This document shows positions 1 to 64,000 of a stretch of 64,000 nucleotides of DNA, in pieces; position 1 is the first letter of the stretch; every line of letters starts with the position of its first letter. The DNA is taken from positions 3,248,001 to 3,312,000 of the forward strand of contig NZ_CP029193.1 of the NCBI RefSeq assembly GCF_008642355.1, in the 5' to 3' direction. Under the pieces are notes generated by a model. The model made no database searches and was not told the origin of the DNA. It saw only the letters and a program-made list of their open reading frames with translations. Both the position numbers and the translations under genes were made by a program. Source of the stretch: Streptomyces venezuelae (GTDB taxonomy: Bacteria > Actinomycetota > Actinomycetes > Streptomycetales > Streptomycetaceae).

Positions 1-768
1 TCGCTCGGGAAGCTGGCGTGCGGGCTGCGGGTGGTGCGGGACGACGGCGGGCCCATTCGGTTCCGGCACGCGTTGGTGCGGGGCGCCGTCGGGGTCGTCG
101 AGATTCTCATGACGTTCGGGGTCGTCGCGTGCATCGCGTCGCTGGTGTCGGCACGGGGGCGGCGGCTCGGGGACGTGTTCGCGGGGACGCTGGTCGTGCG
201 GGAGCGGGTGCCCGCGGGGCGCGCCGCGTTCGTTCCTCCGCCGCCGCCCTGGCTCGCCGGGCGGTTCGCCGAGCTGGATCTGTCCGGGGTGCCGGAGGGG
301 TTGTGGCTGGCCATTCGCCAGTACCTGACGCGGATGGGACAGCTGGATCCGCAGGTCGGCGGGGCGATGGCCGAGCGGCTCGCGGGAGATCTGGCGGAGC
401 GGACGGGGGCGCCGGCGCCGTACGGGGTGCCGGCGGCCGCGTACCTCGCCGCGGTGGTGCATGAGCGGCAGGCTCGGGATGCGCGGCGGGCGTTTGGTGG
501 GGCGGGGGCGGAAGCGGAGGCGCGGGGCGAGCTCGGTTCTCGTTCCGGATACGGGGATCGGTACGGATACGGGTACGGGACTGAGGCTGTGGACTCTCCC
601 GTTGCTACTGGTACTTCTGGGGCTAGCGGTGCTTCTGGGGCTACCGGTGCTTCTGGGGCTACCGGGGCGTTCGGGGGTGGCCCTGCGCCTCGCGTTCGTG
701 AATCCGGCTCTGATGAGTCGGGTGCGCGCGAGGCTCCTCCGGCCACGGGATTCGTGCCGCCTGCGTGA
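1..768 (+). CDS. RDD family membrane protein, C-terminal part (5' end outside window)
   Basis: The reading frame is open from the first base and ends at a TGA at 766-768, so the true start lies upstream. The first visible residues (LGKLACGLRVV) match the conserved LGK..GLRVV stretch that follows the first membrane segment in RDD proteins, and a hydrophobic segment (VEILMTFGVVACIASL) follows. After residue ~60 the protein becomes soluble and ends in a Gly/Ala/Thr/Ser-rich tail encoded by an 18-bp tandem repeat. The function of RDD proteins is generally unknown; transport has been proposed for some. The gene converges on the minus-strand gene at 789-1412, 20 bp away. The family call is good; no specific role can be given. 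Confidence 0.75.
   Translation, partial: SLGKLACGLRVVRDDGGPIRFRHALVRGAVGVVEILMTFGVVACIASLVSARGRRLGDVFAGTLVVRERVPAGRAAFVPPPPPWLAGRFAELDLSGVPEGLWLAIRQYLTRMGQLDPQVGGAMAERLAGDLAERTGAPAPYGVPAAAYLAAVVHERQARDARRAFGGAGAEAEARGELGSRSGYGDRYGYGYGTEAVDSPVATGTSGASGASGATGASGATGAFGGGPAPRVRESGSDESGAREAPPATGFVPPA
610..663 (+). repeat. 18-bp tandem repeat, three copies, inside the RDD gene
   Basis: Units at 610-627, 628-645 and 646-663 read ggtgcttctggggctacc with few changes, the last two being identical. They encode Gly-Ala/Thr-Ser-Gly-Ala-Thr/Ser and keep the reading frame, so copy number can vary without a frameshift. Confidence 0.85.
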
Positions 769-788
769 TGCGCCGTGTCAGGGGCGTG

Positions 789-1412
789 TCAGGTGAAAGT
801 CGACGGCGGGGTCTCGAGGTGTTCGAGCTCGATTCCCGGCGCCGCCAGGACTACGTCGCCGGCGATGTGGACGGCATGCTGCTCGCCCGTGTCCAGGGCT
901 GTGACCTGGTATTCGTCGACGATCAGGGGGCCGTTGTCAGTGGGGTGTGCTTCGCTTTTCTTCAGGGCCCAGGACTGGTCGAGGGTGCGGGGGGCTAGGA
1001 CCGGGTCCGTGAAGGCGACCAGGCGGATTCTGGTCGCGGGGGAAGAGGAGGAAGCGGGGGTCAGGTTCAGGAGCCTGGCTGTCGCGACGAGGAAAGCGGG
1101 GGATGTGCCGGTGAATGCGTGGGCGGGGGCGTTGTCTTCGGTGGCATGCGCGCCTGTGGGGTCGGTGCGGACCCAGGTGACGCCGTTGAGGGCGCCGGCG
1201 CGGACCTGCCAGTCACCTGCGTGGAGTTCCAGGCGGATGGGGCGCCCGCGGGCGTCGAGTGCGAGGTCGACGGAGCCGGTGGGGGTGCCTTCGAGGTTGA
1301 TGCGTTGGGAGACGTAGCGCCAGCCGGAGGGGCCGGGTGCGCAATGGAAGTGTTCTTCACCGAGGGGGGTGTGATCGTGCGGATCGTGGAGCGAATAGCG
1401 GCCGCGGGGCAT
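789..1412 (-). CDS. Conserved hypothetical protein, 207 aa
   Basis: ATG at 1412 has an AGGAC-type ribosome site about 9 nt upstream. The 207-residue protein has no signal peptide or membrane segment. It opens with a His/Asp-rich stretch (SLHDPHDHTPLGEEHFHC) followed by alternating beta-like hydrophobic stretches, which suggests a small beta-barrel or ligand-binding fold, but I recognise no named family. Similar proteins are, from memory, found beside ahcY in other streptomycetes. It lies downstream of ahcY on the same strand with a 377-bp gap, so it is probably transcribed independently. Confidence 0.7.
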   Translation of the reverse strand: MPRGRYSLHDPHDHTPLGEEHFHCAPGPSGWRYVSQRINLEGTPTGSVDLALDARGRPIRLELHAGDWQVRAGALNGVTWVRTDPTGAHATEDNAPAHAFTGTSPAFLVATARLLNLTPASSSSPATRIRLVAFTDPVLAPRTLDQSWALKKSEAHPTDNGPLIVDEYQVTALDTGEQHAVHIAGDVVLAAPGIELEHLETPPSTFT

Positions 1413-1558
1413 GGGCGTAGGTCCTGGTCCTCGGTGGGGTTGCTGCCCTGAGCCGGTGGCGGTCGGGCGGGCGGTCGGGCAGTGGTTGAGCGGTGACGGA
1501 GCCGTGGAGCTGAGTTCCGGGGGGAGCGTTCCGTGTTCGGCGGTCGGCCTCCGGGGTC

Positions 1559-1632
1559 AGGCGTCCGGCGTCCGGCGTCCGGCGTCTGGCCTTCAGCGGT
1601 CGGCGTTAGGCGTTGGGCGTTAGGCGTTCGGA
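1559..1632. repeat. Degenerate 7-bp tandem repeat tract
   Basis: About ten head-to-tail copies of a 7-mer drifting from ggcgtcc to ggcgtta lie in the 377-bp gap between the ahcY stop and the next minus-strand gene. Apart from this tract and the hairpin at 1690-1720 I see nothing in that gap. Confidence 0.7.
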
Positions 1633-1689
1633 GGGTTCGGGGGGCGTGTTCGGCGGTGGGGGCGGCGCCGCGAATCGGGTGGGGACGGG

Positions 1690-1720
1690 GCAGGCCCCCG
1701 CCGGGAGGGCGAGGGCCTGC
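1690..1720 (-). terminator. Possible terminator hairpin downstream of ahcY
   Basis: Arms gcaggccc (1690-1697) and gggcctgc (1713-1720) form an 8-bp stem about 70 nt past the ahcY stop. There is no T-run, which is common for streptomycete terminators, so the call is tentative. Confidence 0.35.
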
Positions 1721-1789
1721 TGAGGTGGCTCTGGGTGCGCTGAGCCGGGTTGTGCCGACTGTGCCGACGGGCGCGTAGGACCGTCGGTG

Positions 1790-3244
<1,455 letters not shown>

Positions 3245-3639
3245 GAGTGAGCTGCTCCTCGTGGATGGATCGAGGGTGGACATGGCTGACCTGCGGCGTT
3301 GGGTACACGTGTGGACACCGAGGTGAACACACCGGCGCACCGACGCGCGCAGCGCAGTCCGTCGGAGGCCCTCTCTCCCTCGGACAGTCCGTCGCGGACC
3401 GCCCGACCGCCATCAGCAGCGACGTCTGGCTCGGTCTCCAAGCTACACCGATTGGCCCAGCAAGCCCCAGCCCGCCTCTGGGGACGTGATGTCTGGCCGG
3501 TGGCGCGACAGAAGGCCGTCAGACCTGGACGATATGGGACCTTTGCGCTTTTGATCCTGTGCTTATGTGTTGCAGGATGCCTTGAGATCGGGAACATTTG
3601 CGCGATCTTGTTCGGAGCAAGAGGCTTAAGGAGATCCAC
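3245..3639. promoter_or_regulatory. 395-bp divergent control region between ahcY and the PTS gene
   Basis: The region has no convincing ORF. Toward the PTS gene, TTGCAG (3570-3575) and AACATT (3593-3598) are 17 bp apart and could be a weak -35/-10 pair. An inverted repeat ATCCTG-N13-CAGGAT (3554-3559/3573-3578) overlaps that -35 and could be an operator. A 5-bp hairpin (3606-3610/3618-3622) sits just before the PTS ribosome site. On the ahcY side the leader contains two copies of cgacggactg and short GC stems that I could not match to a known riboswitch. Confidence 0.4.
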
Positions 3640-5757
3640 GTGACCAGTCCGGCCGATCCCCCCATAGGCGGTGGCAGCGGCGAGGGCGGGAAGCTCAAGC
3701 TGCTCGCCGTGACCGCCTGCCCGACCGGCATCGCTCACACGTACATGGCAGCCGAGAAGCTCTCGCAGGCCGCGGAGTCCCTCGGTGTCGACATGAAGGT
3801 GGAGACGCAGGGCTCCATCGGGGCCGAGAACGTCCTGACTGACAACGATGTCAGACAAGCCGACGGCATCATCATCGCAGCCGACAAGGATGTGGACCGC
3901 AGCAGGTTCGCCGGGAAGCGGGTGCTGTCCGTCGGCGTCTCCGAGGGCATCAGCCGGCCCGAGCAGCTCATCGAGCAGGTGCGGAGCGCGCCCGTGCACG
4001 GTGGGGGTGCGGGCGGTGGCGCGGCCGGGGAGAGCGCAGCGACCGGCGGCGGAGGGAGCGGTGGCGGCCGGGAGCGGAGCGTCGCGTACAAGGCGCTGAT
4101 GAACGGCGTCTCGTACATGATTCCGTTCGTCGTGGTGGGCGGGCTGCTGATCGCCATCTCGCTGTCGCTCGGCGGGCACACCGACCCCAAGGGCGGGCTC
4201 GTCATTCCGGACGACTCGTTCTGGATGCACGTCAACCAGATCGGCACCATCGGGTTCACGCTGATGGTGCCGATCCTGTCGGGATACATCGCGTACGCCA
4301 TCGGTGACCGGCCCGCGCTGGTGCCGGGCATGATCGGCGGCTGGATCGCGAACACCGGCGAGCTGTACGACTCCAAGGCGGGCGCGGGCTTCATCGGCGC
4401 CATCGTCACCGGCTTCCTGGCCGGCTACCTGGTGCTGTGGATCAAGAAGGTCAAGGTCCCGAAGTTCGTCCAGCCGATCATGCCGATCATCGTGATCCCC
4501 ATCATCGCGACGACCGCGCTCGGACTGTTCTTCATCTACGTCATCGGCAAGCCCATCTCGTGGGTCTTCGAGCATCTGACCAGCTGGCTCAGCGGGATGA
4601 CGGGTACGAGTGCGATCCTGCTCGGCGCGATCCTCGGCCTGATGATCGCCTTCGACATGGGCGGTCCCGTCAACAAGACCGCCTTCCTGTTCGGCGCGGG
4701 GCTCATCGCCACCGGCAACCAGACCGTCATGGGCATGTGCGCCGCGGCCATCCCGGTCATGCCGCTCGGGCAGGGTCTCGCGACGCTGCTGCGCAAGCGG
4801 CTCTACAGCGAGCAGGAGCGGGAGACCGGGCTCGCATCCTTGTTCATGGGGTTCTTCGGGATCTCCGAGGGCGCGATTCCGTTCGCCGCCGCGCGGCCCG
4901 CGCAGGTCATCCCCGCCAACATGCTCGGTGGTGCCGTCGCGGGTGCCATCGCCGGCATGGCGAGCGTGAAGGACGCGGTGCCGCACGGCGGGCCGATCGT
5001 GGCGGTGCTCGGCGCGGTCGGCGGTGTGCCGATGTTCTTCGTCGCCATCGCCATCGGTTCGGTCGTCACGGCGCTCACCACCGTGACGCTGGTCGACCTG
5101 AGCGAGCGCAAGCGGCGCGGGGCTCCCGTCGTCGACGCGCCGGGCGGGCACGGTGGCCTCGGCGGTCCCGAGCCGGTGCTCGCGGGGGCCGGTGCCACCG
5201 CGAATGGCGCGACCGCCGCCGCCGGGTCCTCGCAGGGTCCGGACCGTGCGACGCAGAAGCAGCCCGCCGCGCCCGGCCCGAGCGAGGACGAGCAGACCGG
5301 CGAGGTTCTTTCCGGCTATCTGACCCGGCAGACCGTCAAGGTTCAGCTGGCCGCCGGTGACAAGGAAGCGGCCATCCGGGAGCTGGCGGCGCTGCTCGCC
5401 TCCACCGGCAGGGTCAACGACGTCGAGGAGCTCGTGCGGACCGCGCTGCGGCGCGAGGCGCAGGGCACCACGGGGCTCGGCGAGGAGATCGCCATCCCGC
5501 ACGCCAAGACGGATGCCGTGGACTCGCCGCTCGTCGGGTTCGCGCGGTCGCCGGAGGGCGTCGAGTGGGGCTCGCTGGACGGCACGAAGGCCAAGCTGAT
5601 CTTCATGATCTCCGTGCCGGAGGCGGCGGCGGGCGACGAGCATCTGCGGATTCTGGCCCTGCTCTCGCGGAAGTTGATGGACACCGGCTTCCGTGAGCGC
5701 CTGGAGGCCGCGCCGGACGACGCCGCGGTCCTCGACGTGCTGCGCGAGGTCCAGTAG
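3640..5757 (+). CDS. Fructose/mannose-family PTS permease, domain order IIB-IIC-IIA
   Basis: It imports and phosphorylates a hexose using phosphate from HPr. Residues ~18-115 are the IIB domain, with the phosphorylated Cys27 in the TACPTGIAHT motif. Residues ~145-490 are the IIC membrane domain with many hydrophobic segments. A Gly/Ala-rich linker leads to a C-terminal IIA domain whose active His is residue 621 in IAIPHAKTDA. GTG at 3640 is preferred because aaggag lies 7 nt upstream; an in-frame start at 3598 has no ribosome site. Streptomycete FruA and corynebacterial PtsF have IIABC order, whereas IIBCA order is seen in Bacillus ManP, which sits beside manA. Here manA lies two genes away, so mannose is a fair guess (inference). 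Confidence 0.9.
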   Translation: MTSPADPPIGGGSGEGGKLKLLAVTACPTGIAHTYMAAEKLSQAAESLGVDMKVETQGSIGAENVLTDNDVRQADGIIIAADKDVDRSRFAGKRVLSVGVSEGISRPEQLIEQVRSAPVHGGGAGGGAAGESAATGGGGSGGGRERSVAYKALMNGVSYMIPFVVVGGLLIAISLSLGGHTDPKGGLVIPDDSFWMHVNQIGTIGFTLMVPILSGYIAYAIGDRPALVPGMIGGWIANTGELYDSKAGAGFIGAIVTGFLAGYLVLWIKKVKVPKFVQPIMPIIVIPIIATTALGLFFIYVIGKPISWVFEHLTSWLSGMTGTSAILLGAILGLMIAFDMGGPVNKTAFLFGAGLIATGNQTVMGMCAAAIPVMPLGQGLATLLRKRLYSEQERETGLASLFMGFFGISEGAIPFAAARPAQVIPANMLGGAVAGAIAGMASVKDAVPHGGPIVAVLGAVGGVPMFFVAIAIGSVVTALTTVTLVDLSERKRRGAPVVDAPGGHGGLGGPEPVLAGAGATANGATAAAGSSQGPDRATQKQPAAPGPSEDEQTGEVLSGYLTRQTVKVQLAAGDKEAAIRELAALLASTGRVNDVEELVRTALRREAQGTTGLGEEIAIPHAKTDAVDSPLVGFARSPEGVEWGSLDGTKAKLIFMISVPEAAAGDEHLRILALLSRKLMDTGFRERLEAAPDDAAVLDVLREVQ

Positions 5758-5768
5758 GAGGTCCTGAG

Positions 5769-5817
5769 TACGTGGATGGGGCCCCGCACCGAGAAGGTGC
5801 GGGGCCCCATCCACGTA
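5769..5817. terminator. Bidirectional terminator, perfect 22-bp stem
   Basis: Arms 5769-5790 and 5796-5817 are perfectly complementary around the loop gagaa. It lies 11 bp after the PTS stop and 14 bp before the end of the convergent cation transporter gene, as expected for a shared terminator. Confidence 0.9.
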
Positions 5818-5831
5818 GGAGCGGAGCAGGC

Positions 5832-6791
5832 TCAGTGGCCGCCGGGCGACTTCGCGGGGTTCTCGCCCGCGGCTGCCGCCGACTCGCTGTAGATGTCCGG
5901 CTCGAGGTAGATGACGCGGGCGATCGGGACGGCGGCGCGGATGCGCTCCTCCGCGGCGTTGATCGCGTGGGCGACCTCGACGGCCGTGTCGTCGTGCTGC
6001 ACGGCGATCTTGGCGGCGACGAGCAGTTCCTCGGGGCCGAGGTGGAGCGTGCGCATGTGGATGACCTTGGTGACGGTGTCGCCGTCGACCACGGCCTCCT
6101 CGATCTTGGCGACCTCCTCCGTGCCCGCTGCCTCGCCGAGCAGCAGGGATTTGGTCTCCGCGGCCAGGATGATCGCGATCAGGATGAGCAGGACACCGAT
6201 GCAGAGCGTGCCGATGCCGTCCCAGACGCCGTCGCCGGTGGCGAGGGCGAGGCCGACGCCGCCGAGGGCGAGGATCAGACCGACGAGGGCGCCGAGGTCC
6301 TCCAGGAGGACGACGGGCAGTTCGGGCGCCTTGGCGCGGCGCACGAACTGCGTCCAGCTGAGGCCGCCGCGCGTCTGGTTGGACTCCTTGATGGCCGTAC
6401 GGAAGGAGAAGCTCTCCGCGATGATCGCGAAGACGAGGACTCCGACGGGCCAGTACCAGTGGTCCAGCTCGTGCGGGTCCTTGATCTTCTCGTAGCCCTC
6501 GTAGATCGCGAACATGCCGCCGACCGAGAAGAGGACGATGGAGACGAGGAAGGCGTAGATGTAGCGCTCGCGGCCGTAGCCGAACGGGTGCTGCGGGGTC
6601 GCCTCGCGCTGCGCCTTCTTGCCGCCGAGGAGCAGCAGCCCCTGGTTGCCGGAGTCGGCGAGTGAGTGGACGCTCTCGGCGAGCATCGACGACGAGCCAC
6701 TGAAGATGAACGCGACGAACTTCGCCACCGCGATCGCGAGGTTCGCGGCGAGTGCCGCGACAATCGCCTTTGTTCCGCCTGACGCGCTCAT
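5832..6791 (-). CDS. Cation diffusion facilitator (CDF) transporter
   Basis: A metal/proton antiporter of the inner membrane, likely exporting Zn or another divalent cation. The 319-residue protein starts with two hydrophobic segments. It carries the family signature SMLAESVHSLADSGNQ, with acidic and His residues in helix 2, followed by HPFGYGRERYIYAF. Further membrane helices and a soluble C-terminal domain (MRTLHLGPEELLVAAKI) complete the fold. Start ATG 6791 has aaggga about 14 nt upstream. It is the last gene of the manB-to-manA minus-strand run, 108 bp after manA, and may be read from it. The transported metal cannot be told from sequence alone. Confidence 0.9.
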   Translation of the reverse strand: MSASGGTKAIVAALAANLAIAVAKFVAFIFSGSSSMLAESVHSLADSGNQGLLLLGGKKAQREATPQHPFGYGRERYIYAFLVSIVLFSVGGMFAIYEGYEKIKDPHELDHWYWPVGVLVFAIIAESFSFRTAIKESNQTRGGLSWTQFVRRAKAPELPVVLLEDLGALVGLILALGGVGLALATGDGVWDGIGTLCIGVLLILIAIILAAETKSLLLGEAAGTEEVAKIEEAVVDGDTVTKVIHMRTLHLGPEELLVAAKIAVQHDDTAVEVAHAINAAEERIRAAVPIARVIYLEPDIYSESAAAAGENPAKSPGGH

Positions 6792-6899
6792 GAGTGCAGG
6801 GTGTCCCTTCGCCTTCGTATGTACCGACCACGGTGCCGGGCGTGCTTTGCCCGGTCTTTGCGGTGGGTCATTGTTGCAGCACGGGAGGGCGGTGGTGCG

Positions 6900-8051
6900 T
6901 CAGGCCACCACAGTGGCCCGGAAAACCGTGCCGGCACCGGACACTTCGGCCGTTTCGCCGGCGGGGACGAATGCGGACTGACCGGGTGTCAGGGGCAGTT
7001 CACCCGCGCGGACCGAGCCTGCCGTGCAGAGCAGGATCTGCGGGGTGGCGGCGGTGAGGTCGTGCGGGGCGGTGCCTTCGGGCAGGACGAAGCGGGAGAG
7101 GCGGAACTCGTCGATGGGGGTGTCGTAGACCTCTTCGCCGTCGGGCGACGCCTCGGGGCGCAGGACGCCGGGGTCGGTCGCCTCGAAGCGGACGACGCGC
7201 AGGAGTTCGGGGACATCGACGTGCTTGGGGGTGAGGCCGCAGCGCAGGACGTTGTCGCTGTTGGCCATGATCTCGACGCCGAGGCCGTCGAGGTAGGCGT
7301 GCGGGACGCCGGCGCCGAGGAACAGGGCTTCGCCGGGCTGCAGCCGGACGTGGTTGAGGAGCATCGCCGCGATGACGCCGGGGTCGCCGGGGTAGTGGTG
7401 GGCGATGCCTGCGTAGGGCTCGTAGGCGCCGCCGAGGCGTTGGGCGGCGGCCGTGACCTCGGTGACCGTCTCGGCCATCTCCTCGGGGTCGGCGGTCAGG
7501 ACGGCCGTCAGGACCTCGCGCAGGGCGGCCTCTTCGGGCTGGGCGCGCAGCAGGTCGACGTACGGCTTGAGGGAGTCGACCTCCAGGGCCTCCAGGAGGT
7601 CGGCGGTCTCGGCGGGCGGGCGGAAGCCGCAGAGGCCGTCGAACGGCGTCAGGGCGCAGATCAGTTCGGGCTTGTGGTTGGCGTCCTTGTAGTTGCGGTG
7701 CGGGGCGTCGACGGGGACGCCGCGGTTCTCCTCGTCCGCGTATCCCTCCTTGGCCTGCGCGAGGTCGGGGTGGACCTGGAGGGAGAGCGGGGCGCCGGCG
7801 GCGAGGAGTTTGAGGAGGAAGGGCAGGCGCGGGCCGAACTTGGCGGTCGCCGCCGTGCCGAGCTCGCGTTCCGGATCCGCGTCGATGACCTCGTTCAGTG
7901 CGCCGCGCTCGGTGCGCGAGGGCGCGCCGGGGTGGGCGCCCATCCACATCTCGGCCTGTGGTTCACCGCTCGGTTCGGCGCCGATGAGCTCGGCGATGGC
8001 GGTGGTGGAGCCCCAGGCGTAGGGGCGGATGGTGTTGGTGAGGCGGTCCAC
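6900..8051 (-). CDS. manA: Mannose-6-phosphate isomerase, class I
   Basis: It interconverts fructose-6-phosphate and mannose-6-phosphate, the entry step to GDP-mannose. The 383-residue protein is of normal length. It opens with the conserved NTIRPYAWGS, carries the zinc-binding LQVHPDLAQA and the HKPELICALTPFDGLCGFR block typical of type I isomerases, and ends with two cupin-like repeats. The start is GTG 8051 with GGGAGAG about 8 nt upstream. It lies 46 bp after the SIS-domain gene on the same strand. Confidence 0.95.
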   Translation of the reverse strand: MDRLTNTIRPYAWGSTTAIAELIGAEPSGEPQAEMWMGAHPGAPSRTERGALNEVIDADPERELGTAATAKFGPRLPFLLKLLAAGAPLSLQVHPDLAQAKEGYADEENRGVPVDAPHRNYKDANHKPELICALTPFDGLCGFRPPAETADLLEALEVDSLKPYVDLLRAQPEEAALREVLTAVLTADPEEMAETVTEVTAAAQRLGGAYEPYAGIAHHYPGDPGVIAAMLLNHVRLQPGEALFLGAGVPHAYLDGLGVEIMANSDNVLRCGLTPKHVDVPELLRVVRFEATDPGVLRPEASPDGEEVYDTPIDEFRLSRFVLPEGTAPHDLTAATPQILLCTAGSVRAGELPLTPGQSAFVPAGETAEVSGAGTVFRATVVA

Positions 8052-8097
8052 GGAGGGGCTCTCCCTTACTTGCTTACTGCGTACGCGAGTGCGGTCG

Positions 8098-9297
8098 TCA
8101 TGATCCGTCGCCCGGGGCGAGCGCCAGGTAAACGGCGGCGAAATCCATGACGGCGATCAGTTCCGCGAGGGCTTCCAGTTCGTCGCCGGTCTCCGGTTCG
8201 AGCTCGCTGAGGGCCACGTCGTGGCCGTGTGCCAGTTCGCGGGCGGCGGGGGCGGCGGTGAGGCCCCCGGCGTCCGTCGGGCGGTCGCGGAGCAGCACCA
8301 CGCGCGGGCGGAGTGCCGCCGGGTCGTCGACGCGGTCGCGGAAGAAGTCGTCGGTGTCGCCGCCGCCCGTGGTGCTGCCGGCGAGGACGGCGCCGTGCGC
8401 GGGGAGCGCCTCGGGCAGTTCGGCGGCGAGCGCGGCGTGCCCGGCGAGTTCGGCGAGGGTGGCGGCGAAGCGGCGGCCCGCGGCGCCCGCGGACTGCCCC
8501 TCGGTCCAGATGAGCGGGAGTGCGTCGGTGAGCTCCGCGGCGAGCGTCTTGGCGGGGTTGCTGTACGTCGCGATGGCGGGCCCGCAGCGTTCGGCGACGT
8601 GGTCGAGGCGGTCGGCGACCTTCTGCAGGGCGTCGACAGGGGCGGCGACCAGGCCGGTGCGGTCGAGGAGGACGAGGAGCGGGACGAGGAGGGCCCACAG
8701 GGTGCCGGGGGCGCCGGGCGCGGCCTCGTCCTCGACGCGACGTGCCTCGTACGAGGCGGCGCCCCGGGTCGCTTCGTCGTTGGCGCCTTCGTACGCGCCG
8801 TAGGGCGAGGAGGCCAGGGGCACGGTGAGGCCGTGGCTGCCCTCCACGCTCTCGGCGAGCGGGGTGCGGACGGGGGCGACGGCGACGACGGTGCAGCCGC
8901 GGCGGTAGGCCTGCTCGGCGAGGAGGGAGAGGCCGGGTTCGGTGCCGTCGGGGGTGGCGATGAGCAGCAGGTCGACGGGGCCGACCCAGCCGGGCAGGGC
9001 CCAGCGCAGGGCTCCGGCGGCGGGTGCGACGCCGGTCGGGGCAAGCCGGATGACGGGGCAGCCCGAGCCGATCAGGCCGTCGAGGAGGTCGGCGACGCAG
9101 GCGGCGGCGGTGCCGGGGCCCGCGATGAGGACGGCGCGGGGGCGGCCGTCGGGCTTGAGCTCCGTCAGCCCCGCCTCCGCGGCGTGCCGGACGGCGGTGC
9201 GGACGCGGGCGCCTGCCTCCGCCGCGCCGCGGAGCAGTCCGCGGCGGTCGGCGCGGGCGAGCGCCTCGGGGTCGTCGAGCTGCGACTCGTCGAGCAT
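8098..9297 (-). CDS. SIS-domain protein (phosphosugar isomerase-like, manA-manB associated)
   Basis: A 399-residue soluble protein with two sugar-isomerase (SIS) type Rossmann halves: VLIAGPGTAAACVADLL near residue 85, LLLIATPDGTEPGLSLLAEQA near 140, and a second half around ATYSNPAKTLAAELTDALPLIW. A homologue lies between manA and manB in mycobacteria, which ties it to mannose metabolism. Whether it is an active isomerase or a regulator is unknown. ATG 9297 has GGAGA 9 nt upstream. It sits between the Trm112-like gene and manA, all on the minus strand. Confidence 0.85.
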   Translation of the reverse strand: MLDESQLDDPEALARADRRGLLRGAAEAGARVRTAVRHAAEAGLTELKPDGRPRAVLIAGPGTAAACVADLLDGLIGSGCPVIRLAPTGVAPAAGALRWALPGWVGPVDLLLIATPDGTEPGLSLLAEQAYRRGCTVVAVAPVRTPLAESVEGSHGLTVPLASSPYGAYEGANDEATRGAASYEARRVEDEAAPGAPGTLWALLVPLLVLLDRTGLVAAPVDALQKVADRLDHVAERCGPAIATYSNPAKTLAAELTDALPLIWTEGQSAGAAGRRFAATLAELAGHAALAAELPEALPAHGAVLAGSTTGGGDTDDFFRDRVDDPAALRPRVVLLRDRPTDAGGLTAAPAARELAHGHDVALSELEPETGDELEALAELIAVMDFAAVYLALAPGDGS

Positions 9298-9382
9298 GGG
9301 GTCAGGTCTCCGATCGCGGGGCGCGGCTTCCTGCGGGTGCCGGTCGGTGACCGGCGGGTGGCGCCGGGGTCCGGCACGGGCC

Positions 9383-9559
9383 CTAGGCGGGGCGGCGCGC
9401 CTCGTCGACGAGGAGTACGGGGATGCCGTCGCGGAGCGGGTAGGCGAGGCCGCACTCCTTGGCGTCCGCCGTGCAGACCAGCTCGGTCTCCGTCTCCTTG
9501 AGGGGAGCGTGGCAGGCCGGGCAGGCGAGGATCTCCAGGAGGCCGGCTTCGAGCGGCAT
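9383..9559 (-). CDS. Trm112-like small zinc protein, 58 aa
   Basis: A short gene on the minus strand, starting at ATG 9559 with GAAGGGAC upstream and ending with TAG at 9383-9385. The product starts [20 protein letters not shown] and has four Cys (13, 16, 29, 36) in a zinc-ribbon pattern, then [16 protein letters not shown], the hallmark of the Trm112/YcaR family. Eukaryotic Trm112 activates methyltransferases; the bacterial role is not settled. It sits 85 bp upstream of the SIS gene and 216 bp downstream of manB. That 216-bp gap contains TAGGCT (minus strand, ~9690), which could be a -10. Confidence 0.9.
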
Positions 9560-9775
9560 GGGGTGGGTCCCTTCGAACGGATGTGATGGGTGGTGCGCTG
9601 CGTGGTGCGCCGCTGCCGCGGGGTGTTCGCGCGCGGTGGTCCGCCGGGGACCGCGCGACCGCGCCGCCGCCGCGCAGGATGCGGCCTGGTCAGCCTACCT
9701 CCGTGCGGGGCGGGGCGTGGGGGTCGTACGGGGCCTGCGGGGCCGGTGGAGGTCAGGTGTCTCGCAGGGGGTGCG

Positions 9776-11140
9776 TCAGCCGCGGATGATCGCGAGCGCC
9801 TCGTCCCGCACCTTGGTCATCGTCGTCTCGTCGCGCGCCTCCACGTTCAGGCGCAGGAGGGGTTCGGTGTTCGACGCGCGGACGTTGAACCACCAGTCGG
9901 CGGCGGTGACGGTGAGGCCGTCGAGCTCGTCGATGGTCACGCCGTCCTGGTCGGCGTAGGCCGTCTTGATCGCGGCGAGGCGGGCGGTCTGGTCGTCGAC
10001 GGTGGAGTTGATCTCGCCGGAGCCCGCGTACCGGTCGTACTGGGCGACGAGTGCGGAGAGCGGGCCTTCCTGGCCGCCGAGGGCCGCGAGGACGTGGAGC
10101 GCGGCGAGCATGCCGGTGTCCGCGTTCCAGAAGTCCTTGAAGTAGTAGTGCGCGGAGTGCTCGCCGCCGAAGATCGCGCCGGTCCTGGCCATCTCCGCCT
10201 TGATGAAGGAGTGGCCCACGCGCGTGCGGACCGGGGTGCCGCCGTTCTCCTTGACGACCTCGGGGACCGACCAGGAGGTGATCAGGTTGTGGATGACCGT
10301 GCCCTTGCCGCCGTGCTTGGCCAGCTCGCGGGAGGCGACCAGGGCGGTGATGGCCGACGGGGAGACCGGGTCGCCGTTCTCGTCGACGACGAAGCAGCGG
10401 TCCGCGTCGCCGTCGAAGGCGATGCCGAGGTCGGCGCCCTCCTCGCGGACCCGCGCCTGCAGGTCCACGATGTTGGCGGGGTCCAGCGGGTTGGCCTCGT
10501 GGTTGGGGAAGGTGCCGTCGAGCTCGAAGTACATCGGCACGAGTTCGAGGGGCAGGCCTTCGAAGACGGTGGGGACCGTGTGGCCGCCCATGCCGTTGCC
10601 CGCGTCGACGACGACCTTGAGGGGGCGGATGGCGGTGAGGTCGACGAGGCCGCGCAGGTGCGCCGCGTAGTCGGTGAGGGTGTCGCGTCGGGTGACGGTG
10701 CCGGGGGTCGCCGCGGACTCGGGGGCCCCGGAGTCGCGCCAGCGCTCCACGAGGGCGCGGATCTCGGCGAGGCCGGTGTCCTGGCCGACGGGGGCGGCTC
10801 CGGCGCGGCACATCTTGATGCCGTTGTACTGGGCGGGGTTGTGCGAGGCCGTGAACATCGCGCCCGGCAGGTTCAGCGCCCCGGACGCGTAGTACAGCTG
10901 GTCCGTCGAGCACAGCCCGATCTCGGTGACGTCGACGCCGAGGGCGGCGGCGCCGCGCGCGAAGGCCCGCGAGAGGCCCGGCGACGACGGGCGCATGTCG
11001 TGGCCGACGACGATCGCGTCCGCGACCGTGACCTTTGCGAAGGCGGCCCCGAACAGCTCGGCGAGCGATTCGTCCCACTGGTCCGGGACCACCCCGCGGA
11101 CGTCGTACGCCTTCACGATCTGGGACAGATCAGCAGTCAC
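9776..11140 (-). CDS. manB: Phosphomannomutase/phosphoglucomutase
   Basis: It converts mannose-6-phosphate to mannose-1-phosphate. The 454-residue protein shows all four family landmarks: the start VKAYDVRG, the phosphoserine loop MFTASHNPAQYNG, the magnesium-binding FDGDADRC, and the sugar-binding GGEHSAHYYF. The C-terminal phosphate loop reads RASNTEPLLRL. GTG 11140 is preferred over TTG 11146 because the AGAGAGG ribosome site is then correctly spaced. It lies 111 bp after the lactate permease gene. Confidence 0.95.
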   Translation of the reverse strand: MTADLSQIVKAYDVRGVVPDQWDESLAELFGAAFAKVTVADAIVVGHDMRPSSPGLSRAFARGAAALGVDVTEIGLCSTDQLYYASGALNLPGAMFTASHNPAQYNGIKMCRAGAAPVGQDTGLAEIRALVERWRDSGAPESAATPGTVTRRDTLTDYAAHLRGLVDLTAIRPLKVVVDAGNGMGGHTVPTVFEGLPLELVPMYFELDGTFPNHEANPLDPANIVDLQARVREEGADLGIAFDGDADRCFVVDENGDPVSPSAITALVASRELAKHGGKGTVIHNLITSWSVPEVVKENGGTPVRTRVGHSFIKAEMARTGAIFGGEHSAHYYFKDFWNADTGMLAALHVLAALGGQEGPLSALVAQYDRYAGSGEINSTVDDQTARLAAIKTAYADQDGVTIDELDGLTVTAADWWFNVRASNTEPLLRLNVEARDETTMTKVRDEALAIIRG

Positions 11141-11251
11141 GGCCAACCCTCTCTGCAGGTTCTGCGAGTTCAGCGCGTGCGGAGAGTCCTCCGCGCATCA
11201 CAAAACTACCCGCTGACGCCGACAGCGGGCCGGGGCCCGGCCACGGACACG

Positions 11252-12868
11252 TCACGGCAGCATCCAGCCGAGGACGGCCGTGCTCTGCCCCACGACGATC
11301 AGGCACATCACCAGGAGCAGGCCGAGGCTCCACGGCAGCACCTTGCGCAGCAGGTCGCCCTCCTTGCCCGCGAGTCCGACGGCGGCGCACGCGATCGTGA
11401 GGTTCTGCGGGGAGATCATCTTGCCGAGGACGCCGCCGGAGCTGTTGGCGGCGGCGAGGAGTTCCGGGGAGAGACCGGACTGTTGAGCGGCCGTCACCTG
11501 GAGGGCGCCGAACAGGGCGTTGGCGGAGGTGTCGGAGCCGGTGACCGCGACGCCGAACCAGCCCAGCACGGGTGACAGGAAGGCGAGTCCCGCGCCGGCG
11601 GCCGCTACGTAGTGCCCGATCGTGGCGGCCTGTCCGGAGAGGTTCATGACGTACGCGAGGGCCAGTACGGATGTCACGGTGAGGATGGCGAAGCGCAGTT
11701 CGTGGACGGTGGCCGCCCATTCGCGTACCGCCACGCGCGCGTGGACCCCGATGACGGCGGCCGTCCCGACGCCCGCGAGCAGTACCAGCGTCCCGCCCGT
11801 GGACACGAGCGGCAGCGAGAAGACGTTGCCGCCGACCGGGTCGCCCGAGGGGTCGGCGACGTTCAGGAAGGGCCAGTCGAAGGTGCGGGTGGCTTTCGCG
11901 AGGACGTCTTTGGCCGCGGGGATCTGGGCGAGGGAGAAGACGGCGACGATGAGGGCGTACGGGGCGTAGGCGCGCAGCACTTCGGGGCGCGCGTCGTCCT
12001 GGTCGAGGTCGTCGCTGCGTGCGCCGGTGAGGACGGCGGCGCGGACGGGTTCGGCGACGGGCCTGCGCGCATGCGGGACGGCCATGAGCGCGCCTGCGCC
12101 CGCCAGGGCCGCGCCGATGTCGGCGAGCTGCGCGGAGACGAAGTTGGATGCCGCGAACTGTGCGACGGCGAAGGCGAACCCGCAGGCCAGGGCGGGGACC
12201 CAGGTCTCGCGCAGTCCGCGCCGACCGTCGACGAGGACCACGAGGAGGAGGGGCACGACCAGGGCGAGCAGGGGTGTCTGGCGGCCGACGACCGTGGCGA
12301 CGGTGTCGAGCGGCAGGCCCGTCACCTGAGCCAGCGTCACCACGGGCGTGCCCATCGCGCCGAAGGCCACGGGTGCGGTGTTGGCGACGAGGGCGACGAC
12401 CGCGGCGCGCACCGGCTCGAAGCCGAGGGCGACGAGCATGACGGCGCTGATCGCGACGGGCGCCCCGAAGCCGGCGAGCGCCTCCAGGAGCGCGCCGAAG
12501 CAGAACGCGACGACGAGTGCCTGGATGCGGGGGTCGTCGGAGAGCCTGCCGAAGGAGCGGCGCAGGATGTCGAAGTGCCGGGTGCGGACCGTCATGCGGT
12601 ACACCCACAGGGCGTTCACGACGATCCACAGGATGGGGAAGAGCCCGAAGAGGGCGCCCTGGGCGGCGCTGGATGCGGTCTGGCCGAGCGGCATGCCGTA
12701 CGCGAGCCAGGCGACGAGGACGGCGACGGCGAGGCCGATGAGTCCGGCCTTGTGGGCTTTCATGCGGACGGCGCCGAGGAGGACGAGGACGGTCAGGAGG
12801 GGCAGGGTCGCGACGAGTGCGGACAGGCCGAGCGAGTCGGCCACGGGCTCCAGTTGCTGCACGTACAC
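11252..12868 (-). CDS. lctP: L-lactate permease
   Basis: A proton-linked lactate/glycolate importer of the LctP family. The 538-residue protein is of family length and consists mostly of hydrophobic helices. It carries the family blocks FGALLEALAGFGAPVAI and VLGWFGVAVTGSDTSANALFGALQ, and a late NSSGGVLGKMISPQNL segment. The GTG start at 12868 has GGGAGG about 6 nt upstream. As I recall the mycobacterial order, no lactate permease lies between manB and DUF3499, so this looks like a lineage-specific insertion. Confidence 0.92.
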   Translation of the reverse strand: MYVQQLEPVADSLGLSALVATLPLLTVLVLLGAVRMKAHKAGLIGLAVAVLVAWLAYGMPLGQTASSAAQGALFGLFPILWIVVNALWVYRMTVRTRHFDILRRSFGRLSDDPRIQALVVAFCFGALLEALAGFGAPVAISAVMLVALGFEPVRAAVVALVANTAPVAFGAMGTPVVTLAQVTGLPLDTVATVVGRQTPLLALVVPLLLVVLVDGRRGLRETWVPALACGFAFAVAQFAASNFVSAQLADIGAALAGAGALMAVPHARRPVAEPVRAAVLTGARSDDLDQDDARPEVLRAYAPYALIVAVFSLAQIPAAKDVLAKATRTFDWPFLNVADPSGDPVGGNVFSLPLVSTGGTLVLLAGVGTAAVIGVHARVAVREWAATVHELRFAILTVTSVLALAYVMNLSGQAATIGHYVAAAGAGLAFLSPVLGWFGVAVTGSDTSANALFGALQVTAAQQSGLSPELLAAANSSGGVLGKMISPQNLTIACAAVGLAGKEGDLLRKVLPWSLGLLLVMCLIVVGQSTAVLGWMLP

Positions 12869-12979
12869 AGGACGCCTCCCGGCTGTGGGGTGGCGAAATC
12901 CTCAGGGCCGTGTCGAAGGCGCGTCAACGATGCGGACGGAGAAGATCCGGTGAAGGGCGCAGAGGTGGTGAGGGAGGGC

Positions 12980-13402
12980 TCAGTTGTCCGGTGAGCGCAG
13001 CACCCTCAGGTGGCCGCGGCGTGCGACCTCCATGGGGTCGGCCCTGCGGGGGCCGCCGCCGGCCTCCGCCGCGCGCTCCTGGGGGCGGGCGGCCTCGCGC
13101 ACGGCGTTGGCGAGCGCTTCGAGGTCGTCGCCGGAGGGGCGGGCCGGGCCCGAGGCGTCGGCGAGGCGGACGACCTCCCAGCCGCGGGGTGCGGTGAGGC
13201 GCTCGGAGTGCTCGGCGCACAGGTCGTAGCAGTGGGGTTCGGCGTAGGTGGCGAGGGGGCCGAGGACCGCGGTCGAGTCGGCGTAGACGTACGTCAGCGT
13301 CGCGACGGCGGGACGGCCGCAAGCGGTGCGCGAACAGCGACGTACAGGGCTCACAGCGTTGGACGGTACCGCACTCTTGAGCGGGCCGCGACGACTCTCC
13401 AT
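12980..13402 (-). CDS. DUF3499 family protein, 140 aa
   Basis: A small basic protein with a Cys/His pattern suggesting a zinc site: RRCSRTACGRPA near residue 20 and EPHCYDLCAEHSERL near residue 55, followed by GWEVVRL. This matches DUF3499, an actinobacterial family of unknown function found near whiB and manB. ATG 13402 is chosen for its GGAG site 7 nt upstream; a longer frame to 13489 adds an unconserved basic leader. Confidence 0.88.
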   Translation of the reverse strand: MESRRGPLKSAVPSNAVSPVRRCSRTACGRPAVATLTYVYADSTAVLGPLATYAEPHCYDLCAEHSERLTAPRGWEVVRLADASGPARPSGDDLEALANAVREAARPQERAAEAGGGPRRADPMEVARRGHLRVLRSPDN

Positions 13403-13664
13403 GAGGTCACTCCACCGTGTCGTGTGACGTCTCGTCCACCGGCGCGTCATCCGAACACCTGCTTGACCTGCGAAGACACCAGTGGCCACAGGGGCGGGTG
13501 GTGTTGAATCCGGTCACCACATGGCTCAGATCAGGTCATTTGGCGTGAGATCGACGGTCCAGGAGAGATACGGAATTGAGTCCAAGCTCGTCGCGAACGG
13601 TCGGGAAGCGACATGTCACGCACCGCGCGGAAAGGTCGATCTCGGGGACTACGCTTCGTCAGTG

Positions 13665-14117
13665 ATGGAAGACCCCGTACAGCCCCGCGCCGCCGACCCG
13701 AGGCCCCGCCGCCGCGACCGCCACGGCCGGGGCATGCGCGGCCCCGTGGCTCCGCCCCAGGTACCGCTCTCCACCAGCCGTGGGGAGGCCTTCACCGACC
13801 TCGTGCAGGACTCCGTGGAACGCCTGGAGCGGCGCTGGCCGCAGCTCACGGAGATCGAGTTCGTGGTTCTCGAGGTGCCGCCCGTGGGCGGGCCCGACGC
13901 GGACTGGCAGGACGAGGTGGTGCCGCTGGGCGGCACGATCTCGGCGGCCGAGGGGCGGCCCGCGCGGGTGGTCGTCTACCGCCGCCCGGTGGAGATCCGC
14001 ACCAAGGGACGCGAAGAGCGGGCGCACCTCGTGCACGAGGTGGTCGTCGAGCAGGTCGCCGAGCTGCTCGGCCTCTCCCCCGAGTCGGTGGACCCGCGCT
14101 ACGGGGACGAGGAGTGA
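13665..14117 (+). CDS. Zincin-like metallopeptidase family protein with degenerate active site
   Basis: A 150-residue protein of the Zincin_1/DUF1025 type, equivalent in position to the mycobacterial gene next to whiB2. The family normally has HExxH; here the site reads H121-L-V-H-E-V-V-V-E-Q, so the second zinc-binding His of HExxH is Val128. Peptidase activity is therefore doubtful. The start is ATG 13665 (GTG 13662 is also possible). Upstream in-frame sequence to 13482 is arginine-poor, unlike the rest, and has no ribosome site. It is divergent from DUF3499 and convergent with the DUF5719 gene, 28 bp away. Confidence 0.8.
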   Translation: MEDPVQPRAADPRPRRRDRHGRGMRGPVAPPQVPLSTSRGEAFTDLVQDSVERLERRWPQLTEIEFVVLEVPPVGGPDADWQDEVVPLGGTISAAEGRPARVVVYRRPVEIRTKGREERAHLVHEVVVEQVAELLGLSPESVDPRYGDEE

Positions 14118-14145
14118 ACCGACACCCCCGCGCGGGACGCTGTTT

Positions 14146-15636
14146 TCACTTCTGAAGCACCGCCAGGTCCCGCTCCGCCTTTGGCACCTCGACCGTCCCC
14201 CGGTCGTCCGGCAGCGGCTGGACGGTGAACATGGGGAGGCCCTCCTCCGGCACGGACAGCATCCGCGATCCGTGGACCGGGCCGCCGGAGACCGGCTCGA
14301 CCGTGAGCGCGTACGCACCCTTCAGGCCCGCGGGCTTCGGCGGGTCCGCGATCTCCAGGGTGGTGCCGCCCTTGACCGTGTACGTCTTGGTGGCCGGGGA
14401 ACCGCCCTCGGTCCCCGCGGACGCCGTGACCTTCACCTTCGCCGACTTCTCCGGGGCGACGAGGGAGAGCGTGGAGCCCTTCGCGCGGTTGTCGGCGACC
14501 GTGGAGCGCGCGCCGACCGCGGGCGTCGCCGGGATGAACGCCGTCTCCTGCTTGCTGCCCTTGCCGCGGGTGACCCGCAGGGCCGCCACCACGGGCACCG
14601 GCCTGTCGGTGGGCGACAGGACCAGCGAGCCCGCCTCGCCCTTGGTGACGTCGCCCAGGTCGACGGCGGCCGTCATGCCGGACTTGACCTGGAGGCTCTC
14701 GTGCCCGGCCGGGGTGATGGTGCCGGTCGGCGAGGCGAGCTGGACCTTCAGGTCGGCGTCGTCGGCGCCCGGCGCGTACGCCACCAGGCGGACCGAGGTG
14801 GCGTCCTTGGGGATACCGGGCAGGACGAGGCGGTCGGCGGGGTCGGCCGACGCGGGCAGCCAGTCGCCGCCCAGCTTCTCGTCGGAGGACTGCACGGCGG
14901 CCGCGACACGTCCGCTGCGCGCGGTCACGTGCATGGTGAGGTCGGTGACCTTCTTGTCGGCGAGCGTGGACAGCAGCACCGGGACGCTGGAGTGCGGCTG
15001 GACCTGGATCGAGTCGCCCACCGCGGACGTGACCTCGCCGTCGGGGCCGAAGAGTTCCACGTCGACGACGGCGGCGGAGTCGTCGGGGTTGGTGAGGTGG
15101 ATGTAGTCGCTGCGGTCCTTGGCGGTGCTCGCGCCGGGGAACCAGAAGTCCGTGTCGGGCGCCGTGCAGTTGGTGCCGTGCATGCCGCGGCCGCTGCCCG
15201 CCGCGTACGTCGTGGTCTGCTGCACGGTCCAGCCGGGGGCGAGCGCGCCGTCGGCCGTGCCGATCAGGGCGGGCGACTCGGCGCCGGACGCCTCGCCCGC
15301 GACGGGCGCGCCGGGCGCCTTCTGGGTCAGGAAGGGCTTGGCCTTCTTGTCCCTCTCCTTGGCGGCGTCCGTGAGTGCCTTGCTGACGGGCAGCAGTTCC
15401 GCCTTGCCCTTGGCCTCCGCGCCGTCCGCCTTGGGCGTGTACGCGGTGTACGAGGTCTCGGCGAGGTCGGAGGAGCTGGGCACCGGACAGAGCAGGCTGG
15501 TGCGCTCGACGGGCAGCCGCGCCGCGGCCTTCGCCCCGGCGTCGTCCGTGCCGTCCGAGCCGCCGAACGCGGCGAACCCGGTGACGGCGCCGAGCGCGAC
15601 GACCACGGCGATCAGGGACTGGGTGGTGCGGTTCAC
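14146..15636 (-). CDS. DUF5719 family exported protein
   Basis: A 496-residue protein with one N-terminal membrane or signal segment (SLIAVVVALGAVTGFAAFGG) followed by a long extracytoplasmic beta-rich region containing several Ig-like stretches. The GTG start at 15636 overlaps the stop of the upstream glycosyltransferase gene by four bases (GTGA), indicating translational coupling. It has no catalytic motif that I recognise. The tight coupling suggests it works with the membrane glycosyltransferase, perhaps as its extracellular partner (inference). Confidence 0.85.
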   Translation of the reverse strand: MNRTTQSLIAVVVALGAVTGFAAFGGSDGTDDAGAKAAARLPVERTSLLCPVPSSSDLAETSYTAYTPKADGAEAKGKAELLPVSKALTDAAKERDKKAKPFLTQKAPGAPVAGEASGAESPALIGTADGALAPGWTVQQTTTYAAGSGRGMHGTNCTAPDTDFWFPGASTAKDRSDYIHLTNPDDSAAVVDVELFGPDGEVTSAVGDSIQVQPHSSVPVLLSTLADKKVTDLTMHVTARSGRVAAAVQSSDEKLGGDWLPASADPADRLVLPGIPKDATSVRLVAYAPGADDADLKVQLASPTGTITPAGHESLQVKSGMTAAVDLGDVTKGEAGSLVLSPTDRPVPVVAALRVTRGKGSKQETAFIPATPAVGARSTVADNRAKGSTLSLVAPEKSAKVKVTASAGTEGGSPATKTYTVKGGTTLEIADPPKPAGLKGAYALTVEPVSGGPVHGSRMLSVPEEGLPMFTVQPLPDDRGTVEVPKAERDLAVLQK

Positions 15637-18600
15637 TGCTGGCTCCCGTCGGGGCGCTCGCTGTCGGTGCCGTGCGGCGGGTCCTGGTGCTGCTGGTGGC
15701 GGTCGTACGCGGCGTCGTACGAGGCGTCGAAGGACTGCCCGTACTGCTGCTCCCCTCCGTAGCCGCCGCCCGCTCCTCCGTAGGAGGCGTACGGGTCGTA
15801 CTGGGCGCCATCCTGGTAGGCGCCCTGCCGGTACGCCTCTTGCCCGTACGTCCCGGACGGGTACTGGCCGCCCTGGTACTGGCCGCCCTGATAGGGGTGG
15901 CCCGTGTCGTACGCGCCCTGGTCGGCGCCCGCGGGGGCCGGGGCCTCCCACGCGTCGTAGGACTGCGTCTGCTGGTGCGGGACCGCGGCGAACGCCTCCT
16001 CCGAAGGAGGCGGCGGTACGTCCTGGCCGGCCTCCTGCGCCGCCTGCTCGTTCTGGGCGCGCAGCCTGCGCGCCCTGCGGCCCTCGCCCTCGACCGCCTG
16101 GGCCGGGACGACGGGCTCGTCGGGCAGGTCGTCGTCGACGTCGCGGCGGCGGCCCGGCAGGGCCATCACCACGAGGACGACGGCGAGCGCGCCCTGCGCC
16201 CACAGCCAGGCCGTGCGGGTCATCGGGGTGTCGTACGTGACGTCCAGGTGGCCGCCCGCGGTGGGCAGTTCGAAGCCCTGCGCCCAGCCGTCGACCGTGG
16301 TGCGGGGCAGCGGGCGGCCGTCGAGGGTCGCCGTCCAGCCCGGGTCCGCGGAGTCGGCGAGGCGCAGGACGCGCCCCTCGTCGCCGGACTCGATCTTCGT
16401 GTGGAGCTCGACGGGGCCTGCCGCCACGGGCTCGGGGTCACCCGTCCTCGGGACGACGGCGGCACGGGCCACCTGCCGGTCCACGCGCCACAGCGCGCTG
16501 CCGTCCTCCTGGCTGAGCCGGGTCAGGCCCGGGGTCGCGTCCAGGGTGCGGCTCATCTGGCGGGGCGCTCCGTCGCGTACGAGGACGTACCGCACGGCGT
16601 AGCCGCCGAGCTGGTCCGCCTGGTCGGCGCCGGAGCCCGCGACGAGGCGGGCGACGATCTTGTCGAGCCGCTCGTCGTCGGCGGCAGCCGCGGCGAGTTC
16701 CGCGTCGCCGAGCCGGGCGCCCGAGCCCCGTACGAGCGAGTAGGAGACCTGGGCGGCGGATTCGCTGCCGAGGACGAGGGTGCGGGCCTGGTCCTCCGTG
16801 CCGCTCTCCTCCGCGACGAAGGCGGGCACCTGCACGGGGTCGCGGCGCTCCAGCGGGCCGTCGGCGCCGCCGATCATCCAGCCGGCGGCGACGAGCAGCG
16901 GTCCCGCAGCGGCGGCGAACGCGATGAGCGCGGCGACCGGCTGGCGCCAGCCGAAGCTCTGCTCGGCGACACGCGCGCGTGCCCCGTCGGCGCCGAGTGC
17001 GGCGGCGGCGAGGAGCGCGATTCCGTAGCCGAGCGTGGCGGGCCCTGCCCAGGTCGAGCCGTTCGACAGGACGGCGAAGACCAGCGAGACGAGGGCGGCG
17101 GCCCACGCGGTGCGGATCGCGCGCTGCCGCTCGGCGCGCAGCAGGGCGCCGAGCGCGGCGAGGACGATGCCGATGAGCAGCAGGCCGTCCACGGTGCCGG
17201 GGCCGCCGGGGCTCGCGCCGAGCAGGTCGGTGGCGGTCGCGGAGTCGGCGCCGAACTCCAGGCCCGCTTCCTTGAAGAAGCCGAAGGGCAGCAGCGTCAG
17301 GGACCAGGGGGCGAGGACGAGCAGCGGGGTGCCGAGTGCGGCGAGGAACCGCAGGCCGTACGCCGTGATGTCGCCGCGGCGCACCACGAGGAGGGCGAGG
17401 CCGAGGACCAGGGCGATCGGCCAGACGATGGGCGTGAAGGCCGTGGCGAGGGTCAGGAGCAGGGTGTACGCCCAGGTGGCGCGCCACGTGCCACGGGTGC
17501 CTTCCGGGGCGGCGAGGCCGCTCGCGGCGATGCCCGCGCGGGCGATGAGCGGCAGCAGGACGGCGAGCACGGCGGTGCCGATGTGGCCGCCCGCGAGGGC
17601 GCCGGTGGCGGCGGGCAGGAAGGCGTACGCGATGGATGCCCAGGCACGCAGCAGGCGGCTGGTGACGAGCGGGCGCGAGGCGAAGTACGCGGCGAAGCCG
17701 GCCAGCGGGACGGAGCCGACGAGCAGCACCGTGACCGCGAGTCCGGTGGACCCGAAGAAGAGTGTGGACAGGCCCGCGACGAGCGCGATCCAGGGGGGTG
17801 CGCCCTGGGTGCCGCCGGTGCCGACGGGGTGCCAGACGTCCAGGTAGCGCGCCCACAGGTCGGAGGAGTCGGCGGGCGCGGGCAGCAGGGCGCCGCCCGC
17901 GAGGGCGCCGGAGCCGAGCAGGGCGCGGCAGGCGATGAGGGACGCGAAGAGGAGTACCACGAAGAGCATCGGTCCCGGTTTGCGGGCGATGCGCTTGAGG
18001 CGGGCGAACTGCTCGATCTCCAGGAAGTCGGCGTCGTCGCCGCCGGGACCTGACTCGACGGCTCCGTGCCGTCCCGCGCCCGCGGGAGCCTCGGCGTCGT
18101 TGCGTCCGACGAGACTGCCCGCGGCCTGTTCGAAGGTGGCGCGCACGGTGGCACCGGGCGGCGGGAAGAGGGCGCGCATCTCGCCCGCGTCGGGCACGGG
18201 CTTGCCGCGCTGTTTGCGGGCGGCGAGGACGCGGCCGGGCCGCAGCAGGGTGGCGAGGAGTCCCGCGACTTCGTCGAGGGCCTGCACGGGCGCCTTGCCG
18301 ACGAGGTAGGCGACGGTGCGCAGGAGGGTGCCGAAGACGACTCTGAAGAGCACCCAGGGGAGCACGGCGGAGCGGGCGTTGACGAGCAGGGTGTACGTGG
18401 CGCCGGCCTTGTCGACGCGGTGCGGCGACGTCGCCGTGCGGCCCACGCAGTCGACGGTGCGGCGCTCGCGCGAGGAGGCCTCGGCGTGCCGGACGACGGC
18501 GTCGGGGGCGACGAGGACGCGGTGGCCCGCGGCGTGCGCGCGCCAGCACAGGTCGACGTCGTCGCGCATGAGGGGCAGGCGGCGGTCGAAGCCGCCCAGC

Positions 18601-19334
18601 TGTTCGTAGACGTCGCGGCGGATCAGCATGCCCGCGGTGGAGACGGACAGCACGGGGCGGACGTGGTCGTGCTGGCCCTGGTCCTGTTCGCGCCGGTCGA
18701 GGCCGGTCCAGCGGCGGCCGCTGTTGGCGATGGAGACGCCGACTTCGAGGAGTTGCCTGCGGTCGTACCACCCGCGGAGTTTGGGGCCGACGACGGCGAC
18801 TTCCTTGCCGAGCTCGTGTTCGTTCTCGACGACGCGGAGCATTTCGGAGAGGGCGTCGGGGTCGGGCGCGCAGTCGTCGTGGAGCAGCCAGAGCCACTGC
18901 ACGGGCTCGCCGTGCGGCAGTTCCGGCATGTCGTACGCCTCGTCGCGCCAGGTGCGGCTCACCGGGTCCCAGCCGCTGGGGCGCTTCAGGTACGGCAGCT
19001 CTTCCGGGGTGAGGACGGCGGCGGTGCGGACGGCCTCGTCGACGGCGGTGCCGAAACCGGAGCGGCGGGCGAGGTGCAGCACGCGGTCGGCGCCGAGGGC
19101 CTCGGCGACCAGGCGGGCGGAGTCGTCCGCGCTGCCGGTGTCCGCCGCCACGGCGTTCTGCACGGGGCGCTCCTGGCCGAGGAGCCCGGCCAGGGCGTCG
19201 GGCAGCCAGCGGGCACCGTCGTGGGAGACGAGGACGGCGGTCACGATGTGCCGCGGGAACGCGGGCGGGTCGCTCGGGTCGAACCCGGCGGCGGCGGCCC
19301 CTTGGTGGGTCGCCGAATGGCTGTGCACGGACAT
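15633..19334 (-). CDS. Large membrane glycosyltransferase, family GT2, 1233 aa
   Basis: The N-terminal ~330 residues form a GT2 domain: VTAVLVSHDGARWLP, the donor-binding WLWLLHDDCAPDPDAL, and MRDDVDLCWRAHAAGHR. About a dozen hydrophobic segments follow from residue ~330 to ~840, then an extracytoplasmic region, another membrane helix (WLWAQGALAVVLVVMALPG) and a low-complexity Tyr/Gly/Gln tail (YGGAGGGYGGEQQYG). The architecture suggests transfer of a lipid-linked sugar across or at the membrane. It is coupled to the DUF5719 gene by a 4-bp overlap. ATG 19334 lacks a strong ribosome site, so the exact start is uncertain. Confidence 0.87.
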   Translation of the reverse strand: MSVHSHSATHQGAAAAGFDPSDPPAFPRHIVTAVLVSHDGARWLPDALAGLLGQERPVQNAVAADTGSADDSARLVAEALGADRVLHLARRSGFGTAVDEAVRTAAVLTPEELPYLKRPSGWDPVSRTWRDEAYDMPELPHGEPVQWLWLLHDDCAPDPDALSEMLRVVENEHELGKEVAVVGPKLRGWYDRRQLLEVGVSIANSGRRWTGLDRREQDQGQHDHVRPVLSVSTAGMLIRRDVYEQLGGFDRRLPLMRDDVDLCWRAHAAGHRVLVAPDAVVRHAEASSRERRTVDCVGRTATSPHRVDKAGATYTLLVNARSAVLPWVLFRVVFGTLLRTVAYLVGKAPVQALDEVAGLLATLLRPGRVLAARKQRGKPVPDAGEMRALFPPPGATVRATFEQAAGSLVGRNDAEAPAGAGRHGAVESGPGGDDADFLEIEQFARLKRIARKPGPMLFVVLLFASLIACRALLGSGALAGGALLPAPADSSDLWARYLDVWHPVGTGGTQGAPPWIALVAGLSTLFFGSTGLAVTVLLVGSVPLAGFAAYFASRPLVTSRLLRAWASIAYAFLPAATGALAGGHIGTAVLAVLLPLIARAGIAASGLAAPEGTRGTWRATWAYTLLLTLATAFTPIVWPIALVLGLALLVVRRGDITAYGLRFLAALGTPLLVLAPWSLTLLPFGFFKEAGLEFGADSATATDLLGASPGGPGTVDGLLLIGIVLAALGALLRAERQRAIRTAWAAALVSLVFAVLSNGSTWAGPATLGYGIALLAAAALGADGARARVAEQSFGWRQPVAALIAFAAAAGPLLVAAGWMIGGADGPLERRDPVQVPAFVAEESGTEDQARTLVLGSESAAQVSYSLVRGSGARLGDAELAAAAADDERLDKIVARLVAGSGADQADQLGGYAVRYVLVRDGAPRQMSRTLDATPGLTRLSQEDGSALWRVDRQVARAAVVPRTGDPEPVAAGPVELHTKIESGDEGRVLRLADSADPGWTATLDGRPLPRTTVDGWAQGFELPTAGGHLDVTYDTPMTRTAWLWAQGALAVVLVVMALPGRRRDVDDDLPDEPVVPAQAVEGEGRRARRLRAQNEQAAQEAGQDVPPPPSEEAFAAVPHQQTQSYDAWEAPAPAGADQGAYDTGHPYQGGQYQGGQYPSGTYGQEAYRQGAYQDGAQYDPYASYGGAGGGYGGEQQYGQSFDASYDAAYDRHQQHQDPPHGTDSERPDGSQQ

Positions 19335-19576
19335 CGAGGTACGGGCCCCGGTTCGATGGACTGCGGTGGACGCCTGCGCCCTGCGGGGGCGCCGGGGCGT
19401 CTCGGACGGGGCCCCACACTAACGGCTGGCACAGGAACGGCCCGCCGCCTGTGGATAACCCTCGGGCGACGGGCCGTTCGTTGCGCATGGATTGTGGGAC
19501 ATGTGTGCCGTATCGGCGGCGTACGGGTCGCCGTGACGGCTGCCGTACCGGTCGTGCGGCGCGAGCCGACGGGGGG

Positions 19577-19840
19577 TCAGACCGCGGCCTTCTTCAGTCG
19601 GCGGCGTTCACGCTCGGACAAGCCGCCCCAGATACCGAATCGTTCGTCGTTCGCGAGTGCATACTCAAGGCATTCGGAACGGACTTCGCAGGCGAGGCAG
19701 ACCTTCTTCGCCTCGCGCGTGGAGCCGCCCTTCTCGGGGAAGAAGGACTCGGGGTCGGTCTGGGCGCACAGTGCGCGCTCCTGCCAGCCGAGTTCCTCGT
19801 CCGCGTCCTCGACCAGCAGTTCCTGAACCAGCTCGGTCAT
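19577..19840 (-). CDS. whiB: WhiB, iron-sulfur sporulation regulator
   Basis: An 87-residue Wbl protein that works with WhiA to start sporulation septation in aerial hyphae. The four cluster-binding Cys are 25, 48, 51 and 57, followed by the GIWGG turn (69-73) and the basic RERRRLKK tail used in DNA contact. The sequence from GWQERALCAQTDPESFF onward is, from memory, essentially identical to the S. coelicolor protein. ATG 19840 has GAGGGG 6-7 nt upstream. It is transcribed away from the cysteine dioxygenase gene across ~430 bp. Confidence 0.96.
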   Translation of the reverse strand: MTELVQELLVEDADEELGWQERALCAQTDPESFFPEKGGSTREAKKVCLACEVRSECLEYALANDERFGIWGGLSERERRRLKKAAV

Positions 19841-19911
19841 GTGCGCCCCTCGTCTGTCTGTGCGTCCCCGTGGTGCTGCTGTGCCGGTTTCGGGTGAACG
19901 ACACGAGTGAA

Positions 19912-19941
19912 ATTACAAGTGTGCCGATCCGGGCCAGTCAA
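19912..19941 (-). promoter_or_regulatory. Candidate whiB promoter
   Basis: On the minus strand TTGACT (19941-19936) and TGTAAT (19917-19912) are separated by 18 bp. Transcription would begin near 19905, giving a leader of about 65 nt to the whiB ATG. The remaining ~290 bp between this promoter and the promoter of the plus-strand leader ORF shows no gene. Confidence 0.45.
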
Positions 19942-20233
19942 GCCGAGATCTGCTATTGGGCCCCTTATTCACTCTGCGGAACCAAGGCTGTGCGGAAAGT
20001 GTTCAAATCGGCCTAAACCATGACACCGTTCGGCAGCCCGTCCGGCGCTCCGCAACACGTTCCCCCAAAAAGTGATCTCAGTCGGAGATCACCCGGTCGG
20101 GTCTCAACGAGAAAGACGACGATGTTTGAGCGTCGGTTGCTGCGCCATGTGTCCGGAGGGGCATCTGCACAAACCTTTCGCCTGACAGAACAACCGGATG
20201 AGGTGAAACATATTCCACATAGTGGACATTGAG

Positions 20234-20262
20234 TTGACACCGGAGGTGTAAGCCGCTGTTCT
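20234..20262 (+). promoter_or_regulatory. Candidate promoter of the cysteine dioxygenase leader, with overlapping inverted repeat
   Basis: TTGACA (20234-20239) is a perfect -35; 17 bp later TGTTCT (20257-20262) is a poor -10. The predicted start of transcription, around 20268-20270, coincides with the ATG of the leader ORF, so a leaderless transcript is plausible. TTGACACC (20234-20241) and GGTGTAAG (20245-20252) form an imperfect inverted repeat over the -35, a possible repressor site. Confidence 0.4.
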
Positions 20263-20269
20263 GGTGGGC

Positions 20270-20362
20270 ATGCTCGCGAACCTGGCTCTTTCGATGACCC
20301 GCACCTGCGGGTCCATCGGTGCTGCCCACGCGCGCTGCTGCTGTTCCTGCTCCAGCTGTTGA
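20270..20362 (+). CDS. Cysteine-rich leader peptide (putative attenuator uORF), 30 aa
   Basis: A short ORF from ATG 20270 (in-frame GTG 20264 and ATG 20294 are alternatives) to TGA 20360-20362. It contains six Cys codons among 30 (residues 13, 23, 24, 25, 27, 30) and ends in ARCCCSCSSC. Cys is among the rarest residues in such genomes, so a run of TGC/TGT codons just before a cysteine-catabolic gene is a strong sign of cysteine-sensing translation. The stop is 113 nt before the dioxygenase ATG. GTTCCT (20343-20348) in the Cys-codon run is complementary to AGGAAC (20461-20466) at the dioxygenase ribosome site, a possible masking pair. The regulation is inferred, not shown. Confidence 0.72.
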   Translation: MLANLALSMTRTCGSIGAAHARCCCSCSSC

Positions 20363-20475
20363 GTCCACTCCAGCTGTAGAGCCGTCCCATCACTCGACCT
20401 TTCTCTCACTGCTCTCCCTGCGCTTCACCTCCTTCGCGACACCCCAGCACTCTTACGTTGAGGAACCACCGCACG

Positions 20476-20991
20476 ATGAACAGCGACAGCGACCTCCAGA
20501 TCGCCGGCGACATCCTCGAAGTCCCCCACCTCCTGCAGCCCGCCCGCGAGCACCCCGCCACCGTGGCCGAGTTCGTCGGCCTCGCCCGCGCCATCGCCGC
20601 CGACCGCTCCCAGTGGGAGCACCTCGTCGAGTACGACGCCACCAGCCGCTGGTACCACCGCCTGCGCACAGGACCCGGCTACGAGGTGTGGCTGCTCTCC
20701 TGGGTCCCCGGCCAGGGCAGCGGCCTGCACGACCACGGCCGCTCCTCCGGCGTCCTCACCCTCCTCCAGGGCGAGCTGACCGAGCGCACGGAACGCGGCA
20801 CACGGGCGCTCGGCGCGGGCGCGCAGCGCGTCTTCGCGCCGGGGTACGTCCACGAAGTCGTCAACGACTCCCTGGAACCCGCCGTCAGCCTGCACATCTA
20901 CTACCCCGGCCTCACCGAGATGCCGATGCACTCCGCCCAGTGCGCCGCCTCCGTCGCGCCGGACGCCGCGGAGGATGTCGTAACCGCCTGA
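20476..20991 (+). CDS. Cysteine dioxygenase family protein
   Basis: It oxidises cysteine to cysteine sulfinate with a mononuclear iron held by a cupin fold. The 171-residue protein has the first cupin motif GSGLHDHGRSSGVLTLLQGELTE, holding His ligands, and a later FAPGYVHEVVNDS with the third His. ATG 20476 is preferred, with gaggaa 12 nt upstream; TTG 20458 is an in-frame alternative overlapping that site. It is preceded by the cysteine-rich leader ORF and followed 34 bp later by fbiA, with which it may be cotranscribed. Confidence 0.9.
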   Translation: MNSDSDLQIAGDILEVPHLLQPAREHPATVAEFVGLARAIAADRSQWEHLVEYDATSRWYHRLRTGPGYEVWLLSWVPGQGSGLHDHGRSSGVLTLLQGELTERTERGTRALGAGAQRVFAPGYVHEVVNDSLEPAVSLHIYYPGLTEMPMHSAQCAASVAPDAAEDVVTA

Positions 20992-21025
20992 CACGGTGTC
21001 GTATGCGCCTGACATGCTGGGGGCC

Positions 21026-21982
21026 ATGCGCATTGTGGTTCTGGCCGGCGGCATCGGCGGCGCCCGTTTCCTCCGTGGCCTCAAGAAGGCCGCGCCCGAC
21101 GCGGACATCACGGTCATCGGCAACACCGGTGACGACATTCACCTGTTCGGTCTCAAGGTCTGCCCCGACCTCGACACCGTGATGTACACGCTCGGCGGCG
21201 GCATCAACGAAGAGCAGGGCTGGGGGCGTACGGACGAGACGTTCAAGGTCAAGGAAGAACTCGCGGCCTACGGAGTCGGGCCCGAATGGTTCGGGCTCGG
21301 CGACCGCGACTTCGCCACGCACATCGTGCGGACGCAGATGCTGGGCGCCGGATACCCGCTCAGCGCCGTCACCGAGGCACTGTGCGAGCGGTGGCAGCCC
21401 GGGGTGCGGCTCATCCCCATGTCCGACGACCGCATCGAGACGCACGTCGCGGTCACCGTGGACGGCGAACAGAAAGCCGTGCACTTCCAGGAGTACTGGG
21501 TACGGCTGCGCGCCTCCGTGGACGCGCACGCCGTGGTGCCCGTCGGCGCCGAGCAGGCCAAGCCGGCACCCGGCGTCCTGGAAGCCATCGCCGAGGCCGA
21601 CGTCGTGCTCTTCCCGCCGTCCAACCCCGTCGTCAGCGTCGGCACGATCCTCGCCGTGCCCGGCATCCGCGAGGCCATCGCCGACGCGGGCGTGCCCGTC
21701 GTCGGCCTCTCCCCCATCGTCGGCGACGCGCCCGTGCGGGGCATGGCCGACAAGATGCTCGCCGCCGTCGGCGTGGAGACCAGCGCCGCGGCCGTCGCCG
21801 AGCACTACGGAAGCGGGCTCCTCGACGGCTGGCTCGTCGACAGCGTCGACGCGGGCGTGGTCGAGCGGGTCGAGGAGGCGGGGATCCGGTGCCGGGCCGT
21901 GCCGCTGATGATGAGCGACCTCGACGCGACCGCGCAGATGGCCCGCGAGGCGCTCGCGCTGGCCTCGGAGGTACGGGCGTGA
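21026..21982 (+). CDS. fbiA: 2-phospho-L-lactate (phosphoenolpyruvate) transferase of F420 synthesis
   Basis: FbiA/CofD joins the lactyl- or PEP-derived phosphate group to the deazaflavin Fo, giving (dehydro)F420-0. The 318-residue protein begins [19 protein letters not shown], contains [23 protein letters not shown] and the [13 protein letters not shown] loop, all diagnostic. ATG 21026 follows a weak purine-rich site. Its stop overlaps the fbiB start (GTGA), so the two enzymes are made in a coupled way. Confidence 0.95.
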
Positions 21983-23349
21983 CGTCTGTGAACCCTGCGG
22001 ACTCTGTGTCCCCTGTGACTCCTGCGGCCTCGCCGTCGTACAACGTGTGGGCCGTGCCCGGGTTGCCGGAGGTGCGCCAGGGCGACGACCTCGCCAAGCT
22101 CATCGCGGCCGCCGAGCCGGGGCTCGCCGACGGGGACGTCGTGCTCGTCACCTCCAAGATCGTCAGCAAGGCGGAGGGGCGGATCGTCGAGGCGGCCGAC
22201 CGGGATGCGGCGATCGACGCGGAGACGGTACGGGTGGTCGCGCGCCGCGGGACGCTGCGCATCGTCGAGAACCGGCAGGGGCTCGTGATGGCGGCGGCGG
22301 GCGTCGACGCGTCGAACACGCCCGCGGGGACGGTGCTGTTGCTGCCGGTCGATCCCGACGCGTCGGCCCGCGCGGTGCGCGAGGGGTTGCGGGACGCGCT
22401 GGGGGTCGACGTCGGCGTCATCGTCACCGACACGTTCGGCAGGCCCTGGCGGGCCGGTCTCACCGATGTCGCCATCGGGGCGGCGGGCGTTCGCGTCCTC
22501 GACGACCTGCGGGGCAGCGAGGACGCGTACGGCAATCCGCTCGGCGCCACGGTCGTCGCCACGGCGGACGAGCTCGCCGCGGCGGGGGACCTGGTGAAGG
22601 GGAAGGCCGCGGGGCTGCCGGTCGCGGTGGTTCGGGGCCTTTCGCGGACGGTTGTGGGGGCGGACGACCGGGGCGGCGTCGATGACGTGGATGCCGGTGC
22701 TCGGGCACTGGTGCGCGGCGCGCGGGACGACATGTTCCGGCTCGGGACGTCCGAGGCGGTACGTGAGGCGGTGACCCGGCGGCGGACCGTGCGGGAGTTC
22801 ACCGACGAGGAGGTCGACCCGGGCGCCGTGCGGCGGGCCGTCGCGGCGGCGGTGACCGCGCCCGCGCCGCACCACACGACGCCGTGGCGCTTCGTGCTCC
22901 TCGAATCCGCGGCGTCGCGGGTCGAGTTGCTCGACGCGATGCGGGACGCTTGGGTCGCGGACCTCCGGCGGGACGGCAAGTCGGAGGAGTCCATCGCGAA
23001 GCGGGTGCGGCGGGGGGACGTCCTGCGCAAGGCGCCCTGTCTGGTCGTGCCCTGTCTGGTCATGGACGGCTCCCATACGTACGGGGACGCGCGGCGGGAT
23101 GCGGCCGAGCGGGAGATGTTCGTCGTCTCGATGGGGGCGGGCGTGCAGAACTTCCTGGTCGCGTTGGCCGGGGAGCGGCTCGGGTCCGCGTGGGTCTCCT
23201 CGACGATGTTCTGTCGGGATGTGGTGCGGGATGTTCTGGGGCTGCCGGAGTCCTGGGATCCCATGGGGGCGGTGGCTGTGGGACATCCGGTGAGCGAGCC
23301 GGCGGCGCGGGCTGGGCGAGCCGTCGAGTCCTTCGTGACGGTTCGTTGA
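21979..23349 (+). CDS. fbiB: Bifunctional F420 gamma-glutamyl ligase / FMN-dependent dehydro-F420 reductase
   Basis: The N-terminal ~235 residues are the CofE-type ligase that adds glutamates to F420-0 ([35 protein letters not shown]). The C-terminal ~200 residues are a nitroreductase-like FMN domain ([29 protein letters not shown]) that in mycobacteria reduces dehydro-F420. The total of 456 residues matches mycobacterial FbiB. GTG 21979 has a perfect ggagg 7 nt upstream and overlaps the fbiA stop by four bases. Confidence 0.95.
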
Positions 23350-23387
23350 GCGTCCGGCTGTTGTCGGGTGCTGGTCGTGGGTTGTTT

Positions 23388-23502
23388 CGCGCAGTTCCCG
23401 TGCCCTGAACCCTTGCCCGGCGCCTTGACGTTCCGGGCTGTCCGTTCGGCGCCATGTGGGCGGGGTGTGGCGGGTGGGTTGGGGGGCGCGGGGAACTGCG
23501 CG
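23388..23502. repeat. Inverted pair of dispersed GGGAACTGCGCG elements between convergent genes
   Basis: CGCGCAGTTCCC (23388-23399) and its exact reverse complement GGGAACTGCGCG (23491-23502) flank ~90 bp in the fbiB/glycosylase gap. The same 12-mer core recurs at 28276-28310 and, degenerate, at 53991-54036. The pair could fold as a long-loop terminator for both genes. To my knowledge this element is very common in streptomycete intergenic DNA. Confidence 0.7.
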
Positions 23503-23541
23503 GCCCGCCCCCACCAGGGCAGACGGAGATGAAGTCTCAGG

Positions 23542-24546
23542 TCACCAGAGGGCGATGTTCGTTTTGCGCATTTTGGGGTCCCTGCGGGGTGGGGTTCGGC
23601 CGCTCAGGAGGATCAGGCGGGCCGCTCTGTGGCGCTGGCCCTCGTAAGGGGTGAGAAGGGCGAGCATCGCCGCGTCGTCCGCGTCGCGGTTGTCCGCCAG
23701 GGCATGGCCGATGATCCCGGGGAGGTGGACGTCGCCCACCGTCACCGCGTCGGGCGCTCCGTTGCTGCGCTGGACCGTCTCGGCCGATGTCCAGGGGCCG
23801 ATGCCGGGGATGAGTTCCAGGCGCGTCTGGGCCTGCGGAGGGTCCATGGACGCCGCCTCCTCCAGGCGTGCCGCCCGTGCCACCGCGCGCAGAATCGTGG
23901 ACGACCGCTTGTTGTCGACGCCCGCCTTGTGCCACTCCCAGGACGGGATCAAGGCCCAGGTGCGCGGGTCCGGCATCACGTACATGCGGGCCTGCGCGGG
24001 GGTCGGTCCGGGCGCCGGCTCTCCGTACTTGCGGACCAGGAGGCGCCACGCACGGTACGCCTCCCCCGTCGTGATCTTCTGCTCCAGGATGGAGGGGATC
24101 AGGGACTCCAGGACCAGGCCCGTACGGGTCAGGCGCAGCCCCGGGCGGCGGTGGGCCGTTGTCGCGACCAACCGGTGGCGCGGGGTGAACAGCGCGGGGT
24201 CGTCCGTCGCGCCCAGCAGGGCGGGGAGGCCGTCGAGGAGCCAGGGGGCTCCCGGACCCCACGCCTCCGCCTCCACCGCACCGCCGCGCGCGGCGACCCG
24301 CAGCGTGCCGGGACCCAGTGGCGTGCGGCTCGCGCGCCACACCGAGCCGTCCGGCGTCGTACGGAAAGTGGGGTCCCCCGGGCCGCGCCGCAGCGGGCCC
24401 AGGGTCAGGCCCAGGTCCAGCTGGTAAGGGGGCTGCCAGGTGCGGGTCCGGGCCGCGGTGGCCTGGCGGGGGACGCCGGTGGGTACCGCCGTTTCGCCGC
24501 CGCGCACAGTGGTGCGTGTGGGGCGCGGGGCGAAACGGGATGACAT
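23542..24546 (-). CDS. DNA-3-methyladenine glycosylase family (AlkA-like, HhH-GPD)
   Basis: A base-excision repair glycosylase. The 334-residue protein has a central helix-hairpin-helix (LELIPGIGPWTSAETVQ) followed by the Gly/Pro-rich turn with the catalytic Asp in VTVGDVHLP. LESLIPSILEQKITTGEAYRAWRLL upstream is the usual AlkA helix block. ATG 24546 is chosen; GTG 24567 is an in-frame alternative and neither has a clear ribosome site. It converges on fbiB and is 102 bp downstream of manC. Confidence 0.88.
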   Translation of the reverse strand: MSSRFAPRPTRTTVRGGETAVPTGVPRQATAARTRTWQPPYQLDLGLTLGPLRRGPGDPTFRTTPDGSVWRASRTPLGPGTLRVAARGGAVEAEAWGPGAPWLLDGLPALLGATDDPALFTPRHRLVATTAHRRPGLRLTRTGLVLESLIPSILEQKITTGEAYRAWRLLVRKYGEPAPGPTPAQARMYVMPDPRTWALIPSWEWHKAGVDNKRSSTILRAVARAARLEEAASMDPPQAQTRLELIPGIGPWTSAETVQRSNGAPDAVTVGDVHLPGIIGHALADNRDADDAAMLALLTPYEGQRHRAARLILLSGRTPPRRDPKMRKTNIALW

Positions 24547-24586
24547 GTGTACGAGGGTAGGGGACACCTGGGGCGCCCCGTCCCCG

Positions 24587-24647
24587 GTGCGCGTCTGCGT
24601 GTGTGCGTGCGCGTGTGCGTCCGCGCGTCTGCGTGCGTGTGTGTGCT
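24587..24647. repeat. Alternating purine-pyrimidine (GT/GC) tract
   Basis: About 60 bp made almost entirely of gt, gc and cg steps (for example gtgtgcgtgcgcgtgtgcgt) lies directly after the manC stop. Such DNA can adopt a left-handed form; a biological role is not evident. Confidence 0.75.
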
Positions 24648-24648
24648 T

Positions 24649-25731
24649 CTACTGGTCCGAGGAGAAGCGGACCGCGCCCGCCGGCAGCGTCGCCTCGCAC
24701 CACACCCGTACGCCGTCGCGCAGCTCGTTGTCCGCGCCGACCGTCGCGCCGTCGCCGATCACCGCCCCCGCGAGCGTCGAGCGCGCCCCGACCCGGGCGC
24801 CCACGCCGATCAGGGAGTCCGAGACGACCGCGCCGGGTTCGACGACCGCGCCCGGGAGGACCGTGCTGCCGGAGATCCGCGCACCCTCCCCCACCTCCGC
24901 GTTCTCGCCGATCACCGTGCCGCCGGTGAGCTTCGCGCCGGGAGCCACCGCGGCCCCGGCCATGACCAGGTGCTCGCCGCAGCGTCCGGGCACCGCGGGA
25001 GAGGGCGCGCGCCCGAGGACGAGGTCCGCGGAGCCGCGTACGAACGCCTGGGGCGTCCCCAGGTCCAGCCAGTACGTCGAGTCGACCATGCCCTGGAGGT
25101 GGGCGCCGGAGGCGAGCAGGTCGGGGAAGGTCTCGCGTTCGACGGAGACGGGGCGTCCCGCGGGGATCGTGTCGATGACCGAGCGGCGGAACACGTACGC
25201 GCCCGCGTTGATCTGGTCGGTGACGATCTCCTCGGGGGTCTGCGGCTTCTCCAGGAAGGCGGTGACCCTGCCGGTCGCGTCGGTGGGGACCAGGCCGTAC
25301 GCGCGCGGGTCGTCGACCTTCGTGAGGTGCAGCGATACGTCGGCGCCGGACTCCTCGTGGGTGGCGACGAGGGCGCGGATGTCCAGGCCGGTGAGGATGT
25401 CGCCGTTGAAGATCAGGACCGGTTCGTCGGGTCCTGAGCGCAGCCGCGACGCCACGTTGCGGATCGCGCCGCCCGTGCCGAGGGGCTCGGTCTCCGTGAC
25501 GTACTCGATGTGCAGGCCGAGGGCCGAGCCGTCCCCGAAGTACGGCTCGAAGACCTCGGCGAGGTAGGAGGTGGCGAGGACGATGTGGTCCACGCCGGCC
25601 GCGCGGGCCCGCGCCAGCTGGTGGGTGAGGAACGGGACGCCCGCCGCCGGAACCATCGGTTTGGGGGTGTGGACCGTGAGGGGCCGCAGCCGGGTTCCCT
25701 TGCCGCCGACCAGGAGGATCGCTTCTGTCAC
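24649..25731 (-). CDS. manC: Mannose-1-phosphate guanylyltransferase / NDP-sugar pyrophosphorylase
   Basis: It makes GDP-mannose (or another NDP-sugar) from the sugar-1-phosphate. The N-terminal nucleotidyltransferase domain starts AILLVGGKGTRLRPLT, with PKPMVPAAGVPFL, the metal-binding IFNGDI, and FLEKPQTPEE. Residues ~255-355 form a left-handed beta-helix of hexapeptide repeats (GENAEVGEGARISGSTVLPG). The 360-residue length fits. The GTG start at 25731 has aggaag about 14 nt upstream. Its place downstream of fbiAB and near LCP genes matches the mycobacterial guanylyltransferase; substrate choice rests on that context. Confidence 0.85.
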   Translation of the reverse strand: MTEAILLVGGKGTRLRPLTVHTPKPMVPAAGVPFLTHQLARARAAGVDHIVLATSYLAEVFEPYFGDGSALGLHIEYVTETEPLGTGGAIRNVASRLRSGPDEPVLIFNGDILTGLDIRALVATHEESGADVSLHLTKVDDPRAYGLVPTDATGRVTAFLEKPQTPEEIVTDQINAGAYVFRRSVIDTIPAGRPVSVERETFPDLLASGAHLQGMVDSTYWLDLGTPQAFVRGSADLVLGRAPSPAVPGRCGEHLVMAGAAVAPGAKLTGGTVIGENAEVGEGARISGSTVLPGAVVEPGAVVSDSLIGVGARVGARSTLAGAVIGDGATVGADNELRDGVRVWCEATLPAGAVRFSSDQ

Positions 25732-25854
25732 CTGTCGTCTCTGCTTCCTGCTGGGGCCGGCCGAACTTGCGTTTCGGCCGGCCAGTGTATGCAGACGGAT
25801 GTGCAGGTCGTGCAGGGCGTGCGGGTGGTGCGAGCGTTCGGGTGGCGCGTGTCC

Positions 25855-27351
25855 TCAGCGGCCCTGGAAGCGGGCCGAGGCGGACCGGGCCTTGCCGAGC
25901 TTCTGGTACAGACGGCTGCCGGGGCACTCCGTGGCGAATCCGTCCCGGTGCCCGGAGATCACGCGGAGCCTGACGTTCTTGCCCTTCTTGTACAGGTTGC
26001 CACCGCCCGACTTCAGGTAGGTAGTACCGCGCGGATTGGCTCCGTGCAGGCCGAGCTTCCACGCGGTCAGCCGGGCGATGGCGTTCACGGCCGCCTTCGG
26101 CGGGGTGGAGTAGCTGTAGGTGCCGAGGACGGCGATGCCCGTGCTGTTGGTGTTGAATCCGAGAGTGTGGGCCCCCATGACCGGCTTGGCCACACCTCCG
26201 GCACGTCCTTCGTAGATGTTTCCGCACTTGTCGATGGCGAAGTTGTAGCCGAGGTCGCGCCAGCCGCTGCTCTTCACGTGGAACCGGTAGATGCTGCGGA
26301 TCACCGCGGCGGACTGTGAGCAGCGGTAGTAGTTGCCGGTCGCGCTGTGGTGGACGAAGGCGGCCTTCACCGTCTTCGTGTACGCGAAGCGCTTCTCGCG
26401 GAGCTTCTCGTCGGCGCCCCAGCCCTTGCGGGTGATGATGCGCGGTCGCGGCCCGATGTACGGGCGGGCCTGGGGCTCCGCCTTGCCGCCGCGCGCGGCG
26501 ATGAGGTCGTCCTCCGTCTGCCGCTTCGTCAGGGCGGGGATCACGGAGGCGCCGATGGGTGCGAGGTCCGCGTTGACGGCGGAGGACGCGGCGGACAGCT
26601 CGCTCGCCGAGGGGGCGCGCGGTGCCTTGCGCCCGGGGGGCTGTGCGGGCGGGTCCTCCCCCGGGTCGACGAGCTCCAGGCGGAGGCCTTCGGGGAGGAG
26701 GGCGGGTGGGGAGGGGTTCGCGGGTTGTGACGGGTCCGTGGGCTGTGAGGGGGCCTTGAGTTGTGAGGGGGCCGTGGGCTGTGAGGGGGCCGTGGGTTGC
26801 GAGGGTTTCGCGGGGCCTGATGGGCTCGCGGGTTCTGACCGGTTCGCGGGTTCCGCTCGTACGCGGATCTCCACGCCGTCCGAGTCGCCGACCCACAGCG
26901 GCGCGGTCGAGCCGCGGACCGTGCCCGCGGCGCGTTCCGGGGTGTCGGGGTCGGCGGCGTGCTCGTGGTTGTGCGTCTCCAGGTGCTGCCAGGCGGACCA
27001 GGTGGTGGTGCCGGTCGCGCGCGTGCGGACCTGGACCGTGCCGTGCAGCTCGGCTTCGGGGTCGTCCCAGACGACGCCCACCAGGGAGAAGGGGCGGACA
27101 TCGCGCCGGCCGAGGCCCTGTTCGTGCGCCCCGGACGAGCCGAGTGCGCGGTCGGAGGCGAGTGGGGTGAGCGGGATGGACTGGGTGCTGCCGGGGACCG
27201 CCTCCGTGGCGGGCCCGGCCGCCGACGGTGCGCCGGGCGCCGCGGCTCGGGCGCCGGACGACGGCAGTGTGAGGGGCAGGGCCAGAGCGGCCGCGCACGT
27301 GACGCCGATCGAGGAAGCTAGAAATCCACGCATACGTACGATCGTTGGCAT
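25855..27351 (-). CDS. Secreted N-acetylmuramoyl-L-alanine amidase, PGRP type
   Basis: It would cut the amide bond between muramic acid and the stem peptide. The N-terminus is a signal peptide (RMRGFLASSIGVTCAAALALPL). A Ser/Pro/Gln repeat linker (APSQPT units) lies around residues 180-210. The C-terminal amidase_2/PGRP domain begins IITRKGWGADE and carries the zinc ligands in FVHHSAT, GAHTLGFN and the late ECPG. ATG 27351 is used; ATG 27333 is an alternative start for the signal peptide. The spacer to the divergent TIGR03089 gene is 120 bp. Confidence 0.9.
   Translation of the reverse strand: MPTIVRMRGFLASSIGVTCAAALALPLTLPSSGARAAAPGAPSAAGPATEAVPGSTQSIPLTPLASDRALGSSGAHEQGLGRRDVRPFSLVGVVWDDPEAELHGTVQVRTRATGTTTWSAWQHLETHNHEHAADPDTPERAAGTVRGSTAPLWVGDSDGVEIRVRAEPANRSEPASPSGPAKPSQPTAPSQPTAPSQLKAPSQPTDPSQPANPSPPALLPEGLRLELVDPGEDPPAQPPGRKAPRAPSASELSAASSAVNADLAPIGASVIPALTKRQTEDDLIAARGGKAEPQARPYIGPRPRIITRKGWGADEKLREKRFAYTKTVKAAFVHHSATGNYYRCSQSAAVIRSIYRFHVKSSGWRDLGYNFAIDKCGNIYEGRAGGVAKPVMGAHTLGFNTNSTGIAVLGTYSYSTPPKAAVNAIARLTAWKLGLHGANPRGTTYLKSGGGNLYKKGKNVRLRVISGHRDGFATECPGSRLYQKLGKARSASARFQGR
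26723..26812 (-). repeat. 18-bp tandem repeat, five units, in the amidase linker
   Basis: Units of 18 bp start at 26723, 26741, 26759, 26777 and 26795 and encode variants of Ala-Pro-Ser-Gln-Pro-Thr. The repeat is in frame, so linker length may vary between strains. Confidence 0.8.
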
Positions 27352-27471
27352 AGCGGTGCATTTCTGTCCATTGGGAAACTGACGGGGCGTCGGCCAAGTG
27401 TGGGCGATCCGGTCACGCGGCACTCCCCCGCCACGCCGGGGGCGCGCGGTGGTCCGCGTACGCTTGCGCCC

Positions 27472-28236
27472 GTGAACGCCAACGACCGCACCCCTGCCGA
27501 CCTGCTGCGATCCGCGCTCGCCTCGGACCCGGGCCGCCCACTGGTCACCTTCTACGACGACGCCACCGGTGAGCGGGTGGAATTGTCCGTCGCCACCTTC
27601 GCCAATTGGGTGGCCAAGACGGCCAACCTGCTTCAGGGCGACCTCTCCGCGGAGCCGGGCGACCGGGCCGTGCTGCTGCTGCCCGCGCACTGGCAGACGG
27701 CCGTGTGGCTGCTCGCCTGTTCGTCGGTGGGTGTGGTCGCGGACGTGGGCGGCGATCCCGCGTCGGCGGATCTCGTCGTGAGCGGGCCGGACTCGTTGGA
27801 CGCGGCGCGGGCGTGCTCCGGGGAGCGCATCGCTCTTGCGCTGCGGCCTCTTGGGGGGCGCTTTCCACAGCCGCCGGATGGCTTCGCCGATTATGCGGTG
27901 GAGGTGCCGGGGCAGGGGGACCGGTTCGCTCCGTACGCCCCTGTGGACCCGGACGAGGTCGCACTCGTCGTCGACGGGGTCGAGCTGACGGGGGCGGAGG
28001 TTGTCGCTCGGTCGCGGGAGGACGCGGGGCGGTTGGGGCGGCCCGGGGGCGGTGAGGGCGGGGTTCGTGTGCTGTCCGGGCTTTCCTACGGGACGTGGGA
28101 CGGGCTCAGTGCGGGGCTTTTCGCTGCGCTGGCCGGGGGTGGTTCTGTGGTGCTTTGCCGGAACCTGGAGCGGTTGGGGGACGGTGGGCTGGAGAAGCGG
28201 GTGGAGGATGAGCGGGTGGGGGTCGTGCGGCGGTAG
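27472..28236 (+). CDS. TIGR03089 family protein (AMP-binding-like)
   Basis: A 254-residue actinobacterial protein related to the N-terminal half of acyl-CoA synthetases: PADLLRSALASDPGRPLVTFYDD, ANWVAKTANLLQGDLSAEPGDRAVLLLPAHWQTAVWLLACSSVG. It lacks the C-terminal catalytic part, so it is unlikely to be a complete ligase; its function is unknown. GTG 27472 has no ribosome site, but TACGCT (27459-27464) lies at the right distance for a leaderless transcript. A homologue lies near an LCP gene in mycobacteria. The C-terminal end is variable in composition. Confidence 0.82.
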   Translation: MNANDRTPADLLRSALASDPGRPLVTFYDDATGERVELSVATFANWVAKTANLLQGDLSAEPGDRAVLLLPAHWQTAVWLLACSSVGVVADVGGDPASADLVVSGPDSLDAARACSGERIALALRPLGGRFPQPPDGFADYAVEVPGQGDRFAPYAPVDPDEVALVVDGVELTGAEVVARSREDAGRLGRPGGGEGGVRVLSGLSYGTWDGLSAGLFAALAGGGSVVLCRNLERLGDGGLEKRVEDERVGVVRR

Positions 28237-28275
28237 GCCTTGGACCGGGGGCTGAGGCCCCCTCCGAGTGCGGGT

Positions 28276-28310
28276 CCGTCGTGGCCGGTCGCGCAGTTCC
28301 CCGCGCCCCC
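28276..28310. repeat. Dispersed GGGAACTGCGCG element (reverse orientation)
   Basis: The segment contains cgcgcagttccccgcgcccc, the reverse complement of the element at 23481-23510. It lies in the 213-bp gap between TIGR03089 and the first LCP gene. The rest of the gap shows only a palindrome ctacgtag (28421-28428). Confidence 0.65.
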
Positions 28311-28449
28311 GAAAACCCGCCCGCGCCGTTCCCGCCTCCCCCGTTCGGCGCAACGTCTCCCCCGGTCCAGAGGCCCACCGCGTCGGTGCGGGTCATGGTC
28401 GTAGTGGACGCAGTACGCAGCTACGTAGCCGTGAGGGGTGGATGCGCGC

Positions 28450-29715
28450 GTGAGTGAGGATGTCGGCAGCCACTCCGGGGGCGGGGACAGTGGGGCGGGA
28501 GCGCCCCATGGGCCCGGTGCGGGCGCCAGTGCCAGTGGGGTGGGGCGGAGGCGGCGCTGGGCACGGTACTGCGCCGTGGGCGTCGCCGTCGTCGTGCTCG
28601 GTGTCGGCGGCCTCGGATGGGCCGCGTATCAGAAGCTCAACGGGAACATCACCACGGACACGGACGCCGCCGCCGAGCTCGCCCGCTACGACAAGGAGCG
28701 GCCCACCCCGCTCGTGCACGACGCGCAGAACATTCTGCTGCTCGGTTCCGACACCCGCGCCGGACAGGGCAACCGCAAGTACGGCAGGGACCCCGGCACC
28801 GAGCGCTCCGACACCACGATCCTGCTGCACCTGGCCGCCGACCGGCGCAGCGCGACCGCCGTGTCGATCCCGCGCGACCTGATGGTGGACATCCCCAGCT
28901 GCCGCAAGCCGGACGGCTCCCGGACGCAGCCGCAGTTCGCGCAGTTCAACTGGGCCTTCGAGTTCGGCGGGACCGCCTGCACGATCCGTACCGTCGAGAA
29001 GCTCACCGACATCCGCGTCGACCACCACATGGTCGTGGACTTCGCGGGGTTCAAGGACATGGTCGACGCCGTTGACGGCGTGCAGGTCTGCCTGCGGGCG
29101 CCGATCGACGACTCCGACGCACACGTGAAGCTCGCGCCGGGACTGCGGACCCTCAACGGCGAACAGGCCCTGGGTTTTGTGCGCGCCCGCAAGAGCCTGG
29201 GCAATGGCAGCGACACCGACCGGATGGACCGTCAGCAGGAGTTCCTCGGCGCGCTCGTCAACAAGGTGCAGAGCAATGACGTCCTGCTGAATCCGACGAA
29301 GCTGTATCCCGTTCTCGACGCGGCGACTTCCTCGCTGACGACCGACCCGGGACTCGCGAGTCTGCGGGGTTTGTACGAACTGGTGCGCGGCATGCGCAAT
29401 ATCCCCACGGAACGGGTGCAGTTCCTCACGGTGCCGCGCCAGTCGTACACGTACGACGTCAATCGCGACGAGCTCGTCGAGCCCGCGGCCAAAGAGCTCT
29501 TCGCGCGGCTGCGCGCGGACGCCCCCGTGACCGTCGACCCGCGACAGCCGGCGGAACAGGCCCGCCAGGAATCGTCGGAGAGCGCGTACGAAGAGGGCGA
29601 CGACGGAGCCGGTGAGTACGAGAGCGGTGACGAGAAGCCCGACGATCCCTCGGAGACGCCGTCACCCGCCCCGACATTCCGGGGCAACACGGCCGCCCGA
29701 TCCACCTGTGAGTAA
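28450..29715 (+). CDS. LytR-CpsA-Psr (LCP) family protein 1
   Basis: LCP enzymes transfer lipid-linked glycopolymers onto peptidoglycan at the outer face of the membrane. This 421-residue protein has a short basic cytoplasmic N-terminus, one membrane helix (AVGVAVVVLGVGGLGWAAYQ) and an extracytoplasmic LCP domain with NILLLGSDTRAG, SDTTILLHLAADRRSATAVSIPRDL and GFVRARKSL. An acidic Ser/Glu/Asp tail follows and there is no LytR_C domain. GTG 28450 is preferred because gaggggtg is 9 nt upstream; GTG 28438 is an alternative. Confidence 0.9.
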   Translation: MSEDVGSHSGGGDSGAGAPHGPGAGASASGVGRRRRWARYCAVGVAVVVLGVGGLGWAAYQKLNGNITTDTDAAAELARYDKERPTPLVHDAQNILLLGSDTRAGQGNRKYGRDPGTERSDTTILLHLAADRRSATAVSIPRDLMVDIPSCRKPDGSRTQPQFAQFNWAFEFGGTACTIRTVEKLTDIRVDHHMVVDFAGFKDMVDAVDGVQVCLRAPIDDSDAHVKLAPGLRTLNGEQALGFVRARKSLGNGSDTDRMDRQQEFLGALVNKVQSNDVLLNPTKLYPVLDAATSSLTTDPGLASLRGLYELVRGMRNIPTERVQFLTVPRQSYTYDVNRDELVEPAAKELFARLRADAPVTVDPRQPAEQARQESSESAYEEGDDGAGEYESGDEKPDDPSETPSPAPTFRGNTAARSTCE

Positions 29716-29939
29716 AACGATCCCCAAGGGAAGGGCTCGCCCCACTAAGAAATAGGGCGGATTGCCCAGTTGTAGGGGAGTGGAATTTGTCACCGGCGTC
29801 GTTCGACGCTGAACTGGGCGGATAGTGTGAGCGATCCGGTGCGCCAAGGCCCTCTCGGCCATGCACCGCTGAACCTGACCGAGCGCCTTCTTGAGGGGGG
29901 AAAGGCGCCGCGTGGCCCCGACGGAGGACGCAAACAACC

Positions 29940-31697
29940 GTGGACGCGCAAGGCCGTGGGCGGGCGGAGAACATCGACCCCGCAGACCAGTGGGTTCTCA
30001 ACCCGGACACCGGTGACTACGAACTGCGACTGAGCCCCTCCGCTGGGCAGTCGTCGGTGCCAGGACCCCGTGGATCGTCACCCCGGCAAGGCGGCCACGG
30101 CCGCTCCGCGCCGGGCCGTGAGCGCTCCCGTCCCGACGAGCGCGACGAGCGCCGCGAGGTGCCGGGGCAGCGCAGGCGTCGCGTGAAGGAGCCGGAGCCC
30201 GGTTCCGGCGGCCGGCGCAAGCAGAACCCCCGCAAGTCCAAGGGCAAGCCCAAGTCCAAGGGCAAGAAGGTGATGGTCTGGACGGGCGGCACGCTGGCCT
30301 TCCTGCTCGTCGCGGGCTGCACCGGGGGCTATCTGTACTACCAGCACCTGAACGACAACATCACGTCGATAGACGATGACGGGGCGGGCACCGGCGGTTT
30401 CAGCAAGGACCGCGCCATCAACATCCTCGTGATGGGCACGGACAAGCGCAGCGGCAGCGGCAACAAGGGGTACGGCGACGAGGGAAGCGCCGGTCACGCC
30501 GACACGACGATCCTGCTGCACGTCTCCAAGGACCGTACGAACGCGACCGCGCTCAGCATCCCGCGCGACATGATCGTCGACATTCCGGACTGCCCGACGA
30601 AGCAGAAGGACGGCAGCGAGAAGGTCATTCCGGGCAGTCAGAAAGTCCGCTTCAACGAAAGCCTCGGCCAGAGCGACCGCACGCCGAGCTGCACCATGCG
30701 CACGGTCACCAAGATCACCGGCATGAAGATGGACCACTTCATGGTGGCCGACTTCAACGCGGTGAAGACGCTCTCCAGCGCCGTCGGCGGCGTGGACGTC
30801 TGCCTCGCCAAGGACATCGACGACCCGAAGTCGCACCTGAAGCTCTCCAAGGGCAAGCACACGATCGAGGGTGAGGACGCGCTCGCGTTCGTCCGCACAC
30901 GCCACTCCGTGGGCACCGGCGGCGACTTGAGCCGTATCGAGCTGCAGCAGCAGTTCCTCAGCGCGCTCATGCGCAAGCTCAAGTCGAACGACACCCTCAC
31001 CAACCCGAAGAAGATGTTCAGCCTCGCGGAGGCGGGCACCGAGGCCCTCACCGTCGACTCCACGATCGCCGACATCATGAAGCTCAAGGACCTCGGCATG
31101 GAGCTGGGCAAGCTCGACATGAAGAACCTGAGCTTCGCCACGGTGCCGGTCATCGACAACCCGGCCGAGACGGTTCACACCACGGTCGTGCCGGACCCGG
31201 TCAAGTCCGAGCAGCTCTTCGCGATGATGCGCGCCGACCAGTCGCTCACCGTGGTGAAGAAGAGGGAGAAGAAGGAGAAGGCCGCGGTGGCCGCCCGGCT
31301 CAAGGGTCCCAAGGCCGACGCCTCCGACGTGCGCGTCGACATCTACAACGGCAGCGGGAAAACGGGCGCCGCTCAGACAACTCTCACGTGGCTGCAGAAC
31401 ACTGGGGGCGTGCTCAAGTCCAGCCAGCTGGGGAACGCGCCCTCGGACATCAAGAAGACGACGCTCGAGTACGCGCCTGACCAGGCGGACCAGGCCCGTC
31501 GGCTCGCCGACATCATGGGTCTGTCCGGCGCCGCCCTCAAGCCGGGCAAGAGCGAGAAGAACGCACAGGGCCTGCCGGCCATGAAGCTGACGCTCGGCGG
31601 AGACTTCAAGGGCGCGGGGGTGCCCATTGATGCCTCTTCGAAGGCACCGAAGGACATCAAGAAGGTCGGAGCGGACAAGGTTATGTGCGCCAAGTGA
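29940..31697 (+). CDS. LCP family protein 2 with LytR_C domain
   Basis: A 585-residue LCP protein. Residues ~1-105 are a basic, disordered cytoplasmic region (RRKQNPRKSKGKPKSKGKK), then comes a membrane helix, the LCP domain (INILVMGTDKRSG, HADTTILLHVSKDRTNATALSIPRDM, LAFVRTRHSVG), and a C-terminal LytR_C domain (DVRVDIYNGSGKTGAAQTTLTWLQ). GTG 29940 has ggagg 13 nt upstream. In the 224-bp gap before it, gcccagtt (29764-29771) and aactgggc (29812-29819) form an inverted repeat and TAGTGT (29823-29828) could be a -10. Confidence 0.92.
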   Translation: MDAQGRGRAENIDPADQWVLNPDTGDYELRLSPSAGQSSVPGPRGSSPRQGGHGRSAPGRERSRPDERDERREVPGQRRRRVKEPEPGSGGRRKQNPRKSKGKPKSKGKKVMVWTGGTLAFLLVAGCTGGYLYYQHLNDNITSIDDDGAGTGGFSKDRAINILVMGTDKRSGSGNKGYGDEGSAGHADTTILLHVSKDRTNATALSIPRDMIVDIPDCPTKQKDGSEKVIPGSQKVRFNESLGQSDRTPSCTMRTVTKITGMKMDHFMVADFNAVKTLSSAVGGVDVCLAKDIDDPKSHLKLSKGKHTIEGEDALAFVRTRHSVGTGGDLSRIELQQQFLSALMRKLKSNDTLTNPKKMFSLAEAGTEALTVDSTIADIMKLKDLGMELGKLDMKNLSFATVPVIDNPAETVHTTVVPDPVKSEQLFAMMRADQSLTVVKKREKKEKAAVAARLKGPKADASDVRVDIYNGSGKTGAAQTTLTWLQNTGGVLKSSQLGNAPSDIKKTTLEYAPDQADQARRLADIMGLSGAALKPGKSEKNAQGLPAMKLTLGGDFKGAGVPIDASSKAPKDIKKVGADKVMCAK

Positions 31698-31805
31698 CCT
31701 GAAGCGGTCGTTCTGCGTCTAACAATGCGCCAAGGCGTCGAGCAGCGAGCGTCAAGGTGCCGCGGAACGACCGCAGTTCATGAATGGGGCGGGGAGGGGC
31801 TGGGG

Positions 31806-33569
31806 ATGAGGCAGAACAGCGTGCGTAAGGAGGGGGCGCGACGACGCGCTCCGCACGCAAGTGATCACGGCTGGGACGAGAGCAGGGACGAGGGCTCGAG
31901 CGAGAGTCCGGGTGAGGGCCCGAGCGCGGGTCCGCGCGAGGGCCGGGGCGAGGGCCGGGGCGAGGGGTCCCGCAAGGCCTCTCGGGAGGGCCGAGGCCGT
32001 TCCGCGAAGGCGTCGAAAGGCGGCGGCGAACCCCCTGAGGGCAGCGCCCGGCACCGTCGCGGCGCGCGCGGCGGGGCACGTCCGCCGCGCCGCAAGCGCC
32101 GTGTCCTGCGCTGGTCGGCGACGATCCTGTCGGTCCTGATACTCGGCACGGCCGGCGCCGGATACCTCTACTACCAGCACCTCAACGGCAACCTCGAGAC
32201 GGACGACCTGAACCTCGGCGAGCACCGGGCGCCCGAGCCCACACCCAACGCCGCCGGCCAGACCCCGCTGAACATCCTGCTCATCGGGTCGGACGCACGC
32301 GACTCCAAGGCGAACCAGAAGCTCGGCGGCGCCAAGGACACGTTCGGTTCCCCGCCCCTCGCGGACGTGCAGATGCTGCTGCACGTCTCGGCCGACCGCA
32401 GCAACATGTCGGTCGTCAGCATGCCCCGCGACACCCTGCTGCAGATCCCCAAGTGCACCGACCCGGACGACGGCAAGGTCTATCCGGAGACCGGCCCCAA
32501 GTACATGACGAACGAGTCGCTCGGCCGCGGCGGCCCCGGCTGCACCGTCGCCACCTGGGAGAAGCTCACCAACATCCACATCGACCACTTCATGATGGTC
32601 GACTTCGCGGGTGTGGTCTCCATGGCGGACGCCATCGGCGGCGTACCGGTGTGCGTGGACAAGAACATCCACTCGCGCACCAGGGAGGGCAAGGGCTCGG
32701 GTCTGAAGCTGAAGAAGGGCACCACCGAGATCCAGGGCGAACAGGCCCTGCAGTGGCTGCGCACCCGTTACGGCTTCGAGGGCGGCACCGACATCAGCCG
32801 CGCCAAGGCCCAGCACATGTACATGAACGCGCTGGTCCGCAAGCTCCGCGAGAACACCGGCCTGACCAGCCCCAACCAGCTGCGCAAGCTCGCCGAGGAG
32901 GCGACGAACGCGCTGACGGTGGACGACGGTCTGGGCAGCCCCAAGAAGCTGTACGACCTGGGCAACGAGCTCAAGAAGGTATCGCCGAGCCGTACGACGA
33001 TGACCACCATGCCGTTCGACTACGCCGGCGCGCGCGTCGTCCCCAAGCCCGGTGACGCGGAGCAGCTCTTCCGGCTGGTCCGCGACGACGTCCCGCTGGA
33101 CGGCAAGGGCAAGAAGAAGAAGGCCAAGGAGAAGGTGTCGGACGACCCTGCCGCCGCGGACGGCGAGATCGCGGTGCAGGTCCAGAACGGCACGCGCAGC
33201 ACCACGGAGCCACCGGTCAGCGGCCGGGCGTCCACGGTGGCCCAGCTCCTCGTGGGCAAGGGCTTCAAGAAGGCGACGCCGGACTCGTCGGCGGCGCTCG
33301 CCGAGGAGAAGACGGTCGTCCGCTACCCCAGCGCGGACCTGGAGGGCGACGCCCAGCGGGTCGCCAAGTCCCTCGGTCTTCCGCTGAGCGCGGCGAAGAA
33401 GTCGACGGACGTCTCGGGGGTGACGTTGATCGTCGGCGCCGACTGGCGCGAGGGCGACGCGCCGCCCAAGGCCAAGAAGAAGGACGACAGCACGCCGGAA
33501 TCGGCGGACGCGCTCAGCGGGTCCGACAAGAAGGCGTGCATGAAGGTCGACCCGAACTTCACCTGGTAA
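31806..33569 (+). CDS. LCP family protein 3 with LytR_C domain
   Basis: A 587-residue LCP protein. The N-terminal ~110 residues are Arg/Glu/Gly-rich and partly built on a 12-bp repeat (GEGRGEGRGEG). A membrane helix (ILSVLILGTAGAGYLYYQHL) is followed by the LCP domain (LNILLIGSDARDSK, ADVQMLLHVSADRSNMSVVSMPRDTL, LQWLRTRYGF) and a LytR_C domain (AVQVQNGTRSTTEPP). ATG 31806 has a purine-rich gaggggc site about 8 nt upstream. It lies 108 bp after LCP 2 in the same direction. Confidence 0.92.
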   Translation: MRQNSVRKEGARRRAPHASDHGWDESRDEGSSESPGEGPSAGPREGRGEGRGEGSRKASREGRGRSAKASKGGGEPPEGSARHRRGARGGARPPRRKRRVLRWSATILSVLILGTAGAGYLYYQHLNGNLETDDLNLGEHRAPEPTPNAAGQTPLNILLIGSDARDSKANQKLGGAKDTFGSPPLADVQMLLHVSADRSNMSVVSMPRDTLLQIPKCTDPDDGKVYPETGPKYMTNESLGRGGPGCTVATWEKLTNIHIDHFMMVDFAGVVSMADAIGGVPVCVDKNIHSRTREGKGSGLKLKKGTTEIQGEQALQWLRTRYGFEGGTDISRAKAQHMYMNALVRKLRENTGLTSPNQLRKLAEEATNALTVDDGLGSPKKLYDLGNELKKVSPSRTTMTTMPFDYAGARVVPKPGDAEQLFRLVRDDVPLDGKGKKKKAKEKVSDDPAAADGEIAVQVQNGTRSTTEPPVSGRASTVAQLLVGKGFKKATPDSSAALAEEKTVVRYPSADLEGDAQRVAKSLGLPLSAAKKSTDVSGVTLIVGADWREGDAPPKAKKKDDSTPESADALSGSDKKACMKVDPNFTW

Positions 33570-33600
33570 CCCGCCTGGCGACCCTCCCCAGGACGCGCGA

Positions 33601-33627
33601 AGGGCCCCGGCACCGTGCCGGGGCCCT
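33601..33627. terminator. Terminator hairpin after LCP 3
   Basis: agggccccggca (33601-33612) and tgccggggccct (33616-33627) form a perfect 12-bp stem with a 3-nt loop, between the convergent LCP 3 and glycosyltransferase genes. Confidence 0.85.
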
Positions 33628-33676
33628 CGTCGTGCACGTAACCGCGTGACCGCGAAACCGTGCACTCGCGTACTCG

Positions 33677-34729
33677 CTACGCCTCCTGCCGCTGCCCCAG
33701 CACCGCCGGGCGGCGCGAGGCGATGACCCGCCTGGCCAGCGAGCGCGGGCTCGTGAGGAAGCCCCAGCCCCACGACATGTGCATGGTCGCGAGGGCCACC
33801 GGGATCTGCAGGCGCGCCTTCAGGGGCAGGCCCTTGCCGGCCGGGACGGAACCGGCGGCGATGGCCGCGAGGTAGCCGCCGGGGACCACGAAGCCCCACG
33901 GCGTGAGGGCCGCGCCCACGACGACGCCCGCGGCGATCGCGCAGACCGCGGTCGGCGGCGCGAGGTAGCGGAGGTTGAGGGAGCCTTCGTGGTAGCGGGC
34001 GACGACGTGGCGCCACCTGCCGTAGTCCTTGTACTGCTTGGCGAGCGCCCTGACGCTCGGCCGCGGGCGGTAGGAGACCTTCAGCTCGGGCGAGAACCAG
34101 ATCAGACCGCCGGCCTCGCGGATGCGGAAGTTCAGCTCCCAGTCCTGGGCGCGGATGAACTCTTCGTTGTAGCCGCCCTGCTGCTCCAGGGCCTCGCGGC
34201 GGAAGACACCGAGGTAGACCGTCTCGGCCTCCTGTGCGTCGCCGCCGGTGTGGAAGGCGGCGTTGCCGACGCCGATCTTCGAGGTCATGGCGGCGGCCAC
34301 CGCCTGCTCCCAGGCGTTGGTGCCCTGGGCGTGCATGATGCCGCCGACGTTCATCGCGCCCGTCTCCTCGAGGAGGCGGACGGCCGTCGTGATGTAGCCG
34401 GGCGAGAGCGCGGCGTGGCCGTCGACGCGCACCACGATCGGGTGACGTGAGGCCTTGATGGCGGCGTTGAGCGCCGCGGGCGTGCGCCCCGTCGGGTTCG
34501 GGACCGTGTGCACCCGCCCCCAGACCTTCGACTCGGTTTCGCGGACCAGCTCGGCGGCGATCTCGTCCGTGCGGTCGGTCGAGGGGCCGAGCGCGACGAC
34601 GACCTCCAGCTCGCCCGCGTACTCCTGCCGCAGGATCGCGTGCACGGCCTCGCGCAGATGCCGCTCCTCGTTGAGGACGGGCATGATCACGGATACGGCC
34701 GGCGGCGGTACCTCGGACTTCGCGTTCAT
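33677..34729 (-). CDS. Glycosyltransferase family 2, membrane-associated
   Basis: The N-terminal GT2 domain has VSVIMPVLNEERHLREAV, VVALGPSTDRTDEIA, the DxD-like metal site VRVDGHAALSPGYI, and AQDWELNFRIREAGG for acceptor binding. Two or three hydrophobic segments near the C-terminus (residues ~255-305) anchor it to the membrane. The 350-residue protein probably adds one sugar to a lipid-linked glycan; the context of five LCP genes and manC fits that. ATG 34729 is used; GTG 34732 directly before it is equally possible. It is divergent from LCP 4. Confidence 0.88.
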   Translation of the reverse strand: MNAKSEVPPPAVSVIMPVLNEERHLREAVHAILRQEYAGELEVVVALGPSTDRTDEIAAELVRETESKVWGRVHTVPNPTGRTPAALNAAIKASRHPIVVRVDGHAALSPGYITTAVRLLEETGAMNVGGIMHAQGTNAWEQAVAAAMTSKIGVGNAAFHTGGDAQEAETVYLGVFRREALEQQGGYNEEFIRAQDWELNFRIREAGGLIWFSPELKVSYRPRPSVRALAKQYKDYGRWRHVVARYHEGSLNLRYLAPPTAVCAIAAGVVVGAALTPWGFVVPGGYLAAIAAGSVPAGKGLPLKARLQIPVALATMHMSWGWGFLTSPRSLARRVIASRRPAVLGQRQEA

Positions 34730-34876
34730 CACGCGTCACGTTACCGCGAACGGGGGACACGGGTGCGCGCCGTCCGGGTCGCTACCCCGGGCCGCATTTC
34801 GTATGGCCTTACGTTTCTCGGGTTACCGGCTCGTCCTCAACCGGGCCACGGCCCGTCTCGCGGAGGTGCCCCGCAC

Positions 34877-36385
34877 GTGCCCACACCGCCCCGCCGCTCC
34901 CCCGCCCCGCCACCGCGCCGCCCCCGCCCCCCGGCTCCGAGGGCCGAGCGGGCCGTGCGCGCCGAGCGGGTTCCCCGGAAGTCCGTGGGGCGGCGCAGAC
35001 GGCCGCGGTGGGCCATGCGCCTGGCGACCGGCTTCTCCGTGACGGTCCTCGTCGCGGCCGGCATCGGGCACGCGGTCGTGACGGGCCTGGACACCGGCAT
35101 CAAGCGGGTCGACGCCTTCCGGGACATGAAGAACAGGCCGGAGGCGGGCAACGGCATGAACGTGTTGCTCGTCGGGACCGACGGCCGCGACAAGCTCTCC
35201 CCCGAGGACAAGCAGAAGTACCGCCTGGGCGGTGCGCCCTGCCACTGCACGGACACGATCATGATCGTGCACATCTCGGAGGACAGGGACCGCGCCAGCG
35301 TCGTGAGCCTGCCCCGGGACAGCTACGCCGACCTGCCCGCGCACACCGACAGGACCACGCGCGAGCAGCACCACGAGCACCCGAACAAGATCAACGCGGC
35401 GTACGCGGAGGGCGGTCCGAACCTCACGGTGCGCACCGTCGAGCACATGACGAAGGTCAAGATCGACCATTACCTGGAGGTCGACTTCACCAGCTTCATG
35501 AAGACCGTGGACGTGCTCGGCGGCGTGGAGATCTGCACGGCACGGCCGCTCCAGGACTCGCACACCGGCCTGAACCTGGCCGAGGGCACGCACCTCATGA
35601 ACGGCGGCGAGGCGCTGCAGTACGTCCGTTCCCGATACGTCGACGGGGCGTCGGACCTCGGCCGCATGCAGCGCCAGCAGCGCTTCCTCGCGGCGCTCAT
35701 CGCCAAGGCGACGGGCAGCGGCGTGCTCCTGAACCCGGTCAAGTTCCGCGACGTGACGCTGACGCTGCTCGGCGCGGTCCGCGCGGACAACGGTTTCGGG
35801 ACGGACGAGATCCTCGACCTCGGGCGGGCGATGCGGGGCTTCTCGCCGTCGTCGTCGGAGTTCACGACCGTGCCGCTGAGCGACAAGGGGACGAACATCC
35901 CGGGCATCGGTTCGACGCTCGTCTGGCATCCGCAGAAGTCCGAGAAGCTGTTCGACGCGCTGCGCGAGGACCGTCCGCTGGCAGTGCGCCACGGCAAGGG
36001 CAGGGCCACCCTGGTCGGCGTCGCACCGCAGCAGATCCGGGTCCAGGTCGACAACGGCACGGGCGACCCGGAGCTCGGCAAGCGGGTCGACGCGGCGCTG
36101 GCCAAGACCGGTTTCCGGACCTCGCAGCTGCCGGGGAACGTGCCGGGGGCGGCGGCCAGGCCGGCGCAGAGGACGGTCGTCGCGTACGACCCGCGGTGGG
36201 ACCGGTCGGCGAAGGCACTGGCCACGGCTCTGCCGGGGAGCGAGCTGCGGGAGGTGCCGGGGCAGGGAGCGACCTTGAAGGTGATCGCGGGGACGGACTT
36301 CAAGGAGGTCCGACGGGTGCGCGCCGAGGATGTGCGGCTGGGCGAGTTCGGCGCGGTGACCGGCGACGAGGTGGTCTGCCCCTGA
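34877..36385 (+). CDS. LCP family protein 4 with LytR_C domain
   Basis: A 502-residue LCP protein. The N-terminal ~45 residues are Pro/Arg-rich, the membrane helix is GFSVTVLVAAGIGHAVVTGL, and the LCP domain contains MNVLLVGTDGRDKL, TDTIMIVHISEDRDRASVVSLPRDSY and LQYVRSRYVDG. The C-terminus carries a LytR_C-like region (IRVQVDNGTGDPELGKRVDAALAK). GTG 34877 has ggagg 10 nt upstream and falls where the coding composition begins; in-frame sequence further upstream runs into the divergent glycosyltransferase gene. Confidence 0.9.
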   Translation: MPTPPRRSPAPPPRRPRPPAPRAERAVRAERVPRKSVGRRRRPRWAMRLATGFSVTVLVAAGIGHAVVTGLDTGIKRVDAFRDMKNRPEAGNGMNVLLVGTDGRDKLSPEDKQKYRLGGAPCHCTDTIMIVHISEDRDRASVVSLPRDSYADLPAHTDRTTREQHHEHPNKINAAYAEGGPNLTVRTVEHMTKVKIDHYLEVDFTSFMKTVDVLGGVEICTARPLQDSHTGLNLAEGTHLMNGGEALQYVRSRYVDGASDLGRMQRQQRFLAALIAKATGSGVLLNPVKFRDVTLTLLGAVRADNGFGTDEILDLGRAMRGFSPSSSEFTTVPLSDKGTNIPGIGSTLVWHPQKSEKLFDALREDRPLAVRHGKGRATLVGVAPQQIRVQVDNGTGDPELGKRVDAALAKTGFRTSQLPGNVPGAAARPAQRTVVAYDPRWDRSAKALATALPGSELREVPGQGATLKVIAGTDFKEVRRVRAEDVRLGEFGAVTGDEVVCP

Positions 36386-36401
36386 GGGGCGGACCCAGTG
36401 A

Positions 36402-36950
36402 TCAGTCCTCGAAGCCCTCCGCCGCGCGGGACTCGCGCAGCTCCTTGATCGCGCGGCGGCGGGCGAGGCGGTGGGTGCGGCGGATCTGGGCCTCCTGGTA
36501 GCGGCGCCGGTCGCGGTCGGTCTCGGGGACGACCGGGGGGACCGTGCGGGGCTTGCCGTCCGCGTCGACGGCGGCGAAGACCAGGTAGGCGGAGCCGACC
36601 TGCTGGGCGGGCGTCGACTCGTTCCAGCGCTCGGCGAGGACCCGGACGCCGACCTCCATGGAGCTGCGCCCGGTCCAGTTGACCTGGGCCTTCACATGGA
36701 CCAGGTCGCCGACCCTGACCGGCTCGAGGAACACCATCTCGTCCATGGACGCGGTGACGGCGGGGCCGCCGGAGTGGCGTCCGGCGACGGCGCCCGCCGC
36801 GTCGTCCACCAGTTTCATGATCACGCCACCGTGCACCGTACCGAGGAGGTTGGTGTCGTTGTGGGTCATGATGTGGCTGAGCGTGGTGCGGGATGCCGAG
36901 GTCGGCTTGCCCGGAATCTCCGATTCCGGATGTGGAGCCTGGTCTGTCAT
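36402..36950 (-). CDS. Acyl-CoA thioesterase, hotdog fold (YciA/BFIT type)
   Basis: A 182-residue protein with the hotdog active-site helix (HNDTNLLGTVHGGVIMKLVDDAAGAVA), in which the conserved Asn/Asp and Gly-Gly-Val belong to the acyl-CoA thioesterase family, followed by DEMVFLEPVRVGDLVHVKAQV. A basic C-terminal helix (RRTHRLARRRAIKELRES) follows. ATG 36950 has GGAGGGC immediately upstream, rather close. It lies between two plus-strand LCP genes and is convergent with LCP 4 (16 bp). Confidence 0.9.
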   Translation of the reverse strand: MTDQAPHPESEIPGKPTSASRTTLSHIMTHNDTNLLGTVHGGVIMKLVDDAAGAVAGRHSGGPAVTASMDEMVFLEPVRVGDLVHVKAQVNWTGRSSMEVGVRVLAERWNESTPAQQVGSAYLVFAAVDADGKPRTVPPVVPETDRDRRRYQEAQIRRTHRLARRRAIKELRESRAAEGFED

Positions 36951-37079
36951 GCCCTCCACCCTATGCCGGACGTATGACCGAGCCCTCCCCGGCCGCTTTG
37001 CATCAGCTCTGCAACAGGCATGACCCGAATTCCCGACCGCCCTGTAAGGCGCGGCCCCGGAGGCGGCAGACTGGGCCAC

Positions 37080-38444
37080 ATGAGCGATTGGCCTGACGAT
37101 CAGGGTGGCGGCCGGGGATACGGCCGCGGCAGCGGGAACTCCCAGCCCGAGGGTGCCCGTGCGATGCGGCACGTCCAGCGCGGCCGGCCCTCCCGTCCGG
37201 CCGGACCACCGCCCGGCGGGGTCCCGCAGCAGACGTCGTACGACGACGGGTACGACGAGCCGCGCGGCAACGGCCAGCCGTACGGCGACGCACGCGACGA
37301 GGTCTTCGAGCCGCGCGCCGCGCGCCGGGACCCGTACGCGCAGAACCGGGACCAGGGCTACGACAGCGGCTACAACACCGGCCAGGTCTACGGCAGGCCC
37401 GCCGCGGGCGACGGCGGCGGTCCCGGCGGCGACGGACGCCCGCCGCGTGCCGCGCGCCCCGCGCCGAACTGGCGCAAGCGGATCAAGTGGACCGCTATCA
37501 CGCTGGTCAGCGTGCTGGTCGTGACCTCCGTCATCACGTACTTCTGGGCCGACTCCAAGCTCAAGCGCGAGGTCGACCTCTCCAAGGTCATCGAGCGGCC
37601 CGAAGGCGGCGCGGGCACGAACTACCTGATCGTGGGCTCCGACAGCCGCGAGGGCATGACCGCCGAGGACAAGAAGCGCCTCCACACGGGCTCGGCCGAC
37701 GGCAAGCGCACGGACTCGATGATGATCCTGCACGTCGCGGACGACGGCGGGAACACGATGATCTCGCTCCCCCGCGACTCGAACGTCACGATCCCCTCGT
37801 TCAAGGGCGCCGAGTCCGGCAAGCTCTACCCGAACCAGGGCCGCCAGACGAAGCTCAACGCCGCGTACGCGGAGGACGGCCCCGAACTTCTCGTGCGGAC
37901 CGTCGAGTACAACACCGGCCTGAGGATCGACCACTACGCGGAGATCGGCTTCGGCGGCTTCGCCAAGATCGTGGACGCGGTCGGCGGCGTCGAGATGGAC
38001 ATCCCCAAGGCCTTCAAGGACAAGTGGTCGGGCGCCGACTTCGAGAAGGGCAAGCAGACGCTCGACGGCCAGGAAGCCCTGGCCTTCGTCCGCACCCGGC
38101 ACGCCTTCTCCAGCGACCTGGACCGCACCAAGAACCAGCAGAAGTTCCTCGCGGCCCTGGCCCACCAGGCGGCGACGCCCGGCACGGTCATGAACCCGTT
38201 CAAGCTGTACCCGACGATGGGCGCGGGCCTGGACACACTGGTCGTCGACAAGGACATGGGCCTGTTCGACGTGGCCTCCATGTTCTGGGCGATGAAGGGC
38301 GTGACCGGCGGCGAGGGCAAGTCGATGAACATGCCGATCTCGGGCTCCGTCGGCGGCAACCTCGTCTGGGACAAGGCCAAGGTCAAGCAGCTCGTCAAGG
38401 AGCTCAACAACGACGAGAAGGTGACGGTCTCGGACAACCGGTGA
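37080..38444 (+). CDS. LCP family protein 5
   Basis: A 454-residue LCP protein: a Gly/Arg/Tyr-rich disordered N-terminus (~1-125), a membrane helix (WTAITLVSVLVVTSVITYFW), and the LCP domain (TNYLIVGSDSREGM, TDSMMILHVADDGGNTMISLPRDSN, LAFVRTRHAFSSDLDRTKNQQ). It has no LytR_C extension, as in LCP 1. ATG 37080 is the best start; ggagg is 16 nt upstream, and ATG 37020 is an alternative. Confidence 0.9.
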   Translation: MSDWPDDQGGGRGYGRGSGNSQPEGARAMRHVQRGRPSRPAGPPPGGVPQQTSYDDGYDEPRGNGQPYGDARDEVFEPRAARRDPYAQNRDQGYDSGYNTGQVYGRPAAGDGGGPGGDGRPPRAARPAPNWRKRIKWTAITLVSVLVVTSVITYFWADSKLKREVDLSKVIERPEGGAGTNYLIVGSDSREGMTAEDKKRLHTGSADGKRTDSMMILHVADDGGNTMISLPRDSNVTIPSFKGAESGKLYPNQGRQTKLNAAYAEDGPELLVRTVEYNTGLRIDHYAEIGFGGFAKIVDAVGGVEMDIPKAFKDKWSGADFEKGKQTLDGQEALAFVRTRHAFSSDLDRTKNQQKFLAALAHQAATPGTVMNPFKLYPTMGAGLDTLVVDKDMGLFDVASMFWAMKGVTGGEGKSMNMPISGSVGGNLVWDKAKVKQLVKELNNDEKVTVSDNR

Positions 38445-38468
38445 CGCCGTCGACCGCTCACGTGTGAG

Positions 38469-38500
38469 AGGGCCCCGCCGACCCGGGTCGGCGGGGCCCT
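38469..38500 (+). terminator. Terminator hairpin after LCP 5
   Basis: A perfect 32-bp palindrome (16-bp arms, starting agggccccgccgaccc), 24 bp after the LCP 5 stop and followed by ttcc. It separates LCP 5 from the dipeptidase-like gene downstream. Confidence 0.85.
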
Positions 38501-38621
38501 TCCGCGTACCGCCACGGCCGCTCCGTACCCCGAACGCTCCGTCCGCCGCGAAGCCGTGGCCGCGCCGTGCCACGGTTTATTCGCACTGCCACCCGCCGAG
38601 CCGACGTCCGGAGCACCTGCC

Positions 38622-39758
38622 ATGGCAGACCTGCAGGAGGAATTCAGCGCCACCGCCGAGGCGGGGGCGCTCGACCAGGCCCTCGTCCCGCCCGACCCCG
38701 TGCCCGACCCCGCCCTCGTGACCGCGCCCGGCACCGACACGGTCCGCTGCGCCTCCCCTGTGGACCGGGCCCGCACCCTGCTCGCCGCCCACCCCGTCGC
38801 CGACGGCTACAGCGGGCTGCCGTGGGCGCTGCGCGAGCTGCCCTGGCACGACTTCGAGACCGGCGACAGCGCTCTGGAGGGCGACGTGCCGCGGCTGCGC
38901 GCCGGCCGGGTCGGCGCGCAGTTCTGGTCGGTGCACGTGCCGGACGGGCCGAGCGGCGACCGCATCGTCCGCACGACGCTCGAACAGATCGACCTCGTCA
39001 AGCACGTCGTCGCCACCCACTCCGACGCGCTGCGGCTCGCCCGCAACGCCTCGGAGACCGCCGACGCCCGCAACTGCGGCCGCATCGCCACCCTGATCGG
39101 ACCGGCCCGCGGCGCCGCGCTCGGCGACTCGCTGGGCACGCTGCGGGCGCTGCACAGCCTGGGCCTGTGCGTGGTCACGCTCTGCGGGACGTCGTGGGCG
39201 GGCGAGGGCGGTCTGACGCCGTTCGGCGAGGAGGTCGTCAGGGAGATGAACCGGCTCGGGGTCCTCGCCGATCTGTCGGGCGCCTCCGAGGTGACCGCGC
39301 GGCGGGTCCTCGCCGTCTCCAAGGCGCCGGTGGTCTTCATGCGCTCCGGGGCCCGCGCCCTGTACGACCATCCGGCGAACCTCTCGGACGGTCTCCTCGC
39401 GGAGGTGGGCGCCGCCAAGGGCCTGGTCCTCGTCCCGCTCGCCGCCGGGCGGACGGGGCCGACGGTGCGCACGGCGGCCGACCACCTCGACCACGTGCGC
39501 CGGATCGCGGGTCCTGAGTGCGTCGGCATCTCCGGCACGCACGACACCCGCGAGACGCACCCGGAGGGTCTCACGGACCCGTCGTGCCACCCTCGGCTGA
39601 TCGCCGAGCTCGTCGAACGCGGCTGGTCCGAGGCCGAGTTGGCGATGCTCACCTGGGGCAACGTCCAACGGGCCCTGCGCGGCGCGGACTTCACCGCGCG
39701 GGCGACGCGGGAACGGCGTTCCGCTTCGACGGCGACGATAGACCGACTGGACGGGTGA
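38622..39758 (+). CDS. Membrane dipeptidase (M19) homologue lacking the metal ligands
   Basis: A 378-residue protein clearly homologous to the M19 dipeptidase at 43804-45006: [53 protein letters not shown] and the C-terminal ELVERGWSEAELAMLTWGN are shared. The residues that bind the two zinc ions in M19 enzymes are replaced: the H-x-D pair is Y63-S-G65, the bridging Glu is Ala162, the two later His are Gly220 and Arg241, and the Asp is a Thr. It is therefore predicted to be catalytically inactive, perhaps a binding or regulatory protein. ATG 38622 has ggagc 8 nt upstream. Confidence 0.85.
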   Translation: MADLQEEFSATAEAGALDQALVPPDPVPDPALVTAPGTDTVRCASPVDRARTLLAAHPVADGYSGLPWALRELPWHDFETGDSALEGDVPRLRAGRVGAQFWSVHVPDGPSGDRIVRTTLEQIDLVKHVVATHSDALRLARNASETADARNCGRIATLIGPARGAALGDSLGTLRALHSLGLCVVTLCGTSWAGEGGLTPFGEEVVREMNRLGVLADLSGASEVTARRVLAVSKAPVVFMRSGARALYDHPANLSDGLLAEVGAAKGLVLVPLAAGRTGPTVRTAADHLDHVRRIAGPECVGISGTHDTRETHPEGLTDPSCHPRLIAELVERGWSEAELAMLTWGNVQRALRGADFTARATRERRSASTATIDRLDG

Positions 39759-39794
39759 GCCCCGCCCGGCCGGCCTGTCGTCCGGCAGGGCCCG

Positions 39795-40184
39795 TCAGGG
39801 GATCTTGCAGAGGCAGAACGGGTGCCCCACGGGGTCGGCGTAGACGCGGAAGTCACGCCTGCCGTTGTCGTCGTCCAGGTCGAGGGGGGTCGCGCCGAGC
39901 GCGAGCACCTTCTCCTGGGCGGCGTCGATCTCCTCGTCGGTGCGTCCCGCGTCCAGGTCCAGGTGGACCTGTTGCGCGTTGACGTCGGAGCGCGGCCACT
40001 CCGGCGGGCGCAGGCCCTCGACCTTCTGGAACGACACCTTGACGCGGCCGGGCGACACGAGGTCGACCCAGTCCCCGTCCTCTTCGATGGTGCCGCCGAT
40101 GACGGCGGCGTAGAACTCGGCGAGTGCGCGCGGGTCCGGGCAGTCCAGGACCACGTTGCGCAGGCGGGCGATGGGTTCTGTCAT
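39795..40184 (-). CDS. VOC superfamily (glyoxalase-like) protein
   Basis: A 129-residue protein with two beta-alpha-beta-beta-beta units of the vicinal oxygen chelate fold: LRNVVLDCPDPRALAEFYAAVIGG and, in the second half, FRVYADPVGHPFCLCKIP. The pattern is that of Glyoxalase_6-type proteins with no assigned reaction. ATG 40184 is used because homologues begin MTEPIARL; ATG 40196 and 40205 are in-frame alternatives. It lies 29 bp after the ugd gene on the same strand. Confidence 0.85.
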   Translation of the reverse strand: MTEPIARLRNVVLDCPDPRALAEFYAAVIGGTIEEDGDWVDLVSPGRVKVSFQKVEGLRPPEWPRSDVNAQQVHLDLDAGRTDEEIDAAQEKVLALGATPLDLDDDNGRRDFRVYADPVGHPFCLCKIP

Positions 40185-40213
40185 ATCCCTGTCCATGCCC
40201 TCCATGGTCACTC

Positions 40214-41557
40214 TCAGGCCGCGGGCCTGCCCATCGCGCGGTACGTCCAGCCCGCGGCGCGCCACGTCCAGGGGTCCAGGGCGTTGCGGCCGTCCAGGAT
40301 GAGCGGGGCGGCCGCCGCGGCGGCGAGCTCCGCCGGGTCGAGCTCGCGGAACTCGCGCCACTCGGTGAGGTGCAGGACGACGTCGGCGCCGCGGACGGCG
40401 TCCAGGGCCGTCTCCGCGTACCCGAGGGTGGGGAACAGCCTGCGGGCGTTCTCCATGCCCTTCGGGTCGTAGACGGTCACCTGGCCGCCCTGGAGGTGGA
40501 TCTGGCCGGCCACGTTGAGGGCCGGGGAGTCGCGTACGTCGTCCGAGTCCGGCTTGAACGTGGCGCCGAGGACCGCGACCCGCTTGCCGAGGAAGGATCC
40601 GCCGCCGAGCGCCTCGCGCGCCATCTCGACCATCTGGCCGCGCCGCCGCATGTTGATGGAGTCGATCTCGCGCAGGAAGGTCAGGGCCTGGTCCGCGCCG
40701 AGCTCGCCGGCCCGCGCCATGAACGCGCGGATGTCCTTGGGCAGGCAGCCGCCGCCGAAGCCGATGCCGGCCCGCAGGAACTTCTTGCCGATGCGGTCGT
40801 CGTGGCCGAGGGCCTCCGCGAGCTTCACGACGTCGCCGCCCGCGGCCTCGCAGACCTCGGCCATGGCGTTGATGAAGGAGATCTTCGTGGCGAGGAACGA
40901 GTTCGCGGAGGTCTTCACGAGCTCCGAGGTCGGGAAGTCCGTGACGACGAACGGCGAGCCCTCGCCGATGGGCGACGCGTACACCTCGCGCAGCAGCTTC
41001 TCCGCGCGCTCGCTGCGCACGCCGACGACGATCCGGTCGGGGTGCAGCGTGTCGTTGACGGCGAAGCCCTCGCGCAGGAACTCGGGGTTCCAGGCCAGCT
41101 CGACCTCGTCGCCCGCCGGGGCGAGCTCCGCGAGGCGGGACGCGAGGCGGTCCGCGCTGCCCACCGGGACGGTGGACTTGCCGACGACCAGGGAGGCCTT
41201 GGTCAGGTGCTTGGCGAGGGACTCCAGGGCGTTGTCGACGTACGACATGTCGCACGCGTACTCACCGTGCTTCTGCGGGGTGTTCACGCAGATGAAGTGG
41301 ACGTCGCCGAAGTCCGCGACCTCCGCCCAGTCCATCGTGAAGCGCAGCCGCCCGCTGGCGCCCTCGATGCCCGCGACGTGCTTGCGCAGGAGGTCCTCCA
41401 GACCGGGCTCGTACATGGGGACCTCGCCCCGCTGGAGCATCTCGATCTTCTCCGGCACCACGTCGAGCCCCAGCACCTCGAAACCGAGCTCGGCCATGGC
41501 CGCGGCGTGCGTGGCGCCGAGATAGCCGGTGCCGATCACGGTGATCTTGAGGGCCAT
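40214..41557 (-). CDS. UDP-glucose 6-dehydrogenase (UDP-glucose/GDP-mannose dehydrogenase family)
   Basis: It oxidises an NDP-sugar to the uronic acid using two NAD. The 447-residue protein has the N-terminal Rossmann motif ITVIGTGYLGATHAAAMAELG, the substrate block WNPEFLREGFAVNDTLHPDRIVVG, and the catalytic Cys in GIGFGGGCLPKDIRAF. The C-terminal NAD domain contains VAVLGATFKPDSDDVRDSP. ATG 41557 has ggagc 6 nt upstream. UDP-glucose is the likely substrate by overall similarity, but GDP-mannose cannot be excluded given the manABC genes in the window. Confidence 0.9.
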   Translation of the reverse strand: MALKITVIGTGYLGATHAAAMAELGFEVLGLDVVPEKIEMLQRGEVPMYEPGLEDLLRKHVAGIEGASGRLRFTMDWAEVADFGDVHFICVNTPQKHGEYACDMSYVDNALESLAKHLTKASLVVGKSTVPVGSADRLASRLAELAPAGDEVELAWNPEFLREGFAVNDTLHPDRIVVGVRSERAEKLLREVYASPIGEGSPFVVTDFPTSELVKTSANSFLATKISFINAMAEVCEAAGGDVVKLAEALGHDDRIGKKFLRAGIGFGGGCLPKDIRAFMARAGELGADQALTFLREIDSINMRRRGQMVEMAREALGGGSFLGKRVAVLGATFKPDSDDVRDSPALNVAGQIHLQGGQVTVYDPKGMENARRLFPTLGYAETALDAVRGADVVLHLTEWREFRELDPAELAAAAAAPLILDGRNALDPWTWRAAGWTYRAMGRPAA

Positions 41558-41691
41558 GCGGTGCTCCAGGGGCTGTGGCGTCAGTGCGCAGACGAGCATA
41601 GTCCCGCGTGTCCGGGCCTCTCACCGGGCAGGATTCCCGCTGTCGCGAAGCTCACGTATCCGTTGCGTGGGGGGCACCACTAAAATTTGGG

Positions 41692-41705
41692 TTACTTAAC
41701 GGTAA
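41692..41705. promoter_or_regulatory. Possible operator TTAC-N6-GTAA upstream of the acyl-CoA dehydrogenase
   Basis: A short palindrome inside an unusually AT-rich patch (taaaatttgggttacttaac) 27 bp before the start codon, in the 174-bp divergent spacer with the ugd gene. The AT-rich block probably contains the promoter, but no convincing -35/-10 pair stands out. Confidence 0.35.
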
Positions 41706-41731
41706 TTAGCGTCCTTGGAGCGTGAGAGACC

Positions 41732-42889
41732 TTGGCCGGATCGGCTGATTTCGACCTGTACCGCCCGTCCGAGGAGCACGACATGCTCCGCGACGCGATC
41801 CGTTCGCTGGCCGAGGCGAAGATCGCGCCGTTCGCCGCCGCGGTGGACGAGGAGGCCCGCTTCCCGCAGGAGGCCCTCGACGCGCTGGTCGCGAACGACC
41901 TGCACGCCGTGCACGTCCCGGAGAGCTACGGCGGCGCGGGCGCCGACGCGCTCGCCACGGTCATCGTCATCGAGGAAGTCGCGCGCGTCTGCGCCAGCTC
42001 CTCGCTGATCCCCGCCGTCAACAAGCTCGGCTCGCTGCCGGTCATCCTCTCCGGCTCCGAGGAGCTGAAGAAGAAGTACATGACGCCGCTCGCCGGCGGC
42101 CAGGGCATGTTCTCGTACTGCCTCTCCGAGCCGGACGCCGGTTCGGACGCGGCGGGCATGAAGACCAAGGCCGTGCGCGACGGCGACTTCTGGGTGCTCA
42201 ACGGCGTGAAGCGCTGGATCACCAACGCGGGCGTCTCCGAGTACTACACGGTGATGGCCGTCACCGACCCGGAGAAGCGCTCCAAGGGCATCAGCGCGTT
42301 CGTCGTCGAGAAGGGCGACGAGGGCGTCTCCTTCGGCGCGCCGGAGAAGAAGCTCGGCATCAAGGGCTCCCCGACCCGCGAGGTCTACCTCGACAACGTC
42401 CGCATCCCCGCCGACCGCATGATCGGCGAGGAGGGCACGGGCTTCGCGACCGCCATGAAGACCCTGGACCACACCCGCATCACCATCGCGGCCCAGGCTC
42501 TCGGCATCGCCCAGGGCGCGCTCGACTATGCCAAGGGGTACGTGAAGGAGCGCAAGCAGTTCGGCAAGCCGATCGCCGACTTCCAGGGCATCCAGTTCAT
42601 GCTCGCCGACATGGCGATGAAGATCGAGGCGGCGCGTCAGCTGACGTACGCGGCGGCGGCCAAGTCCGAGCGCGGCGACAAGGACCTCACCTTCCAGGGC
42701 GCGGCCGCGAAGTGCTTCGCCTCGGACGTGGCGATGGAGGTCACCACGGACGCGGTGCAGCTCCTCGGCGGGTACGGGTACACCCGGGACTACCCCGTCG
42801 AGCGCATGATGCGCGACGCGAAGATCACGCAGATCTATGAGGGCACGAACCAGGTCCAGCGCATCGTGATGGCGCGCAACCTGCCGTAA
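41732..42889 (+). CDS. Acyl-CoA dehydrogenase
   Basis: An FAD-dependent enzyme that introduces the alpha-beta double bond in acyl-CoA. The 385-residue protein shows FSYCLSEPDAGSDAAGMKTKA (FAD/substrate binding), LGIKGSPTREVYLDNVRIP, QLLGGYGYTRDYPVERMMRDAKI and, at the C-terminus, the catalytic Glu in IYEGTNQVQRIVMARNL. The start appears to be TTG 41732, with ggag about 11 nt upstream. The last 21 codons, including the catalytic Glu, are repeated imperfectly at 43703-43765, and the gene borders a relic integrative element. Position equals that of fadE25 in the mycobacterial block. Confidence 0.93.
   Translation: MAGSADFDLYRPSEEHDMLRDAIRSLAEAKIAPFAAAVDEEARFPQEALDALVANDLHAVHVPESYGGAGADALATVIVIEEVARVCASSSLIPAVNKLGSLPVILSGSEELKKKYMTPLAGGQGMFSYCLSEPDAGSDAAGMKTKAVRDGDFWVLNGVKRWITNAGVSEYYTVMAVTDPEKRSKGISAFVVEKGDEGVSFGAPEKKLGIKGSPTREVYLDNVRIPADRMIGEEGTGFATAMKTLDHTRITIAAQALGIAQGALDYAKGYVKERKQFGKPIADFQGIQFMLADMAMKIEAARQLTYAAAAKSERGDKDLTFQGAAAKCFASDVAMEVTTDAVQLLGGYGYTRDYPVERMMRDAKITQIYEGTNQVQRIVMARNLP
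42826..42888 (+). repeat. Direct repeat, left attachment-site copy (inside acyl-CoA dehydrogenase)
   Basis: It is 63 bp, differs from the right copy at 7 positions, and shares an uninterrupted 22-bp identical core (42839-42860). It supplies the functional C-terminus of the dehydrogenase, including the EGTNQ catalytic motif and, one base on, the TAA stop. Confidence 0.8.
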
Positions 42890-42989
42890 CTGGGTTTTCG
42901 CAGGTCATCGGCCATTTTTGATGGCTCGCGGGCCGTGATCGGCTTCCGGTCGGTTCGAGTCCGTTTCGGGCTGGTCATGGGCGTCATGC

Positions 42990-43004
42990 TGGGGAAATCC
43001 TGGG
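42990..43004 (+). repeat. 15-bp motif, left copy (possible integrase arm site)
   Basis: TGGGGAAATCCTGGG, about 100 bp inside the left repeat. It matches 13 of 15 bases with the copy at 43633-43647, in the same orientation. Confidence 0.45.
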
Positions 43005-43022
43005 CTGACTCTGGGCGGGAAA

Positions 43023-43559
43023 CTACCTCTCACCTGCACAAACACAACGGCCCCTGGCGCTGCGCCAGGGGCCGTTTGCACCCCATCCAGTCGGCCACGT
43101 CGTTCTCGGGGGACGCCCGCGTACAGCAGCCGCGATCCGTACGTTGGGGAACAACAGGCGCTCCGGCCCCCACACACCGTGGTTCTTGATGTGTCGCCGA
43201 AGCTCGAAGGCAACGTTGGGCGGGAGTGGCACCACGCGGCCGGGCTCTTCTTCGTCGCGGGCCTTGATGTGCCACCGCTGTAGCGCGCTGTCCTTGCCGG
43301 ACTCCGTTTCGCCGTCCTCCGCGATCTGGAAGTCAACGCGCAGAACCTCGGCTTTGAAGTCGATCTGATCCCGAGAGACGGCCATGGCCTCACCGATACG
43401 GAGCCCGCAACCGGCCATCAGCCACAGCATCGCGCGGTACCGGGGTGGGGCGCCGTCGAGCGCAGCCAGAACTTCTCGCGTCGTGAGCCACCGGCCACCG
43501 TTTGCACGATCCGCAGTGACACGGGATGCCGCAGCCGTGAGGGAGGGAAGCAGCCGCAC
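43023..43559 (-). pseudogene. Truncated tyrosine recombinase (phage/AICE-type integrase)
   Basis: The frame encodes the start of an integrase catalytic domain: APPRYRAMLWLMAGCGLRIGEAMAV holds the first catalytic Arg, then QIDF, VVPLPPNVAFELRRHIKNHG and RLLFPN. The sequence stops resembling an integrase after that. The second half, with the H-x-x-R box and the nucleophilic Tyr, is absent, and the usual N-terminal arm-binding domain is also missing. The last ~30 codons run through a hairpin and are not native. The open frame continues upstream of 43559 without a convincing start. It is a remnant, not a working gene. Confidence 0.78.
43046..43076. terminator. Hairpin at the broken end of the integrase fragment
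   Basis: aacggcccctggcgc (43046-43060) and gcgccaggggccgtt (43062-43076) are perfectly complementary. It may be the original terminator of the integrase or a deletion junction. Confidence 0.65.
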
Positions 43560-43632
43560 ACCCGGATGGCCACGTGGCCCATGCGTGACCGGCGGGGCGA
43601 GGAAGGCCCCGAGGGGGTTGTTTTCCCGGTCA

Positions 43633-43647
43633 TGGGGAAACGCTGGG
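43633..43647 (+). repeat. 15-bp motif, right copy (possible integrase arm site)
   Basis: TGGGGAAACGCTGGG, 55 bp inside the right repeat, with a further partial copy (ctggggaagc) overlapping its end. Confidence 0.45.
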
Positions 43648-43702
43648 GAAGCACCCCACAGAGGGGGTGTCTCCCCAGGTCAGAGCCGTGTGCGCTGTAA
43701 AG

Positions 43703-43765
43703 CACACAGATCTGCGAGGGCACGAACCAGGTCCAGCACATCGTGATGGCCAGGAACCTGCCGTA
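43703..43765 (+). repeat. Direct repeat, right attachment-site copy (displaced gene end)
   Basis: In the dehydrogenase frame it reads TQICEGTNQVQHIVMARNLP followed by TAG. Three of its base changes still encode the same Ala-Arg, and there are two amino-acid changes near the core (Tyr to Cys, Arg to His). It is out of any gene now. Confidence 0.8.
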
Positions 43766-43803
43766 GCCCCTGACGGAGGCGCCCCTGACGGGGCGCCTCC
43801 GTC

Positions 43804-45006
43804 TCAGCCGTCCAGCTGCTCCAGCGTCGCGATCGACGGGCCCCTGCGGGACTGCTCGTCGCGCGCCACGTCCTCCGCCGCGCCGAGCACCCGTACCGCG
43901 TTCCGCCACGTCAGCTTCGCGAGGTCGGACCGGGACCAGCCGCGGTCGATGAGCTCCGCGATCAGGTTCGGGTAGCCCGCCACGTCGTCGAGGCCCGACG
44001 GGGTGAACGCCGTGCCGTCGTAGTCGCCGCCGATGCCGATGTGGTCGACGCCCGCGACCTCGCGCATGTGGTCGAGGTGGTCGGCGACCGTCGCGGCGGT
44101 GGCGATCGGGCGCGGGTTGGACGCCTCGAAGGCCTCGTGGACCTTCATCGCCTCGGGCCGCGTGTCCAGGTGGTGGAATCCGTTGGCCCGCATGTTGTCG
44201 TCGGCGGCCTGCGTCCAGTCGACCGCCGCCTGGAGGACGAACTTCGGGACGAAGGTCGCCATCGCCACGCCGCCGTTGGCGGGCAACCGCTCCAGGACGT
44301 CGTCCGGGATGTTGCGCGGGTGGTCGCAGACCGCCCGCGACGACGAGTGGGAGAAGATCACCGGCGCCGTCGACGTGTCCAGCGCCGCCCGCATCGTCGT
44401 CGCCGCGACGTGCGAGAGGTCCACGAGCATGCCGACGCGGTTCATCTCGCGTACGACCTCGTGACCGAAGGGCGAGAGCCCGCCGACGCCCGGCTCGTCC
44501 GTCGCCGAGTCCGCCCACGCGATGTTGTCGTTGTGCGTGAGCGTCATGTAGCGGACGCCGAGCGTGTGCAACGCCCGCAGCGTGGCGAGGGAGTTGTTGA
44601 TGGAGTGCCCGCCCTCGGCGCCCATCAGGGAGGCGATGCGGCCCTCGGCGCGGACCTTCTCCATGTCCGCCGCCGTCAGTGCGCGGCCCAGGTCCGCCGG
44701 GTAGCGGGTGAGCAACTGGTCGACGCAGTCGATCTGTTCGAGCGTGGCGCTGACCGCCGCGTCGCCCGTCAGGTCCGTGCGCACGTACACCGACCAGAAC
44801 TGCGCGCCGACGCCGCCCGCGCGCAGCCGGGCTATGTCCGTGTGCAGGCTGCCCCGCTGGTCCGTCGCGATGTCGAGCTCGCCGATGTCGTAGCCGGCCT
44901 TCTCGCGCAGGGCCCACGGCAGGTCGTTGTGGCCGTCGACGACGGGGAAGTCGGCGAGGAGGGCGCGTGCTTCGGCGAGGGAGTCGCGGGAGTCGAGTGA
45001 TGTCAT
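43804..45006 (-). CDS. Membrane dipeptidase, family M19 (intact active site)
   Basis: A zinc-dependent dipeptidase related to renal dipeptidase. The 400-residue protein keeps all metal ligands: H26-x-D28 in [12 protein letters not shown], Glu131 in MGAEGGHS, His199 in VDLSHVA, His220 in [16 protein letters not shown], and Asp328 in GGDYDG. The C-terminal [22 protein letters not shown] is conserved. It lacks a signal peptide, so it is probably cytoplasmic. The gene begins 4 bp after the purE stop, so it is the third gene of a purK-purE-dipeptidase operon. The substrate is unknown. Confidence 0.93.
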
Positions 45007-45010
45007 GCGA

Positions 45011-45544
45011 TCACTTTCCCGAGCCGAAGCCGAATCCGGAACCCGCTCCCTCGACCTTGGCCCGCAGCCGCTTGCCCTTCTCCGTGGCCTGGTCGTTCAG
45101 CTCCTGCTGGAACTCCCGCATGCGGCCGAGGAGTTCGGGGTCGTGCGCGGCGAGCATGCGGGCCGCGAGCAGGCCCGCGTTGCGCGCGCCGCCGACGGAG
45201 ACCGTCGCGACCGGGACGCCCGCGGGCATCTGCACGATGGACAGGAGGCTGTCCATGCCGTCCAGGTACTTGAGCGGTACGGGGACGCCGATCACGGGGA
45301 GCGGGGTCACCGACGCGAGCATGCCGGGCAGGTGGGCGGCGCCGCCCGCGCCGGCGATGATCGCCTTGAGGCCGCGGTCCGCGGCCTGCTCGCCGTACGC
45401 GATCATCTCGTGCGGCATGCGGTGCGCGGAGACGACGTCGACCTCGAAGGGGACCTCGAACTCGTCGAGTGCCTTGGCGGCGCCCTCCATCACCGGCCAG
45501 TCGGAGTCCGAGCCCATGACGATGCCAACAACGGGTGCACTCAT
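45011..45544 (-). CDS. purE: N5-carboxyaminoimidazole ribonucleotide mutase
   Basis: It rearranges N5-CAIR to CAIR in purine synthesis. The 177-residue protein has the signature [17 protein letters not shown], the SAHRMPHEM active-site His segment, and [17 protein letters not shown], as in class I PurE. Its ATG (45544) overlaps the purK stop by four bases (ATGA). A Gly/Phe-rich C-terminal tail ([12 protein letters not shown]) is not part of the conserved core. Confidence 0.96.
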
Positions 45545-46695
45545 TCGGTGATCGTTCCTCTGAGGTAGCCGGCCGCGTGCCGGGCGCGGTCGAGGACCTC
45601 GTCCAGATCGTCGCCGTAGGTGTTCACGTGACCGACCTTGCGGCCGGGCTTCACGTCCTTGCCGTACATGTGGATCTTGAGCTGCGGGTCGCGGGCCATG
45701 CAGTGCAGGTACGCGGCGTACATGTCGGGGTAGTCCCCGCCCAGCACGTTGGCCATCACGGTCCACTTGGCGCGCGGGCGCGGGTCGCCGAGCGGCAGGT
45801 CGAGCACGGCGCGGACGTGGTTGGCGAACTGCGAGGTGATCGCGCCATCCTGCGTCCAGTGGCCGGAGTTGTGCGGGCGCATCGCCAGTTCGTTGACGAG
45901 GATGCGGCCGTCGCGGGTCTCGAACAGCTCGACGGCGAGGTGCCCGACGACGCCGAGTTCCTTGGCGATGCGCAGCGCGAGTTCCTGTGCCTGGCCCGCG
46001 AGGTCCTCGGAGAGGCCGGGCGCCGGGGCGATCACCGTGTCGCAGACGCCGTCGACCTGCTGGGACTCGACGACGGGGTAGGCGACGGCCTGGCCGTGCG
46101 GCGAGCGGACGACGTTCGCCGCCAGTTCCCGCGCGAAGTCGACCTTCTCCTCGGCGAGGACGGGGACACCGGCCCGGAAGGGGTCTTCGGCGTCCTCGAC
46201 GGAACGTACGAACCACACCCCCTTTCCGTCGTAGCCGCCCCGCACCGTCTTCAGGATCACGGGGAAGCCGTCGCCGCCGTCCGCGGCGCCCTCGGCCGCG
46301 AAGGCGGCCACGTCGGCCGGGTCCTTCACGATCCGGTGGCGCGGGCAGGGCACGCCGATCTCCGTGAGCTTCGCGCGCATGACGCCCTTGTCCTGGGCGT
46401 GCACCAACGCGTCGGGCCCCGGACGGACGGGGATGCCGTCCGCCTCCAGGGCCCGTAGATGCTCGGTGGGTACGTGTTCGTGATCGAAGGTGATCACGTC
46501 GCAGCCCCGCGCGAACGCGCGCAGCGTGTCCAGGTCGCGACAGTCGCCGATGACGACGTCGCCGACGACCTGCGCCGCGGAATCCTGCGGGGTGTCACTG
46601 AGGAGCTTGAATTTAAGGCCGAGGGGGATGCCCGCCTCGTGGGTCATGCGGGCGAGCTGACCGCCGCCGACCATGCCGACTACCGGGAACGTCAC
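45541..46695 (-). CDS. purK: N5-carboxyaminoimidazole ribonucleotide synthase
   Basis: It uses ATP and bicarbonate to carboxylate AIR, the step before PurE. The 384-residue ATP-grasp protein starts [17 protein letters not shown] and includes [17 protein letters not shown] (ATP lid), [26 protein letters not shown] and the C-terminal [19 protein letters not shown] 46695 is preferred; TACCCT lies about 10 nt before it, so a leaderless message is possible. GTG 46725 is an upstream in-frame alternative. It is coupled to purE. Confidence 0.95.
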
Positions 46696-46919
46696 GCCCC
46701 CAGGGTATCGGCCGGTATCGGCCACCGCGGAACGGCCGGATCCCGCACCCCGCGGCCCCGCCTGTCACAGCGGCGCCACAGTGTCCAGGCGCCCGCGAGC
46801 GCCCGCGGGGGCCGCTGGTTAGCATGGCTGGGTCGACACGACCGAAACACCAATCCGTCGGCACGTACACGACCGGCACGAACGACCGGTACGGAATCGA
46901 CGGGGGCTGGGGCGACACC

Positions 46920-47429
46920 ATGACGGAACGGGGCTCACTGCGCGTGCGGCTGGACAGGCTCGGGCGCGAGGTTGCCAAGTTCGGAGCCGTGGGGGCGGTC
47001 GGAACCCTGGTCAACTTCGGCGTCTTCAACCTGGTGCGGCACGTCACCGACCTCCACGTGGTGCGCGCGAGCGTGATCGCCACGGTCGTCGCCATCGCCT
47101 TCAACTACGTGGGCTTCCGCTACTTCACGTACAAGGACCGTGACAAGAGCGGTCGCACCAAGGAGCTCACGCTGTTCCTGCTGTTCAGCGGGGTCGGCCT
47201 GGTCATCGAGAACGGCGTGCTCTACGCGGCGACGTACTGGTTCGGCTGGGACAGCCGTCTCCAGTCCAACTTCTTCAAGTTCCTCGGCATGGGCATCGCG
47301 ACGCTCTTCCGCTTCTGGTCGTACCGCAGCTGGGTGTTCAAGGCCCTGCCCGTGCGCGAGACGACGGTCGGGCATGCGGAATCGTTCCTGGAGGAGACCG
47401 AGACGAAGCCCGTGGTGCGCAGGCCCTAG
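46920..47429 (+). CDS. GtrA family membrane protein
   Basis: A 169-residue protein with four membrane helices: GAVGAVGTLVNFGVFNLVR, VIATVVAIAFNYVGFRYFTY, LFLLFSGVGLVIENGVLYAA and FFKFLGMGIATLFRFWSYRSWVF. GtrA-type proteins are thought to move polyprenyl-linked sugars across the membrane; here it would fit a role in cell-envelope glycan assembly. ATG 46920 follows a G-rich stretch; TAGCAT (46819-46824) could be its -10. Divergent from purK, and its stop shares the bases CTAG with the stop of the convergent histidine kinase gene. Confidence 0.9.
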   Translation: MTERGSLRVRLDRLGREVAKFGAVGAVGTLVNFGVFNLVRHVTDLHVVRASVIATVVAIAFNYVGFRYFTYKDRDKSGRTKELTLFLLFSGVGLVIENGVLYAATYWFGWDSRLQSNFFKFLGMGIATLFRFWSYRSWVFKALPVRETTVGHAESFLEETETKPVVRRP

Positions 47430-48703
47430 CGGATCGTCTTGTCGTCCGCCTCGTGGTCCCGACTCCGCGACAGCGGCGTACGGGACAGGAAAAGCCCGAA
47501 GACCGGCGGCTGCGTCTGCAGCATCTCCAGGCGGCCGCCGTCCGCCTCGGCCAGATCCCGTGCCACCGCGAGGCCGATTCCCGTCGAGTTGCGGCCGCTG
47601 ATCGTCCGCTCGAAAATGCGCGCCCCCAGATCGGCGGGGACACCGGGACCCTCGTCCGTGACCTCGATGACCGCCTGGTTGCCGGTGACGCGGGTACGCA
47701 GGGCGACCGTGCCGCCACCGTGCATCAGCGAGTTCTCGATCAGCGCGGCAAGGACCTGCGCCACGGCTCCGGGCGTGCCGACCGCCTCCAGGTGCCGCTT
47801 GCCCGAGCTGACGATGGCCCGGCCGACGCTGCGGTAGGCGGGGCGCCACTCCTCCAGCTGCTGCTTGACGACCTCGTCCAGGTCGAAGGCGACGGCGGAT
47901 CCCGTACGCGGATCACGGGAGTTGGTCAGGAGCCGCTCCACGACGTCGGTGAGCCGCTCGACCTGCGCAAGGGCGATCGTCGCCTCCTCCTTCACCGTGT
48001 CCAGCTCATCGGTGACGGTGATCTCCTCCAGGCGCATGGAGAGCGCGGTCAGCGGGGTGCGCAGCTGGTGCGACGCGTCGGCGGCGAGGCGCCGCTCGGC
48101 GGTCAGCATCCTTCCGATGCGCTCCGCGGAGGAGTCGAGGACGTCGGCGACACGGTCCAGCTCCGGCACGCCGTACCGCTTGTGGCGGGGGCGGGGGTCG
48201 CCCGAGCCGAGGCGCTCCGCGGTCTCGGCGAGGTCGGTGAGCGGCGAGGCGAGGCGGTTGGCCTGCCGGACGGCGAGGAGGACGGCGGCGACGATGGCGA
48301 GCAGCGCGACGGCGGCGATGATCAGCAGGGTCCTGCCGACCTCGCGGGTCACGGCGGCCTTCGGCTCCTGGACGGTGACCTTCTCGCCCTGTTCGCCGGG
48401 GCGGGTGGCGCTGATGACCTGGCCGCCGGGGCGCTCGCCGATCTGGATGGGCTTGCGGCCGGGGATCTCGATGCGGGCGTACCGGTCGGAGGCGACCTGG
48501 TCGCGCAGGATGTCGCCGCTGATCTTCTCCTTGCTGATCAGCCGGCTGTCCACGATGCTCGCGAGCCGCAGCGCCTCGGAGTCGACGCGCTCCTGGGCGC
48601 TGCTGCTGATGGTCCTCGTCTCGACGATGACGAGGCTCACCCCGAAGACGGCGATCACCACGAGGACGACGGCGAGGGTGCTGTTGATCAGTCTGCGGCG
48701 CAT
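47426..48703 (-). CDS. Sensor histidine kinase, OmpR-partner type
   Basis: The 425-residue protein has a first membrane helix at ~10-30, an extracytoplasmic sensor region of ~95 residues, a second helix (LLIIAAVALLAIVAAVLLAV), a HAMP segment, the HisKA phosphoacceptor His in ADASHQLRTPL, and an HATPase domain with N box (LIENSLMHGGG), G1 (DEGPGVP) and G2 (STGIGLAVARDLAE). It lies 70 bp downstream of its response regulator on the same strand. The signal is unknown. Confidence 0.93.
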   Translation of the reverse strand: MRRRLINSTLAVVLVVIAVFGVSLVIVETRTISSSAQERVDSEALRLASIVDSRLISKEKISGDILRDQVASDRYARIEIPGRKPIQIGERPGGQVISATRPGEQGEKVTVQEPKAAVTREVGRTLLIIAAVALLAIVAAVLLAVRQANRLASPLTDLAETAERLGSGDPRPRHKRYGVPELDRVADVLDSSAERIGRMLTAERRLAADASHQLRTPLTALSMRLEEITVTDELDTVKEEATIALAQVERLTDVVERLLTNSRDPRTGSAVAFDLDEVVKQQLEEWRPAYRSVGRAIVSSGKRHLEAVGTPGAVAQVLAALIENSLMHGGGTVALRTRVTGNQAVIEVTDEGPGVPADLGARIFERTISGRNSTGIGLAVARDLAEADGGRLEMLQTQPPVFGLFLSRTPLSRSRDHEADDKTIR

Positions 48704-48736
48704 GGCCCCAGTGTCCCGCGTGCGGGAGGCGTTTCA

Positions 48737-48772
48737 GGGGCCCGGGGAACTGCCCCCCCCATAAGGGGCCCC
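48737..48772 (-). promoter_or_regulatory. Intercistronic hairpin between response regulator and kinase
   Basis: ggggccc (48737-48743) and ggggcccc (48765-48772) can pair around a loop containing a run of eight C. It lies directly after the regulator stop and may lower kinase expression relative to the regulator. Confidence 0.35.
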
Positions 48773-48773
48773 G

Positions 48774-49451
48774 TCAGCTCTTCTCGAAGCGGAAACCGAC
48801 TCCCCGCACCGTCGCGATGTACCGCGGATTCGCCGCGTCGTCCCCGAGCTTCTTGCGCAGCCAGGAGATGTGCATGTCGAGGGTCTTCGTGGAAGACCAC
48901 CACGTCGTGTCCCAGACCTCCCGCATCAGCTGGTCGCGCGTGACGACCCGGCCCGCGTCCCGCACCAGGACCCGCAGCAGGTCGAACTCCTTCGCGGTGA
49001 GCTGGAGCTCCTCGTCGCCCATCCACGCCCGGTGCGACTCGACGTCGATCCGCACGCCGTGCGTGGCCGGCGCCTCCTTGGGCTCGCTCGCCCCGCGCCG
49101 CAGCAGCGCCCGGACCCGGGCGAGGAGCTCGGCCAGCCGGAAGGGCTTGGTCACGTAGTCGTCGGCGCCCGCGTCCAGACCGACGACCGTGTCCACCTCG
49201 TCGGCGCGCGCGGTCAGGATCAGGATCGGCACCGTGAGCCCGTCGGCCCGGAGCCGGCGGGCGACCTCAAGGCCGTCCATGCCGGGCAGCCCCAGGTCGA
49301 GTACGACAAGGTCGACGCCGCCCTGCAGGCCTGCGTCGAGGGCGGTGGGGCCGTCCTCACGGACTTCGACCTCGTAACCCTCCCTGCGCAGGGCACGGGC
49401 CAGCGGCTCCGAGATGGACGCGTCGTCCTCGGCGAGCAGTACACGGGTCAT
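48774..49451 (-). CDS. Response regulator, OmpR/PhoB family
   Basis: A 225-residue regulator. The receiver domain has the acidic pair in LLAEDDASI, the phospho-Asp in VVLDLGLPGMDG, and TARADEVD and YVTKPFRLAEL with the conserved Lys. The C-terminal winged helix reads LQLTAKEFDLLRVLVRDAGRVVTRDQLMREVW and ends TVRGVGFRFEKS. ATG 49451 begins the receiver domain exactly. It is paired with the kinase gene downstream. Confidence 0.95.
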   Translation of the reverse strand: MTRVLLAEDDASISEPLARALRREGYEVEVREDGPTALDAGLQGGVDLVVLDLGLPGMDGLEVARRLRADGLTVPILILTARADEVDTVVGLDAGADDYVTKPFRLAELLARVRALLRRGASEPKEAPATHGVRIDVESHRAWMGDEELQLTAKEFDLLRVLVRDAGRVVTRDQLMREVWDTTWWSSTKTLDMHISWLRKKLGDDAANPRYIATVRGVGFRFEKS

Positions 49452-49922
49452 GGAGTGATGGTAGTCCGCAGTGGACAACGTCAGGGAGGTGATCGCACAG
49501 TGTGGGGGCGCCCCTGCGGCTGTGGGAAGCGATTCTGTGAAACACCTTTGAATGTGTGCCGCTGGTTGCAGGGAAACCTGTGATCCATCTCTCAAGTCCT
49601 TCCATATGCATCCCTGCCGTGTCGTATGGTGACCCAACGCCTGATGCACTACTCAAGGACCTTTGGCCCGCTGTGCGCGCCTTAGGTCTCTTTTATGTGC
49701 GGGCCGGCTCCGGCCAGCCTTGAAAGGAATGACCTGTGGTCGGGCCCTGCGCGCGAGGATGCGCCAGGGTGTGGATCCCGGAGTCACCGCCCCTCGCCTC
49801 TTTCGCGGGGTGAACTCCCCCTGGGCGTGGGGGTGGGCGGCCATGACGACGGTGCCGACCGCCCCCCACCGGGCGCGCTCACGCTCCTGCCGCGCGCGTC
49901 CCGAACCCACGAGGATCGACCC
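49452..49922. other. 471-bp divergent spacer upstream of the peptide transporter
   Basis: I see no gene here. An in-frame extension of the transporter exists back to ATG 49695, but it is Arg/Pro-rich and lacks a ribosome site. The stretch gggccggctccggcc (49698-49712) can form a small stem. Promoters for the regulator gene and the transporter must lie here, but none is clear. Confidence 0.4.
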
Positions 49923-51419
49923 ATGGCGTCCAGCCTGACGAAGGACTCCGCCAGCACCCCTGGCTCCGAGAAGACCTTCTTCGGCCACCCCCGCGGACTG
50001 GCCACTCTCTTCATGACCGAGATGTGGGAGCGCTACAGCTTCTACGGCATGAAGGCACTTCTCCCGCTGTACCTGATCGCCCCCGGCGGCATGAACATGA
50101 GTGCCACGACGGCGACGGCGATCTACTCCGTCTACATGTCGATGGTGTATCTCCTCGCCATGCCCGGCGGCTGGATGGCGGACCGCTTCTGGGGTCCGCG
50201 CAAGACGGTCATCATCGGTGCGGCCGTCGTGATCCTCGGCCACATCACGCTCGCCCTGCCGAGCTCGGCCACCTTCTTCGCCGGCCTCGCGCTCGTCGCG
50301 CTCGGCTCCGGCCTCCTGAAGGCGAACATCTCCGTGATGGTCGGCCACCTCTACGACGGTCCGAAGGACCCGCGCCGTGACGGTGGCTTCACGCTCTTCT
50401 ACATCGGCATCAACCTCGGCGCCTTCCTCGCCCCGCTGTCCATCGGCACGGTCGGCGAGAACGTCAACTGGCACCTCGGCTTCGCGCTCGCCGCGGTCGG
50501 CATGGCCCTGGGTCTCGCCCAGTTCATGATCGGCTCGCGTCACCTGAGCGCGCAGAGCAGCGTGGTCTCGCAGCCCGCGACGCCGCAGCAGCGCGCCTCG
50601 GCCCTGCGCAACGGCCTGATCTGGCTGATCGTCGCCGCCGCGCTCTACACGCTCATGGGTGTGACCGGCAACTTCGCCGACTGGGCCCTGATGCCGCTGA
50701 TCATCGCGGGTCTGGTCATCCCGGTCACCGTCCTCGCCCGCATGAAGCGCGACAAGGAGCTCTCGCAGCTGGAGCAGTCCAAGCTGTCGGGCTACATCTG
50801 GTTCTTCGTGGTCGCCGCCGTCTTCTGGATGATCTACGACCAGAACGGCTCGACGCTGTCGATCTTCGGCAAGAGCTCGACGACGAACAACCTGCTCGGG
50901 TTCGACTTCCCGACCTCCTGGTACCAGTCGCTGAACCCGATCTTCATCATGGCGCTGGCCCCCGTGGTCGCCTCGGCGTGGCTGTGGCTGAACAAGCGGG
51001 GCAAGGAGCCGAGCACGGCCGTCAAGTTCGCCTCCAGCCTCACGCTGATCGGCATCTCCTTCGCGGTCTTCCTCATCCCGCTGATCGACACCGCCAACAA
51101 CGGCGGCCGCGTCAGCCCGATGTGGCTGGTCTCGATCTACTTCATCCAGACCGTCGGCGAGCTCTGCCTCTCCCCGGTCGGCCTGTCGCTCACGACCAAG
51201 ATGGCCCCGGAGAAGTACAGCGCCCAGATGATGGGTGTCTGGTTCCTCGCGGTCACCGCGGGCGACTCGGTGACGGGTCTGCTGACCTCGCCGCAGCTGG
51301 GCGTGGACCTGAACAATTCGGGGGCGGTCGCCGTCGAGGCGATCATCGCCGTCCTGGCGGGCTTCGGTATCTGGACGTCCCGCAAGAAGGTCAAGGAACT
51401 CATGGGTTCGGTCAACTGA
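49923..51419 (+). CDS. Proton-dependent oligopeptide transporter (POT/PTR family)
   Basis: It takes up di- and tripeptides with protons. The 498-residue protein has about 14 membrane helices, the ExxER motif in TEMWERYSFYGMKALLPLYL, DRFWGPRKTVIIGA, and the PTR2 signature around GGFTLFYIGINLGAFLAPL. The late segment YFIQTVGELCLSPVGLS is also typical. ATG 49923 has gagga 8 nt upstream. It is followed by a strong terminator. Confidence 0.95.
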   Translation: MASSLTKDSASTPGSEKTFFGHPRGLATLFMTEMWERYSFYGMKALLPLYLIAPGGMNMSATTATAIYSVYMSMVYLLAMPGGWMADRFWGPRKTVIIGAAVVILGHITLALPSSATFFAGLALVALGSGLLKANISVMVGHLYDGPKDPRRDGGFTLFYIGINLGAFLAPLSIGTVGENVNWHLGFALAAVGMALGLAQFMIGSRHLSAQSSVVSQPATPQQRASALRNGLIWLIVAAALYTLMGVTGNFADWALMPLIIAGLVIPVTVLARMKRDKELSQLEQSKLSGYIWFFVVAAVFWMIYDQNGSTLSIFGKSSTTNNLLGFDFPTSWYQSLNPIFIMALAPVVASAWLWLNKRGKEPSTAVKFASSLTLIGISFAVFLIPLIDTANNGGRVSPMWLVSIYFIQTVGELCLSPVGLSLTTKMAPEKYSAQMMGVWFLAVTAGDSVTGLLTSPQLGVDLNNSGAVAVEAIIAVLAGFGIWTSRKKVKELMGSVN

Positions 51420-51460
51420 CCCAGGCGTCTTGACCCGGGTGCTTGACCCGGTTGTCTTGA

Positions 51461-51495
51461 GGAAGGGCCGCTGCTCGGTGAGCAGCGGCCCTTCC
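51461..51495 (+). terminator. Terminator after the POT gene
   Basis: ggaagggccgctgct (51461-51475) and agcagcggcccttcc (51481-51495) form a perfect 15-bp stem with loop cggtg, 41 bp after the stop. Confidence 0.85.
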
Positions 51496-51600
51496 GTATT
51501 CCCGTGGAAGGGTGCGAACAGAGGAACGTTCTGCCACCCGCACAGGTGGTGCGCGGGGGTTGTGCGGGAACGGGACTTCCACGGGGTGCAACATCTCGCC

Positions 51601-52440
51601 ATGCACGCCATGCGTCGTACGTTGCTCGCTCTGGCCCTCTGCGGGACGCTGCTGTCGTCCGGTGCCGCCGCCGAGGCGGCCCCCGAGCCGCCGCACGGGC
51701 AGCTCTTCCGCTACGGGGGACACCCCCGCCAGAACATCACGGTGTACGGGGACGGCGGCACCCCGCTCGTCATCGTGCACGGCGGCTACTGGTCGAAGGA
51801 CACCGACTGGAGCGGCTGGGCGCGGTGGTTCGCGGCGCGCGGGTTCACCGTGTACGACACCGACTACCGCCTCACCTCGGACGCGGTCTGGCCCGCGCAG
51901 CGCGACGACGTCCTCGCGGCGCTGCACTGGGTCCAGCGGCGGGAGGACGGGCGGCGCCCCCTCGTGCTCGGCTCGTCGGCGGGCGGGCACCTCGCGCTGC
52001 AGGCGGGTGCCTACGGGGCGGGGTGGGCGCGGACGCGGGGCGTGGTCGCGCTGTCGCCGGTGGCGTCGCCCCAGCGGGCGTGGCGCGACGGCGGGAGGCA
52101 GGGGGCGTCCGCGGAGCGGCGGGCGCTGCGGAGGGCCGCGGTGCGGCTCGCGGACTGCGTGCCGGGGGACGGGGCGGGGCGGGCGTGCCGGGCGCGGTGG
52201 ACGGATCTGTCGGTCTCGTCCCACGCGTCGGGCGCGGACGACGCGCCGCTCCTCCTCATCCACTCCGCGGGGGACTTCGTGCCGCGCACGCACTCCTCGG
52301 AGCTGGCGGGCGCGGAGCGGGGCGCGGGCCTGGGTGACATCACGGTCCGCACGGTGTCGGGGTCCGCGCACGGGGGCCCGCTGCTGCGGGGCGCGGGGAT
52401 GGCGCAGTCGGTCCTGCGGTGGTTGCGCGGACACGCGTAA
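51601..52440 (+). CDS. Secreted alpha/beta hydrolase (esterase/lipase-like)
   Basis: A 279-residue protein with a signal peptide (RRTLLALALCGTLLSSGAAAEAA). The oxyanion motif is VHGGYWSK, the nucleophile Ser lies in LGSSAGGHLALQ, the acid is in LLIHSAGDFV and the His in VSGSAHGGPLL, so the triad is complete and resembles the HSL/BD-FAE group. ATG 51601 is used (51610 is possible); the ribosome site is weak. The substrate is unknown. It is convergent with the condensation-domain gene, 21 bp away. Confidence 0.85.
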   Translation: MHAMRRTLLALALCGTLLSSGAAAEAAPEPPHGQLFRYGGHPRQNITVYGDGGTPLVIVHGGYWSKDTDWSGWARWFAARGFTVYDTDYRLTSDAVWPAQRDDVLAALHWVQRREDGRRPLVLGSSAGGHLALQAGAYGAGWARTRGVVALSPVASPQRAWRDGGRQGASAERRALRRAAVRLADCVPGDGAGRACRARWTDLSVSSHASGADDAPLLLIHSAGDFVPRTHSSELAGAERGAGLGDITVRTVSGSAHGGPLLRGAGMAQSVLRWLRGHA

Positions 52441-52461
52441 CCGGCGTAACGGAAGCACCGC

Positions 52462-53847
52462 TCAGAAGACCCCGTCACCGGCGAGGTTCCGCAGCGTGCG
52501 CCGCAGGGTGTTCTCGAGCGAGCGGGCGGTCTCCTTCGCCCGGTCCGTCCCGGCGTAGATCGAGTTCATGTACAGGCCGGTGTCGGTGCGGAAGAGCCAG
52601 AAGCTGTACCAGTACGAGCCTTCCATCCACACGTGCATCCGCGCGTCGCGCGCTCTGTGCCGCTCGGCCCCGGGGGAACGGCGGAAGTCGAGGTAGGAGA
52701 ACCAGTTCACCGAGTACGGCCAGTAGTGGTGGGCGCAGTACTCGTCGGGGGCCAGCAGTTCCCAGGCCCGCACGAACGGCACGTCGATGTGCTGCCGCAT
52801 GTCGTCGAGGGCGGCGCGCACATGGGCCATGACGGCGCCGAAGCTCTGTCCTTCGCCCACCGGGAACGCGATGGGCATGGTGTTCACGAACCAGCCCATG
52901 GTGTGGGCGTAGGGCCCGCTGCCGCGGTCGCTGACCGGCATGAGGCTCCGGTGGACGTCGGGCCCGCCCTCCTTGCGCACGGCCACTCCCACGGCGGCAA
53001 GCAGCCCCATGTGCACCTTCCCGCCGACGTCCTGGCACGCGTTCTCCAGCCCCTTCATCTCCTCGGCGGTGAGGAGGGGCGTGGTCTCGTTGACGGCCGG
53101 GTACATGCGGCCGGGCTCGACACCCATGTCCAGCGGGAAGCGCGGAAAGAAACTCCCTGTCCCTTCGATGAACGCCTTCCACCGCTCCAGGCGCGGATCG
53201 CCGGCGTGCAGGGTGGCGTTGCGGTCGCGCTGTTCGTGGCTGAAGGCCAGGTAGCTCCCGGTCTCGGGGAGGGCGGGGGTACGTCCGGCCGCGTACGCGA
53301 GGTAGGCCTCGGCGATGTCGTGCACGCCGACCGGCATGGACAGGCCGTCGGCCACGACGTGGTCGCAGGTGAACCACACGGTGGCGGAGTCGTCCCGGAT
53401 GACGGCGCCGAGCCGGATCATGGGCCAGGCGAGCGGGTCGACCCCCCGGAAGATCTGGTGCAGCAGGTCGCGCACGGCGGACGGCGACTCCGCGTACCCG
53501 TGGTCGACCTGCCTCGACTCGACGTGTTCCGGGGCCAGGACGCCGCAGGACAGGCCACCGGTGAGCTGCCGGAACGTGCTGCGCAGCACGTCGTGGCGCC
53601 GTACGAAGTACAGCAGGGCGGCGCCGAGCGCCTCGCGGTCGACCGGGCCGGGGAGCTCGAACGTCGCGGCGATGTACATGGCGAGGGAGTCATCGGCGGC
53701 GTGGGCCTCACGGGCGACGCTGACGTGCTTCTCCTGGTTGAAGCTGGTGACTCCGCTCGGCCGCGTGCCGGCTGCCGCCGCGGCCATCCGCCACTCGTAC
53801 ATGTGCCCCGGGGCGAACTCCACGTCCTCGACGTTTACCTGGATCAC
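52462..53847 (-). CDS. Stand-alone condensation-domain (CoA-dependent acyltransferase-like) protein
   Basis: A 461-residue protein of the NRPS condensation/PapA superfamily. The catalytic motif is D162-H163-V-V-A-D167-G168, so the active His and structural Asp of HHxxxDG are kept while the first His is Asp. Other landmarks are ALLYFVRRHDVLRSTF near residue 80 and HTMGWFVNTMPIAFP near 325. There is no adenylation, carrier or ketosynthase domain nearby, so it is not part of an assembly line here. It may acylate a small molecule or glycolipid (inference). GTG 53847 has gggaag 7 nt upstream. Confidence 0.85.
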   Translation of the reverse strand: MIQVNVEDVEFAPGHMYEWRMAAAAAGTRPSGVTSFNQEKHVSVAREAHAADDSLAMYIAATFELPGPVDREALGAALLYFVRRHDVLRSTFRQLTGGLSCGVLAPEHVESRQVDHGYAESPSAVRDLLHQIFRGVDPLAWPMIRLGAVIRDDSATVWFTCDHVVADGLSMPVGVHDIAEAYLAYAAGRTPALPETGSYLAFSHEQRDRNATLHAGDPRLERWKAFIEGTGSFFPRFPLDMGVEPGRMYPAVNETTPLLTAEEMKGLENACQDVGGKVHMGLLAAVGVAVRKEGGPDVHRSLMPVSDRGSGPYAHTMGWFVNTMPIAFPVGEGQSFGAVMAHVRAALDDMRQHIDVPFVRAWELLAPDEYCAHHYWPYSVNWFSYLDFRRSPGAERHRARDARMHVWMEGSYWYSFWLFRTDTGLYMNSIYAGTDRAKETARSLENTLRRTLRNLAGDGVF

Positions 53848-53990
53848 TGCGGCGCTTCCCTATCGCTGTCGGCGGTGCGCCTCCGGGGCAACGCCCCCGG
53901 CCACGACGGTCGTTCGCGCACGCCAGACCCAACGAACCGTTGGGGGGCCAGACAACGGGATCGAATGCTCTGGGCGGGGGCGGTCAAGGG

Positions 53991-54036
53991 GTGCGGGCAG
54001 TTGCGGGTTGCGCGCGCAGATCCCCGCGCCCCCAGG
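53991..54036. repeat. Degenerate dispersed element of the GGGAACTGCGCG type
   Basis: cgcgcgcagatccccgcgcccc resembles the element at 28276-28310 with a few changes. The surrounding 256-bp gap between the condensation-domain gene and the LAETG gene holds nothing else that I can identify. Confidence 0.45.
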
Positions 54037-54103
54037 GAGCCCCCGCCCAAGTCGGCGTCTACACAACGGCTGCCGCGCCGGGGCGCGGGGAAGAACCGCC
54101 GCG

Positions 54104-55414
54104 TCAGCGCAGGCGGCCCCGGCGCCGCCCGGGGAGGAACGTGAAGACCGCTCCGCCCAGAAGGATCACCGTGCCGGCCACCAACCCGAGCGCCCGCAAC
54201 GTCCCGTTGTCGTCCGCCCCCGTCTCGGCGAGGCCGCCGCCCGACGCGGAGCCCCCTGCCGTACCCCCCGCGGTCGAGCCACCCGTCCCGGAGGAGCCCC
54301 CCGCCGCCCCACCCGGCTGCGCGGCGGTGTCGAGTTCCAGGGAGACCTCCGCCTTCGCGGGCGTGCACGTCGTCGTCGTGCCCAGCGCCTTCACCGTCAG
54401 GACACCCGGCGACAGCGTGGATGTGCCGTCCGCCCCCGGCTTGTACGTCCCGGTGAGGTCAGGAATCGTCATCGGGTCGCCCGACTTGATCGGCTCCTTG
54501 TTGGCCGGTCCCTCCACGTGCACCGTGCCCTTGTCCGCCCCGCCCAGCGCGACCTCCATCGACGGTTTCACGGAGTCCGCGGGGATGTCCGCCGGACTGT
54601 CCATCACCGCCTTCTTGAACTGCACGGTCAGCCCGTAACTCCCGCCGTCCTTCTTCGCGTTGATCTGGACCGGCGACGTCGCTTCCTTGTCGCCGATGGG
54701 CGTCTTGCACTTGTACGGGGTCTGGACCTCCTTGCCGGGGAAGTCGGTCTGCCCGCCGCCCCCGCCGGTGGAACCGCTGGTGGAGCCGCCGGAAGTCCCC
54801 TCCGTCGTACCGCCGGATGACGATCCACCCGACGACGCACCGCCCGAACCGCCCCCCGCCGCCGTCACCTTGATTGTCGCGCCCACCCCCACCTGCTCCT
54901 TGGGCGTGCACTTCGTGTCGGTCGAGATCGGCTTGTTGACGTTGATGTTGTACGCGTCCGGCGTCAGCGTCACCTCGCCCGCCGCCGTCAGCTTCAGCTT
55001 GCCCTTCATGTCGGAGAGGACCATGGGGCTGTTCTTCTTGATGGGCGGGTTCTTGCGCTCACCCGTCACCTTCAGGTCGCCCGTACGGCCCCCGCCCAGC
55101 TTGATCGTGCCGGTCGGCTGCACCGTGTTCTCGCCGAGGTCCAGGACGTCCGGGTTCTTGGACGCGGCCTGCGTCGTCTTCCACACGACGTCGACCTCGT
55201 CGCCCACCCTCGCCGTCGCGGGCGCGGTGATCTCGACCTGGGTCGTGCCCTGCACGGGCGGCAGGTTGGAGATGGGCGGCGGGACGCACTCCGTCTTGTA
55301 GGCGACCGCGGCGGCCGCGGCGGTGTGCGCGGGCCCCGCGGTCAGCAGGACTCCCGCTCCGCCCAGCAGGAGCGCGACCGAGGCCGCGCCCGCTCTCCGT
55401 CGTTGCGTGATCAC
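54104..55414 (-). CDS. LAETG-anchored surface protein with two related beta domains
   Basis: A 436-residue secreted protein. A signal peptide (SVALLLGGAGVLLTAGPAHT) is followed by two ~150-residue domains of the same kind, each starting with a Cys-containing segment (YKTECVPP, YKCKTPIGDKEATSPV) and ending near a second Cys (DTKCTP, TTTCTP), which suggests one disulfide per domain. They are joined by a Gly/Ser/Thr linker. From residue 395 it ends LAETG, a hydrophobic helix and GRRRGRLR, a class E-type sortase signal. GTG 55414 overlaps the upstream stop by four bases (GTGA). Last gene of the surface operon. Confidence 0.87.
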   Translation of the reverse strand: MITQRRRAGAASVALLLGGAGVLLTAGPAHTAAAAAVAYKTECVPPPISNLPPVQGTTQVEITAPATARVGDEVDVVWKTTQAASKNPDVLDLGENTVQPTGTIKLGGGRTGDLKVTGERKNPPIKKNSPMVLSDMKGKLKLTAAGEVTLTPDAYNINVNKPISTDTKCTPKEQVGVGATIKVTAAGGGSGGASSGGSSSGGTTEGTSGGSTSGSTGGGGGQTDFPGKEVQTPYKCKTPIGDKEATSPVQINAKKDGGSYGLTVQFKKAVMDSPADIPADSVKPSMEVALGGADKGTVHVEGPANKEPIKSGDPMTIPDLTGTYKPGADGTSTLSPGVLTVKALGTTTTCTPAKAEVSLELDTAAQPGGAAGGSSGTGGSTAGGTAGGSASGGGLAETGADDNGTLRALGLVAGTVILLGGAVFTFLPGRRRGRLR

Positions 55415-56727
55415 GTGGTTCCCTTCGTCGGACTGTCGTCGGACGGTGCGGAGAGCCGGCCTGCGGGTGCGCCGGGGTCTGTGTCGGGGGTGAACCAGGG
55501 CAGGGAGGCGGTGGCGGAGCCGGGGGCGGCGGCCGACGACTCACCCGAGCCGCCCGAGCCGACCCTGGCCCCCGCGCCGCTCGGCCCACCCGCGCCGTGC
55601 GCCCCCGTGGAGTTCCTGTCCCTGCCAGGTGTACGCGCCGCGTGCGACGCCCGTCCCCGCCCCTTCCCGTCCGCGTCGACCGCTCCCTGCGGCAGCCTCA
55701 ACCGCGGCAAGCGGCGCGCCAGTTCCGCGAAGCGGGCACCGCGGGGGCGGGCGCCCGACCGGGACGTTCCGCGCCGGTTCGGCCGGAGCCGGTCCACGAC
55801 CGCCATGCCGACACGGAAGACGGCCGCGGGCACGACGACGCACAGCAGGATCCAGAAGAGCGTCACCCCCCACGGCCGCCCCACGCCCCACGGCTGTTCG
55901 GCGAGGACCTTCCCGCCGAACTTCAGCGAGACCAGGTAGTCCCCGTGCGCCCCCGCCGAAAGCTCCACCGGCAGCTTGATCCGCGCCTTCTCACCGGGAG
56001 CGATCGTGCCGCGCCACTGCTGCTCCTCCCACTGCGGCGCGAACACGCCGTGGGACGTGCCGACCTGGAAGACGGGGTCCTTCACCGGCGCCGAGCCGAC
56101 GTTGCCGACAGTGAACTCGAGCGTGCGCTGCGGCGGTGCGCCGAACCAGGTCAGCACCCCGCCGGCCCCCTCAAGCGCCGTGTCCGTGAGGACGGAGAGC
56201 CTGCCGCCGTTCGCCTGCGCGGGCAGCGGCTTCACGGGGTGGCCCGCGACCTTCAGTACCGCGTCGACCTGCTGTTTCTCACCGGTCACCGTCGCCACGT
56301 GGACGACACAGGGGCAGGGCTCGGGCGGCTCGGCGACGGGAAGCTTCCTGCTGAAGGCGCCGTCGTCGTCCGTGGTGACGGCACGGCCCTCGGAGTTGGC
56401 GCACGAGTTCGTGCCGCCGACGACGCCCTTGCCGGGGGCCGACTGACCGCAGACGAGCATCATCAGGAGCGCGCCGGACCGCCACCCGGCGCCCTTGACG
56501 GTGACGGAACCGCCCTTGCCCGCCTGGGACGCCGAGAGCTCCACGGTGGGCTTGGTGGGCTCGGTGAGCTTGTCCGCGGCAGCGGACGCGGTCGCGGTCG
56601 CGGTCGCCTGGGGCACCAGCGTGAGCCCGAGAAGGACGAGGGCGGCGAGGACAGCCACAGCACCCCGCACCACGCCCGCTCGCGCATCCACCCGCACCCC
56701 CGGGCCGGACCTGTTCGTACCGTTCAC
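55411..56727 (-). CDS. Secreted/membrane Ig-like protein of the surface operon
   Basis: A 438-residue protein with an N-terminal signal or membrane segment (AVAVLAALVLLGLTLVPQA), a domain (TVELSASQAGKGGSVTVKGAGW) recalling neocarzinostatin-like Ig folds, a second beta domain (RTLEFTVGNVGSAPVKDPVFQV), one membrane helix (VTLFWILLCVVVPAAVFRVG) and a long basic/Ser-rich cytoplasmic tail. I do not recognise a named family for the whole. GTG 56727 has GGGAGAGG upstream and overlaps the DUF916 stop (GTGA); the stop overlaps the LAETG gene start likewise. The coupling implies a fixed ratio of the three products. Confidence 0.82.
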   Translation of the reverse strand: MNGTNRSGPGVRVDARAGVVRGAVAVLAALVLLGLTLVPQATATATASAAADKLTEPTKPTVELSASQAGKGGSVTVKGAGWRSGALLMMLVCGQSAPGKGVVGGTNSCANSEGRAVTTDDDGAFSRKLPVAEPPEPCPCVVHVATVTGEKQQVDAVLKVAGHPVKPLPAQANGGRLSVLTDTALEGAGGVLTWFGAPPQRTLEFTVGNVGSAPVKDPVFQVGTSHGVFAPQWEEQQWRGTIAPGEKARIKLPVELSAGAHGDYLVSLKFGGKVLAEQPWGVGRPWGVTLFWILLCVVVPAAVFRVGMAVVDRLRPNRRGTSRSGARPRGARFAELARRLPRLRLPQGAVDADGKGRGRASHAARTPGRDRNSTGAHGAGGPSGAGARVGSGGSGESSAAAPGSATASLPWFTPDTDPGAPAGRLSAPSDDSPTKGTT

Positions 56728-57734
56728 AGTTCCTCTCCCGTCCCCGATCGCGCCAACTCCCGTTTTGCGCAAGCCCGTTCACCGACGCCCGCCACCCCCG
56801 GCGCCTCTGCGTCCCGCCGCCCCCGTACGCGTACGAGATGAAGCGCCCCGCCCACCGCCGCGAGCAGCAGCACTCCCCCGCCCGCCACCGCGCCCCATGG
56901 CACGAAGCGGGCCGAGGCCGTGGCGGTGTCGCGGGCGCCGCCCGCCGCCGTGGCCGTCAGCTCGACGTCGACCGAGTCGAGCGCGGGGGCGTCCGGCCAC
57001 GGCTCGGCCAGGGACACGCGGCGGCCGGGCAGCAGCTCGACCGGGAGCGTGCGCGCGGGGCGGTCGAGGAGGGTGCCGAGGACACCGTCCGCGTGCACGG
57101 CGAGCTTCGGGGTCAGCACGGTGTTGCCGCGGTTGACCAGGTCGTACGAGATGGTGCCCGCGTCGGTGTCGACGTCGACGCGTTCGACGGTGAGCGCGGA
57201 GAGCGTCGGCCCGTCGACCCGCAGGTCGACGCGTACGCCGACCGTGCGGCCGCCGCCGCTCGCGACGATGGCCCCCGGGTGGTCGCCGGGCATGGCGTTC
57301 GTGGGGACGGTGAGGGTGAACGGCACTTCGGCGCGGGTGCGGGGCGGCACCTCGACCTGCCGTTTCGCGAAGCTGATCCACGCCCCGGTGTCCTTCGGCG
57401 TGCCCTTGGCGGGCGTGACGGAGAGAGCCCCGGAGCCGGTGTTGCGGGCGTCCGCACCGCGGAGGGTGACCGTGCGCGGCTTCGGGCCGGGGTTGGTGAC
57501 GGAGAGGGTGTCCTGGAGCACGGCTCCGGGGGTGCCCTCCGCGTAGAAAGAGGGCCGTCCGTCCTTCGCGGGCCGGGTGCCGCCGCCGGACGAGGGCGCG
57601 GCGGACCACGTGGCGGGGCCACGACCGTCCTCCTCCCGTCCACCACCGTCCGCGTGTGCGGGCCCGGCACCGACGGCCGCCGCCATCAGCGCCAGGACAG
57701 CCGCGCACACCGCGCCTCGCACGGAAAACGTCAT
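56724..57734 (-). CDS. DUF916 (WxL-interacting protein, peptidoglycan-binding domain) membrane protein
   Basis: A 336-residue protein: signal peptide (AVCAAVLALMAAAVGAGPAHA), then a DUF916-type beta domain (SFYAEGTPGAVLQDTLSVTNPGPKPRTVTL, DTGAWISFAKRQVEVPPRTRAEVPFTLTVP, PGDHPGAIVAS), a second beta region, a C-terminal membrane helix (WGAVAGGGVLLLAAVGGALHLV) and a short basic tail. In Firmicutes, DUF916 proteins sit in operons with WxL surface proteins and bind peptidoglycan. ATG 57734 has AGGAG 7 nt upstream; the stop overlaps the next gene by four bases. Confidence 0.85.
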   Translation of the reverse strand: MTFSVRGAVCAAVLALMAAAVGAGPAHADGGGREEDGRGPATWSAAPSSGGGTRPAKDGRPSFYAEGTPGAVLQDTLSVTNPGPKPRTVTLRGADARNTGSGALSVTPAKGTPKDTGAWISFAKRQVEVPPRTRAEVPFTLTVPTNAMPGDHPGAIVASGGGRTVGVRVDLRVDGPTLSALTVERVDVDTDAGTISYDLVNRGNTVLTPKLAVHADGVLGTLLDRPARTLPVELLPGRRVSLAEPWPDAPALDSVDVELTATAAGGARDTATASARFVPWGAVAGGGVLLLAAVGGALHLVRVRGRRDAEAPGVAGVGERACAKRELARSGTGEEL

Positions 57735-57786
57735 CGGCGGCTCCTGATCTTCGTACGGGACCTGGCTCGCGTACTCGTCCGAGGGC

Positions 57787-58539
57787 CTACCGCGAGCGCG
57801 CCGCCTGGTTCCTGCGCGTCAGCCACAGCGCCCCGGCCGCTCCCGCGAGCAGCACCGTGCCGCCGAGGGTGCCGAGTGCGACGGCGGAGTCGGCGGGGCC
57901 GGTCTGCGGGAGTTCGCCGCCGCCGGAGGGCGCGCTGTCGGAGCCGCCCGTGGTGCCGGAGCCCCCCGACGCGCCACTGCCACTCGCATCGGACCCCCCG
58001 GAGCCCCCGGACCCCTCGGAGCCGCCGGCTCCCTTGACGTCCAGTTCGAGCGACGGCTTGGGATTGTTGGAGGGCGTGCACGTCGTGGTCGTGCCGAGCG
58101 CCTTGATCGTGAGGACACCGGCGGTGAACGTGACCTTGCCGCTCTTCTTGGGCGTGTACGTACCCGACAGGTCGCTGATCTTGATGGGCGTGTTCGCGGG
58201 GATGGCCTCGGCGTTCGTCGCGCCGGACACCGGGACCGTGCCGCTCTCCGCGCCGCCCAGCTTGATCACCGCGCTTGGCTTCATCGCGCCCTTGCCGAGC
58301 TCGACGGGGCTGGAGGAGACGCCTTTCTGGAAGGACATGGTGAGCTTGTAGGCGCTGCCGCTCTTGACGCTCTTGATGTCGATCGGCGAGACGGCGCTCT
58401 TGTCGCCGATCGGCGTCTTGCACTGGTAGTTGACGTCCTGGACGGTGGCCTGCGCGGCGGGGGCGGCCAGCAGCACCGCTGAGCCGCCGGCCAGGACGGT
58501 GGCGAGCGCGAGCGCGGCCGGTTTTTTCGTGTGCGACAC
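57787..58539 (-). CDS. LPQTG-anchored surface protein, single beta domain
   Basis: A 250-residue secreted protein: signal peptide (ALALATVLAGGSAVLLAAPAAQA), one domain (YQCKTPIGDKSAVSPIDI to LGTTTTCTP) closely similar to the second domain of the LAETG protein at 54104-55414, a Gly/Ser/Asp linker, and from residue 210 LPQTG, a hydrophobic stretch and basic residues. The two proteins are paralogues by domain duplication. GTG 58539 has GAGGGG 9 nt upstream. It is the first gene of the operon, 52 bp before the DUF916 gene. No sortase is encoded in the window. Confidence 0.88.
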   Translation of the reverse strand: MSHTKKPAALALATVLAGGSAVLLAAPAAQATVQDVNYQCKTPIGDKSAVSPIDIKSVKSGSAYKLTMSFQKGVSSSPVELGKGAMKPSAVIKLGGAESGTVPVSGATNAEAIPANTPIKISDLSGTYTPKKSGKVTFTAGVLTIKALGTTTTCTPSNNPKPSLELDVKGAGGSEGSGGSGGSDASGSGASGGSGTTGGSDSAPSGGGELPQTGPADSAVALGTLGGTVLLAGAAGALWLTRRNQAARSR

Positions 58540-58659
58540 CTCGTTTGTCCCCTCATGCCGGTCGTGGCGTGCCGCGGTGCGGAGTGACGGGTGTTACTGA
58601 CGGCACATCAGATTGGGCGCTCAAGGTACGCCGGGGACCTTGACGAGGGAAGACAAAAG

Positions 58660-58689
58660 ACGCGCCGGATCCGTGATGATCCGGCGCGT
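58660..58689 (-). terminator. Intrinsic terminator downstream of the anti-sigma-type ATPase
   Basis: acgcgccggatc (58660-58671) and gatccggcgcgt (58678-58689) form a 12-bp stem; on the minus strand the sequence continues cttttgtctt, a T-rich tail. It separates the ATPase gene from the surface operon. Confidence 0.85.
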
Positions 58690-58749
58690 GTACTGACGAG
58701 TAGCAGCCGAGTGCTGACCGTGGGTAACGGTGTGGGGCGAGGCCGCGGT

Positions 58750-59259
58750 CTACGCGGGCGCCCCCACCTCCGCCCAGACCGTCTTGCCCGCGGCTCCCGG
58801 GTTGCGGACGACGCCCCAGTCCAGGCAGAGCCGCTGCACGATGAACATGCCGTGTCCGCCGGGCCGCCCGGCGCGGTGCGGGGTGCGCGGCGCGGGCTGT
58901 CCCGTGCCGCGGTCGGAGACCTCGATGCGCAGCACCTTGCCGTCGGAGGACAGACGGAGCTCGTCGGGGCCTTCGGCGTGCAGGCAGGCGTTGGTGACCA
59001 GCTCCGAGACGACGAGGAGCACGTCCTCGGCGGCCGCCCGCCGGTCGGCGCTCTCCGCGGGGAGCCAGCCCCACGCGTGCAGCGCCTCGCGCGTGTAGTC
59101 GCGGGCGAGCGGGACGATGCCGCTCGCGCCATTCAGGCTGAGCCTGCGGACCTGCCGGGCGGCGGGCGTGCCTGAGGCCCGCTCCGCGGGAGCGTCCGCG
59201 ACTGCGGCCTCGGACTCCGGGCCGCGGTCGCCCGGCGAATAAGGCCGGGTGGTGCTCAT
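58750..59259 (-). CDS. Histidine-kinase-like ATPase, anti-sigma factor (RsbW) type
   Basis: A 169-residue protein with a disordered N-terminus (~1-40) and an HATPase_c_2 fold: N box VVSELVTNACLHAEG, G1 IEVSDRGTGQP, G2 GGHGMFIVQRLC and the end TVWAEVG. Such proteins phosphorylate a STAS partner and bind a sigma factor. The STAS gene directly upstream and the sigma gene beyond make the anti-sigma role likely. ATG 59259 has aggtg 8 nt upstream. The 255-bp gap before the STAS gene suggests its own promoter, which I could not place. Confidence 0.85.
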   Translation of the reverse strand: MSTTRPYSPGDRGPESEAAVADAPAERASGTPAARQVRRLSLNGASGIVPLARDYTREALHAWGWLPAESADRRAAAEDVLLVVSELVTNACLHAEGPDELRLSSDGKVLRIEVSDRGTGQPAPRTPHRAGRPGGHGMFIVQRLCLDWGVVRNPGAAGKTVWAEVGAPA

Positions 59260-59514
59260 CAGCGCTTCACCTCACCGACAGGAGGACTGGACTGGGGACA
59301 TCGGCTGACATCGGCTGCTGCTTGCCGTTCTGACTGTTGACTCTGCGGATCGCTGACTACGGGATCCAGGTCTCTCCTGCCCGGACGAACCGTGTGAACA
59401 CCCACTAGTTCGGCACGGTTCTTGTGACGCTGGTAACGCCATGATCACACAGAGGCAACTGACACATAACTTTCGCGTGTGACCAGGACATTTTCTCGTA
59501 CGACCGCTTCTGAG

Positions 59515-59883
59515 TCACTCTCCGAGGGCCGCTTCGAGGGTGTCGTGGACGGTGAAGACCGCCTCCGCGCCGGTGATCTCGAAGACCCTGGCGACCACCG
59601 GGAGCATCCCGGCGAGATGAACACCGCCGCCGGCGGCCTCGGCCTTGAGCCGGGCGCCGAGGAGCACGTTGAGTCCCGTGGAATCACAGAACTCAAGACG
59701 TGAGCAGTCGACGACAAGCCGTGCGTAGCCCTCTGACAGGCAGTTTTCGAGTGGTTCGCGCAACACGTCGGCGGTGTGGTGATCCAACTCACCCGCCGGG
59801 GTCACGACGGCACTCGCGCCCACCTTCCGGACTTCGACCAGAAGCCGGCCCCTGTGTGCGCTGCCGACCGTCCCGCGGTCCAT
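59515..59883 (-). CDS. STAS-domain anti-sigma factor antagonist (RsbV type)
   Basis: A 122-residue protein with the STAS core VVTPAGELDHHTADVLREPL and the phosphorylation site Ser68 in LEFCDSTGLNVLL. When not phosphorylated it would bind the ATPase and free the sigma factor. ATG 59883 has GAGAGAG 6 nt upstream; an upstream in-frame ATG at 59985 would add an unconserved tail. It is divergent from the sigma gene. Confidence 0.9.
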   Translation of the reverse strand: MDRGTVGSAHRGRLLVEVRKVGASAVVTPAGELDHHTADVLREPLENCLSEGYARLVVDCSRLEFCDSTGLNVLLGARLKAEAAGGGVHLAGMLPVVARVFEITGAEAVFTVHDTLEAALGE

Positions 59884-59955
59884 GCCGTCTCTCTCTTCCG
59901 ACCGTCGTTGCTGTTGATGACGCCCCTGAACATTACGCCCTCCTGGCGCTCCGGG

Positions 59956-59979
59956 GTACCCGAACATCCCCCCGAAATC
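59956..59979 (-). promoter_or_regulatory. Candidate SigB-type promoter of the STAS gene
   Basis: On the minus strand GATTT (59979-59975) and GGGTAC (59961-59956) are 13 bp apart, close to the GnnTn-N14-16-GGGTAY pattern of SigB-family promoters. If real, the sigma factor could drive its own antagonist. The leader would be about 65 nt. Confidence 0.35.
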
Positions 59980-60133
59980 GGACATTTAGCCTCAGAACGC
60001 ACTTGCGACCGGAGCGCGGAAGCGGGTAGGGGTAGAAGAGACATCAATCGACACGGACGGCTTTGGAGGCGCCGCACACCGCAGTGCACGTATTGGCATC
60101 GGCAGCCATATGCCGAGAACGATGGAGGACACC

Positions 60134-61084
60134 ATGTCACCCCGGCTCGACGAATCGCATACTGACCAGGCGACGTCGACACTCCCGCCGCACCGCTCCG
60201 CCACCGGGATCCCGGCCCCCGCCCAAGAGTCCGTCCCGACTCAGGGTGCCCACGAAATCGCCGAGGACACCTACGAAGGCCTCGACGGTCTCCCCGAGAT
60301 CCCGCCGTACGCCGAAGTGGCGCCGCTGGACGCGAGGGCCCTGTCCAAGACTCTCTTCGAGCGCCTCGAATCCCTCGAAGAAGGCACACACGAATACGCG
60401 TACGTCCGCAACACGCTGGTCGAACTGAACCTCGCCCTGGTGAAGTTCGCCGCCTCCCGGTTCCGCTCCCGCAGCGAGCCCATGGAGGACATCATCCAGG
60501 TCGGCACGATCGGCCTCATCAAGGCCATCGACCGCTTCGAGCTCAGCCGTGGCGTCGAGTTCCCCACCTTCGCGATGCCGACGATCGTCGGTGAGATCAA
60601 GCGCTTCTTCCGCGACACCAGCTGGTCGGTGCGCGTCCCGCGCCGACTCCAGGAACTCCGACTGGACCTCGCCAAGGCGGGCGACGAACTCGCCCAGCAG
60701 TTCGATCGCGCCCCCACGGTGGGCGAGCTCGCCGAGCGCCTGGGCATCTCCAACGAAGAAGTCGTCGAGGGGATGGCCGCGTCCAACGCCTACACGGCCA
60801 GCTCCCTGGACGCGCAGCCCGAGGAGGACGACTCCGAAGGCGCGCTCGCGGATCGGATCGGTTACGAGGACCACGGCCTCGAAGGCATCGAGTACATCGA
60901 GTCGCTGAAGCCGCTGATCGCCGAACTCCCCCCGCGCGACCGCAAGATCCTCTCCCTCCGATTCGTCGCCAACATGACGCAGTCGGAGATCGGCGAGGAG
61001 CTCGGCATCTCGCAGATGCACGTCTCGCGACTGTTGTCGCGCACTCTCGTCAAGCTCCGCAAGGGACTGACGGTCGAGGAGTGA
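60134..61084 (+). CDS. RNA polymerase sigma factor, SigB/SigF/SigG group
   Basis: A 316-residue sigma factor. Region 2 reads EDIIQVGTIGLIKAIDRFELSRGVEFPTFAMPTIVGEIKRFFRD, then WSVRVPRRLQELRLDL, region 3 (PTVGELAERLGISNEEVVEG) and the region 4 helix-turn-helix (MTQSEIGEELGISQMHVSRLLSRTL). The ~85-residue N-terminal extension is typical of streptomycete SigB-family members. ATG 60134 is chosen for its ggagg 6 nt upstream over ATG 60110 and 60122. Gene order suggests the orthologue of S. coelicolor SigI, but I cannot separate the paralogues by eye. Confidence 0.93.
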   Translation: MSPRLDESHTDQATSTLPPHRSATGIPAPAQESVPTQGAHEIAEDTYEGLDGLPEIPPYAEVAPLDARALSKTLFERLESLEEGTHEYAYVRNTLVELNLALVKFAASRFRSRSEPMEDIIQVGTIGLIKAIDRFELSRGVEFPTFAMPTIVGEIKRFFRDTSWSVRVPRRLQELRLDLAKAGDELAQQFDRAPTVGELAERLGISNEEVVEGMAASNAYTASSLDAQPEEDDSEGALADRIGYEDHGLEGIEYIESLKPLIAELPPRDRKILSLRFVANMTQSEIGEELGISQMHVSRLLSRTLVKLRKGLTVEE

Positions 61085-61123
61085 GGTGCCGCTGCGCTCG
61101 GCTCGAGCGCGCGAACACGGTTG

Positions 61124-61154
61124 TAGGGCCCGCCCCTTGAAGGGGCGGGCCCTA
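61124..61154. terminator. Terminator after the sigma gene
   Basis: tagggcccgcccctt (61124-61138) and aaggggcgggcccta (61140-61154) form a perfect 15-bp stem between the convergent sigma and racemase genes, serving both. Confidence 0.85.
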
Positions 61155-61165
61155 CTGTCGTCCCG

Positions 61166-61864
61166 TCACCCGCTGGTGCCGAATGCGGCGTCGACCGCGG
61201 CCTCGGCGTGGAGCCTGGTGGTCGGGAACACGGGCACAGGGCTGTGCTCCTGCCCGATCAGCAGCTCGATCTCGGTGCACCCGAGGATGACGCCCTGAGC
61301 ACCTCTGTCGACCAGGCGGCGGATCACCTCTTGGTACGCGGCACGGGACTCCTCCCGCACGACCCCGAGGCACAACTCCTCATAGATGACGCGGTGGACG
61401 AGACCCCGCCCGGCCTCGTCGGGCACGAGGACGTCCAGCCCGTGCGCGGAGAGCCGCTCCCGACAGAAGTCCTGCTCCATGGTGAACGCGGTCCCGAGCA
61501 GTCCGACGCGGGTGACCCCCGCCCGATGTACGGCCTCGGCGGTGGCGTCCCCGAGGTGCAGCAGCGGCACGGAGATCGCGGCCTGGACCTGGTCGGCGAC
61601 CTTGTGCATGGTGTTGGTGCAGATGAGGACGAGATCGGCGCCGGCGGCCTCAACTCCCTTGGCGGCAGCGGCGAGCACGTCTCCGGCCCGCACCCACTCC
61701 CCCTGTACTTGCAGCCGCTCGATCTCGGCGAAGTCGACGGAGTAGAGCACGCACCGCGCGGAGTGAAGGCCGCCCAGCCGGTCCCGTACGAGTTCGTTGA
61801 GCAGTCGGTAGTACTCGGCGCTGGACTCCCAGCTCATGCCGCCGATGAGGCCGATGGTCTTCAT
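61166..61864 (-). CDS. Aspartate/glutamate racemase family protein
   Basis: A cofactor-independent amino-acid racemase of 232 residues. It begins KTIGLIGGMSWESSAEYYRLLNE, has the first catalytic Cys in ICTNTMHKVAD and the second in ILGCTEIELLI, the arrangement of the aspartate racemase (YgeA/RacX) group. Both Cys are present, so it should be active; the amino acid used is unknown. ATG 61864 is the natural start. Confidence 0.9.
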   Translation of the reverse strand: MKTIGLIGGMSWESSAEYYRLLNELVRDRLGGLHSARCVLYSVDFAEIERLQVQGEWVRAGDVLAAAAKGVEAAGADLVLICTNTMHKVADQVQAAISVPLLHLGDATAEAVHRAGVTRVGLLGTAFTMEQDFCRERLSAHGLDVLVPDEAGRGLVHRVIYEELCLGVVREESRAAYQEVIRRLVDRGAQGVILGCTEIELLIGQEHSPVPVFPTTRLHAEAAVDAAFGTSG

Positions 61865-61896
61865 GGGGTCAGGATGCCGTACCGGACGGGGCGCCC

Positions 61897-62139
61897 TCAG
61901 GCGGGCAGGAGGCGGTCCTCGGCGGCGCGGCAGTAGGGGCGGGTGAGGGGGCTATGGGTGACGTCGACCGTATGGTCCGCGGCGGCTTCCCTCGCGTAGG
62001 GGCTGCGCGGGAGACGGGGTGCGCCGTGTACGGGGCGAGGTCGGGCCGCTGTGAGCGGTGGCCGGGTTGTCGCCGCCGCCGCGGCGGCTCGTCGTGCGCC
62101 CGTGCCGGGGAGCAGCCAGGTCAGGAGCCGGTGCAGCAC
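61897..62139 (-). CDS. Small hypothetical protein, 80 aa
   Basis: An 80-residue Arg/Ala-rich protein with a short amphipathic N-terminus (MLHRLLTWLLPGTGARRA). Its GTG start (62139) directly abuts the TAG stop of the ATPase gene, with that gene's gggaggg tail serving as ribosome site, so translation is likely coupled. Similar short proteins follow this type of ATPase in other streptomycetes, as I recall. No function can be given. Confidence 0.6.
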   Translation of the reverse strand: MLHRLLTWLLPGTGARRAAAAAATTRPPLTAARPRPVHGAPRLPRSPYAREAAADHTVDVTHSPLTRPYCRAAEDRLLPA

Positions 62140-62547
62140 CTAGCCCTCCCCCAGTTCGCACCAGACGGTCTTGCGGTCCGCTTCTTGTTCCACGCCCCAC
62201 CGCAGTGAGACCGCGTCGAGCAGGGCGAGGCCGCGTCCCGTCTCGTCGTCGCTGCCCGCGCTGCGGAGCAGGGGCCAGGCGCGGGGGTCCGGGTCGGTGA
62301 CGGCCACGCGAATCCGCCCGTGGGCGGTAGTGAGGCGGACGGTCACGGGCGTTCCCTCGCCGAGGTGCCGGATCACGTTGCTGAGGAGCTCGCTGACGCA
62401 GAGCTGGACGTCGGGGAGGGGGCCGTAGGGGTGCGTGCGCAGAACCCGGCGGAGGTCGGGGATGGCTTTGGGGACGGCGAGGAGGTCGAGCTCGAAGTCG
62501 GGGGCGGGCAGGGAGGTGACGGTCGGGGCTGGGCCTGGGTCTTGCAT
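62140..62547 (-). CDS. ATP-binding protein, HATPase_c_2 type
   Basis: A 135-residue Streptomyces-type small ATPase: VQLCVSELLSNVIRHLGEGTPV (N box), RIRVAVTDPDPRAWP, GRGLALLDAVSLRWGVEQEADRKTVW. The G1 box is imperfect (DPDPR instead of DxGxG), so kinase activity is uncertain. ATG 62547 has GGAAGG about 9 nt upstream. It is divergent from the XRE regulator gene; such ATPase/XRE/DUF397 trios are common in streptomycetes. Confidence 0.83.
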   Translation of the reverse strand: MQDPGPAPTVTSLPAPDFELDLLAVPKAIPDLRRVLRTHPYGPLPDVQLCVSELLSNVIRHLGEGTPVTVRLTTAHGRIRVAVTDPDPRAWPLLRSAGSDDETGRGLALLDAVSLRWGVEQEADRKTVWCELGEG

Positions 62548-62659
62548 GCGGGTACGCCTTCCGTGCGCTCTGTGACGGTTCGGTCACACAGTGGCGTGGG
62601 TCGGCGTAACGTGACAGGGGTTTCAGCTCCACAGTGCGAAGTGTGGAAGGCGGGCAACT

Positions 62660-63511
62660 GTGGCGGTACGCAAGGACATCGACGGCTCGGCGAGCGTGCC
62701 CGCCTTCTACGGCAAGGAGCTGCGCTGGAAACGGGAGGCGGCGGGGCGGACGCTTCAGGAGACGGTCGCGGGCAGCTTCTACGGGGCGTCGTATCTGAGT
62801 GAGATCGAGCGGGGCGAGCGCCGGATGCCGCTGGAAATGGCCCGCCATGTGGACCAGTTCCTGGGGACGGACGGGTTCTTCGAACGGCGGTGCGCGGACG
62901 TGCACAAGGCCCGGAAGGGCGCGCACGCGGCGTACTTCGTGCAGGTCCTGGAAGCGGAACCGCGGGCGCGGACCATCGAGGAGTGGAACAACGCGCTCAT
63001 CCCGGGGTTGTTGCAGACCGGGGCGTACGCACGGGCGGTCATCCACTCGACGCACCCACTGGACCTTCCGGAGGAAGTCGACGCGAAGATCGACGCTCGG
63101 TTGCAGCGGGCCAAGCTCTTCGACGACCCGAAGAAACCGGAGTACTGGACGATCCTGCACGAGTCCCTGCTGCGGGAGCCGATTCTGCCACCGGAGGAGA
63201 TGGCTGAGCAGCTCGACCACGTCGCAGCGTTGGCTAAACGCCGTCGCATCGTTCCACAGATTCTCTTGTGGAACGCTCCAACCCGTCCCTTCATGGGGTT
63301 GCCGCTGAAGTTCATGGAGTTCGACGACGCGCCTCCGCTCATGTACACGGAAGGCCCGTACCACGGACAGTGTGTGGACGATCCGGCCCTCGTGAAGCCG
63401 TACCGGAAGACATACGATCGGCTCAGGGCCGCCGCACTGCCGCCGGAGGCGTCCCTCGCCATGATCGAGGATGCGGCTGAGGAATACCGAAATGGCAAGC
63501 CACGACGTTGA
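62660..63511 (+). CDS. XRE-family regulator with DUF5753 domain
   Basis: A 283-residue protein: helix-turn-helix at ~15-70 (GKELRWKREAAGRTLQETVAG, SYLSEIERGERRMP) followed by a long DUF5753 domain (EWNNALIPGLLQTGAYARAVI, KPEYWTILHESLLREPI). BldB/WhiJ-like loci use such regulators with a DUF397 partner. GTG 62660 has ggaagg 10 nt upstream. It overlaps the downstream DUF397 gene by 20 bp. Confidence 0.92.
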   Translation: MAVRKDIDGSASVPAFYGKELRWKREAAGRTLQETVAGSFYGASYLSEIERGERRMPLEMARHVDQFLGTDGFFERRCADVHKARKGAHAAYFVQVLEAEPRARTIEEWNNALIPGLLQTGAYARAVIHSTHPLDLPEEVDAKIDARLQRAKLFDDPKKPEYWTILHESLLREPILPPEEMAEQLDHVAALAKRRRIVPQILLWNAPTRPFMGLPLKFMEFDDAPPLMYTEGPYHGQCVDDPALVKPYRKTYDRLRAAALPPEASLAMIEDAAEEYRNGKPRR

Positions 63512-63779
63512 CTTGAGCACCGCCGTGTGGCGCAAGAGCAGCCACAGCAACGGCGACGGCGGTGATTGTGTAGAGGTCGCCGAACGCTTTCCCGGCGCCG
63601 CCCGCTGGCGCAAGAGCAGCAACGGCACTGGCGGCGACTGCGTCGAAGTCACCGTTGGCCTCCCCGACCTCATCCCTGTCCGCGACTCCAAGAACCCGCA
63701 CGGTCCCGCCCTCGTGATCCCGGCAACCGCCTGGACCCTCTTCGTCGAGGCGGTCACAAAGGGGGAGCTGGCGGGTTAA
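63492..63779 (+). CDS. DUF397 protein with duplicated N-terminal motif
   Basis: A 95-residue partner of the upstream XRE regulator. The DUF397 start (VWRKSSHSNGDGGDCVEVA) is followed by a second copy (RWRKSSNGTGGDCVEVTVG) and a single C-terminal half (IPVRDSKNPHGPALVIPATAW). Normal DUF397 proteins of ~60-70 residues have one copy. ATG 63492 has gaggaa 8 nt upstream inside the end of the regulator gene. Confidence 0.9.
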   Translation: MASHDVDLSTAVWRKSSHSNGDGGDCVEVAERFPGAARWRKSSNGTGGDCVEVTVGLPDLIPVRDSKNPHGPALVIPATAWTLFVEAVTKGELAG

Positions 63780-63831
63780 GGCCTGTCACCGCAGACGGAT
63801 CGTCTCGGGCGGCTCCTCACAAAGCCGCAGG

Positions 63832-64000
63832 TCAGGTGGCCGGTCCATCACGCCGGCACCGAGCCAGCTCAAGGGCACATTGTTGAACGTGAGTTACCGC
63901 TGCTGTCAGCCGACGCCGCGCCAGTTGCCCGGCGAGTTCGCCGCTGTTCGCGCTGCCTGAGGCATGCCGAGCCGCCGTGCTCATGTCGGCGAGTTCCGCT
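63832..64000 (-). CDS. Possible 3' end of a hypothetical gene (runs off the window)
   Basis: A minus-strand frame open from the window edge to TGA 63832-63834 encodes AELADMSTAARHASGS, ELAGQLARRRLTAAVTHVQQ and CALELARCRRDGPAT. The composition looks like a helical coding sequence rather than chance, but only about 55 codons are visible and no family can be named. Confidence 0.4.
   Translation of the reverse strand, partial: AELADMSTAARHASGSANSGELAGQLARRRLTAAVTHVQQCALELARCRRDGPAT

Follow-up and report, generated by a model that had tools for sequence, protein, structure and literature searches.

In Streptomyces venezuelae, a short open reading frame (ORF) that ends in a cluster of cysteine codons lies upstream of a cysteine dioxygenase gene, an arrangement kept at most Streptomyces loci compared. 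We read this ORF, at a probability of roughly 0.6, as a cysteine-responsive translational attenuator that would switch the dioxygenase on when Cys-tRNA is scarce. The message would begin at or next to the leader ATG, and the Cys run would have two jobs, gauging charged Cys-tRNA and complementing the dioxygenase mRNA from its start codon into the codons that follow. When free of ribosomes, the run would pair with the dioxygenase start and block it; when Cys-tRNA is scarce, ribosomes would stall on the run, keeping it single-stranded and leaving the dioxygenase start free. A stalled ribosome is expected to unblock the start because the strand that blocks it consists of the control codons, and expression at low cysteine is predicted because the longest residence on Cys codons is expected when Cys-tRNA is scarce. 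Translation of the leader, its response to cysteine and the direction of that response (on at low cysteine) are what we infer from the sequence. An initial annotation had drawn attention to the polycysteine leader ahead of the dioxygenase gene; the observation is confirmed and is stronger than was stated there, and the leader, which is conserved and of leaderless-type geometry, is best read as a cysteine-responsive attenuator.

The locus was analysed within a 64 kb stretch (the window, to which all coordinates refer) of an 8.0 Mb genome. The dioxygenase gene (CDO_I; 20476-20991, plus strand) encodes a product that matches PF05995 well above the gathering score (E 2.4e-21; 76.4 bits against 23), and cofD follows it. 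The leader ORF (20270-20362, plus strand) has 30 codons, six of them for Cys, lies between the dioxygenase gene and whiB (19577-19840, minus strand; PF02467), and encodes the peptide MLANLALSMTRTCGSIGAAHARCCCSCSSC before its stop; an alternative in-frame start is the GTG at 20264. Between the leader stop and the dioxygenase ATG at 20476 lies a spacer of 113 nt (20363-20475, plus strand) that is C-rich and G-poor (43% C, 17% G). The coordinates, the Cys count and the 113 nt gap given in the initial annotation all agree with the sequence. Leader codon 13 (20306-20308) is an extra Cys codon, TGC, absent in the strain's nearest relatives. Among ORFs of 15-60 codons with ATG or GTG starts on both strands of the window, the leader is the only one with at least four Cys in its last ten residues, and when 2000 sequences were simulated from a first-order Markov model of 19841-20475, 13 had such an ORF on the plus strand. 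Rfam covariance models gave no match at E <= 1 across 19800-20700.

That the observation exceeds chance follows above all from the conservation of the leader, which is decisive. The dioxygenase gene was found at E <= 1e-30 in 147 of 150 genomes of the genus, and the comparison covered 131 Streptomyces loci, 110 from this 150-genome search and 21 from a second one. The annotation had suggested checking whether the Cys run is conserved, and it is: a search that ignored the promoter found an ATG-initiated ORF with a Cys run ahead of the orthologous dioxygenase gene at 123 of the 131 loci (79 of 80 among named Streptomyces loci, a set overlapping the 131), and 19 of 20 loci from the family's other genera have the leader too, which begins with GTG in L143 and is missing from L136. 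In 117 of 143 leaders, the last Cys codon is the final codon. Eight loci of the genus lack the leader (L033, L035, L037, L039, L040, L049, L053, L130); five of the eight keep TTGACA within 300 nt, and AACAGC at the gene start is lost in six. L033, L035, L037, L039 and L130, where TTGACA is kept, the Cys leader is gone and the gene start is altered, are natural losses that lend themselves to comparison. Among 21 loci from other actinomycete families (L134, L135, L156-L174), a polycysteine leader of this type was not seen. Short candidates that combine a TTGA-type element with 2-4 Cys occur at L166 and L167, weak candidates at L164 and L169, and a single-Cys candidate at L174. The first 125 residues of the enzyme are free of Cys in 119 of 123 leader-bearing genus loci, compared with two of the eight without a leader. 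A Cys-free enzyme as a sign of expression during starvation was nevertheless rejected, since 19 of the 21 other-family enzymes are Cys-free as well.

Conservation of the Cys cluster at the peptide level could also be expected of a small metal- or thiol-binding protein, with its CxC and CCC motifs, working in trans. We consider this very improbable: leader peptides from other genera are so different as to be unrecognisable save for the Cys cluster near the stop (e.g., MSEFASPRSGSTFRRAVNFCCRLCSCCI), synonymous positions are constrained by pairing, the ORF keeps a fixed position before one gene, and profile searches with the peptide returned no Pfam or NCBIfam match.

The geometry upstream of the leader is as constant as the Cys run. 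A -35-like TTGACA (20234-20239, plus strand), recognised by sequence and conservation, lies 36 nt 5′ of the leader ATG, and a -10-like TGTTCT (20257-20262, plus strand) occupies a conserved position but is far from TAnnnT, the -10 reported for S. lividans in the available text of one study (PMC8079986). TTGAC precedes the leader ATG by 36 or 37 nt in all 123 genus leaders, the ORFs having been found promoter-blind; these upstream regions contain 665 ATGs altogether, 123 of which have TTGAC at this distance. Across 141 aligned leaders, the sixth base of the -35 is A in 98-99%, the -10-like element is conserved as T-[GC]-T-C-C-T at 17-18 nt past TTGACA, and the distance from T[GC]TCCT to the leader ATG is conserved at 7 nt. 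Judging from this spacing, the transcript would start at or beside the leader ATG, yielding a leaderless message. Such a message had been proposed in the initial annotation; the fixed TTGACA spacing fits it, but the -10 is a poor match and a consensus promoter scan called no promoter at the leader -35/-10 site. Further 5′ of the leader, a conserved block around CACAAACCTTTCG and GGATGAGGTGAAACA at 20165-20215 recurs across many loci and may be part of the whiB promoters or of a regulator site.

Within Streptomyces, the leader Cys codons show complementarity to the start of the dioxygenase gene (AUGAACAGCGACAGC). When 20270-20500 is folded, the minimum-energy structure (z -2.56) has an anti-start strand built from Cys codons, GCTGCTGCTGTTC (20334-20346, plus strand), paired with 20478-20490 in the first dioxygenase codons, ATGAACAGCGACAGC; 12 of the 13 positions of the window strain's helix pair, with one C-A mismatch. 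The same fold contains a hairpin that spans the leader stop codon (CAGCTG/CAGCTG; 20350-20381, plus strand). Pairing was tested at 115 loci, eight of the 123 genus leaders being excluded for an unclear gene start. The duplex between the leader end and the start region averages -22.2 kcal/mol, compared with -14.4 kcal/mol after synonymous recoding of the leader, -17.4 kcal/mol after permutation of leader codons and -15.1 kcal/mol for stretches elsewhere in that gene. The loss of pairing on synonymous recoding of the leader reaches p <= 0.05 in 96.5% of the loci and that on codon permutation in 52%, p values that overstate independence because Streptomyces species are related. Recoding of the gene side is significant in only 2.6%, because the native gene codons are the common ones. 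RNAalifold consensus folding recovered the anti-start helix unaided in two of three leader groups, and in two of three a hairpin over the stop codon equivalent to that of the window. The initial annotation had instead paired GTTCCT within the leader (20343-20348, plus strand) with AGGAAC, the weak Shine-Dalgarno sequence of the dioxygenase gene (20461-20466, plus strand). GTTCC and GGAAC co-occur at only 52 of 115 loci, whereas positions +1 to +18 of the gene pair with the leader end at a mean probability above 0.5 in the free RNA of 99; the Shine-Dalgarno site was therefore rejected as the main partner, and the gene start is the stronger one.

Codon choice within the Cys run bears on the same helix. 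The 123 genus leaders use 466 TGT and 155 TGC codons (75% TGT; 466/621); a host coding sample, small because the enzymes are nearly Cys-free and made up of orthologous gene bodies from 143 loci plus three window genes, has 15 TGC and no TGT. Third positions are G or C in 80-87% of the other leader codons and in 23% of the Cys codons. With the register chosen without reference to Cys third bases, TGT outnumbers TGC by 203 to 15 opposite A, while opposite G the counts are 13 TGT and 35 TGC; among 88 distinct leader ends the TGT/TGC ratios are 155/14 and 12/21, respectively. Pairing explains much of the TGT bias in Streptomyces. Leaders from other genera (18 leaders; 64 TGT, 20 TGC) share the bias even though their gene start is not an obvious partner, and pairing is therefore not its sole cause; slow decoding of TGT may be a further reason for its use. 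As TGT is still preferred where the gene start is not an evident partner, the leader may be the older feature, to which Streptomyces added the anti-start.

The lack of evident complementarity between leader and gene start in other genera would also suit a leader working chiefly on transcription, in which ribosome position sets Rho loading on the C-rich spacer or the formation of a weak terminator. The spacer composition (48.6% C and 23.7% G over 115 genus loci) agrees with this, published expression changes are at the mRNA level, and the accessible part of PMC8079986 presents the known Streptomyces leaders as acting by transcription attenuation. Set against these points, no intrinsic terminator was found on the plus strand of 19900-20520, and the Cys codons chosen in Streptomyces favour the gene start as the target; we regard control mainly through transcription as improbable.

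Folding models with a ribosome placed along the leader bear on the direction of a translational switch. Over 115 loci, the predicted openness of the dioxygenase start is 0.27 in free RNA; placing a ribosome on the first, middle or last Cys codon gives 0.42, 0.53 and 0.47, respectively, and placing it at the leader stop gives 0.43. The middle-Cys placement increases openness at 109 loci. A position scan at 39 of the 115 loci gave about 0.25 for an empty leader or an upstream ribosome, 0.5 on the Cys run and 0.37-0.47 at the stop; the start stays shut until the Cys codons are reached and re-closes towards the stop, with each of three footprint sizes. The predicted differences between ribosome states are moderate. 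The Shine-Dalgarno stretch stays unopened (0.617 free; 0.551 in the middle-Cys state), and when openness is averaged over -15 to +12 the states differ little (first-Cys stall above stop at 52 of 115 loci, middle Cys at 70), an average that masked the effect seen at the start region.

The initial annotation had expected the opposite logic, with the dioxygenase on when ribosomes pass freely. Here the same leader and pairing would operate with reverse polarity: at plentiful cysteine, frequent ribosome passage or ribosomes at the stop codon would keep the start open, and starvation would lower dioxygenase expression. Such a polarity would suit an enzyme that destroys cysteine. In the models, a ribosome at the stop codon leaves the start more open than an empty leader at 106 of 115 loci, the window's own RNA is about equally open in the stop state (0.50) and the middle-Cys state (0.51), and a ribosome on the first Cys codon leaves later GCTGTT copies free (leader pairing 0.29). 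Against it, predicted openness peaks on the Cys codons and is lower at the stop in the 39-locus scan, the middle-Cys state exceeds the stop state at 86 of 115 loci, and a stalled ribosome necessarily covers part of the blocking strand. The anatomy thus suggests that stalling opens the start, whereas published expression points both ways, and we consider reverse polarity rather unlikely.

The dioxygenases of Streptomyces were reportedly the subject of a study by Dominy and colleagues in 2006. By gene order, SCO3034 being whiB, SCO3035 of S. coelicolor is presumably the dioxygenase gene of the window and SCO5772 the second dioxygenase, both assigned by position rather than sequence comparison. 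After 2 h of H2O2, SCO3035 rose 6.5-fold and SCO5772 8-fold, an induction shared with ssu, cys and met genes and absent in an HbpS-SenS-SenR mutant, according to the portion of the study available (PMC4991794); this co-induction with sulfate assimilation genes speaks against reverse polarity. In Streptomyces SCUT-3, by the available account, cdo1 rose 50.2-fold and cdo2 8.3-fold when feather, a food rich in cysteine, supplied all carbon and nitrogen, compared with LB (PMC7181669), which favours it. The H2O2 data fit starvation control, and the feather data fit expression at high cysteine at least as well; neither data set isolates the leader's own effect.

Other sulfur genes of this genome have leaders as well. 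The second cysteine dioxygenase gene (G000:C1, 6.153 Mb), which has a rhodanese gene downstream, is preceded by MTDTDVRLWRRVHMDLVRYAGCVCHPSC (L279:2257-2343, minus strand) with TTGACC 36 nt 5′, a leader present at all 30 genus loci examined out of 53 genomes having the gene. A leader MDRTGNALVSRRHVDLGRMSSAMCPAR (L278:15242-15325, minus strand), which matches NF042934, stands before a nitrite/sulfite reductase-type gene of a sulfur cluster, and MTTTSSRTPATEAITTPGARCMCRMCAF (L315:2392-2478, minus strand), with three Cys codons near its end, lies near metQ genes in a met transport operon. The S. lividans counterpart of the latter, metL, also has three Cys codons and is read as methionine or threonine dependent in the accessible text of PMC8079986. 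Several peroxide-induced operons appear to carry Cys-codon leaders. No Cys leader was found at the genome's cysteine synthase and two rhodanese loci in the stretches examined.

Attenuators that respond to an amino acid are familiar from genes for its synthesis or import. With a deeply conserved one standing before a cysteine-destroying enzyme, the direction of control becomes a well-defined question that can be tested, and the counter-intuitive direction is the one suggested by the anatomy. We tentatively propose, short of even odds, that a catabolic enzyme is here switched on by shortage of the tRNA of its own substrate, that both streptomycete dioxygenases belong to a leader-read cysteine-stress regulon, and that the control codons of the window gene double as its start-blocking strand. 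If so, the dioxygenase would serve an end other than removal of excess cysteine, e.g., supplying sulfite for breaking extracellular disulfides. A search rule for similar switches also emerges, namely to look for control codons with wobble bases that fit the beginning of the gene downstream.

In Erm-type translational attenuators, likewise, a ribosome stalled on the leader makes the start of the following gene accessible, although the signal there is an antibiotic-stalled nascent peptide and not charged tRNA, as proposed for the dioxygenase leader. The S. lividans leaders leuL, trpL, ilvL, alaL, thrL and metL are mostly leaderless, as is predicted here, and likewise have control codons; they are interpreted as acting on anabolic genes by transcription attenuation, and none of the eight leaders listed in the available part of that study is for cysteine or a dioxygenase (PMC8079986). 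In the literature searched, which left most subscription papers outside, no leader before a bacterial cysteine dioxygenase is reported, and priority is not established. The actinomycete family NF042934 ("putative leader peptide", RHVDL-type) likewise comprises short leaders before sulfur genes and in this genome has members ahead of both the sulfite reductase cluster and the second dioxygenase: the leader of the former (cysI) scores 31.8 bits and a relative's second-dioxygenase leader 37.1 bits, above the curated cut-off of 27 bits. The window leader has a Cys run in place of the RHVDL-type motif and does not match this family. The closest parallel lies in the mycobacterial polycysteine leaderless sORFs Ms4527A, Ms4533A and Ms5788A (Canestrari et al., 2020, as described in the accessible text of PMC4633059, PMC13091356, PMC9031893 and PMC13236596). 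The window leader gave no match to NF042936 (Ms4527A) or NF042933 (Ms5788A) at E <= 1, nor did the leaders of two relatives at E <= 10. As far as these sources describe the mycobacterial attenuators, both systems have a short ORF, predicted from promoter spacing to be leaderless here, with consecutive Cys codons by the stop, a downstream sulfur gene and proposed translational control through alternative RNA structure. The dioxygenase leader has the clustered Cys codons near the ORF end before a sulfur gene, and its ability to pair with the start of the next gene is found in Streptomyces and not seen in other genera. The two differ in that the Streptomyces target degrades cysteine, whereas the mycobacterial ones, in the same sources, are biosynthetic or assimilation genes, and in that the start codon region here has the Cys codons as its predicted pairing partner. 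The dioxygenase leader would be a variant of the mycobacterial polycysteine attenuators.
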